DNA of 39,310 bases from Alphaproteobacteria bacterium (GTDB taxonomy: Bacteria > Pseudomonadota > Alphaproteobacteria > TMED109), in contig JAJDYI010000022.1 of NCBI GenBank assembly GCA_022825235.1, positions 1 through 39,310 on the forward strand, read 5' to 3'. This document shows positions 1-39,310 of this stretch, in pieces. Position numbers and translations under genes: made by a program. How positions within the stretch are numbered: position 1 is the stretch's first letter; every line of letters starts with the position of its first letter. Below the pieces are notes generated by a model. That model ran no database searches, was not told where the DNA came from, and saw only the letters and a list, made by a program, of their open reading frames with translations.

Positions 1-195
1 TTCACGGGGACGCCGGAACTGGGGCTCGGGCTCTCCGAGGCCGGCCGCGACTGGCGGCTGGGATGGCGGCTCGGGCTCGCGGAGACGAGGCAAGCCGCGT
101 TCAACCTCAGGCTCGAGGGCACGCGGTGGGAGCCCGCGAACAACAACGGACAGCCGCAGCATCGGGTGGGGCTCACCGCGAACATGCGCTGGTAG
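1..195 (+). CDS. C-terminal end of an outer-membrane beta-barrel protein (partial, 5' end outside window)
   Basis: The open frame runs from base 1 to a TAG at 193-195 and gives 64 residues. The peptide alternates hydrophobic and polar residues in short strands (for example GLGLSEAGRDWRLGWRLGLA, then a strand around FNLRLEGTRWEP). It ends in ...LTANMRW, so an aromatic is the last residue. That pattern is typical of the last strands of autotransporter or other Gram-negative outer-membrane barrels, where a terminal Phe or Trp serves as the BAM recognition signal. The N-terminal passenger or rest of the barrel is not in the window, so nothing can be said about function. The 123 bases between this stop and the next gene (eda, opposite strand) show no recognisable feature. 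Confidence 0.55.
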   Translation, partial: FTGTPELGLGLSEAGRDWRLGWRLGLAETRQAAFNLRLEGTRWEPANNNGQPQHRVGLTANMRW

Positions 196-318
196 GGGGC
201 GTGGCCGGAGAGGCCATCTGACATGTCGGTCTCGGCGCGGTCAGCGTCGACGGCGGGGTCGTCGTCGCCATGTCGACGGAACGTTCCGGGACGTCGGGCG
301 AGAACCGCTCCGTCGGCC

Positions 319-966
319 TCAATTGTTCCGGACGGCCAGTGCGGCCGCTTCGCCGGCAAGGCGTGTGACTTCGTCGAACCTGGATGCCCGAACGAGTGCA
401 GGATTTACGAGCCAACTCCCGCCGCACGCGAGGACATTGGACAGCGCAAGATAAATTCCGAGGTTGCTCGGACCGATGCCGCCGGTCGGCAGGAACCGCA
501 TCGAGGGATACGGGCCGGACAACGCTTTGAGGAACGACACGCCCCCGCTGGCCTCGGCAGGAAAGAACTTGACGGTCTCAAGGCCGAAGCCCATGGCCTG
601 TTCGACTCCGGTTGGATTGTTGATGCCGGGGATGATCGGCAAATCCAGCTCGACGCAGGCTTCAACGACAGCGGGATTGAAGCCGGGCGTGACGACAAAC
701 TGGCTGCCAACTCGATAGGCCAGTTCCACCTGATCGACATTGAGAACTGTTCCGGCCCCCACCAGCATGTCGGGAATTTGCTCTCGCACGATCTGGATCG
801 AATCCGCCGCCGCTTCCGATCGGAACGTGATTTCAGCAACGGGCAAACCACCCGCTAAAAGCGCATTGGCAAGCGGCAGTGCGACCTCGGAGCTATCCAG
901 GTCGACGACCGGCAATACCCTTGCTGCGCCAAGCCGCGCCAAGACGCTCCATATATTCTCCGTCAT
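319..966 (-). CDS. eda: 2-dehydro-3-deoxy-phosphogluconate (KDPG) aldolase
   Basis: Class I aldolase that splits KDPG into pyruvate and glyceraldehyde-3-phosphate, the last step of the Entner-Doudoroff route. With the ATG at 966 the protein has 215 residues. The catalytic residues then fall exactly on the E. coli Eda numbering: Glu45 and Arg49 in AEITFRS and the Schiff-base Lys133 in ETVKFFPAEAS. This is why I prefer the ATG over an in-frame TTG five codons upstream (981). Other family segments are GAGTVL, VVTPGFNP and FLPTGGIG. The usual PG..TPSE stretch reads PGINNPTG. The gene lies 75 bases downstream of kdgK on the same strand and is probably cotranscribed with it. The pair converts 2-keto-3-deoxygluconate to KDPG and then cleaves it, which suggests use of uronate- or gluconate-derived sugars. 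Confidence 0.93.
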   Translation of the reverse strand: MTENIWSVLARLGAARVLPVVDLDSSEVALPLANALLAGGLPVAEITFRSEAAADSIQIVREQIPDMLVGAGTVLNVDQVELAYRVGSQFVVTPGFNPAVVEACVELDLPIIPGINNPTGVEQAMGFGLETVKFFPAEASGGVSFLKALSGPYPSMRFLPTGGIGPSNLGIYLALSNVLACGGSWLVNPALVRASRFDEVTRLAGEAAALAVRNN

Positions 967-1041
967 GGTCTTCGATCCCAACTCGCTTTGAATTGCAACG
1001 GACGCGTCTGGACCTTCGTCTTCTGAGGTCGGACGAGCATT

Positions 1042-1944
1042 TCAGCTGCGCGCAATCAAGGCTCCCGACGCGCCAACCACCCGGGAGGCGATCTTGTGAC
1101 CGGCCAAGAGGCATCGCCCTTCGTCTTCGCCGCGAAGGAATGCCGCCAGATAACCGCCGTTGAAACTGTCTCCGGCCGCGGTCGTATCAACGACATCCGG
1201 AGCTGGAGCGAATTCGGGATGAGCGCGGCGAGCGAGCCGTGGCGACACCGGGCCGAGCGCCCCCCGTTTGATGGCGCAGGCATGCCAGTCCGACGCGGCG
1301 AATCGTGCGATGACAGCCTCCTCGTCCGCATCGCCGAACAAGGCGATTTCGTCGTCAACCGAAGGCAGGGCAATGTCGGCCACCTGCCACATCTCGCGGA
1401 CCGAGTGGCGCGCGATCCCGGCATTCTCCCAGAGCTGCGGCCGGTGGTTCGAATCGAAGGCGACATGGCACGCGCCGCGCTCCCGCAATTCGCGCAAATG
1501 CGTGATGAGGCGCCGGCGGGCCGAAGGTTGCAGGATGGCCAGCGTTATGGCCGAGAGATAGACAACACTTGCGGCCGGCAGGAAAGCGAGGGTCTCACCG
1601 GATGCGAACATTCGGCGGGCCGCGGAGTCACTTCGCCAATAGTGAAAGCTGCATTCGCCGGTGCTGTCGGTCGACACGGAATAAATACCGAGATGACGGT
1701 CCCGGTCCCGGTCGACCTGCGAAACATCGATCCCCTCATCTTTCGCCGCGCTCAAGAAGGCATGGGAGAGGGGATCACGGCCCACACGCGTGTAATAGCC
1801 AATACGTGCCGATGAGCCGAATTCCCTGGCGCAATAGACCGCTGTGTTGAACGTATCGCCTGCAAACCCAATACGGAAGTCGACCGTCGATTCTTGCCGG
1901 ATCTCGGCCATGACTTCGCCGATGGCGAGCAGGTGCACTGTCAC
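1042..1944 (-). CDS. kdgK: 2-keto-3-deoxygluconate kinase, PfkB family
   Basis: PfkB/ribokinase-family sugar kinase of 300 residues. It begins with a GTG at 1944 (MTVHLLAIGEVMAEI). The N-terminal substrate-binding part contains GFAGDTFNTAVYCARE, as in KDG kinases. The C-terminal PfkB signature is DTTAAGDSFNGGYLAAF; the Asp in AAGDSF is the catalytic base of the family, and the common GAGD is AAGD here. The specific call (KDG rather than fructose or ribose) rests on the overall pattern and on the immediate downstream eda. The product KDPG is the Eda substrate. The GTG overlaps the stop of an upstream minus-strand ORF by four bases (GTGA), suggesting translational coupling. Confidence 0.88.
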   Translation of the reverse strand: MTVHLLAIGEVMAEIRQESTVDFRIGFAGDTFNTAVYCAREFGSSARIGYYTRVGRDPLSHAFLSAAKDEGIDVSQVDRDRDRHLGIYSVSTDSTGECSFHYWRSDSAARRMFASGETLAFLPAASVVYLSAITLAILQPSARRRLITHLRELRERGACHVAFDSNHRPQLWENAGIARHSVREMWQVADIALPSVDDEIALFGDADEEAVIARFAASDWHACAIKRGALGPVSPRLARRAHPEFAPAPDVVDTTAAGDSFNGGYLAAFLRGEDEGRCLLAGHKIASRVVGASGALIARS

Positions 1945-2252
1945 AAGTCCGCTGCGGCGGCGGACATGCTGGGTTTCCCGTGCCCGCCAACTACCTTGTC
2001 GCAGAAAGGAAGCAGCGGGACTTTTTCGTGATCGTGCCGCATCGCTTCTCCGGTGTCCTCGACCAAGGGATCGATCATATCCGTGACCTGCTGTCCTGGA
2101 ATGGCTCCGTCGCCACGCCAGGCCGATTTCGGAAGGCGCCGGGCAATGATCCCATTGGATCGCGAGGCGTAAATCAGCTTCTCTTCACTGCCGGCTTCGA
2201 GGTTGCTGGCGCACCCGCCCTTCCAGCATCCTAGGCCCCAAGGTCGGGACAT
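1941..2252 (-). CDS. Unidentified 103-residue ORF coupled to kdgK
   Basis: An ATG at 2252 opens a 103-codon frame whose TGA overlaps the GTG of kdgK by four bases. That arrangement is common in real operons. The second half reads like ordinary protein (for example GAIPGQQVTDMIDPLVEDTG and EKVPLLPFCDKVVGGHGK) with about two thirds G/C in third positions. The first third (MSRPWGLGCWKGGCASN) is less convincing. I do not recognise a family. It may be a small genuine gene, the tail of a truncated gene, or chance. An 84-codon frame on the opposite strand covers the same bases and cannot be excluded. The remaining 60 bases up to the plus-strand monooxygenase show no clear promoter. Confidence 0.3.
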   Translation of the reverse strand: MSRPWGLGCWKGGCASNLEAGSEEKLIYASRSNGIIARRLPKSAWRGDGAIPGQQVTDMIDPLVEDTGEAMRHDHEKVPLLPFCDKVVGGHGKPSMSAAAADL

Positions 2253-2312
2253 CGCTGCAGCAGGCGCTGCCTATTCGCACTTGCGCTGTAGACTGGCGGG
2301 CGTGCAGGAACG

Positions 2313-3842
2313 ATGCGGGGCGAAGCGATGGAAGAGTTCGATGTCGTCATTGTCGGTGCAGGTCTCTCCGGAATCGGCAGCGCCTGCCACCTCATGCGGT
2401 GCTGCCCCACCAAGAGCTTCGTAATTCTGGAAGGTCGTCAAACCATCGGCGGAACCTGGGATCTCTTCCGCTATCCGGGAGTCCGTTCCGACAGCGACAT
2501 GCACACGCTGGGGTACGCGTTCAAGCCCTGGACGGAAGCCAAGGCCATCGCCGACGGACCATCCATTCTCAGGTACGTCAACGAGACGGCCGACGAGAAC
2601 GGCGTCCGTGACCACATCCGCTTCGGACACATGGTGAAAAACGCGCACTGGTCGAGCAATGATGCCACCTGGACAGTAGAAGCAGAGCACGAAGGCAAGG
2701 TGGTGCAGGTCTCGTGCAACATGCTCTTGTTGTGCGGCGGCTACTACAACTACGAGAATCCGTACCGGCCGGTCTGGGATGGCGAAGCAGACTTCGAGGG
2801 GACGGTCGTCCACCCGCAGTTCTGGCCCGAGGACCTGGATTACCGGGATCGAAACGTCGTGGTGATCGGCTCCGGGGCAACGGCCATGACGCTGGTGCCA
2901 GCGATGGCGATGGGCGGCGCCCGCCACGTCGTCATGGTGCAGCGCTCCCCCACCTACGTAGTGTCATGGCCCAGCCAGGACCGGATCGCCAACTTCCTGC
3001 GCCGCATTCTCCCGGTCCGGTGGGCGTACGCCATCACGCGCTGGAAGAACGTCAGGCGCCTTCGCAAGTTCTATCAGCTCACACGCACGAAACCCGAACG
3101 GGTGCGGGCCGTGCTTCTCAAGATGGTGCGCCAGGCGCTGGGGCCGGACTTCGACATCGACACGCACTTCACGCCCCAGTACAACCCGTGGGACCAACGC
3201 CTCTGCCTCATTCCGGATGATGATCTTTTTAACGCCATCAACCATGGCACAGCCAGCGTCAGGACCGAAGAGATCGACCGGTTTACGAAGGACGGCCTGA
3301 AGCTGATCAGCGGCGATGTGGTTGGGGCAGACATCATCGTGGTCGCCACCGGCCTGCGTCTGCAGATGCTCAACGGCGTGTCGCTGAGCGTGGACGGCAG
3401 GCCTGTCAACCCGCCTGATCACTGGTCGTACCAGGGCCTGATGCTGTCGGACGTGCCAAACCTGATCCTCACCTTCGGCTACATCAATGCGAGTTGGACC
3501 CTGCGCGCGGACCTTACTGCCGAATATGCCTGCCGGGTGATCAACGAACTGGAAAGAACCGGCAACCGCCAGGCCACACCTCGCCTGTCGGAAGCGGACC
3601 GGACGGCGATGCCTGCGAAGCCGTGGATTGACGACTTTTCGTCCGGATACATCCAGCGGGAGATGCACCGCTTTCCCAAGCAGGGAGACCGGATTCCCTG
3701 GCGCAACACGCAGGATTACAAGACGGACAGGAAGATCGTAAAGCGTGCGCCGATCGATGACGGCGTGCTCGAACTCTCCCACCCGCACGGCGCGCGAGGC
3801 GCCCGCGCTCGGACACCTGCCGAGGTCGTCCACGCTGCCTGA
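2313..3842 (+). CDS. Flavin-containing monooxygenase, Baeyer-Villiger (EthA-like) type
   Basis: Class B flavoprotein monooxygenase of 509 residues that would use FAD and NADPH to insert oxygen into a ketone or oxidise a heteroatom. The N-terminal FAD Rossmann motif is VVIVGAGLSGIGSA, followed by GGTWDLFRYPGVRSDSDMHT. The Baeyer-Villiger fingerprint FxGxxxHxxxW is present as FEGTVVHPQFWPE. The NADPH Rossmann motif is VVVIGSGATAMTLVP, and the downstream VVATG motif is also present. Length and motif order match the EthA-like group. An ATG at 2313 has an AGGA just upstream, with tight spacing; an in-frame ATG at 2328 would give the more usual MEEFDVVIVGAG start. The substrate cannot be read from sequence. 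A ThDP-dependent decarboxylase-like gene follows 114 bases downstream on the same strand. Confidence 0.88.
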   Translation: MRGEAMEEFDVVIVGAGLSGIGSACHLMRCCPTKSFVILEGRQTIGGTWDLFRYPGVRSDSDMHTLGYAFKPWTEAKAIADGPSILRYVNETADENGVRDHIRFGHMVKNAHWSSNDATWTVEAEHEGKVVQVSCNMLLLCGGYYNYENPYRPVWDGEADFEGTVVHPQFWPEDLDYRDRNVVVIGSGATAMTLVPAMAMGGARHVVMVQRSPTYVVSWPSQDRIANFLRRILPVRWAYAITRWKNVRRLRKFYQLTRTKPERVRAVLLKMVRQALGPDFDIDTHFTPQYNPWDQRLCLIPDDDLFNAINHGTASVRTEEIDRFTKDGLKLISGDVVGADIIVVATGLRLQMLNGVSLSVDGRPVNPPDHWSYQGLMLSDVPNLILTFGYINASWTLRADLTAEYACRVINELERTGNRQATPRLSEADRTAMPAKPWIDDFSSGYIQREMHRFPKQGDRIPWRNTQDYKTDRKIVKRAPIDDGVLELSHPHGARGARARTPAEVVHAA

Positions 3843-3956
3843 CGCCACGCCGGACGTCCCATTCTCCGCGAGCGCATGCATGCCTGGTCGCCCGCCCGCC
3901 GGGGGACGGCTGCAGCGCTATCTTCCCGACGACTCCTACCTTCGAATGTGTGAACG

Positions 3957-5642
3957 ATGCCTGACGCTATGAACAGTATCTTCGGCCGCGAGGCCTTTCT
4001 CGCACTGCTCGAGAGCGAGGGGGTGTCCCATCTGTTCGGGAATCCCGGGACCACCGAACTCCCAATCATGGCCGCGCTCCCCGACCGGCCCGCGATCACC
4101 TACGTCATGGCGCTGCAGGAATCGCTGGTGGTGGCCATGGCGGACGGCTATTCGCGGGCGTCGGGCGATCTGAGCGCCTGCAACGTCCATGTTGCGCCCG
4201 GGCTCGGCAACGCCATGGGGTCGCTATACAACGCGAAGTGGATGGGCTCACCAGTCATCGTCACTGCCGGCCAACAGGAGCAAGGGCACGGGCTCACCGA
4301 GCCGATGCTCTATGACCCCCTGGTACCGATCGCGCAGCCGCTCGTGAAGTGGGCGGTCGAGGTCAACCGGCTTCAGGACCTACCACGGATTGTGCACCGC
4401 GCGGCCAAAGTCGCAATGACCCCGCCGACAGGGCCGGTATTCATCTCGCTGCCGGGCGACATTCTCAATGAACAGGACGCGCTAGAGCTCGGCCGACCCA
4501 CACGGGTGGATACTTCCGGCCGTCCAAGCGATGCGGGGCTCAACCGCCTGGCGGACCGACTACTCGCGGCGCGGCGCCCGGTCCTCGTGGCCGGACACGA
4601 GATCGCGACCGCCGATGCCCTCAAAGAAGCGGCCGCCCTGGCCGAACTGCTCGGCGCTCCGGTGTATCAACAGACGGTCTGCGACGGTGCCCACTTCCTC
4701 TCCGAGCATCCGGCATTCATGGGCGCGCTGACCCGCGATCAGCGACAGGTTCGCGAAACGCTCGCGCCCCACGACCTGATGTTCTGCGTCGGCTCCGACG
4801 TACTGCGCATGTCGGTGTTCAGCGAGACCGACCCGATGCCCGACGACATGGCCGTGGTCCAGCTGGGTCTTCGCGACTGGGAGATGGGCAAGAACTACCC
4901 CGCGGAACTCGCGCTGCGAGCCGACGTGAAGGAAGGTCTAGCCGCCCTAGCCGCCGTGATCGAGCGCAAGCGAGGCCCGGACGGCGCCCGGAAGGCGGCA
5001 GCGGCGCTTGCGGCGCTCGGTCCGTCCAACTGGTCCGCGAACCGCGAGGCCCTTCGCACAAGCGCGCTGAATGGTGCAGGTGCAACGCCGATGCCGCCGT
5101 CGCTGGCAATGCTTCGGATCGTGGATGCCCTGCCCGACGACGCGGTCATCGTCGACGAAGGGATCCTCAGCACCCGCACGCTCCCCTCGCTCTATCCGTT
5201 CCGGGACTCCAAGGCGCTCTTCGGTCTCGGCAGCGGCGGCATCGGATTCGCGATGGGCGGGGCGGTCGGCGTGCAGCTCGCACTTCCAGATCGTCCCGTC
5301 GTCGCCATCGTCGGCGACGGCAGCGCCATGTACAGCATCCAGGCCCTCTGGACCGCCGCCAACGCCAAGCTCCCGATCACGTACGTCATTGCCAACAACG
5401 GCGGCTACCGGATCATCAAGGAGCGGCTGAAGTCGTTTCACGGCGTTGAGCACTACACCGGCATGGAGTTCAAGGACCCGCCGATAGACTTCATCGGACT
5501 GGCCCGCTCGATGGGGGTGGGAGCTCAGCAGATCACGGACCCTGACGAAATCGCGCCCGCCATCGCCGATTCGACCCGACGCAACGGGCCGACGTTGCTT
5601 GATGTGGTCGTCGACGACGGGTTCGGAAATGAGGGACGTTAG
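3957..5642 (+). CDS. Thiamine-diphosphate enzyme, benzoylformate decarboxylase-like
   Basis: ThDP-dependent enzyme of 561 residues, probably a 2-oxo-acid decarboxylase or lyase. The N-terminal PYR domain has HLFGNPGTTELP and MALQESLVVAMADGYSRASG; Glu55 in LQES is the conserved Glu that activates the cofactor. The C-terminal PP domain carries the ThDP/Mg signature, beginning VGDGSAMYSIQALW and closing with VIANNGGYR. Compared with benzoylformate decarboxylase as I recall it, the active-site His in NVHVAPG is kept. The Ser in the PGSNE segment is Thr here (PGTTE), and I see no counterpart of the second active-site His. A strict mandelate-pathway function is therefore not supported. Start choice is between ATG 3957 and ATG 3969; neither has a strong ribosome-binding site. 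It may be cotranscribed with the upstream monooxygenase. Confidence 0.82.
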   Translation: MPDAMNSIFGREAFLALLESEGVSHLFGNPGTTELPIMAALPDRPAITYVMALQESLVVAMADGYSRASGDLSACNVHVAPGLGNAMGSLYNAKWMGSPVIVTAGQQEQGHGLTEPMLYDPLVPIAQPLVKWAVEVNRLQDLPRIVHRAAKVAMTPPTGPVFISLPGDILNEQDALELGRPTRVDTSGRPSDAGLNRLADRLLAARRPVLVAGHEIATADALKEAAALAELLGAPVYQQTVCDGAHFLSEHPAFMGALTRDQRQVRETLAPHDLMFCVGSDVLRMSVFSETDPMPDDMAVVQLGLRDWEMGKNYPAELALRADVKEGLAALAAVIERKRGPDGARKAAAALAALGPSNWSANREALRTSALNGAGATPMPPSLAMLRIVDALPDDAVIVDEGILSTRTLPSLYPFRDSKALFGLGSGGIGFAMGGAVGVQLALPDRPVVAIVGDGSAMYSIQALWTAANAKLPITYVIANNGGYRIIKERLKSFHGVEHYTGMEFKDPPIDFIGLARSMGVGAQQITDPDEIAPAIADSTRRNGPTLLDVVVDDGFGNEGR

Positions 5643-6134
5643 GACCGACGCGGGTTGTTCAGCCGCCCACACTCCGGAACCCGTCACGAACTTCCCTGCT
5701 GGAGATGGGCCGCAAGAGCGGCGCGGACGCCCGCAAGTCGCTGCTGTTGGCCATCAGCATGCCGGTCGGAACCATCGCCACGTTGACCATGAGTAGAATT
5801 ATCAACGGATCGTCCGACACGAAGAACACCCGGCATTGGGCCGGAAAATCCGGAGGGAGTGGTCAGTTTGTTGCCAGCGCGTGCCTGCGCTGAACGAATT
5901 TCTCCGCTGAGTTTGGTCCTCAGTGCTCCCGAACCCCATTGGATGGGTGCGCGGGCCCGGGCGACATGGTTTGTCTTGGACGTCCGGGCCCACGCAGAGA
6001 AAAGAGGCGGAAGCCGGTGGTGCGCCCGCTCGCCGCCGCCAAGTGTTTCCATGCAATGGAAAGCGCAGCGAAACTAATTCATAGAAGAGGCATGAGCAAG
6101 TATTCTAATGGTAAGATTAGCGCAGTCTTACGCA
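5643..6134. other. Gene-poor stretch after the ThDP enzyme
   Basis: These bases contain only short open frames of unconvincing composition on both strands. A plus-strand stretch at about 5705-5830 (LLLAISMPVGTIATLTMSR) and an overlapping minus-strand stretch (PLIILLMVNVAMVPTGML) look mildly protein-like. I cannot assign either, and they cannot both be real. Bases 6060-6120 are noticeably richer in A+T than the surroundings. The stretch leads into an inverted repeat and a broken transposase, so it is probably a decayed accessory region. Confidence 0.4.
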
Positions 6135-6212
6135 GCTCCTGCTGCCGCGTTTGGCCACCGCACTCCGGCCGGTCCTCTCGTAATCCCTTGGAGGACCAGC
6201 GGCAGCAGGAGC
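6135..6212. repeat. Nested inverted repeat (14-bp outer arms, 7-bp inner arms)
   Basis: The outer arms at 6135-6148 (GCTCCTGCTGCCGC) and 6199-6212 are perfect reverse complements over 14 bases. Inside the 50-base loop, 6171-6177 (GGTCCTC) and 6191-6197 are a second perfect pair. No T-run follows, so it is not a standard intrinsic terminator. It sits about 30 bases upstream of the first recognisable codons of the IS630 remnant and could be an end structure of that element or a separate palindromic element. Confidence 0.6.
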
Positions 6213-6240
6213 ACCAGGGAAACGGGCACGATTGTCCTTG

Positions 6241-6610
6241 ATCCCCCTTTCCTCTGATCTTCGGGTGCGTGTGTTGGCCGGGTGGCTGGAGACATCAGCC
6301 GGTAGCGCCGGCGGGCAACCACGCAGGACAACCCCGATCCCAAGGCACTGGGCGGTGACCGTCAATCGGACCGGATCGAACAACACCGAGAGCAGATCCT
6401 CGGGGAGGCAGCTCACGAGCCCGACCTGACGATCACGGGGCTGCGTCGGGCGTTGGCCAAGCGGGGCCTCGACGTTGGATTCGGTACGTTGCACCGGATC
6501 CTCGTCCGGCACCGGATGACGCGCAAAATGAAGATCGTTCATGCGAGCGAGCAAGACCGCCAGGACGTGCCCCAGCGCCATCAGGCGCAGGCCGGCGTCC
6601 AGCCCCAACT
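6241..6610 (+). mobile_element. Decayed IS630-family transposase fragment
   Basis: The N-terminal motif of IS630 transposases, PLSSDLRVRVLAGW, begins near 6244 in one frame. The next recognisable part lies in a different frame from about 6345: GGDRQSDRIEQHREQIL, then DLTITGLRRALAKRGLDV, then FGTLHRILVRHRMTRK, then HASEQDRQDVPQRH. These match the helix-turn-helix linker and the (T)RKKK.HA.EQDR.DV segment of the family. A frameshift separates the two parts, and the region between them is too short. The DDE catalytic core after QLEL, where LVFIDET would be expected, is not readable. The element cannot encode an active transposase. The 288 bases between this fragment and ugd show no further assignable coding. 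Confidence 0.7.
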
Positions 6611-6897
6611 GGAGCTGGCTTGCCTCGTGTTTCGGCCCACAATCGCGCCGGCAACTGTCCGGTGCCCGACTGCGTCAATGGTCCTCTCCCCTGTCTGTCT
6701 GACCGGCAGCGAGAATATGTCCGCACGAATGCGCCGGCCTCGCTGCCCCCGGCAGAGTCGACTGCCACGAAATCGCAACCGGAATTTGCTTTAGTGTGGC
6801 CGCGCCCGTTCCGATCGAACCGTCGTGGATCACGCGCCGAGTGCAAGACGGCCGCCACGCCGGCGCGGCGCCCTGATCAATCCAGCAGGAGCGAAAG

Positions 6898-8250
6898 ATG
6901 CAGATCGTGATCGTGGGTGCGGGCTACGTGGGGCTCGTCTCCAGTGCCTGCTTCGCTGAGTTCGGGATCAACGTGACGTGCGTCGACTCCGACAGCGAAC
7001 GAGTTCGCGAGTTGCAGGAAGGCCGCATCCCCATCTTCGAGCCCGGTCTCGAGGATCTGGTCAGGCGCAATACCGCGGCTGGCCGGCTGGCCTTTCGCGA
7101 CCGCCTGGGCGGCGCGGTCGGCAAGGCCGATGCGGTGTTCATCGCGGTGGGCACACCGTCGCGGCGTGGCGGCCATGCGGCCGATCTCAGCTTCGTGCAG
7201 CAGGCGACGCGCGACATTGCCGCAGAGCTGTCTCCCGCGGCGTCGCGAACCGTGATCGTGACCAAGTCGACGGTGCCGGTAGGAACAGCCAGTTCGATCG
7301 AGCAGATTGTCGTGGCCGCTCGCCCGCAACTGGTACCGGGACGCGACTTCGACGTCGCTTCAAACCCGGAGTTCCTGCGGGAGGGATCGGCGATCGAGGA
7401 CTTCATGCAGCCGGACCGCGTGATTTGTGGAACCGAAAGCGTGCACGCGGAACGCGTGCTCCGGGAACTTTACGCCCCCCTCAATCTCCGCAACCTGCCG
7501 ATGATGTTTACCGACCGCGCAACCGCGGAACTGATCAAGCTGGCCTCGAACTCTTTTCTCGCCATGAAGGTCTCGTTCATCAACGAGATGGCGGATCTGT
7601 GCGAACAGTGTGATGCAGACGTGGAGGATCTGGCCCAGGGGCTGGGACTGGATCCGCGGATCGGTCCCAGGTTCCTTCGCCCGGGCCCTGGCTTCGGGGG
7701 AAGCTGTTTCCCGAAGGACGCCAATGCCCTCGTCGCGATCGCCCGCGAACTTGATATCGAGGTCCGATTGGTCGAAACCACCATTCGCGTCAACGAGGCC
7801 CGAAAGGCGACCATGGCGAATCGCGTTCTCGAAGCGATGGACGGCAACATCGGCGGCAAACGAATCGCTGTCCTCGGGGTAACGTTCAAACCGAACACCG
7901 ATGATCTCCGCGAGGCACCCAGTCTGGTCATTGTTCCGAAGCTGGTGGAAATGGGTGCATCGGTGACCGCATACGACCCGGCGGGCACCGCCGCTGCCCG
8001 AATGCTCCCCCAGTTCCGGCGTGTGCGCTGGGCAGATTCCGCGGAAGCGGCGCTCCGCGCCGCCGACGCAGTGGCGGTGCTTACGGAGTGGAACGAGTTC
8101 CGCGGGCTTTCCGCGCACCGGATCGCAGATCTTTTGCGCGAACCTGTCGTCATTGATCTCCGGAACGCACTGAACGCGCAGGAGATGCGAAACGCAGGGC
8201 TTCGCTATTACGGAGTCGGCCGCGGGCGGCTTCGTCTACCGCCACCGTAG
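6898..8250 (+). CDS. ugd: UDP-glucose 6-dehydrogenase
   Basis: NAD-dependent enzyme of 450 residues that oxidises UDP-glucose twice to UDP-glucuronate, a precursor for capsule, exopolysaccharide or lipid A sugars. The N-terminal Rossmann motif is IVGAGYVGLVSSACFAEFG. The central region has STVPVGT, NPEFLREGSAIEDF and ELIKLASNSFLAMK. The catalytic Cys270 sits in PGFGGSCFPKD. The C-terminal domain has LGVTFKPNTDDLREAPS. Length fits the bacterial family. An AGGAG at 6887-6891 with six bases before the ATG fixes the start. No glycosyltransferase or other polysaccharide gene is adjacent, so its end product here is unknown. Confidence 0.95.
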   Translation: MQIVIVGAGYVGLVSSACFAEFGINVTCVDSDSERVRELQEGRIPIFEPGLEDLVRRNTAAGRLAFRDRLGGAVGKADAVFIAVGTPSRRGGHAADLSFVQQATRDIAAELSPAASRTVIVTKSTVPVGTASSIEQIVVAARPQLVPGRDFDVASNPEFLREGSAIEDFMQPDRVICGTESVHAERVLRELYAPLNLRNLPMMFTDRATAELIKLASNSFLAMKVSFINEMADLCEQCDADVEDLAQGLGLDPRIGPRFLRPGPGFGGSCFPKDANALVAIARELDIEVRLVETTIRVNEARKATMANRVLEAMDGNIGGKRIAVLGVTFKPNTDDLREAPSLVIVPKLVEMGASVTAYDPAGTAAARMLPQFRRVRWADSAEAALRAADAVAVLTEWNEFRGLSAHRIADLLREPVVIDLRNALNAQEMRNAGLRYYGVGRGRLRLPPP

Positions 8251-8358
8251 GGCGCCCGGCCGTTCGCGCCGGTTCACTTCCCGGGCCAGCCGTGCGATTG
8301 TCACGCGCAACCGTTCGTGATGGACCGGTAACTCCCGCAATTCGGAGCGCAGAAGCCA

Positions 8359-10530
8359 ATGGTCGAGAGAGTGCGAGTGGGACGAAGCCAGGTCGCCGCC
8401 GAACTGCACGCCTTCGTCGAACACGAGGTATTGCCGGGTCTCGGCCTCGCGAGCGACGCGTTCTGGCGAGACTTCGACGCCCTGTTGCACGACCTTGCAC
8501 CGATGAACCGTGATCTCCTTGCCCGTCGCGAGGCTCTGCAGGCCGAGATCGACGCCTGGCACAAGGCCCGCCAGGGGCAGCCGGTCGATCCGGACGACTA
8601 TCGGGCGTTCCTCACCGACATTGGCTACCTCGTGCCCGAAGGACCCGACTTCTCCATCGAGACCTCTCACGTTGACGATGAGATCGCGCAAATCGCCGGA
8701 CCCCAGCTCGTCGTACCGGTCACGAATGCCCGCTACGCGCTCAATGCGGCCAATGCGCGCTGGGGCAGCCTCTACGATGCGCTCTACGGAACGGACGCGA
8801 TTCCCGAGAACGGAGACGCGCCTCGAGGCAGCGGCTACAACCCAGCTCGCGGCGAAAAGGTCATCGCCTGGACGCGGGCCTTTCTGGACGAGGCGGTGCC
8901 GCTTGCTGCAGGCTCGCACCATGATGTCCTCGACTACCGCGTGGAGGGCGGAGCCCTTGCGGCGGGCTTGCCTGGCGGCGCGACCGGTCTCGCCGACCCA
9001 AGCCTCTTCGTCGGCTACCAGGGCGATCCGGCCGCGCCGGACGCGGTGCTGCTCCGCCACAACGGCCTGCATATCGAAATCGCGATTGACCGCACCCATC
9101 CGGTGGGCCGGACCGACCGGGCGGGCGTTTCGGACGTCGTGCTGGAGTCGGCCGTGACCACCATTGTGGATTGCGAAGATTCCGTCGCCGCTGTCGATGC
9201 TGAAGACAAAGTGTCGGCGTATCGCAACTGGCTCGGCCTCATCAAGGGCGATCTCACCGCGAGCTTCGAGAAGGCCGGTGGCACGGTGGAGCGCCGGCTG
9301 AACCCCGACCGCCGCTACATCGGCGCCGACGGCGGCGAGATCGTACTGCCGGGCCGGTCACTCATGCTCAACCGCAATGTCGGTCACCTGATGACCAACC
9401 CGGCGGTACTGGACAACGAGGGCGGGGAAGCGCCCGAAGGCATTCTCGACGCCGTATTCACCTGCCTGATCGCGCTCCATGACCTCACGGGCAACCGGGC
9501 CCACGGCAACAGCCGGGCAGGCTCCATTTACATCGTCAAGCCCAAGATGCACGGGCCGGAGGAAGTCGCGTTCACCGATACGTTGTTCGCCCGTGTCGAG
9601 GACATGCTGGGCCTCGGGCAGTACCGCATCAAGATCGGGATCATGGACGAGGAACGACGCACGACCGTCAACCTCAAGGAGTGCATCCGCGCCGCGCGCC
9701 GCCGGGTCGCCTTCATCAATACCGGTTTCCTGGACCGCACGGGCGACGAGATCCACACGTCGATGGAAGCCGGTCCGATGATCCGCAAGGCCGACATGAA
9801 GGCGGCCCTGTGGCTCGACACCTACGAAAACTGGAACGTCGATGTCGGCATCGCCTGCGGCCTGCGTGGCCGGGCCCAGATCGGCAAGGGCATGTGGGCC
9901 ATGCCCGACCTCATGAGCAACATGCTGGAACAGAAGATCGGGCACCCGATGGCAGGCGCCGATACGGCCTGGGTGCCGTCCCCGACCGCCGCCACCCTGC
10001 ACGCGACCCACTACCACCGCGTCAGTGTCGAGGAACGTCAGGAAGCAGTTGCCGGTCGCGGGCGAGCCGAGCTCGGCAACATCCTTTCGATTCCGGTGGC
10101 GCTCCGGCCCAACTGGTCGCCCGACGACATCCGCGCCGAACTGGAGAACAATGCGCAGGGCATCCTTGGCTACGTCGTGCGCTGGGTCGACCAGGGTGTC
10201 GGCTGCTCGAAAGTCCCGGACATCAACGATGTCGGCCTCATGGAGGATCGGGCCACGTGCCGAATCTCCAGTCAGCACATGGCCAACTGGCTGCACCACG
10301 GGATCTGCACCCAAGACGAAGTGGAAGCGATCATGCGCAAGATGGCCCGGATGGTGGACCGGCAGAATGCCGACGATGCAGCGTACACGCCGATGGCGCC
10401 TGCCTTCGACGGCCCCGCCTTCAAGGCTGCCTGCGAGCTTGTCTTTCAGGGGCGTGAGCAGCCCTCCGGCTATACCGAGCCCGTGCTCCATCGTCGCCGC
10501 GCCGAGCGGAAGGCAGCAGACCAGGCCTGA
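8359..10530 (+). CDS. glcB: Malate synthase G
   Basis: Cytosolic enzyme that condenses glyoxylate with acetyl-CoA to malate, the second glyoxylate-shunt step. The protein has 723 residues, the usual length for the monomeric G isoform. Recognisable segments are [70 protein letters not shown] (glyoxylate/Mg site), [20 protein letters not shown] and [18 protein letters not shown]. The Asp in MEDRAT (residue 630) corresponds to the catalytic Asp631 of the E. coli enzyme. A GGAG at 8344-8347 precedes the ATG. The 108 bases after ugd show no obvious promoter or terminator. The gene converges on the RamB-like regulator and lies close to aceA, so both shunt enzymes are encoded within 5 kb. Confidence 0.97.
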
Positions 10531-10556
10531 CGGCGGCAGCGGCCGGGGCGCCGCCG
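10531..10556 (+). terminator. GC-rich hairpin after glcB, possible transcription stop
   Basis: The glcB stop codon is followed at once by CGGCGGC (10531-10537) and its perfect complement at 10550-10556, with a 12-base GC-rich loop. There is no T-run, so it would be a weak or factor-assisted stop at best. The rest of the gap to the convergent regulator (to 10649) shows nothing else. Confidence 0.3.
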
Positions 10557-10649
10557 CAGACCAGGGAACGTCCCTGAAGCTTCTCCCGACTCAAGTCCTG
10601 TACCGCTAACGGGGTTTCGGAGCCGAGGAGGCAGGCATCTGCCAACGGC

Positions 10650-12104
10650 TCACGCTGGCGCAAAGGTGAACGGTGTGCTTCGCCGCACGTTCTCATCGAT
10701 TTTCAGTCGGTAGTTGAGCGGCGGGTGGGCCCGTTGCCGGCAGTCGAGGCGCTCGCAGACACGACATGCCACACCAATCGGCGTCGCCGCTCGTTCGTTT
10801 CCGAGATCGAGCCCGTCCGCGTAGACGAGCTGTCCGGCATCCCGGATGTCGCAACCGAGGCCGACGGCATACTGTGGCGGCTGTTCCCAGGTTCGCGACT
10901 CGATCAGGTCGACGGTTCGGGCGATCGTGAAGAAGCGCGAGCCATCGGGCATGGCGGCCACTTGGGTTCGAATCTGTGCCGGCATGCGAAATGCATCGTG
11001 CACGATCCAGCGCGGGCAGGTCCCGCCGAACCGGGCGAAGTGGAAACCGCCCCCGCTGAGACGTTTCGAGACATTGCCGGCGTTGTCGACCCGGATGAAG
11101 AAGAACGGCACTCCTCGGGCACCGGGGCGGCCGAGCGTGGTCAGGCGGTGGCAGACCTGCTCGAAGCTGGCGCCAAAACGGCGCTGCAGGATCTCGATGT
11201 CGTAGCGCAAGGCCTTGGCGGCGTCGAGGAAGCGCCCGTAGGGCATCATGACGCAGGCCGCGAGGTAGTTGGCGAGCGACAGCCGGCAGAGGCGTTCGAC
11301 CTCCGGGCTCGAGAGATCGGCCCGTTCCACGTGACGGTCGAGCAGGTCACGGCGCGTATAGAGGGCGACTTGAACCGCGAGCTGAAAACTGCGCGTCGCC
11401 GGTGCGAGCAATTCGGAAAGCAGCACGCGGCAACGGTGGAAATCGAAGCGGCGCGTGGTCTCGGGCATCACGTCGGCGGGCAGCACGCGCACCGCAATTC
11501 CGTGCACATCCTGGAGGTACCTCCCGAGGCCGCCGAACACATCCGTCTGATCCAGTTCGGCTTCGGTCCAAAGGGCTTCCGCGCTCGCCTCGATCTCCGG
11601 GAAGTGGTTGGATTCGGACTGGAGGTAGTCACGAACTTCCTCCACGGGAAACACCGGTCCGCCGGTCCCGACTGGCGTGTCCCGGTTTGCGACCTGCTCG
11701 GCCAGGATCTGGGAATCCTCGCGCAGTTCCCGATACGACTTGTACAGTCGAAGCACGGCCTCGGCGGCGGTGGGGCCGGCTTCCGCGACGGCCCGGACGT
11801 CAGCCTCGCGTACCGGGCGCTCTCCGAACAACGGGTCGCCGAATACCTCCCGGAGGGCCGCATAAAGCCGCGCATCATCGTCCTCGGCAAATTCCTTGAG
11901 ATCGATATCGAATGCCTGGCCGAGACGAAACAGGAGTTGAACCGTCACCGGGCGCTGATTGTGTTCGATGAGATTCAGGTAGCTCGGTGAGATCTCGAGC
12001 TGCTCCGCCATCTCGCTCTGCTTGAGGGAGAGGTCCTCGCGAAACCGCCGGATCTTGTGCCCTAGCAGCACTTTTCGCTCTACGGATCGGTCATTCACCG
12101 GCAT
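10650..12104 (-). CDS. XRE-family short-chain fatty acid regulator (RamB/ScfR/PrpR type)
   Basis: Transcription factor of 484 residues. An N-terminal Cro/C1-type helix-turn-helix lies at about residues 12-65 (RRFREDLSLKQSEMAEQLEI, then SPSYLNLIEHNQRP). A middle region resembles the ImmA/IrrE-like peptidase domain. The C-terminal DUF2083-type domain ends with a Cys cluster (GVACRVCERLDCRQRAHPPL). The architecture is that of RamB, PrpR and ScfR proteins, which sense acyl-CoA or acetyl-CoA status and control the glyoxylate shunt, methylcitrate or related genes. I take the ATG at 12104 because GGAG at 12114-12117 is well spaced for it; an in-frame TTG lies five codons upstream. The gene is divergent from aceA and convergent with glcB, so it is the likely regulator of both. 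Confidence 0.88.
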   Translation of the reverse strand: MPVNDRSVERKVLLGHKIRRFREDLSLKQSEMAEQLEISPSYLNLIEHNQRPVTVQLLFRLGQAFDIDLKEFAEDDDARLYAALREVFGDPLFGERPVREADVRAVAEAGPTAAEAVLRLYKSYRELREDSQILAEQVANRDTPVGTGGPVFPVEEVRDYLQSESNHFPEIEASAEALWTEAELDQTDVFGGLGRYLQDVHGIAVRVLPADVMPETTRRFDFHRCRVLLSELLAPATRSFQLAVQVALYTRRDLLDRHVERADLSSPEVERLCRLSLANYLAACVMMPYGRFLDAAKALRYDIEILQRRFGASFEQVCHRLTTLGRPGARGVPFFFIRVDNAGNVSKRLSGGGFHFARFGGTCPRWIVHDAFRMPAQIRTQVAAMPDGSRFFTIARTVDLIESRTWEQPPQYAVGLGCDIRDAGQLVYADGLDLGNERAATPIGVACRVCERLDCRQRAHPPLNYRLKIDENVRRSTPFTFAPA

Positions 12105-12137
12105 GGTCCGTGACTCCAACTATTTTCATGATTTACT

Positions 12138-12230
12138 AATTGACAAACAAGAAATTTGCAAAATTCACACGATGACCCTTTTACAATCTGAAAGCTATGG
12201 ACGATCCACTTTTTTGTCAATTAAGTTGAC
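12138..12230. promoter_or_regulatory. Divergent aceA/regulator control region with RamB-like box and symmetric repeats
   Basis: This is an AT-rich island in otherwise GC-rich DNA. GAAATTTGCAAA at 12151-12162 differs by one base from the RamB consensus known in actinobacteria ((A/G)AACTTTGCAAA). AATTGACAAA (12138-12147) and TTTGTCAATT (12213-12222) are a perfect 10-bp inverted pair whose centres are 75 bp apart. GTCAA (12216-12220) and TTGAC (12226-12230) form a further local palindrome. On the minus strand, a TTGACA within the right-hand repeat with a weak -10 seventeen bases on could drive the regulator. No strong plus-strand -10 box is evident. The layout suggests a regulator bound at two sites, possibly with looping; this is inference. 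Confidence 0.55.
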
Positions 12231-12275
12231 CGCAGATGACAGTTCCAGTTGCAGCTGGAAAGGGAGATTTGATCA

Positions 12276-13568
<1,293 letters not shown>

Positions 13569-13596
13569 AGCGCATCAATCCAAGGGAGATCGTGCG

Positions 13597-13800
13597 ATGA
13601 ATACGAGATTCTGGGTCGTCGGCGGAAAGTACACGGATACCGCCTTCACCGAGCTCGTGAACGGGAGCGAGCGCGTAATGGGCCCCTACCTGGATCGCGA
13701 TGCGGCCCTGGTTGCCTGGCGCCGGGTCGCGGACCAGACGCGGGGCGAATGCTGCGTCCGCTTCGCCGTGGTCGAGGAATCCGCTCGCCTGAGCATCTGA
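13597..13800 (+). CDS. DUF4170 family small protein
   Basis: A 67-residue soluble protein starting MNTRFWVVGGKYTDTAFTEL. It matches my recollection of the DUF4170 pattern (RFWVVGGEYxDTxF, then GPxxDxxxAxxxWR); here the second part reads GPYLDRDAALVAWRRVA. The family is small, mainly alphaproteobacterial, and has no known function. AGGGAG at 13583-13588, eight bases before the ATG, is nearly the same Shine-Dalgarno sequence as that of aceA, and the gap to aceA is only 28 bases. It is therefore probably in the aceA transcript. Two adjacent Cys (GECCVRF) lie near the C-terminus. Confidence 0.75.
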   Translation: MNTRFWVVGGKYTDTAFTELVNGSERVMGPYLDRDAALVAWRRVADQTRGECCVRFAVVEESARLSI

Positions 13801-14167
13801 GCACCGACCGCGTGCGCTGACGGCGAGGTGAGCTCCGCCTCGGTGCACGCGGCAGCTTCGCCGCGTCCACTGGCATTATCGACTTCCAGAGCGCCCTCAA
13901 GGGTGAGCCCGGGCCGCAGGAGTAGTCCGGCCAGCGATATCCTGCCCAATTGGCCGGTCCCGGCACGGTTCATCCGAAGGCCTTTGGACCGAAGTCCTTG
14001 CGATGTTAACCCCGGTTTCGCGCGCATGAACATGCAAGCCGCGAAACCGCTGGGGTCTCTGCAGGTGTGCCGGCACGCCCCTCGGGCTGTCGGACCCTGT
14101 TTCGGAGGCTGGAACCGCCATCGGGACCTTCGCAGACTCGTCGCAGAAGGTCTCAGGGATTCGGAGC
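13801..14167. other. Intergenic region between the aceA unit and the amidase
   Basis: No convincing gene is seen in these 367 bases. Short frames on both strands lack recognisable content. The only clear structure is the long hairpin at 14010-14055, listed separately. Confidence 0.5.
14010..14055. repeat. Long palindromic hairpin
   Basis: CCCC (14010-14013) plus GGTTTCGCG (14014-14022) pairs with CGCGAAACC (14040-14048) plus GGGG (14052-14055), with a three-base bulge. Inside, GCATG (14024-14028) pairs with CATGC (14031-14035) around two bases. Together this makes an almost continuous stem-loop of 18 pairs. There is no T-run on the right-hand side. It could be a REP-like or MITE-like element, a factor-assisted stop for the aceA unit, or an operator. 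Confidence 0.6.
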
Positions 14168-15457
14168 ATGTCAGAACTGCACGAGCTCACTGCAACGGAG
14201 GCGGCAGCCCGAATGGCGGACGGCGAGTTCTCGTCGGTCCAACTGATTGAATCCTGTCTCGAGCGCATTCACGAGCGCGAGCCGGAGGTCGGAGCCTGGG
14301 CACATTTTGACGAGACTCTGGTGTTGAATGCCGCACGCACCGCCGACGCGACGAGTCCGAGGAGCCCGCTCCACGGCATTCCCTTTGGCGTCAAGGACAT
14401 CATCGACACTTCGGAACTGCCAACCGAATGCGGCACGCCGATCCACGCCGGACGACGGCCTCTCGAGGACGCGAGCTGCGTCGCCAGGATGAAGGCCGCT
14501 GGCGCGGTGATGATGGGCAAGACCGTGTCGACGGAGTACGCGCTCTACCATCCGGGCAAGACGAGGAATCCGCTGAACCTCGAGCACACCCCCGGCGGCT
14601 CGTCAAGCGGTTCGGGAGCTGCGGTCGGCGACTTCATGGTGCCGATCGCCTTCGGCAGCCAAACGGCAGGCTCCCTGATCCGCCCGGCATCGTTCTGCGG
14701 CGTCTGCGCCTTCAAGCCGACGCATGGCGACACTGATCTTTCCGGTGTCCTGTCGCTGGAGCCGAGCTTCGACACACTCGGCTTTATGGGACGGAGTTTC
14801 GACGACCTGGCGACCTTCTCCGCGATCGTTCACGACTTGACGCCGCAGCCGCTGGCCGACGGGATTGGCTGTCGGCCGCGCATCGGGCTCTGCCGCACGC
14901 CGATGTGGTCGAGGGCCGAGCAGGCCAGCATCGCTGCGTTCGAGGACGCCGCCGATCAACTTGCGGTCTTCGGAGCGGAGATCGACGAGGTCGGGCTGCC
15001 GGCTGCGTTCGACGATTTGCTGGACACGCACGCGACAATCCTCAGGGCCGCACTGCCTCGCAGCTTGGGGGAGGACTACCGGAATCACAAAGACCTGATG
15101 AGTCAGGTGCTTCGTACCATGATCGAGGATGGTATTGCCGTACCCGAGGCCCACGAAGAGGCCCTGCGCAGCCACGCGAAGGAGTGTCGGGCTACTGTCA
15201 ATGACATCTTCGGAAACTGGCACGCGTTTCTCTGCCCGAGTGTCATGGGCGAAGCGCCTGAAGGAATTGGGGCGACGGGAAGCCCCGTGTTCCAGGCGAT
15301 GTGGACACTTCTCCACGTTCCGATCGCGGGAATCCCGGGGGCGGTAGGACCTACCGGGCTCCCGGTCGGGATCCAACTCGTTGGGCGGCGGGGACACGAC
15401 CAGACCATCCTGCGCCTCGCCAAGTGGTTCCACACCCGTCGGGCCCAAGACTGTTGA
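14168..15457 (+). CDS. Amidase-signature family hydrolase
   Basis: Amidase of 429 residues that would hydrolyse a C-N amide bond; the substrate is unknown. The Ser-cisSer-Lys triad can be placed by family spacing. Lys76 is in IPFGVKDIIDT, the cis-Ser145 in TPGGSSSGSGAAVG, and the nucleophile Ser169 in AFGSQTAGSLIRPASFCG. The intervals 76-145-169 equal the 62-131-155 of malonamidase E2. The glycine-rich signature lies between the two serines. It is shorter than GatA (about 480 residues), and no gatB or gatC is nearby, so a stand-alone amidase is more likely than tRNA amidation. ATG 14168 lacks a well-placed Shine-Dalgarno. The gene seems to stand alone. Confidence 0.88.
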   Translation: MSELHELTATEAAARMADGEFSSVQLIESCLERIHEREPEVGAWAHFDETLVLNAARTADATSPRSPLHGIPFGVKDIIDTSELPTECGTPIHAGRRPLEDASCVARMKAAGAVMMGKTVSTEYALYHPGKTRNPLNLEHTPGGSSSGSGAAVGDFMVPIAFGSQTAGSLIRPASFCGVCAFKPTHGDTDLSGVLSLEPSFDTLGFMGRSFDDLATFSAIVHDLTPQPLADGIGCRPRIGLCRTPMWSRAEQASIAAFEDAADQLAVFGAEIDEVGLPAAFDDLLDTHATILRAALPRSLGEDYRNHKDLMSQVLRTMIEDGIAVPEAHEEALRSHAKECRATVNDIFGNWHAFLCPSVMGEAPEGIGATGSPVFQAMWTLLHVPIAGIPGAVGPTGLPVGIQLVGRRGHDQTILRLAKWFHTRRAQDC

Positions 15458-16113
15458 AACCGCACTGGGTGGCCGCGAGGCCGTTGACGCGGCACTGCCC
15501 GAACAGGCTCGAGCTCCGGCATCGCGCTGCAATTGCGAGACTCTTGGGACACAGGGGCGAGCAACCAGCGAGATCAACTGCTCCGCGGCGTCTCGAACTA
15601 AACTGGTGCGACTTCGTCATCTCGGGAAGGGGTCAGCGTCAGCGATGCTGGCCAGTCCGCCCGGGTTCGTCCGGTACCCGTTTGCCCGAAGCACGCAAGG
15701 GCGACGCCAAGCTTGCAATGATGACCTCGGCCTGACCCGGAAGAAGCTCGACAGATCCAGCTACGGCCCTCGTGGCGAGCGAAATCTCGCGAGGGAAGTC
15801 GCCGGTTGGCGCCCGATCCTGTATCACCCGAACGCTCGAAGCGTGTACGCCTATCGCCAAGAGACGACTGATGCGTCTCCGGACGACCTCCCCGTTGACG
15901 CCTTTGCACGCTCGCTCAAGCAGAACCATGCGTCGATCGGCTCCACGAAGTACGCATCGCTGGAATACGTTTGCTCCTTGAGCGACAATCTGACCATCAA
16001 GCTGTCCTCGTAGCAGCCTGGGCGTCCCGGCACTATCCGCCGGATGTCGCGCGGGGCGTGAGGCTCCTCCTGACGGCTTGAGGCACGATCCAACTCATGA
16101 AGGAGGAAACCCA
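15458..16113. other. Decayed or non-coding stretch between amidase and GFA protein
   Basis: There are long open frames on both strands but none convinces. On the minus strand, one frame from about 15996 reads MVRLSLKEQTY followed by AWFCLSERA. This faintly recalls the start of FadR/GntR-type regulators (SLKEQAY...LSERxLA), but the similarity is lost afterwards and continues, if at all, in another frame (VRRRISRLLAIGVHASSV). It may be a dead regulator gene. The plus-strand 210-codon frame in the same place has no recognisable domain. I call no gene here. Confidence 0.35.
16101..16106 (+). promoter_or_regulatory. Strong Shine-Dalgarno that sets the GFA protein start
   Basis: A perfect AGGAGG lies seven bases upstream of the ATG at 16114. 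It shows that the upstream in-frame ATG at 16078, which has no such site, is not the start. Confidence 0.85.
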
Positions 16114-16551
16114 ATGTCGAATAAGTACTCCGGAGGGTGCGATCACATTCACACGCATGCAGACGACGAACCGGTGGACAACCACACCTGTCACTGCTCC
16201 GTCTGCAAGCGCGTTACTGGTCAGCCGACTACCCACGTGGTGTTTTTCAAGCACGAAGATATGCACGTCGACAACGAAAACGGCTTGAACCGTCAGCCTT
16301 TCAACGATCAGAACCCAGAAGGTCCGTTGGAACTTTGCACCTGCGCCACCTGCGGAACACCGATCATGCTTGATGATAAGCAGCGGCGTATTCGCGTGAT
16401 CGTACCGAACTTAATGGGCTACGATCCGGCGAGCCTGCCCCCGACCTACCACGCCTTTTACGATCCGGCCACTGGGGTCCCGAAGCCGGCTGACGGCCGT
16501 CCTGTTCACGAGGGCTTGCGCCCGGACTTTGTTTGGCCGGTTGCCGCATAG
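16114..16551 (+). CDS. GFA/CENP-V-domain zinc-binding protein
   Basis: Protein of 145 residues with the cysteine pattern of the glutathione-dependent formaldehyde-activating enzyme (GFA) fold. HTCHCSVCKRVTGQP supplies Cys26, Cys28 and Cys31, and CTCATCGTPI supplies Cys75, Cys77 and Cys80; together these would bind structural and labile zinc. The usual first motif (G-x-C-x-C-G-A) is replaced by SGGCDHIHTHADDEP, which is rich in His and Asp, so the N-terminal metal site is atypical. Many GFA-fold proteins are not proven to act on formaldehyde, so I give only the domain call. It has its own strong ribosome-binding site and a downstream intrinsic terminator, so it is probably transcribed alone. 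It seems slightly less GC-rich than its neighbours. Confidence 0.78.
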   Translation: MSNKYSGGCDHIHTHADDEPVDNHTCHCSVCKRVTGQPTTHVVFFKHEDMHVDNENGLNRQPFNDQNPEGPLELCTCATCGTPIMLDDKQRRIRVIVPNLMGYDPASLPPTYHAFYDPATGVPKPADGRPVHEGLRPDFVWPVAA

Positions 16552-16587
16552 CGAACGCCAGTAACAATACCGTCGAGCACACAACAG

Positions 16588-16629
16588 GCGCCCCGCACCT
16601 GCCCAAAAGGTGTGGGGCGCTTTGTTCTT
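16588..16629 (+). terminator. Intrinsic (rho-independent) terminator
   Basis: The 12-base arm GCGCCCCGCACC (16588-16599) pairs with 16609-16620, with one G-T pair and a nine-base loop. TTTGTTCTT follows. It lies 36 bases after the GFA-protein stop and is the clearest intrinsic terminator in the window. Confidence 0.85.
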
Positions 16630-16868
16630 CAGATCGCTGGTAGAGGACAGCCGGGTCGTTCAGGCCGAGTGGAAACCGGCGTCACCTGCGTGATCCGCAC
16701 CAGGCAATTCGGAAGCGATGAATGGTGTTTCGGTTTCGCGACCCCACCGCGAGCTTCGCAATTGTCGCTCTCAAGTCTGACTCCCTGCATGAGTCGTAGG
16801 TTCGCACCAAGTATCCGATATGTGTCCCAAAAAACGCCGTTGTTGTATCGATGTAGCGCCGCTGTTCA

Positions 16869-16913
16869 TGGTTGCCGGGGCAGGATTTGAATCCGCGGCC
16901 CGCCGGCTATGTG
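16869..16913 (-). pseudogene. Decayed 3' half of initiator tRNA (tRNA-fMet remnant)
   Basis: Read on the minus strand, the bases up to 16869 give TTCAAATCC TGCCCC GGCAACCA. That matches the 3' end of bacterial initiator tRNA (TTCAAATCC TGCCCC CGCAACCA) at all but one of 23 positions, with an encoded CCA. Upstream, similarity continues with more mismatches through the T-stem and variable loop to a CAT at the anticodon position. The first T-stem base pair is broken, and no 5' acceptor strand (TGCCGGG) or D-arm is found further upstream. It is not a functional tRNA. A 3' tRNA piece like this is what an integrative element leaves at its attachment site. The flanking 16630-16868 shows no assignable gene. 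Confidence 0.6.
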
Positions 16914-17025
16914 GGAACGATTACGGAGATTCCGCGCCCTAGCCCGGAACTGTCGAGCAATCCAAGCTCAATGCGGATGGACCAGCGACTGATTGTTTCT
17001 TGGTGCTCTCTGGCCCGGCGCCGCC

Positions 17026-18369
17026 CTATGACCCCGCCGCCTGATCGGGCCCCCAAGAGGGATCCGAAGCATCGGTAGGTGTCGGCAGTTCCCGCTCGCG
17101 GTTTCCCGTAATGTCGATGGTGTAAATCCGAATCGTGTCGGTGGTGCCAGCGCGGGGTTCAGTGCGCGCGAACGCCAAGAGGCGCCCGTTGGGTGCCCAG
17201 CTCGGCCCCTCCACGAGGAATCCGTCAGCGATCAGCCGCTCGCCGGTCCCGTCCGGATGCATGAGGCCGATGTAGAAGCGCCCCTTCACCGATTTCGTGA
17301 AGGCAATGTAGTCCCCGCGAGGCGACCATACCGGCGTGGTGTAGCTGCCCTCTCCAAAACTGATCCGGCGGGCAACGCCGCCGTCCGCATTCATCACGAA
17401 GAGGTGCGGCCGTCCCGAGCGGTCGGAACTGAACACGATCCGGTCGCCTTCAGGGCTGTAGCTCGGGGACGTGTCGATGGCCCGGCCTCGGGTCAGCTGC
17501 CCGAGGTCGCCGGTCTCGAGGTCAAGGGTGAAGACGTTGGTCACCCCGTCGCGTGCCAGTGACATGGCGACTTCCGACCCCTCCGGGTGGAACCGGGGCG
17601 CGAACGTCATGCCCGAGAACTGCCCCAGCGCCTCGCTTCTGCCTGCGTCGAGGTTGTACCGGAAGACGCTCGGTTCTCGGCCCTGGTAGCTGAAGTAGAG
17701 CGCGCCTTTCCCGTCGGGTGAGAAGCGCGGCGTCAGGACCAGGTGCGACCCGTCGGTGAGATACCGTTGGTTGGCGCCATCCTGGTCCATGATCGCGAGC
17801 CGCTTCACGCGCTCCGTCGCCGGTCCCGACTCGGCCACATACAGGATGCGTGTATCGAAATACCCGGGCTCTCCGGTCACGCGCGAGTAGATGCGGTCGG
17901 CAAGCACGTGCGCCATCCGCCGCGCCAGTGACAGCGGACCGTTTAGGCGGACACCGACCATCTCCCGACCGCCGTAGACATCCCAGGCCCGGGCTGCCAC
18001 CTCGATCGTCCCGTCGCCCCCGTCGCGAACCGTTCCGGCCACCAGCACCTGGGCATCGATGATCCGCCAGTCACGGAACCGCGGCTGTTCGGCGGCGTCC
18101 GCTGCGCGCTGCATGTAGGCATCCGGATCAATCTGGCGGAACAGCGCGGAACTCTGCAGATCATTCACGACGATATCGCCGATGTCGCCCGCGTCCGTGG
18201 CCAGTAGATTGCCTTCCACGTCGAGTGTCAGGGCAAACGGCACAGGTTCGATCCGTCCCTCGGTGATGTCGATCTCGAGGGGTCCTTCCTGAGCCGCCGC
18301 GAAATGACACGTGGCGAGCAGGACGAGAAAGGTCGCGGTTCCTTGAAGGAAGGCTGACATGCGTGACAT
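17026..18369 (-). CDS. tolB: Tol-Pal system beta-propeller protein TolB
   Basis: Periplasmic part of the Tol-Pal machine that links the inner membrane TolQRA complex to Pal and helps outer-membrane constriction at division. The protein has 447 residues. A signal peptide ends near residue 26 (...ATCHFAAAQ). The N-terminal alpha/beta domain is followed by a propeller with repeated PD40-type blades: TPRFSPDGKGALYFSYQGRE, APRFHPEGSEVAMSLARDG, SPSYSPEGDRIVFSSDRSGR, TPVWSPRGDYIAFTK and GPSWAPNGRLLAFARTE. An AGG with suitable spacing supports ATG 18369. The gene is the last of the tol run, 17 bases after tolA. The expected pal is missing downstream. Confidence 0.96.
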   Translation of the reverse strand: MSRMSAFLQGTATFLVLLATCHFAAAQEGPLEIDITEGRIEPVPFALTLDVEGNLLATDAGDIGDIVVNDLQSSALFRQIDPDAYMQRAADAAEQPRFRDWRIIDAQVLVAGTVRDGGDGTIEVAARAWDVYGGREMVGVRLNGPLSLARRMAHVLADRIYSRVTGEPGYFDTRILYVAESGPATERVKRLAIMDQDGANQRYLTDGSHLVLTPRFSPDGKGALYFSYQGREPSVFRYNLDAGRSEALGQFSGMTFAPRFHPEGSEVAMSLARDGVTNVFTLDLETGDLGQLTRGRAIDTSPSYSPEGDRIVFSSDRSGRPHLFVMNADGGVARRISFGEGSYTTPVWSPRGDYIAFTKSVKGRFYIGLMHPDGTGERLIADGFLVEGPSWAPNGRLLAFARTEPRAGTTDTIRIYTIDITGNRERELPTPTDASDPSWGPDQAAGS

Positions 18370-18386
18370 CGGGAGTACCTGGCAGG

Positions 18387-19355
18387 CTAGCGCTGTGGAC
18401 GGAAGTTTAGCCGCACGCGCCGCCAGAGTGCGTAATCCTCCGGCGGAAGCCCGGTGATCTTGCCGGTCCTGAGAATTGCCGCCTGGGCGCTATCAAGGAG
18501 GGGACGCAGCAGCGTGTTTCGATCGACCCGAGCCAGTTCCGACTCCGAAATCTGCAGGTCATGGATGGTGCCGTCCGGCTGCAGCTGGAACTCCAGGATC
18601 ACCGCCATGTCATCGACCTCCTGGAGCGCCGGCGGCCGGCGCCAGTTGGCCTGTATCTGTCTCTGGATCAGTCCGTAGATACGTGCCCGCGTAAACCGCT
18701 CTTCGGGGGTCTCGGACGTAAGGGGGGTGGGCGGCCGTTCGAGCGCCGCAAGCTGTTCGATGGTGTCCTCCAGTTTTGTGGCCGGCTCCTCGGGTTCCGG
18801 CGGCGCGGGCGCCCGATCGGAGAGGTCCCGGAGCATGTCGTCGAAGCGCGAGGGCGGCGGCGGCGGCGCGGGAGCAGGTTCGGGAGCCGGCGCGGCCTGA
18901 GCCGTTTCCGTTGGCGGCGGCTCCGGAGGCTCAGCCGGTGCGGGGGTCGGGGAGACAACCGTTGGCGCGGGGGCCGGCGCGGCCGGTTCGGGCGGTGGTG
19001 GCGGGGATCGGGACGGCGCAGGCTCGGGTGGAGGTGCCGCCACCGGGGCCGGTTCGGGTGGCGGAGAATCCACCGGTGCGCTGGACACCTCGGGTGGCGG
19101 CGGACTCACGGCAGCTACCGGTTCCGGCGGTGGTGGTGGTGGCGGGGCGAGGTCCTCCGATTCCGGGTCCCGTTGTGGGGCCGGCGGCGGCGGCGGAACG
19201 TCGGGCGCCTCGCGCGCGGGCTCGAGTGCCTGTGCCACCTCCACATCGATGGACGGCGGCAGGACGATCGGGCGCGACAGGGTCGGCAGGCCCACCACTG
19301 CGAGGGTCACGAAGAGGGCGTGCAGCAGGACCGATAGAAAGACACTACGGCCCAC
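18387..19355 (-). CDS. tolA: Tol-Pal system protein TolA
   Basis: Inner-membrane-anchored energy transducer of the Tol system, 322 residues. It starts with GTG at 19355 (MGRSVFLSVLLHALFVTLAV), giving one membrane anchor at about residues 4-25. Residues 45-185 are an extreme Pro/Glu/Ala-rich linker with runs of five to seven prolines, in place of the long Ala/Lys/Glu helix of enterobacterial TolA. The C-terminal TolA/TonB-like domain (about 220-322) has YGLIQRQIQANWRRPPAL and VILEFQLQPDGTIHDLQI. The call over TonB rests on position between tolR and tolB. The gene lies four bases downstream of tolR. Confidence 0.9.
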   Translation of the reverse strand: MGRSVFLSVLLHALFVTLAVVGLPTLSRPIVLPPSIDVEVAQALEPAREAPDVPPPPPAPQRDPESEDLAPPPPPPPEPVAAVSPPPPEVSSAPVDSPPPEPAPVAAPPPEPAPSRSPPPPPEPAAPAPAPTVVSPTPAPAEPPEPPPTETAQAAPAPEPAPAPPPPPSRFDDMLRDLSDRAPAPPEPEEPATKLEDTIEQLAALERPPTPLTSETPEERFTRARIYGLIQRQIQANWRRPPALQEVDDMAVILEFQLQPDGTIHDLQISESELARVDRNTLLRPLLDSAQAAILRTGKITGLPPEDYALWRRVRLNFRPQR

Positions 19356-19359
19356 AGCG

Positions 19360-19803
19360 TCAGGGCCCGTCGGGGTCGGGCGGCACCGTCACGAGGGCCA
19401 CGCGATGTTGACCCGACGCCGAAATGAGTCCGATCACTTCCATGATCCGACCGTAGTCTACATCGCGGTCCCCTCGAACAAACACCCGCTGGTCGGGCCT
19501 GGCGCCCTGGATGGCGTCCAGCTTCGCGGCCAGGGTCTCCACTTCAACCGGCGTGTCGAGCAGCAGGACCTGCCCATCCGCCTGGACAGTCACGACGATG
19601 GGTTCGTCGTTGCCCGGGATGGGTTCGGCATCCGCCTCCGGCAGGTTGACGCTCACGCCCGTGGTCAACAGGGGCGCGGTGATCATGAACACAACCAGCA
19701 GCACGAGCATCACGTCGACCAGTGGCGTGACATTGATTTCCGACATCGGGGCCCGGGTGCCTCGACCGGCGCGCGCCTTGTGCTGAACCGGGTCGATCTT
19801 CAC
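19360..19803 (-). CDS. tolR: Tol-Pal system protein TolR (ExbD family)
   Basis: Proton-motive-force coupled partner of TolQ, 147 residues. It has one N-terminal transmembrane helix with the conserved membrane Asp (ISEINVTPLVDVMLVLLVVF), followed by a periplasmic domain. It starts with GTG at 19803 and overlaps the tolQ stop by four bases (GTGA), which points to translational coupling. Length and motif are normal for the family. Confidence 0.95.
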   Translation of the reverse strand: MKIDPVQHKARAGRGTRAPMSEINVTPLVDVMLVLLVVFMITAPLLTTGVSVNLPEADAEPIPGNDEPIVVTVQADGQVLLLDTPVEVETLAAKLDAIQGARPDQRVFVRGDRDVDYGRIMEVIGLISASGQHRVALVTVPPDPDGP

Positions 19804-20510
19804 GACTCGTTCTCGTCGATATGGCGTGACAGCAACGCGCCCAGCTCGCTCGCGAACGTTTCCAGCCGGGCGGCATAGCGGTTGAGATCGCTTGAGATCT
19901 TATTGTAGGCCACCACCGCGGGAATGGCGGCCAGCAGCCCGAGCGCCGTCGCGAACAGCGCCTCGGCGATGCCCGGCGCCACCACGGCAAGTGACGTGTC
20001 CTGACTCACCGCAATCGACTGGAAACTGTTCATGATTCCCCAGACCGTCCCGAACAGGCCCACAAACGGCGCGGTCGACCCGACCGTCGCCAGAAAGCCC
20101 ACGTTCCGCTCGAGGGCATCCATTTCCCGGGTGACGGTCACATGCATCACCTGCCCGATTCGCTCGCTGAGGCCCGCCGCGATCGTGCGCTGACGTTCCG
20201 TCTGCGCGATCGACCGCTGCCACTCATTCATGCCGGACACGAACACTGCGGCCAGCGGGTGATCGGGGCGGCTCTGGAGATGTCGGTGCAGTTCCTCCAA
20301 TGAGCCACCCGACCAGAACGTTTGCTCGAACTGGTTGGCCTTCCGCTTGAGGTACCGCAGCCGGCCGATCTTCTGGATGATCACCGCCCAGCTCCAGATC
20401 GACGCTAGGACGAGTACCACCAGCACCGCCTTCACCACGAGGTCGGCCTGCAGGACAAGGCCCCAAATCGTCAGGTCGATGTCACCGGTTGTCGTGAGAA
20501 TCTCGTCCAT
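19800..20510 (-). CDS. tolQ: Tol-Pal system protein TolQ (MotA/TolQ/ExbB family)
   Basis: Polytopic inner-membrane protein of 236 residues that forms the proton channel of the Tol motor with TolR. It has an N-terminal helix (VVKAVLVVLVLASIWSWAVI), a cytoplasmic domain, and two later helices. The family signature is AERNVGFLATVGSTAPFVGL-like (here LERNVGFLATVGSTAPFVGL), then FGTVWGIMNSF and AEALFATALGLLAAIPAVVA. It begins at ATG 20510, 20 bases after ybgC, and overlaps tolR. Confidence 0.96.
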   Translation of the reverse strand: MDEILTTTGDIDLTIWGLVLQADLVVKAVLVVLVLASIWSWAVIIQKIGRLRYLKRKANQFEQTFWSGGSLEELHRHLQSRPDHPLAAVFVSGMNEWQRSIAQTERQRTIAAGLSERIGQVMHVTVTREMDALERNVGFLATVGSTAPFVGLFGTVWGIMNSFQSIAVSQDTSLAVVAPGIAEALFATALGLLAAIPAVVAYNKISSDLNRYAARLETFASELGALLSRHIDENES

Positions 20511-20530
20511 GTAACTGAAGATGTCCGGAA

Positions 20531-20977
20531 TTATCGACGGGTCAAGTTGGCGAATGCCGCGGCCACGGGAGCGGGCCAGCGCCGAGGACGCCCATCCCTA
20601 GCCACGCAGGCCAGGGTCAGGGCGAACTCCACCAGCACTGTGTCCCGAGTCCGAATGGTTTGTGAAAGCCGAAGCCTGGCCCCGCTCGCGGAGCCCGTTC
20701 CGGTATGCACTTCTAACACATCGTCGAGGCGGGCCGGAGCGTGAAATTGCACATGCATCTCGCGAACGACAAAGAACACCTCGTGCTCGGCCAGCATGAC
20801 CGTGTGCTCGATACCGAGGCAGCGCAACATCTCGGTCCGGGCCCTCTCCGCGTAGCGGAGGTAGTCCGCATGATAGACAATGCCACCGGTGTCCGTGTCT
20901 TCGAAGTAAACCCGTACCGGAAAGACATGCGTGCCATTCCGGAAACACCCGCTGGAGGGCGTTGCCTCATTCGTCAT
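20531..20977 (-). CDS. ybgC: Tol-Pal-associated acyl-CoA thioesterase YbgC
   Basis: Hot-dog-fold thioesterase of 148 residues that usually heads the tol operon. The active-site motif [20 protein letters not shown] contains the catalytic Asp, and [15 protein letters not shown] follows. The open frame extends far upstream inside ruvB, but the ATG at 20977 gives the family length and overlaps the ruvB stop by 11 bases, so it is the likely start. It links the ruv and tol gene runs into one apparent transcript. Confidence 0.92.
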
Positions 20978-22043
20978 CGGCAGATCCGCCCTCTGACCCG
21001 TCGTCCGAAGTGAACAGTCCGGGAAGGGTTCCCCCTTGGGGCGGTTCCAAATCCAGCCGGCTCCACGCCGACGCGGTGGCGACGCGACCGGCGGGCGTCC
21101 GCTGCAGAAATCCCGTCTGCAGCAGAAACGGCTCCACCACATCCTGGAGAGTCTCGGCCTCCTCGGACAGCGCGGCCGCGAGAGTGTCAATCCCGACGGG
21201 GCCCCCACCGTAGTTGCGGATCAGACAGTCGAGATACCGGCGATCCATCGCGTCCAGGCCATCGGCATCAATGTGCAGTTGCTGCAACGCGGATTCCGCG
21301 TCGCGCTTCAGCACTGCGTTCACACCCCGGACGGTCGCGAAGTCCCGAACGCGGCGCAGGAGGCGTGTTGCCACCCGCGGTGTGCCGCGGGCACGCCTGG
21401 CGATCTCGCCCGCAGCGTCGGCAGCGAGGTCGAGGCCAAGCAGCGAGGCACCGCGCCCGATGATGCGCTGCAGTTCCTCGGACGAGTAAAACTCCACTTG
21501 GAACAGGATTCCGAACCTTTCGCGCATCGGGTTCGAAAGGCGGCCGGCTCGCGTTGTCGCACCCACCAGGGTGAAGGGCGGAAGCTCGATCCGCATCGTC
21601 CTGGCACCCGGACCGCGGCCGATCACGATATCGAGCCGAAAATCCTCCAGAGCGGGGTAGAGCGTTTCCTCGACGGTGACGGGCAACCGGTGGATCTCGT
21701 CTACGAACAGCACGTCCCGCGCATCGAGCCCGGTCAGGATGGCGGCGAGATCACCGGGGCGTGCCAGCGCCGGTCCCGAGGTGACCAGGATGCGGGTGCC
21801 CAGTTCCTGCGCGACAATGTGCGCCAGCGTGGTCTTGCCGAGCCCCGGCGGTCCGTGGAGCAGGACGTGGTCCAGCGCCTCTTTCCGTGCCCGCGCCGCC
21901 TGGATGAAGACGCGCAGATTCGGAAGATTGCGTTCCTGGCCGATGAATTCGTCGAAGCGCGTCGGCCGAAGTGCCCGGTCTGCCGGCTGCCGTGGCCCGG
22001 CGCCAACGACCCGCATGCCGTCGAGAGATGCCTCCGGGCTCAC
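20967..22043 (-). CDS. ruvB: Holliday junction branch migration ATPase RuvB
   Basis: AAA+ motor of 358 residues that drives branch migration with RuvA. The Walker A motif is [20 protein letters not shown], Walker B is [10 protein letters not shown], and sensor 1 lies in [20 protein letters not shown]. The C-terminal winged helix contains [17 protein letters not shown]. It begins at GTG 22043, which overlaps the ruvA stop (GTGA). It is slightly longer than the E. coli protein (336 residues) because of tails at both ends. Confidence 0.97.
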
Positions 22044-22630
22044 CGGGCGATCGCCCTGAGCGCGTGCCGGACGAGGTCTTCGGCGCTCCCGTCTGGATGC
22101 TCTGCCTGCACACCCGACAGGGCTTCAACAGCCTCGATGCGGCCGTACCCGAGCGCCACCAGGGCATCGATGGCATCGCGGTAGACGCCCCCGACGGAAC
22201 CCGGCCCCTCATCCACGGAGGTCGGCACAGCGTCCACCCGGTGCCTGAGTTCGGTCACAATGCGCGAAGCAGCGCGCGCGCCAATGCCGTGAGCACGGGT
22301 GATGGCCTTCACGTCGCTCGCAGCCACGGCTTTCTCAAGTTCAGCAGGTCCCAGGGCATCGAGCGTTGCGAGCGCGGTCTTGGCGCCGATGCCCTGCACC
22401 GTCAGGAGTGCCCGGAACCAGCCTCGCTCGGCCTCGTCCCGGAAACCGATGAGTTCCACGGCATTGTCGCGCGCACTGGTGTGTACCAGCACTTCCACAT
22501 CCGGCCGGGTATCGAGAAGCCAGCCCAAGGTGCGGCGAGTACATGTGACCTGATAGCCGACACCGCCGACATCGATCACGGCCCAGTCCTCGCCCGATGA
22601 GTCCAGCAGGCCACGGAGCTTGGCGATCAT
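22040..22630 (-). CDS. ruvA: Holliday junction DNA-binding protein RuvA
   Basis: Protein of 196 residues whose tetramer holds the four-way junction and recruits RuvB. The N-terminal OB-fold begins [20 protein letters not shown]. Two helix-hairpin-helix motifs follow ([19 protein letters not shown] and [16 protein letters not shown]). The C-terminal RuvB-contact domain has [19 protein letters not shown]. The ATG overlaps the ruvC stop by four bases (ATGA). Confidence 0.96.
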
Positions 22631-23130
22631 GACCGACCGCCGGCCCGAGCGGTGCGGGCGTGCATCTGTGCATGGTTGGCGTGGCAGATCGCCACCGCGA
22701 GCGCGTCCGATGCATCATGGGTCTCGGCCTTGGAGCGCGGGAGCTGCATCCGCACGAGCGTGGCGACCTGTTCCTTGCTGGCGTGACCGTGGCCGGTCAC
22801 CGCCTGCTTGACCGTGGTTGCCGCGTACTCGTGCACCGGCAACCGGCAGCGTGCCACGGCGACGATGACCGCGCCCCGGGCCTGCCCGAGCGCCAATGTC
22901 GAGCGCGGGTTGCGATTGCCGAAGACCTGTTCGAGCGCCGCCTCGTCGGGTTCGTGCGAAGCAAGTACCGCGCCGAGCTCGGCGTCGATCGCGCCCAATC
23001 GTTCCGCCATGGTGTCCCGCGGACGCGTGCGAATGGCACCAGACGCCACGAAGGACAGGTCCCTTCCCTGCACGTCGATGATCCCCCAGCCGGTTTGCAC
23101 CAGGCTCGGATCCAGGCCAATCAGACGCAT
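22627..23130 (-). CDS. ruvC: Crossover junction endodeoxyribonuclease RuvC
   Basis: Resolvase that nicks Holliday junctions symmetrically; 167 residues. With the ATG at 23130 the first catalytic Asp is residue 7 (MRLIGLDPSL), as in E. coli, so I prefer it to a GTG four codons upstream (23142). Glu67 is in AALEQVFGNRN, and the two late acidic residues are in HDASDALAVAICH. It is coupled to ruvA and lies 44 bases after yebC. Confidence 0.95.
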   Translation of the reverse strand: MRLIGLDPSLVQTGWGIIDVQGRDLSFVASGAIRTRPRDTMAERLGAIDAELGAVLASHEPDEAALEQVFGNRNPRSTLALGQARGAVIVAVARCRLPVHEYAATTVKQAVTGHGHASKEQVATLVRMQLPRSKAETHDASDALAVAICHANHAQMHARTARAGGRS

Positions 23131-23174
23131 CGGTGCCGGCACGCCACGTCAGCGCTCCGCGGTCCGCTCCAGGG

Positions 23175-23930
23175 TCAGGTGGATTCTCGCAGCTTCTCGA
23201 GGACGTCGTCCGGCACCTCCAGGTTGGCCGAGACCGACTGCACGTCGTCGTTGTCTTCCAGCACTTCGATCATGCGGAAAAGAGTCCGTGCCTGATCCTC
23301 GTTCACCGGCACCATCGTGTGCGGAACCCACTCCAGCCGGGCGCTGGTCGGTGTCCCGAACTGTTCGATCAGCGCATCCCTGACCGTGCCGAACGTGTCC
23401 GACTCGGTCCGTACCTCGTGCATGTCGGCACCCGAAATCACATCATCGGCACCAGCCTCGGCCGCCGCTTCAAGCATGGCATCGGCGTCGCCCGTCTCGG
23501 CCGGGTACCGGATCACCCCCTGACGGGAGAACGCAAAGCCCACGCTTCCGGTCTCTCCGAGCGTGCCTCCGTGCTTGCCGAACGCAGCACGCACCTCCGA
23601 GACCGTACGGTTTCGGTTGTCGGTCAGGGCCTCGACGATGACCGCCACCCCACCGGTGGCATGACCCTCGTACCGGACCTCCTGATAATCGCTGCCGGCC
23701 GCCGGTCCCTGCGCCTTCTGAATGGACCGCTCGATCCGGTCCTTCGGCATGTTCTCGGCTCGGGCGGCCAGGACCGCGGTGCGCAGTCGAGGGTTCTTGT
23801 CAGGGTCCGGTAGCCCCGAGCGGGCGGCGACAGTGATTTCACGGGAGAGCTTGGAAAAGATCTTGGATCGCTTGGCGTCCTGCGCGCCCTTGCGATACAT
23901 GATGTTCTTGAATTGCGAATGGCCAGCCAT
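23175..23930 (-). CDS. yebC: YebC/PmpR family protein (TACO1-like)
   Basis: Protein of 251 residues, the normal family length. It begins [20 protein letters not shown] and continues with [15 protein letters not shown]. Family members were first annotated as DNA-binding regulators and more recently linked to translation of difficult sequences. The usual MAGHSKWANI start is [10 protein letters not shown] here. The gene heads the ruv-tol block on the minus strand. The 208 bases between it and the NosR-like gene show no clear promoter. Confidence 0.93.
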
Positions 23931-24138
23931 GAGCGTTTCGGCAAGTTGCTGGAATGCTGAGTCTCGCTCGCCAATCTAACACAATGGACCACTGCCGAGT
24001 TGCGTTCCGGCGCCGGCCGCAGCCGGGCCAGGACTGCGACCGCATCAGGTTCGTTGCCCTCAGCGGCGGCTACCTGCCGGCCGTTCCGGCCTGCCGCCCG
24101 GTGCGCCCGACTGGTAGCCTGCGGTCGACACCGATCCG

Positions 24139-26466
24139 CTAGGCCGAGGCGGTGGCGGGCCTCGCGGCGGTCTCCGCTGCGGCCCGGGCCTTCAGCTGTG
24201 CAACCAGCGGCGGGCACCGGGTCTTGTCGTCGTGCAGGACCTGGCAGTCGAGGCAGTAGAAGCACTCGCTCATGTTGATCTTCCCCGACCGGTCGATGGC
24301 GCCGGTGGGACAGACGGGACCGCAAGCCTGGCACGGACTGCCGCATTCGGGTCGACGGCGAAGGAACGAGAACAAGCGGATCCGGCCCAGGATCGCGAGG
24401 CCGGCGCCCAGCGGGCACAGGAACCGGCAGAACGCCCGCTCCACGAACAGCGCCAGGATCAGGAGACCGCCGGCCCATAGCACCGCTGCAGTCGGGGCAT
24501 CGAAGCGGAGGGTGATCGCAGTCTTGAACGGCTCGATGCCGGCTGCCCAGGCAGCCCACTCGAAATCCACGAACGTGAGCACGAGCAGGACCGCCAGGAC
24601 CACGTATTTCACGCCGGTCAGGCGCTTGGTCCACAGGGGCGGGATGCGGGGCCGCCGGACCCGGAACGTCCGGGCAAGCCGGCCGAGGAGCTCCTGCATG
24701 GCCCCGTACGGGCACAGCCAGCCGCAGAAGAGCGAGCGCCCCCAGAACGGCAGGGACACGAGGGCGGCGACGCCCACGATGGTAATCAGGGGCTCGGCGA
24801 GGAAACCGGCGAACCCACCCCCGTAGAACGGGACCTGGACCACGTTCATCAGGTGGAGCACCGTGAGCTGCCCGCCGGCAACGATCCCGAGCCAGCCGAC
24901 GATCCACACGAGGAGGCCAATCCGGATGATCCGGTACAGGGTGCGGTGGCGGACAATGAGGCGCTGGAACGCCAGCGTCAGGATGACCGCGAGCGCCGTC
25001 ATCAACCCGAGCACCACGGTCACGGGCTGGTCGCGCCAGATCCCCTGCCAGTCCAGCCCACCGTCGATCGCGCCCAGAGCCGCCGTCTCCACGGGCGGCA
25101 ACGGCAGCGGCTCGGCGCGCACGTACCGCGCGGGGATGGTGTAGGTGACCGGGAAGACTGCGGACGCCGGCACGGCGTCCTCGGGCGCACCCCGGGCGAG
25201 GTCCCCATCGACCACGTACTCGAGAGTCCACGGTCGGGTCGGATCCGGTCCAGTGCCGGGCGCGAAGTAGAACAGTCCCTGGTCGTCGAGGGTCGGGGCC
25301 TCGGCAATGTGGTGGAAGGGAAGCGACTTGAAGAGCGTGGGCGTCAGCGTGATGGTGCGGTCGTCCTGGCGAATGAGAAGCCTGTCGTAGACGTCCGGCG
25401 CCACCGCGGTCGCGCGCGTGTCCCGGAAGCCGATCGGACCCCGGAACCCGACCCAGACGACCACGTCTCCCACCGACCGGCCCGCGGACACGTACTGGTC
25501 GTACCAGCGGCGGTCGAGGATGTTGATGCCGACGCCGGCCGGCGTGACGAATGCCGCATAGACCTCGGCGACCGGCTCGTCGGCGCCCGCGTAGCGCACG
25601 GACCTGGGAAGTGCCGTGTTGGCGTCGCCGGCCAATGCGGCCTCCAGGTCCCCGACCGTCACTGTGCGCGCGGCGATCGAACCGTCCTCCAGCAGCGATG
25701 CCCACGGCTGCTCGTGCATGAGCTCGAGATCGAGCACCCGGCCGAGGTCGTCGGCCGAGAGGACCGACCCCCGGTCCCGCATGACCTTGCGCGCTCCGCG
25801 CATGATCGAATCCATGAACAGGAGTGACGAGGTCGTGATCCGCGAGATGGCATCGACCGGGACCAGGTCCGACGTGTCCCCCGCAGTCTCGCGCATCGCG
25901 ATCGCCTCGCCCTCCAGGACCGAATCCGACAGTCCGAGGCGCATGCTGATTCCGCGCGCGGTATCGATGTCCGTGTACTGCGTCAGGTACTGGTGGAAAT
26001 CCTCGTCGGTCCGGCCAAGGATGGCGATCGGCTCGACGTGGGCGAGCAGCCGCACGCCGGACAAGACCCCGTCCGTCCGCACGCCGACCAGGAGATGGAA
26101 GGGCCGCCGTGAGTAGCCCAGCCCGCGGACGGTATCGTACGTCTCGAAGGCGTAGCCTATGCGCTCACCCCCCTGGTAGACGTCAACGCTCGGAAAGTCG
26201 CCCTCGACGAACTCGTACGAATCCGCACCCGGAAAGACGTACTGGAGGGTCTCGACGTTCAGGTACGTCGCCAGAAATGAATCCGCGCCAGGCGCGATCG
26301 TGGCCTCTTCGGGCTCCTCCTCCTTCGCCTGCTGCAGGATGGTGGGCCCCTGCGCCAGCGCGGGCACCGCCGGCAGCAGTCCCAAGAGCAGCAGGCTCAC
26401 GCCCGCAAGCACCTGTGTACGCCATGTACGCCAGCCGGCGTTGCCGGCAACAGTCGTGCTTGGCAT
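24139..26466 (-). CDS. NosR/NirI-like FMN-binding polyferredoxin membrane protein
   Basis: Membrane electron-transfer protein of about 775 residues. It starts with a signal-type segment (MPSTTVAGNAGWRTWRTQVL, then LLLLGLLPAVPALAQ). The large periplasmic part resembles the NosR FMN-binding region. The flavin-Thr motif, often SGAT, would be SRIT here (VDAISRITTSSLLFMD). Several transmembrane helices follow, with two CxxxCP loops (FCGWLCPYGAM and FCRFLCPLGAG). The C-terminal 4Fe-4S motifs are CGSPCQACGPVCPTGAI and CFYCLDCQ. I place the start at ATG 26466, with AGGAGG at 26477-26482. A longer frame back to a TTG at 26559 only reads through a copy of the livF tail. No nosZ, nosD or nir genes are in the window, so a role in N2O reduction is unproven. 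Confidence 0.82.
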   Translation of the reverse strand: MPSTTVAGNAGWRTWRTQVLAGVSLLLLGLLPAVPALAQGPTILQQAKEEEPEEATIAPGADSFLATYLNVETLQYVFPGADSYEFVEGDFPSVDVYQGGERIGYAFETYDTVRGLGYSRRPFHLLVGVRTDGVLSGVRLLAHVEPIAILGRTDEDFHQYLTQYTDIDTARGISMRLGLSDSVLEGEAIAMRETAGDTSDLVPVDAISRITTSSLLFMDSIMRGARKVMRDRGSVLSADDLGRVLDLELMHEQPWASLLEDGSIAARTVTVGDLEAALAGDANTALPRSVRYAGADEPVAEVYAAFVTPAGVGINILDRRWYDQYVSAGRSVGDVVVWVGFRGPIGFRDTRATAVAPDVYDRLLIRQDDRTITLTPTLFKSLPFHHIAEAPTLDDQGLFYFAPGTGPDPTRPWTLEYVVDGDLARGAPEDAVPASAVFPVTYTIPARYVRAEPLPLPPVETAALGAIDGGLDWQGIWRDQPVTVVLGLMTALAVILTLAFQRLIVRHRTLYRIIRIGLLVWIVGWLGIVAGGQLTVLHLMNVVQVPFYGGGFAGFLAEPLITIVGVAALVSLPFWGRSLFCGWLCPYGAMQELLGRLARTFRVRRPRIPPLWTKRLTGVKYVVLAVLLVLTFVDFEWAAWAAGIEPFKTAITLRFDAPTAAVLWAGGLLILALFVERAFCRFLCPLGAGLAILGRIRLFSFLRRRPECGSPCQACGPVCPTGAIDRSGKINMSECFYCLDCQVLHDDKTRCPPLVAQLKARAAAETAARPATASA

Positions 26467-26558
26467 CCCGGATCCCCCTCCTGCCGGATTTCCGAAGCCG
26501 AGACAAACCCCCTTCTTGTCAGAAGGTTCGGTCAGGTGACTACTGGATGCGCCTTCCA
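26427..26558 (-). repeat. Diverged copy of the livF 3' end, overlapping the nosR-like start
   Basis: This stretch aligns by eye with 26709-26838, the real livF 3' end, over about 130 bases. About three quarters of positions are identical, with a 3-base and a 1-base indel. Translated, the copy gives EGASSSHLTEPSDKKG against EGASEQLTENSDVKEF in LivF. The single-base loss shifts the frame, so the copy ends inside the nosR-like reading frame. The shared GGGATGCCAAGCAC contains the nosR-like ATG, which in livF lies out of frame. The 150 bases between the two copies (26559-26707) hold nothing else I can name. Confidence 0.75.
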
Positions 26559-26707
26559 AGCCAGCTCAGCTCGATGCCCGAATATAGCGACAGTAAGCCG
26601 ACCTGCGCTTCGCATCCGGTCAACCCCGACATGAGATCGCCCCCCCTGGCGCTGCGGACTGCCGCCGCACGCCCGGTCGCGCCCGACGCGCGATCGCCGG
26701 TAGCTCC

Positions 26708-27550
26708 CTACGACAGCCAGCGCTTGCGGCGGCGGTAGTGCTTGGCATCCCGGAACCCTCTCCTCCCGGATTCTCCGAGGCCGAGATAGAACTCCTTCAC
26801 GTCGGAATTCTCGGTCAGCTGCTCAGACGCGCCTTCCATCACGACCCGGCCGTTTTCCAGGATGTAGCCGTAGTCGGCGTGCTTGAGCGCGGTGTGCGTG
26901 TTCTGTTCGGCCAGGAGGAAGCTCACCTGCTCCTCCCGGTTGAGCCGGTCGACGATACTGAAGATCTCGGCCAGCAATTGCGGCGCCAGGCCCATGGACG
27001 GCTCGTCGAGCAGGATCATCCGGGGGCGCGCCATGAGCGCCCGCCCGAGCGCGGTCATCTGCTGCTCGCCGCCCGAGATGTAACCCGCCTGCGTGCGCCG
27101 ACGGTCCCGCAGCCGGGGGAAGTATGTGTAGGTCTTTTCGAGCTGCTCGCGCCGTTCCGCTCGGCTCTCCCGCCGGGTGTACGCCCCCAGCAGGAGGTTC
27201 TCCTCGACCGTCAGGTGCTCGAAGCAGTGCCGGCCTTCCATGACCTGCACGAGGCCCTTCCGGACAAGGTCCGACGGGGTGAGCGACTCGGTATCCGTTC
27301 CGTCGTACACGATGCTGCCCCGCGTGACCTCGCCCCGTTCACCCTTGAGAATGTGGGAAATCGCCTTCAGCGTCGTGGTCTTGCCCGCGCCGTTGGCGCC
27401 GAGCAGCGCCGTGATCCCGCCCTGGGGCACGCTTAGCGACACGCCCTTGAGGACGAGGATCACCCGGTTGTAGACGACCTCGATGTTGTTGGCCGACAGC
27501 AGTGGCCCGGATGCCTCACCCGCGCCCGTTGCCGCCGTGGGTTCCGTCAT
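26708..27550 (-). CDS. livF: Branched-chain amino acid-type ABC transporter ATPase LivF
   Basis: Cytoplasmic ATPase of 280 residues. Walker A is LLGANGAGKTTTLKAI, the ABC signature is ISGGEQQMTALGRAL, Walker B is MILLDEPSMGLAPQ, and the H-loop region is FLLAEQNTHTAL. The open frame extends upstream, but the ATG at 27550 (MTEPTAATGAGEASG) overlaps the stop of the binding-protein gene by one base (TGATG), so I take it as the start. The tail is unusual: after the normal LivF end (EFYLGLGESG) it continues GRRGFRDAKHYRRRKRWLS, a basic extension. The family is often annotated for Leu/Ile/Val, but many members carry other carboxylates. Confidence 0.93.
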   Translation of the reverse strand: MTEPTAATGAGEASGPLLSANNIEVVYNRVILVLKGVSLSVPQGGITALLGANGAGKTTTLKAISHILKGERGEVTRGSIVYDGTDTESLTPSDLVRKGLVQVMEGRHCFEHLTVEENLLLGAYTRRESRAERREQLEKTYTYFPRLRDRRRTQAGYISGGEQQMTALGRALMARPRMILLDEPSMGLAPQLLAEIFSIVDRLNREEQVSFLLAEQNTHTALKHADYGYILENGRVVMEGASEQLTENSDVKEFYLGLGESGRRGFRDAKHYRRRKRWLS

Positions 27551-28881
27551 CAGGATTCGCAGGTCCGGGGCGTGATGCCCTTCTGGGCGGCGTACTGTGC
27601 CGCCGACTCCTCGATCATCCCGCGCACGAGGTCGCGGTCGGGCTCCAGCCATTCGGACGCCGTTTCGAAGGACTCGCCGGTCCAACGGACGAACAGGACC
27701 TTGCCGCCACCCTCGTGATCGGCACAGGTCACGTTGATGGGCGGCACCAGGTTGGTCGCGCCCGCCGCGGCGATGTCAGCGTCCGTGAGCTCCATGTTCT
27801 CGATCCCCCAACGCACCTCTTCCCCACTCAGCGCCCGGGCGCCAAACTCGCCCATGCCCGTGCGAATGGCCTCGACCGTGACGAAGGCATTGATGACCCC
27901 GCGGTTGTAGAACCCGGTGCCCACGGCATCGCGCGGGCCCGTACCGTCGCCAGCATCGTGGACGTGGGTCAGGATGTCCTGCATCAACGGGAAATCGGTC
28001 CCGTTGTTGTGGAAGGTCGAGCAGGTGTAGCCGACGGCGGCGTCGCCAGCCGGGACCGTATCCTGCTCGGCGCAGGACCACCATACGCCCACGATCTTGT
28101 CAGCCGGCACGCCTACGCGAGCCGCTTCCTTCAGGGCCGTCTGGTTCATGACTCCCCACCCGCGCAGAATCACGTAGTCCGGGCGGTAGCGCCGCACGTT
28201 CAACCAGACGGCCTTCTGGTCGATACCCGGATGCACGACCGGGAAGTGCTCGACCTCGAAGCCGTACCGCTCAGCCTGCTTCGCCAGCACCGGCGCGGTT
28301 TCCTTGCCGTAGGCGGAGTCGTGGTGCACGTTGGCGATCTTCAGGCCTTCCAGATTCTCGAGGCCGCCCTCCAGGCCGGCGATGTAGCGAATCTTGGCGG
28401 TATTTTGGCTCCAGTAGTTCACCATCAGCGGGAACACGTACGGAAACACGGTTCCGTCGCTCGCGTCAGTCCGGCCGTAGCCGAGGGTGATGAGCGGGAT
28501 CTTGTCGGCCGGCAACCGGTCGATGACCGCGTACGTCAGCGGGGTCCCCAGCGGATTGAAAACCGATGCGCCGCGCTCGCCCCGGTTCTTCAGCCGTTCG
28601 TAGCACTCGACGAAGCGGTCCGGCTTATAGGCGGTCTCGCACTCTTCCCAGGTGATCCGCACGCCCTCGATGCCACCGTCACGGGCATTGACCATCTTCA
28701 GATAGTCCACGAACCCGTCCTGGAACGGGATTCCACCGACCGCGTACGGGCCCGTCCGATAGCTGGTGATGGGGATGAACTGCTCGGCACCAGCTCCTTC
28801 GTCGGACTGGTCCTGCGCCACCGCCGGCACCGGCCCCGCCAGGAACAGGGCGGCCAAGGCAACGATCAAGCACTTGCGCAT
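27550..28881 (-). CDS. Liv-type ABC transporter periplasmic substrate-binding protein
   Basis: Type I periplasmic binding protein of 443 residues. A signal peptide MRKCLIVALAALFLAGPVPA is cleaved near VAQ-DQ. The mature part begins IPITSYRTGPYAVGGIPFQD and has the usual two-lobe pattern (GYGRTDASDGTVFPYVFPLM, ...NVHHDSAYGKETAP). It is longer than LivK (about 370 residues) and belongs with the larger group found next to AMP-ligase genes. It lies between livM and livF in one operon, so it is the substrate-capture component of this transporter. The ligand cannot be read from sequence. Confidence 0.9.
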   Translation of the reverse strand: MRKCLIVALAALFLAGPVPAVAQDQSDEGAGAEQFIPITSYRTGPYAVGGIPFQDGFVDYLKMVNARDGGIEGVRITWEECETAYKPDRFVECYERLKNRGERGASVFNPLGTPLTYAVIDRLPADKIPLITLGYGRTDASDGTVFPYVFPLMVNYWSQNTAKIRYIAGLEGGLENLEGLKIANVHHDSAYGKETAPVLAKQAERYGFEVEHFPVVHPGIDQKAVWLNVRRYRPDYVILRGWGVMNQTALKEAARVGVPADKIVGVWWSCAEQDTVPAGDAAVGYTCSTFHNNGTDFPLMQDILTHVHDAGDGTGPRDAVGTGFYNRGVINAFVTVEAIRTGMGEFGARALSGEEVRWGIENMELTDADIAAAGATNLVPPINVTCADHEGGGKVLFVRWTGESFETASEWLEPDRDLVRGMIEESAAQYAAQKGITPRTCES

Positions 28882-28903
28882 GGCTTACTCCAGATTTGCT
28901 GCA

Positions 28904-29968
28904 TCAGTAAGGGAATGGCCAGAGTCTGAGCTTTTCCTTGACGATCTGCCATAGGCGGGCCAGGCCGCGTGGCTCGACAACGAGGAAAACGATGATCAGG
29001 CCGCCGAAAATGACGAACTCGAGGTGGGCGATCGTTTCGGCCGAGAGCGCATCGCCGAAGACCCCGCTGGCGTTGGCGATGAAGATCGGCAGCAGCACGA
29101 TGAACGCCGCGCCCAGGAACGAGCCAAGGATGCTGCCGAGCCCGCCGATGATCACCATGAAGAGGATCTCGAACGAACGCAGGACGTCGAACGCCTGTGG
29201 TTCGACGGTGCCAAGATAGACGTACGCCCAGAGGGCGCCCGCGACCCCGCAGTAGAACGAGCTCACCGCGAAGGCGGTGAGCTTCGTCTTCATCAGGTTG
29301 ATGCCGATGGCCTCGGCCGCAATGTCCATGTCCCGCACCGCCATCCAGGCTCGGCCGAGTTCGCTCCGCACCATGTTCTTGGCCATGACGGCCATCACGA
29401 CGACGATGCAGAGCGTGAGCAGGTAGCGCGATTCCGCGCTCTCGAAACTGAAGCCGAGGAGCGTCATGGGCGGAGCCGTGATCACGCCGGAAGTCGAGTA
29501 GTTGGTGAACCAGCCCACGTGCGTGAAGAGCCACTCGATGAAGAACTGCGCAGCCAGGGTCGCCACCGCCAGGTAAAACCCCTTGATCCGAAGGGATGGA
29601 AGGCCGAACAGGATTCCGACGCCGGCCGCAGCCAACCCGGCCACGACGAACGACACCAGGAACGGCACCTCGGGCACGCGGACCTCGAGGTTGTAGGCGG
29701 CGAAGGCGCCCACGGCCATGAACGCCGCCGTTCCCAGCGAGAGCTGCCCGGTGTACCCGGTCAGGATGTTCAAACCGATCGCAGCCAGCGAGAACACGAG
29801 TACCGGCGTCAGCACCGAGCGCAGCCAGTACTCGTTCGCAAGCAGCGGTATCGCGACAAACGCGACCAGCAGCAGAACGGCGAACGCGACCCGGTCCTGG
29901 CGGATCGGGAAGATGGCCCGGTCGGCGGCGTAGGTCGTCTTGTACTGACCGGTTTCGCGGTAGAACAC
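28904..29968 (-). CDS. livM: Liv-type ABC transporter permease LivM
   Basis: Integral membrane permease of 354 residues with about nine or ten hydrophobic segments. Family motifs include LNILTGYTGQLSLGTAAFMA near the N-terminus and FEILFMVIIGGLGSILGSFL (the EAA-like loop). It starts with GTG 29968, ten bases after livH, and is 22 bases upstream of the binding-protein gene. It forms the membrane channel with LivH. Confidence 0.93.
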   Translation of the reverse strand: MFYRETGQYKTTYAADRAIFPIRQDRVAFAVLLLVAFVAIPLLANEYWLRSVLTPVLVFSLAAIGLNILTGYTGQLSLGTAAFMAVGAFAAYNLEVRVPEVPFLVSFVVAGLAAAGVGILFGLPSLRIKGFYLAVATLAAQFFIEWLFTHVGWFTNYSTSGVITAPPMTLLGFSFESAESRYLLTLCIVVVMAVMAKNMVRSELGRAWMAVRDMDIAAEAIGINLMKTKLTAFAVSSFYCGVAGALWAYVYLGTVEPQAFDVLRSFEILFMVIIGGLGSILGSFLGAAFIVLLPIFIANASGVFGDALSAETIAHLEFVIFGGLIIVFLVVEPRGLARLWQIVKEKLRLWPFPY

Positions 29969-29978
29969 GCTCAGATCC

Positions 29979-30869
29979 TCACACGCGCTCGATGATCTTT
30001 TCGCCGAAGAGGCCCTCGGGCCGGACCATCAGCACAAGCATCGCCAGCATGTACGGGAACCAGTTCTCAAGCCCTCCACCCACGAAGGGACCGAGATAGA
30101 CCTCGGCCAGCTTCTCGCTGGCTCCCACGATCAACCCGCCCACGATCGCGCCGGGAATCGAAGTGAAACCTCCGATGATCATCACCGGGATCGCCTTGAG
30201 GGCGACCAGCGAGATCGAGAACTGCACGCCCAGTTTCGAACCCCACACCAGGCCGGCCACGAGGGCCACGAAGCCGGCCACGGACCAGACCGCGACCCAC
30301 ACGTGGTGCAGGGGGATGCCAATGGACAAGGCCGCCTGGTGATCATCGGCGACGCCGCGAAGCGCCCGCCCCATGGTGGTGGTCCGGAAGAAGACGCCAA
30401 GGGCGCCCACGAGGCCGGCCACGACGGCGGCGGCGACCAGGTCGAACTGGCTGACCAGAATGGGTCCGAGCCAGAGGCCCCGATCGGGGATTCCAAGATC
30501 GAGGACGTGCACTTCCGTCCCCCAGACGGTCTGGCCCAGCCCTTCCAGGAAGTAGGCGAGCCCGATCGTCGCCATGAACAGGATGACCTGCGGCTGGTTC
30601 ACCATGTGCCGGAACACGAGGCGTTCCACGGCGAAGGCGAGCACCACCATTACGGCGAGGGTGATCACCGCGGCCAGGAGGGCCGGCGCGCCAAGCTCCA
30701 GCACGCCCACGAAGGTCAGCGCCGCGAACAGCACCATGGTGCCCTGGGCGAAATTGAAAATGCCCGACGCCTTGTAGATCAATACGAAGCCCAGGGCGAC
30801 GAGCGAGTACATCGTGCCCGAGAGAAGGCCGCCGATCAGCACCTCGAGGAAAAAGTAGAGTTCGTCCAT
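29979..30869 (-). CDS. livH: Liv-type ABC transporter permease LivH
   Basis: Integral membrane permease of 296 residues. The N-terminus has GGLLSGTMYSLVALGFVLIY and FNFAQGTMVLFAALT, both typical of LivH. The late loop is ALKAIPVMIIGGFTSIPGAI. ATG 30869 lies 13 bases after livG. It pairs with LivM to form the translocation path. Confidence 0.93.
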   Translation of the reverse strand: MDELYFFLEVLIGGLLSGTMYSLVALGFVLIYKASGIFNFAQGTMVLFAALTFVGVLELGAPALLAAVITLAVMVVLAFAVERLVFRHMVNQPQVILFMATIGLAYFLEGLGQTVWGTEVHVLDLGIPDRGLWLGPILVSQFDLVAAAVVAGLVGALGVFFRTTTMGRALRGVADDHQAALSIGIPLHHVWVAVWSVAGFVALVAGLVWGSKLGVQFSISLVALKAIPVMIIGGFTSIPGAIVGGLIVGASEKLAEVYLGPFVGGGLENWFPYMLAMLVLMVRPEGLFGEKIIERV

Positions 30870-30882
30870 AGCGCGGCCGGTG

Positions 30883-31680
30883 TCAGTGCTCGTGCGCGGT
30901 CCCGAGGTACGCGTCGATCACCGCCTGGTCGCGGCGCACGTCGTCGGGGGCCGCATCGGCGATCTTGCGACCGTAGTCGAACACGGCCACCCGGTCAGAG
31001 ATGTCCATCACGACCCCCATGTCGTGCTCGACGAGAATCAGTGTCGTCCCGTGAATCTCGTTCACGTCCAGGACGAACCTGCACATGTCCTCCTTCTCTT
31101 CGAGGTTCATGCCAGCCATCGGCTCGTCGAGCAGCAGGAGTTCCGGCTCCGCCGCCAGGGCGCGACCGAGCTCGACGCGCTTCTGCATCCCGTAGGGAAG
31201 CGCGCCGACGGGGGTCTGTCGGACCGAGGGAATCTCGAGGAAGTCGATGATCTCCTCGGCCCGGCGGCGGTGCTCGATTTCCTGGCGGCGTGCCCATGGC
31301 AACTGCAGGGCCTCGCCGAGAACGCCGCGGCGCATCAGGCTGTTGCGGCCGGTCATGATGTTGTCGAGGGCGGTCATGCCGGAGAACAGGGCGATGTTCT
31401 GAAAGGTCCGGGCAATGCCGAGGCGGGCGACCTCGTAGGGCCTCATGCGCGCCGGGCGCGCCTCGCCCTTGTGCCGGATGGTCCCGGACGACGGGGTGTA
31501 GATGCCGCTGATGATGTTGAAGAGCGAGCTCTTGCCCGCGCCGTTCGGTCCGATGATCGCGAGCCGTTCGCGCGGCTTGACCGCCACGCTCACATCCTGG
31601 AGCGCCTGCAGGCCGCCGAACGAGAGATGGATGTTCTCGAGCTCGGCGACCGGAGGGCCGCCGCCGATCTCGCGTTTCAT
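30883..31680 (-). CDS. livG: Liv-type ABC transporter ATPase LivG
   Basis: ATPase of 265 residues. Walker A is IIGPNGAGKSSLFNII, the signature region is LPYGMQKRVELGRALA, Walker B is LLLLDEPMAGMNLEEKEDM, and the H-loop is LILVEHDMGVVM. The open frame continues upstream, but the ATG at 31680 overlaps the AMP-ligase stop by four bases (ATGA) and gives the normal LivG start. It is encoded directly after the ligase, so uptake and activation genes are translationally linked. Confidence 0.94.
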   Translation of the reverse strand: MKREIGGGPPVAELENIHLSFGGLQALQDVSVAVKPRERLAIIGPNGAGKSSLFNIISGIYTPSSGTIRHKGEARPARMRPYEVARLGIARTFQNIALFSGMTALDNIMTGRNSLMRRGVLGEALQLPWARRQEIEHRRRAEEIIDFLEIPSVRQTPVGALPYGMQKRVELGRALAAEPELLLLDEPMAGMNLEEKEDMCRFVLDVNEIHGTTLILVEHDMGVVMDISDRVAVFDYGRKIADAAPDDVRRDQAVIDAYLGTAHEH

Positions 31681-33626
31681 GCGGCCGCCGCCATCGGTGC
31701 GGACGCATCCACGTCCCAGATCCGCACGTCGGCCTCGACGGTGCCGCGGCGCCCGTCCTCGAACGTGACCTCGGCCACCACGCGACACGAATCACGGCCC
31801 GCGTAAAGGGCCTCCACCAGTTCGCCGTAGTTCTGGCCGATCACGGCGCGCCGCACCTTCCGGGTCCGGGTCAGCTCGCCGTCGTCAGCGTCCAGCTCCT
31901 TGTGGAGAATGAGGAAGCGCCGGATCTGGGACCCACGCAGCGCGGGATCCTCGGCGAGGTCCGCGTTCACTTCGCGGATCCCGCCGCGCACCAGCTCGTA
32001 GACCTCTTCCTGCCGGGCCAGATCGGTATAGCCGGAATAAGCGATGCCCCGCCGCTCGGCCCAGTCGCCAACCGCCTCGAGATCGATGTTGATCATGCAG
32101 CAGACCATGTCGCGCTCGTGCCCGAAGGCCACCGCCTCGCGGATCCACGCGTGGAACTTCAGCTTGTTCTCGATGAACTTGGGCGCGAAGAGCGTGCCGT
32201 CCGTGAGGGCGCCGACATCCTTAGCCCGGTCGACGATGCGCAGGTGCCCGGCTTCGTCGAAGTACCCGGCGTCCCCGGTCCGCACGAAGCCGTCCTCCGT
32301 CATGGTCTTGGCCGTTGCCGCCTCGTCCCGGTAGTAGCCCTGGAACACGCCATCGCCCCGGAACTGGACCTCCTGGTCCTGGATCCTGACCTCGACGCCC
32401 GGGAATCTCGAGCCGACGGTGTCGGCCCGCGCTTCCGCGTCGGCCTGAATCGTCACGTAGACCGAGGCTTCGGTCTGGCCGTACAGCTGCTTGAGATTGA
32501 TCCCGAGCGAGCGGAAGAAACGGAACACGTCTGGGCCGATGGCCTCGCCAGCGGTGTAGGCGACCCGGATGCGGCCGAGCCCGAGCACGTCGCGGAGGGG
32601 CGCGTAGATCAGCAGGTTCCCCACCGCATACAGCAGCCGCTGGAGCGGGTGCACGCGCTTTCCGTCAAGAATGTCGCAGCCGACGCGCCGGGCCACGTCG
32701 AGGAAGAAGGCGAACAGCCGGCGCTTGAGCAGGGCAGCGTTTTCCATGCGGACCATGAGCGAGGTCAGCATGTTCTCGAAGATGCGCGGTGGTGCGAAAA
32801 AGTAGGTCGGCCCGATTTCGCGGAGATCGGTCAACACCGTCTCCGGGGACTCGGGGCAGTTCACGCAGAACCCGGCGATGTGGCACTGCGCGATCGAGAA
32901 CACGAAATCGCCCACCCACGCCATCGGCAGGTAGGCCAGCACCTCGTCACGCCGGGTCAGGTTGTCAAACTTGACCGCGCGGCGAGCCGGTTCGATCAGG
33001 TTGGCGTGCGTGAGCAACACACCCTTGGGGCGGCCAGTGGTACCTGACGTGTAGAGAATGGCGGCGATGTCCGTGGGACGCCCCCGGGCCACCTCGCGCT
33101 CGTAGTCCTCGGGGTCCCGCCCGTGCAGACCCCGCCCAGTCTCGACGACGGCCTCTACACCGACCAGCCCCTCGACCTCGTCGTACCGCTCGAGACCGCG
33201 GGGGTCGGTGTACACGATCGCCCGCAGCTCGGGGAGCCGGTCGCGGACCTCAATGAGCTTGTCGACCTGCTCCTGGTCCTCGACCACCGCGACCCGGACG
33301 CCTGCGTGCTCGCAGACGTAGGCGATTTCGTCGGCCACTGAATCCTGGTAGCACGGAACCGGAATCGCACCGATCGACTGGCCCGCCGTGAATGACCAGT
33401 AGAGGGACGGCCGGTTATCCCCGATGATCGCGAACCGGTCGCCACGTTCGAGCCCGAGCGAGCGGAGGCCGAGCGCCAGGAACCGCACTTCGTCGTCGAC
33501 CTCGGACCATGTCCAGGTCTGCCAGATGCCGAATTCCTTTTCGCGGTAGGCGGGCAGACTCCCCATGTGCTCGGCGTTGGCCCGCAGCAGCCTCGGGAAC
33601 GTGTTCGCAGCGGGTATTCCGGCCAT
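31677..33626 (-). CDS. AMP-dependent acyl-CoA synthetase/ligase, long-chain type
   Basis: Adenylate-forming ligase of 649 residues that would activate a carboxylic acid to its CoA thioester. The phosphate-loop motif is AAILYTSGTTGRPKGVLL. Later motifs are LKQLYGQTEASVYV, FVRTGDAGYFDEAGHLRIVD (with R-AKD following) and the C-terminal TRTRKVRRAVIGQ carrying the expected catalytic Lys. The architecture is that of long-chain (FadD15-like) synthetases often found as the first gene of Liv-type operons. I take ATG 33626 (MAGIPAANTFPRLLRANAEH); the frame continues 92 codons upstream without domain content. It heads the minus-strand operon. Possible substrates include fatty, aromatic or other hydrophobic acids; sequence alone does not decide. 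Confidence 0.88.
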   Translation of the reverse strand: MAGIPAANTFPRLLRANAEHMGSLPAYREKEFGIWQTWTWSEVDDEVRFLALGLRSLGLERGDRFAIIGDNRPSLYWSFTAGQSIGAIPVPCYQDSVADEIAYVCEHAGVRVAVVEDQEQVDKLIEVRDRLPELRAIVYTDPRGLERYDEVEGLVGVEAVVETGRGLHGRDPEDYEREVARGRPTDIAAILYTSGTTGRPKGVLLTHANLIEPARRAVKFDNLTRRDEVLAYLPMAWVGDFVFSIAQCHIAGFCVNCPESPETVLTDLREIGPTYFFAPPRIFENMLTSLMVRMENAALLKRRLFAFFLDVARRVGCDILDGKRVHPLQRLLYAVGNLLIYAPLRDVLGLGRIRVAYTAGEAIGPDVFRFFRSLGINLKQLYGQTEASVYVTIQADAEARADTVGSRFPGVEVRIQDQEVQFRGDGVFQGYYRDEAATAKTMTEDGFVRTGDAGYFDEAGHLRIVDRAKDVGALTDGTLFAPKFIENKLKFHAWIREAVAFGHERDMVCCMINIDLEAVGDWAERRGIAYSGYTDLARQEEVYELVRGGIREVNADLAEDPALRGSQIRRFLILHKELDADDGELTRTRKVRRAVIGQNYGELVEALYAGRDSCRVVAEVTFEDGRRGTVEADVRIWDVDASAPMAAAA

Positions 33627-33932
33627 AGTCGGTACGTCTTGCACAGGGGACGATGACTGCAGGGGCAGGAACCCTGCAGGAACACGATTGGCACTGGCCC
33701 GCAAAGCCCTGGCCCGGACCCGTGGTCGCGCGCCCGGGTGCCGTGGGGCCGGCACGGAAATGGCCCGGATGGCGACACCACAGCCAACATGGGTGTCTAC
33801 CACACGGGCTCTCCGTTTTCCATGCGCTTTCCATCGACCGGGTGTCCGGCGGGCGCGGCAGCAACCGTGCAGCTTGCACTCGCCGGCGGTCTGCGCGAGC
33901 ATCGCTCCCCCGAACCGGAGGGTCCTGCTTCC
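33627..33932. promoter_or_regulatory. Divergent control region between the ligase-Liv operon and the TAXI-TRAP operon
   Basis: About 306 bases separate the two divergent starts. The clearest structure is CTGCAGGG (33657-33664) and its perfect complement CCCTGCAG (33672-33679) around a seven-base loop, 31 bases upstream of the ligase start. It could be an operator or a leader hairpin. No strong -35/-10 pair is visible on either strand. Open frames cross the region on both strands but have no domain content. Confidence 0.4.
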
Positions 33933-34892
33933 ATGGCCCGTCTCCTCGCTTCCCTCCTGCTCCTAGGCGCGGTGACCGCGTCCAGCCCCGCAGCGGCGGC
34001 CGACACGTTCCTGCGCATGGTTTCCGGCCCGGCCGGCGGGAACTGGTACCCCCTGGGCGCCAAGCTCATGGAGATTGTCGGGACCAACCTGGATCGCGTG
34101 GTGACCTCGAATGCGCCGGGCGGCGGCGGGGCCAACGTGCAGGACGTCAATCGGGGCGACGCCGAAATCGGCTTCAGCTACGGTCACACCGTCTACCGCG
34201 CCTTCACCGGCATCGACCGCTCGGGCAAGGAGCACCCGAACCTCCGGTTTGTCGCGACGCTCTATCCCGCGGCCCTGCAGACGGCCGTGCCCGCCGATTC
34301 CGATATCGAGTCATACGCCGACCTCCGGAACCGCAACATCAGCCCCGGCAAGGCCCGCTGGTCAGGCTTCGAGGCCATGGAATTGCTCTTCTCCTACTAC
34401 GGCTTCGGGGTGGAAGACGTCCGCGCGAACGGCGGGACGGTCCACCACGTCTCGTACAGCGATTCCGTGGCACTGATGCGCGACGGGCACATCGACGCCT
34501 TTTCCGGCCTCACCAGTGTTCCGCAGGCATCGTTCATCGATCTCAACTTCAGCGTGGGCATCCGGTTCCTGCCGGTCGAGGAAGACATCCGCACGCGCTT
34601 CCTCGCCGAAAATCCCGGATACGTCGAAAGCGTGATCCCGCAGGATGCCTACGAGGACCTGCCTGGCGACGTGCCGACGGTCGGCGCGACGACCGTCCTG
34701 ATCGTCCACAAGGACGTGCCGGACGACGTGGTCTACGGGGTGACCCGGCTGCTGTGGGAGCGCCACGGCGATTTCGTTGCCGTCAGCCCGACCTGGAAAA
34801 AGTCTCGCCGGGAAGACGCCCTGCAGGCCGCCATCATCCCGCTCCACCCGGGGGCGGAACGCTACTACGCGGAACACGGCCTGCTCCCCTAG
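33933..34892 (+). CDS. TAXI-family TRAP transporter solute-binding protein
   Basis: Periplasmic binding protein of 319 residues. A signal peptide ends near residue 22 (LLGAVTASSPAAAA). The TAXI start is DTFLRMVSGPAGGNWYPLGA, followed by GGANVQDVNRGDAEIGFSYG, typical of the family (GGxxNVxxxxxGxADxG). ATG 33933 gives the signal peptide directly and has a GGAGG-like site upstream; a frame extending 65 codons further has no content. It captures the ligand for the permease encoded 15 bases downstream. TAXI systems often carry glutamate, 2-oxoacids or related dicarboxylates, but the ligand here is unknown. Confidence 0.9.
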   Translation: MARLLASLLLLGAVTASSPAAAADTFLRMVSGPAGGNWYPLGAKLMEIVGTNLDRVVTSNAPGGGGANVQDVNRGDAEIGFSYGHTVYRAFTGIDRSGKEHPNLRFVATLYPAALQTAVPADSDIESYADLRNRNISPGKARWSGFEAMELLFSYYGFGVEDVRANGGTVHHVSYSDSVALMRDGHIDAFSGLTSVPQASFIDLNFSVGIRFLPVEEDIRTRFLAENPGYVESVIPQDAYEDLPGDVPTVGATTVLIVHKDVPDDVVYGVTRLLWERHGDFVAVSPTWKKSRREDALQAAIIPLHPGAERYYAEHGLLP

Positions 34893-34907
34893 CAGGGCCG
34901 GCGGACC

Positions 34908-36908
34908 ATGAGCGGACAGGCACGCTCCGGCCCGGACAACCGCTCGCTGCTCGAGCAGGCGCTGCGGCTCCCGGGGGCCGACATCACCCGGACCGTGGCC
35001 TGCACCGTCGCCGCGCTCAGCATTGCGCTCGCCCTGTTTCATCTCTTCTGCGCGCTGTTTGGAACTCCGGAATCGCGGGCATTCCGCTCGACCCATCTGG
35101 CGGTCATGCTGGTCCTCGCGTTCCTCCTGCGGCCGCTCGGGCGCGCCTCACTGCTCGATCCGGTCCTGGTGCCGGGCGACCCGGGAAACGCCCGCCGGAT
35201 GGCAGGTTTCACCGCCGACATGGCGCTCGCCGCGCTCGGGATCTTCGTGCAGATCTACACTCTGTTCGACCTCGAGGCGTTCCTGATGCGCCAGGGCGAC
35301 ATCACCGATACCGACATCGCCGTCGGCACGCTGATGATCGTCCTGGTACTCGAGGCAACTCGCCGGATGGTAGGCCTCGCCATGGTGGCAGTGGCCGGCT
35401 TCTTCGTGGCACACGCCCTGTTCACCCCACACTTCCCCGGCTTCCTCTACGGACCGCCCACCTCGTTCCGCAAGTTCATCGACTTCGTCTTCATGCGTAC
35501 CGAGGGGATCTTCGGGATTCCCATCTACGTCGCCTCCACGTACATCCTTCTCTTCATCCTCTTCGGCGCCATCCTGCTGCGCTCCGGAGCGGGCCGTTTC
35601 TTCATCGACCTTGCGGTATCGCTCACCGGCCACCGGATCGGCGGCCCTGCCAAGGCCTCCGTCGTCGCGAGCAGCTGCCTCGGAACTGTCTCCGGTTCGG
35701 CAGTCGCCAACGTCGTGACCACCGGCCCGTTCACGATCCCCCTGATGAAGCAGCTCGGCTACCGACCCCGGTTCGCCGGCGCGGTCGAAGCCTGCGCGTC
35801 GTCCGGCGGCCAGATCACGCCGCCGATCATGGGTGCCGCTGCCTTCCTGGTCGCCGAGTTCCTGCACATCAGCTACCTCTGGGTGATCGTCGCCGCCATC
35901 ATCCCGACGGCTCTCTACTTCACGACCGTGTACTTCATGGTGCACCTGGAGGCGGAAAAGCACGGGATCGGCCGCATCGACCGTGACCAGCTGCCCAGGT
36001 TCCGCCACGTCCTGTCACGAGGCTGGCACCTGCTGCTGGCCCTCGGGGTCCTGCTCGGCCTCCTGTTCGCCGGCTACACGCCGATGCTCGCGGCCTTCTG
36101 GTCGATCGTTGCGCTGGTCGGCCTGAGCTTCCTTCGACGCGACACCGCCATGACCGCCGTCGACCTGTTCGCGGCCCTGGAAACCGGGGTCCGGAATACC
36201 GTGCCGGTGACCATCGCCTGCGCCTGCGCCGGGATCATCATCGGCTCGATCTTCACTTCGGGGCTCGGACTCAAGTTCACCTACTCGGTGATCGACCTCG
36301 CCGGGGGGAGCCTTCCGATCCTGCTGCTGCTCACCGCCGTCGGCGCGATCATCCTCGGCATGGGCATGACCACCACCGCCGTCTACATCACCGTCGCCGC
36401 CCTGGTCGTGCCCGCCCTCATCGAGATTGGCGTCGTGCCGATTGCCGCGCACTTCTTTGCGCTGTACTTCGGCGTGGTCTCGTCCATCACACCGCCCGTG
36501 GCACTTGCATCCTTCGCCGCGGCAGCGGTGGCCGGCGCACCGCCCATGGCGACCGCAGTCGAATCCGCCCGGATCGGGATCGCGAAATACCTCGTGCCGT
36601 TCGCGTTCGTGTACAACCCCTCGCTGGTCCTGGAAGGACCGGTCTGGATGACCGTCGTGTCGCTGCCATTCGCCCTTGCCGGGGTCTGGGCCCTGTCGCT
36701 GGCGCTGGAAGGCTGGTACCGGGGATCGCTCCCGGCCGTGCTCCGCATCGTGCTGGCGCTCACCGGCGGACTGCTGTTCCTGCCGCCGCAGGCCACCATC
36801 GCCGGGATGCCGGGGTGGTGGCTCGTGGCCACCGGCGGCGTGACCCTCCTGCTTGTGGTGGTGGGCAGGCGGCGGGGACTTCTGCGCCCCGCGGCCCGGG
36901 CGCCATGA
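34908..36908 (+). CDS. TRAP transporter fused permease (TAXI type)
   Basis: Membrane protein of 666 residues with many hydrophobic segments. An N-terminal DctQ-like part (about residues 25-170) is fused to a DctM-like part. The DctM signature is SCLGTVSGSAVANVVTTGPF, followed by EACASSGGQITPPIMGAAAF and in the second half ILGMGMTTTAVYITVAALVV with VVSSITPPVALASFAAAAVA. This is the normal fused arrangement in TAXI systems, which need only this protein and the binding protein. It would import substrate with a sodium or proton gradient. Its stop overlaps the start of a small membrane protein gene. Confidence 0.93.
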   Translation: MSGQARSGPDNRSLLEQALRLPGADITRTVACTVAALSIALALFHLFCALFGTPESRAFRSTHLAVMLVLAFLLRPLGRASLLDPVLVPGDPGNARRMAGFTADMALAALGIFVQIYTLFDLEAFLMRQGDITDTDIAVGTLMIVLVLEATRRMVGLAMVAVAGFFVAHALFTPHFPGFLYGPPTSFRKFIDFVFMRTEGIFGIPIYVASTYILLFILFGAILLRSGAGRFFIDLAVSLTGHRIGGPAKASVVASSCLGTVSGSAVANVVTTGPFTIPLMKQLGYRPRFAGAVEACASSGGQITPPIMGAAAFLVAEFLHISYLWVIVAAIIPTALYFTTVYFMVHLEAEKHGIGRIDRDQLPRFRHVLSRGWHLLLALGVLLGLLFAGYTPMLAAFWSIVALVGLSFLRRDTAMTAVDLFAALETGVRNTVPVTIACACAGIIIGSIFTSGLGLKFTYSVIDLAGGSLPILLLLTAVGAIILGMGMTTTAVYITVAALVVPALIEIGVVPIAAHFFALYFGVVSSITPPVALASFAAAAVAGAPPMATAVESARIGIAKYLVPFAFVYNPSLVLEGPVWMTVVSLPFALAGVWALSLALEGWYRGSLPAVLRIVLALTGGLLFLPPQATIAGMPGWWLVATGGVTLLLVVVGRRRGLLRPAARAP

Positions 36909-37105
36909 AGCGCTCCCTCCTGTACTGGCTGCTCTGGGCCGGAATTCTCGCGGTGCTCGCGTATCTGGGCTACGCCAAGGTCCACGTCCGTGAATTCATC
37001 GTATTCATCACGGTGCTTCTTGGGCTCGCCATCGTATCCGTCGCAGTTATCCTGGCGACCTATCGCCAGGGGGACCGCATCACCCGCGAGCCCTTCGACA
37101 CCTGA
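36905..37105 (+). CDS. Small two-helix membrane protein coupled to the TRAP permease
   Basis: The ATG at 36905 overlaps the permease TGA (ATGA). The product has 66 residues: MKRSLLYWLLWAGILAVLAY, then FIVFITVLLGLAIVSVAVIL, then a short polar tail ending TREPFDT. Two transmembrane helices are predicted by eye. I do not recognise a family. The tight coupling suggests a third component or stabiliser of the transporter. The 222 bases after it to the SDR stop are GC-rich with an 11-base C run at 37309-37319 and no gene. Confidence 0.6.
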   Translation: MKRSLLYWLLWAGILAVLAYLGYAKVHVREFIVFITVLLGLAIVSVAVILATYRQGDRITREPFDT

Positions 37106-37327
37106 CCCGTCGACCGCGCAGGGGTCCTTTCGAACGACGCGCACGCGCAGCCTGCCCGGCAGGGCCGCCGGCCCGCCTCGATCAGTCGCAACCAGCTGGA
37201 ACACCGGCGGTCCTGCCGCACCCCGACATCGGTAGAGCCAGTCGAGCGCCCCACCCGGGGCCGTGCGGCCGGGTCCGGCGAACGGCTGCCCCGCCCCGGC
37301 GTGGATCGCCCCCCCCCCCGCGCGGCG

Positions 37328-38083
37328 CTACGGCAGGGTGATGCGGCCCCCGCTCGCGACCATCGTCTGCCCGGTGGAGAAGCTCGACCGGTCGGACAGC
37401 TGGAACAGGATCATCTGCGCGATTTCGTCGGCTGTGCCCATGCGCTGCATCGGGGTGTTGTCGATCACCGACTGCCGCCAGACGGGGTCCGAACCCGCCA
37501 CCATGTCCGTGTCCGTGAGACCCGGCGCCACCGCGTTGATCCGCACCGCGGGCGCCAGGGCCCCCGAGAAATTGCGGACGATGCCGACGACCGCCGCCTT
37601 CGATACCGCGTAGTCAATCATCATCGGCCGGCCGAACAGCCCCGCGATCGACGCAATGCACACGATCCGCCCGTACCCGCGCTCCAGCATGCCGTCCTTG
37701 ACCGCCATGACGGACAGGAACACGCCATCCACGTTGACGGCCATGGTCCGCTTCCAGATGTCGTACGTAAGCTTCGTATGCGGAACCGCATCGGCGATGC
37801 CGGCATTGGCGACCAGGAGATCGACCGGCCCAAGTTCCGATTCGACGGACTGCACCATGGCCTCGACCTGCGCCGGGTCAGACACATCGGCCTGGACGGT
37901 CATCGCCACCGCCCCCTCCGCTTCCACCAGCCGACGAGTCTCCTGGGCGGCGTCTTCCCGGCCGACGTAGTTGATGGCCACCCGGGCGCCTTCCCGGGCC
38001 AGGCGCACGCAGGTCGCTCGGCCGATCCCGCGGGATCCACCCGTGACCAGCGCCGTCTTCCCCTCGAATTCCTTCGTTGCCAT
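37328..38083 (-). CDS. SDR-family NAD(P)-dependent oxidoreductase (FabG-like)
   Basis: Classical short-chain dehydrogenase of 251 residues. The cofactor motif is ALVTGGSRGIGRATCVRLA, the structural NAG motif is in LLVANAGIADAV, and the catalytic residues are Ser145, Tyr158 and Lys162 (YAVSK). The C-terminus ends with STGQTMVASGGRITLP. It resembles 3-oxoacyl-ACP reductase, but many SDRs do, and no fatty-acid synthesis genes are nearby. I use ATG 38083 (MATKEFEGKTALVTGG), which has AAGGA just upstream; an in-frame start 12 codons earlier is less likely. It is convergent with the TRAP operon and divergent from the nucleotidyltransferase gene. Confidence 0.88.
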   Translation of the reverse strand: MATKEFEGKTALVTGGSRGIGRATCVRLAREGARVAINYVGREDAAQETRRLVEAEGAVAMTVQADVSDPAQVEAMVQSVESELGPVDLLVANAGIADAVPHTKLTYDIWKRTMAVNVDGVFLSVMAVKDGMLERGYGRIVCIASIAGLFGRPMMIDYAVSKAAVVGIVRNFSGALAPAVRINAVAPGLTDTDMVAGSDPVWRQSVIDNTPMQRMGTADEIAQMILFQLSDRSSFSTGQTMVASGGRITLP

Positions 38084-38445
38084 GCCGGTTCCTTTCAATG
38101 GTGCATGCGTCGCTGCCAAGTAGCCGTTTGCTGTCCGGCCGGATGCCCTCTGACGTGTTGCCCGGCCCGGCTTCTTCTCCGCCGCGAAGTCCGCCGCGCA
38201 CTATAGGGGCCGCACCTGCCAACGTCCGGTTGCGGTTATTCCCAAGCGACGTTGTCGTAGTGTGCCAAGGTTCGCGTCACCTGCGATCCCAACGTAGCGG
38301 CATCCGTTTGCCCGCTTGGGAAGTAGTTCGAATACGAACCGTCTTCACTGCCCCGGTCCAGCGGACCCGCGACAGCAGCCGACGGAGATACTCACCCAGC
38401 AGATGATATCGTTACCCAGTGCATGTGATATCTCCTGGGGTCTCC
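38084..38445. promoter_or_regulatory. Divergent region upstream of the SDR and RHH-nucleotidyltransferase genes
   Basis: No gene is seen in these 362 bases. TGATATC occurs twice, at 38404-38410 and 38426-38432, exactly 22 bp apart and close to the RHH-NTase start at 38446. GTTCG/CGAAC (38326-38330 and 38335-38339) form a short inverted repeat. CCCAG (38415-38419) and CTGGG (38435-38439) are a further inverted pair around the second TGATATC. The twin sites are good candidates for autoregulation by the RHH domain. Confidence 0.45.
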
Positions 38446-39282
38446 ATGCCGCGAAACACGTTCTCCGGGCGTTTCTTGCTTCGGGTTGATCCGTCCCTGC
38501 ATGCCGCCCTGCGCCGGGAGGCCACCGCATACGGGCTCTCGCTCAATGCCTATTGCGCACAAAAGCTCGCCAGCCCCTCGGGCAGGTCCCTGGAATTTCC
38601 AAGCGCACCTGAAGCGGTCCGGCGTGTTGACGAGATGTTCGGGAATTCGCTCGTGGGAATTGCCGTGTTCGGGTCTTGGGCTCGTGGTGAAGCGACTGAA
38701 GGATCGAACGTCGATGTGCTGATTGTCGTCGACAAGGATTTTGCGATCACACGGAGCCCGTACCGAAACTGGGATGACGGGCCGCTCCCGTCCAACGAAC
38801 TGCCTGTCGATCCCCACATCGTCCATCTGCCCACGAACCGGACTGTGCCATCTGCACTGTGGGCTGAGGTTGCGGTCGACGGCGTCGTAGTGTTCGAGCA
38901 TGGCCTGCGCCTTTCTAGGCATCTGGCCACCGTGCGGCGCTTTCTTGCCGACGGGCAAATGCGCAGGCAGACGGTGCACGGAAAGGGATACTGGACGGAC
39001 GGCCACGGGGGCAGCCGCCGGGGATTTGCCGTCGACGATGTCCGACGCGCCACCGTCCGCCTTCAGGCAATCGCCGTCCTGCACCGTGCCACGAGTTGGG
39101 CAGACGTCGTACGCGAATCTCAGGAAACGGCCGAACTGGCGTTGAAAGGATTGCTACGAAGTGCATCGAGGTTGTGTCCCTCGGCGTGGTGTAGCAGGGG
39201 CAAGCCCGCCGGCCCGTCGCCGCGCCCCCAAGGCGCAGGCGGCGGCGGGCCGGCGGCGGTGGCCATCGTGATCTCCGGTTAG
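38446..39282 (+). CDS. RHH-nucleotidyltransferase (MNT-like) protein fused in frame to a truncated HEPN domain
   Basis: A 278-codon frame with three recognisable parts. Residues 7-42 (FSGRFLLRVDPSLHAALRRE, then LSLNAYCAQKLA) resemble the HicB/Arc-type ribbon-helix-helix of antitoxins. Residues about 68-190 are a minimal nucleotidyltransferase: GIAVFGSWARGEATEGSNVD, where the usual SDxD catalytic pair is SNVD (Asn88, Asp90). Residues about 193-236 (DDVRRATVRLQAIAVLHRAT, then WADVVRESQETAELALKGLL) match the N-terminal helices of HEPN toxins. The later HEPN part with RxxxxH is missing; the frame runs into unrelated Gly/Pro/Ala-rich sequence. No in-frame start codon lies at the NTase/HEPN join, so it reads as one chain. 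It looks like a damaged HEPN/MNT toxin-antitoxin unit. Confidence 0.7.
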   Translation: MPRNTFSGRFLLRVDPSLHAALRREATAYGLSLNAYCAQKLASPSGRSLEFPSAPEAVRRVDEMFGNSLVGIAVFGSWARGEATEGSNVDVLIVVDKDFAITRSPYRNWDDGPLPSNELPVDPHIVHLPTNRTVPSALWAEVAVDGVVVFEHGLRLSRHLATVRRFLADGQMRRQTVHGKGYWTDGHGGSRRGFAVDDVRRATVRLQAIAVLHRATSWADVVRESQETAELALKGLLRSASRLCPSAWCSRGKPAGPSPRPQGAGGGGPAAVAIVISG

Positions 39283-39310
39283 GGTTGAGATTCGCAAGCA
39301 ACATCCCTGC
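39150..39310. other. Sequence break inside the HEPN region, window end
   Basis: HEPN similarity stops abruptly near 39155. What follows is very GC-rich, with CCGCC/GGCGG repeats, and does not continue the domain in any frame. On the minus strand an ATG at about 39265 with GGAG upstream could open a gene (MATAAGPPPPAPWGRG), but it would run into the NTase gene and I cannot identify it. An insertion or deletion junction is the simplest reading. Confidence 0.35.

Follow-up and report, generated by a model that had tools for sequence, protein, structure and literature searches.

The tRNA 3′ half downstream of tolB

Why should the end of a tRNA, terminal CCA included, lie in the spacer downstream of tolB, and what brought it there? 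The stretch of DNA analysed here, referred to as the window, comprises 39,310 nucleotides and is the entire contig C22 of an alphaproteobacterial genome of 3.85 Mb in 87 contigs (G000; the other six genomes of the genus are G001–G006, contigs are denoted by C and extracted loci by L). Read on the minus strand, positions 16913 to 16869 of the window give a tRNA 3′ half running from the anticodon loop to the CCA, hereafter the stub. It lies 112 bases downstream of tolB (17026–18369, minus strand; Pfam TolB_N and PD40), the chromosomal flank on its anticodon side, and 246 bases from a strong intrinsic terminator with a 15-pair stem (16586–16622, plus strand) that follows a GFA-family gene (16078–16551, plus strand; Pfam GFA). 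The original prediction, made from the letters of the DNA, was right in placing a remnant between an intrinsic terminator and the 3′ end of tolB.

The match is best over the last 23 bases (16869–16891, minus strand), which correspond in a pattern search to the T loop, the 3′ sides of the T and acceptor stems, the discriminator and the CCA of initiator tRNA (tRNA-fMet), with 1–3 differences from the copies in the genus. The single difference claimed beforehand is what separates the stub from the variant on G002 C31; two differences are counted against the intact fMet gene of G003 and against the G000 copies on C13, C62, C84 and C6, and three against that on C19. Over all 45 bases the stub has 11 mismatches to the C13 form and 10 to the C84 and G002 C31 forms, while the second-best position in the window has at least 20. 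The minimum among 200 dinucleotide shuffles was 16 mismatches, and that in a control of relatives' tolB-flank DNA (loci L116–L201, the G003 loci L115, L123 and L084 being omitted) was 13 over 3.04 million positions, both strands counted. A sequence-only model built from 12 fMet 3′ halves, the stub not among them (R1), gave a sole match in the window, at 16869–16900, with an E-value of 7e-7 and spanning model positions 14–45 only. Across the whole genome the stub scored 24.8 bits (E 6.9e-5).

The stub is therefore a real match to a tRNA 3′ half, beyond chance. That a GC-rich spacer should merely happen to resemble a tRNA end is extremely unlikely: the strong portion is limited to the last 23–32 bases and nothing else of an element remains, which is what coincidence would leave, but shuffles and control DNA never came as close, the genome-wide E-value was obtained from a model that had not been given the stub, and a definite fMet scar occupies the same locus in G003. 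A weak R1 score in itself is no proof of a scar, since intact tRNA-Thr and tRNA-Arg genes of G000 are also found among the weaker matches of this model; the genome-wide E-value of the stub falls within that weak range, so that its identification rests on the other evidence too.

Which tRNA the stub derives from is less sharply defined by its anticodon-arm part, for which the original prediction had proposed a weaker similarity reaching up to a CAT anticodon. The similarity exists, with 14 of 22 identities to fMet, a value attained by 10 of the 78,578 22-mers of the window; it is not specific to fMet, as tRNA-Thr and elongator tRNA-Met each reach 13 of 22. This bears on the alternative that the stub comes from an element targeting one of these two genes, tRNA-Thr(TGT) or elongator tRNA-Met, and once formed its terminus. 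An intact tRNA-Thr gene has 13 mismatches in 45 and, with R1, slightly outscores the stub (25.2 and 24.8 bits, respectively). Nevertheless, fMet forms come closest (10–11 mismatches), and among 32 distinct tRNA sequences, taken from two relatives and from 30 of the 42 tRNA matches in G000 (the other 12 had no locus of their own), the ranking is fMet with 11, Thr with 13 and elongator Met with 14. Given that fMet is the closest match and that G003 has a clear fMet scar in the corresponding position, we assign the stub to fMet and regard another tRNA as distinctly unlikely.

ARAGORN reported no tRNA gene in the window and neither did Rfam at E-values up to 10, an outcome that the original prediction had named as counting against it; the model of bare halves, R1, does find the stub. 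The silence of the general programs is as expected, because only half a tRNA is present, a form for which general tRNA models are not designed. Indeed, a search for a 5′ half yielded nothing, the best local alignment being equalled by 380 of 1000 shuffles. This agrees with the claim that no 5′ half exists and speaks against a full tRNA gene, intact or decayed, at this place.

Directly 3′ of the CCA, positions 16824–16868 (minus strand) may hold a decayed terminator like those behind the fMet sequences of C19 in G000 and of G006 C44, whose alignment scores were reached by 4 and 7 of 2000 shuffles, respectively. Eleven comparisons were made in all, and the different terminator of G003 C5 fits these bases equally well (4 of 2000 shuffles); the resemblance to the C19 type is accordingly no more than suggestive.

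The tolB flank in related genomes

A TolB match was obtained in 56 of the 61 genomes searched. Among the six other members of the genus, G003 alone, whose TolB is 95% identical, carries a recognisable fMet 3′ half beside tolB. This half (C10:8989–9033) lies 197 bp after tolB, has the same orientation as the stub, differs from the search pattern by 4 substitutions and is cut exactly at the core of the anticodon loop. An fMet-type terminator follows, and the 84 bp made up of half and terminator are 83% identical to a stretch of G006 C32. At up to 13 substitutions, no fMet half was found at other tolB loci (88 loci, L114–L201) besides one G003 place, which was matched twice. Thus, a decayed half stands in the window where a relative shows a clear one, and the cut at the presumed att core, weak in the window, is clear in G003.

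The stub is absent from G001, G002, G004 and G005, where the best positions have 22–24 mismatches; these genomes share other DNA in the tolB interval, which in G001, the sole one typed, encodes a BCCT transporter and an HTH protein. In G006 (TolB 98% identical) just 416 bp separate the alignment block with tolB from that with the amidase gene found at 14168–15457 of the window, and the spacer contains neither a stub (best position, 25 mismatches) nor a GFA match. This arrangement is a doubtful candidate for the state before insertion; the spacer lacks the stub, but it lacks GFA as well, perhaps by deletion. Relatives without the stub, for which the original prediction had asked, do exist, but an empty pre-insertion site was recognised in none of those of the genus.

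Downstream of tolB, BLAST homology reaches 28 bases beyond the stop codon in the comparison with G006 and about as far as the stop codon in that with G003; an alignment suggests a fainter resemblance across some 100 bases. On their CCA sides, the scars of G000 and G003 are no more alike than chance would make them, 80 of 300 shuffles scoring as well, so that the two may be separate events. The locus itself has been rearranged, since a PfkB-kinase region from the left end of the window (319–2119, corresponding to L115:6961–8752 with 83.5% identity) is displaced in G003, where it is flanked by a partial amidase match on one side and the tolB scar on the other.

The original prediction further noted that the remnant lies at a break in a normally conserved operon. 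The break is real: pal follows tolB by 93–318 bp in all nine other genomes of the family whose locus was examined, out of 17 with a TolB match, and it was found downstream of tolB in none of the seven genomes of the genus, for each of which between 2.3 and 18 kb of flank was covered. In G000, pal is on another contig (C9:69134–69442). As far as seen, then, tolB and pal are parted throughout the genus. We reject the scar as the cause of this separation, which is present in 7 of 7 genus genomes while the stub is present in 2 of 7. A scar and a broken operon found together are suggestive, but such co-location need not be causal.

Initiator-tRNA halves and recombinases in the genus

Pattern searches of G000 gave four clean fMet 3′ halves (C13:13110, C19:56809, C62:10736 and C84:12057) and a piece extending from the T arm to the CCA (C6:126793). 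The full fMet genes that had been called for as a comparison were located in relatives, at G003 C5 and G006 C44; in the G000 assembly the pattern searches met halves only, and no intact fMet gene is among the 30 of its 42 RF00005 matches that have loci, the remaining 12 not having been typed in this way. Each of the four clean halves has on its anticodon side a tyrosine-integrase ORF that starts 132–217 bp away and reads away from it. The integrases of C62, C19 and C84, like those of G002 C4 and G006 C32, have Arm-DNA-bind_3 and Phage_integrase domains. In the comparison, from which ORFs running off locus ends were dropped, the C13 and C84 integrases are 94% identical, the pairs compared among C13, C84, C19, G006 C32 and G002 C4 range from 51 to 94% identity, and the C62 integrase is distant (28–29%). 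Terminator-like stems of several types, recognised by eye, follow each half; among those of the clean halves, the C19 stem alone was folded.

The sequence 3′ of the half is common to C13 and C6 (80% over 1.56 kb) and to C84 and C6 (91% over 750 bp), and these are therefore element ends meeting other DNA. To judge from sequence, the C13, C84 and C6 ends are likely to form a tandem array. The Islander study describes tandem arrays whose islands each come with a fragment and an integrase of their own (PMC4383910). The 3.85 Mb of G000 contain 36 Phage_integrase matches, with clusters of two to four on C27, C23, C63, C12, C52 and C59.

The same three ends raise the alternative that the stub once bounded an element encoding a large serine recombinase (LSR), with the recombinase gene extending into the 3′ end of the tRNA. 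In G000 an LSR gene does end in the antisense of an fMet-type 3′ end on C13 (L044:13111–14823), C6 (L043:18386–19945) and C84 (L048:12061–12813), the C-termini at such ends being VAGVGFEPTTFRL, VAGAGFEPATFRL and similar, and on C6 the similarity breaks off near the T loop, the point at which the match in the window turns strong. This origin is nonetheless very unlikely for the stub: the window gives no LSR match, and behind the stub there is no sign of the terminator that follows the C13, C84 and C6 ends, 450, 1590 and 1908 of 2000 shuffles, respectively, scoring as high. The Islander publication states that, as of 2014, no integrases other than those of the tyrosine type were known to target tRNA genes (PMC4383910). 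Apart from these ends, an LSR gene remnant follows the elongator tRNA-Met on G000 C3 (L051:7299–7485), and at G000 C43:10359 (L261) a further LSR copy runs up to an inverted repeat composed of the final bases of the tRNA end, which may be one more junction in decay.

Over the seven genomes of the genus (150 candidates scored per genome), R1 found at least 17 places at E < 2e-6, in six of the seven; 12 of the best 17 are the model's own source sequences, and two places are the intact fMet genes of G003 C5 and G006 C44, the latter followed by a TrwC relaxase gene. Twenty loci were examined for integrases, comprising the two intact genes and 18 fragments, the window included; three of the fragment loci (G001 C10, G002 C31:3658 and G004 C89) were not put through ARAGORN. 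At 7 of the 18 fragment loci a near-full-length tyrosine integrase lies 74–212 bp from the half. Anticodon-loop-cut fMet 3′ halves adjoining tyrosine integrases are thus present both in G000 and in its relatives. The halves of G002 C20, G003 C36, G001 C10 and G004 C89 have no integrase match within 1.5 kb, with queries drawn from the G000 set only, by which other integrase families would be missed; the situation in the window is therefore not unique.

At the stub itself, an integrase, which the original prediction had proposed to look for beyond the window, was not met with: none of the genome's 36 PF00589 matches lies on this contig, which the window covers in full, and the G000 integrases gave no match within 1.5 kb of the stub. 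Comparison of element proteins with the spacer produced nothing convincing, only a single match of 57 amino acids (32% identity, E 0.003). When the DNA of the genus was searched with 16590–17000, tRNA-like pieces and short low-scoring pieces were returned, and no longer copy.

Origin of the remnant and its surroundings

We consider it quite probable that the stub is a decayed att-site remnant of an integrative element that targeted the initiator tRNA gene. The recombination steps follow what is known of such tRNA-targeted islands. The attP of the element would carry a copy of the 3′ portion of the tRNA gene, anticodon loop through CCA, and behind it a terminator; a tyrosine integrase would recombine inside the anticodon loop, the element's copy would rebuild the tRNA, and the 3′ half with its terminator would be left behind at one end of the element. 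The stub may have reached tolB through insertion at a secondary site, and the element at tolB would later have been lost by deletion or decay. A secondary-site insertion fits best because the anticodon side of the stub abuts the chromosome, not an integrase. The same arrangement speaks against an att site, as no more than 112 bases separate the stub from tolB on its anticodon side, the one on which an integrase would be expected.

The old integration scar proposed originally is supported by the four clean fMet halves beside tyrosine integrases and by the G003 half at the same place, but not by any integrase or element next to the stub. We infer that the element was of the same kind as those that have fMet 3′ halves beside their integrases. 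That the stub belongs to an intact tRNA-targeted island is rejected: an integrase beside it and a regenerated intact tRNA at the other end were looked for, and neither was found. As a real fossil of a known kind, the stub is well supported, and no present function is expected of it. It shows that comparison with relatives makes even degenerate tRNA 3′ halves identifiable as fossils of integration, and that this alphaproteobacterial genus has repeatedly hosted elements whose ends lie at the initiator tRNA gene.

The Islander work describes displaced tDNA fragments at genomic islands, including a class with an anticodon-centred crossover (PMC4383910). The stub resembles these fragments in being a tRNA 3′ end of the type left by tyrosine-integrase elements; it differs in that Islander, as described there, requires an integrase and an intact tRNA gene, neither of which was found around the stub, and in being decayed. 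Landing in an intergenic secondary site has a parallel in SGI1, for which integration at sodB–purR is reported besides the primary target thdF (PMC2297512). Unlike the present case, that report concerns an element whose target is not a tRNA gene; at the stub the element is gone, and the step of secondary-site insertion is conjectural. Closer in lineage are the ICEs and IMEs of Mesorhizobium, some with a MOB-F relaxase, which are reported to adjoin tRNA-Met genes (PMC8627217). Like the elements considered here, they are alphaproteobacterial and lie beside tRNA-Met, and the TrwC relaxase gene after the fMet gene of G006 C44 adds to the likeness; by contrast, they are delineated elements where the window has a relic only, and their tRNA-Met may not be the initiator.

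A bolder idea is that fMet-targeting elements have landed repeatedly at a secondary site in the 3′ flank of tolB in this genus, with G000 and G003 preserving two independent scars. The differing flanking sequences and terminators would favour separate insertions; we nevertheless hold this to be rather unlikely. On this view the insertions would have gone into the place freed when tolB parted from pal. Should the flank prove to be such a site, scar counts over many genomes of the genus would date the waves of these elements.

As to the DNA on the CCA side of the stub, the GFA gene is probably resident. It is unlikely to be cargo of the element; G005 carries a GFA stretch on the same side of tolB (78.6% DNA identity over 566 columns), and short pieces of the region, of 126 and 82 bases, occur in G001 and G002, respectively. 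A plasmid search with 15380–17030 matched only GFA, in four Phaeobacter records. Farther out come an amidase gene (14168–15457, plus strand; Pfam Amidase) and, at 8359–13568, malate synthase G, an ScfR-type regulator and, transcribed divergently from the regulator, a gene of the isocitrate-lyase family, which likely constitute a glyoxylate-shunt cluster.
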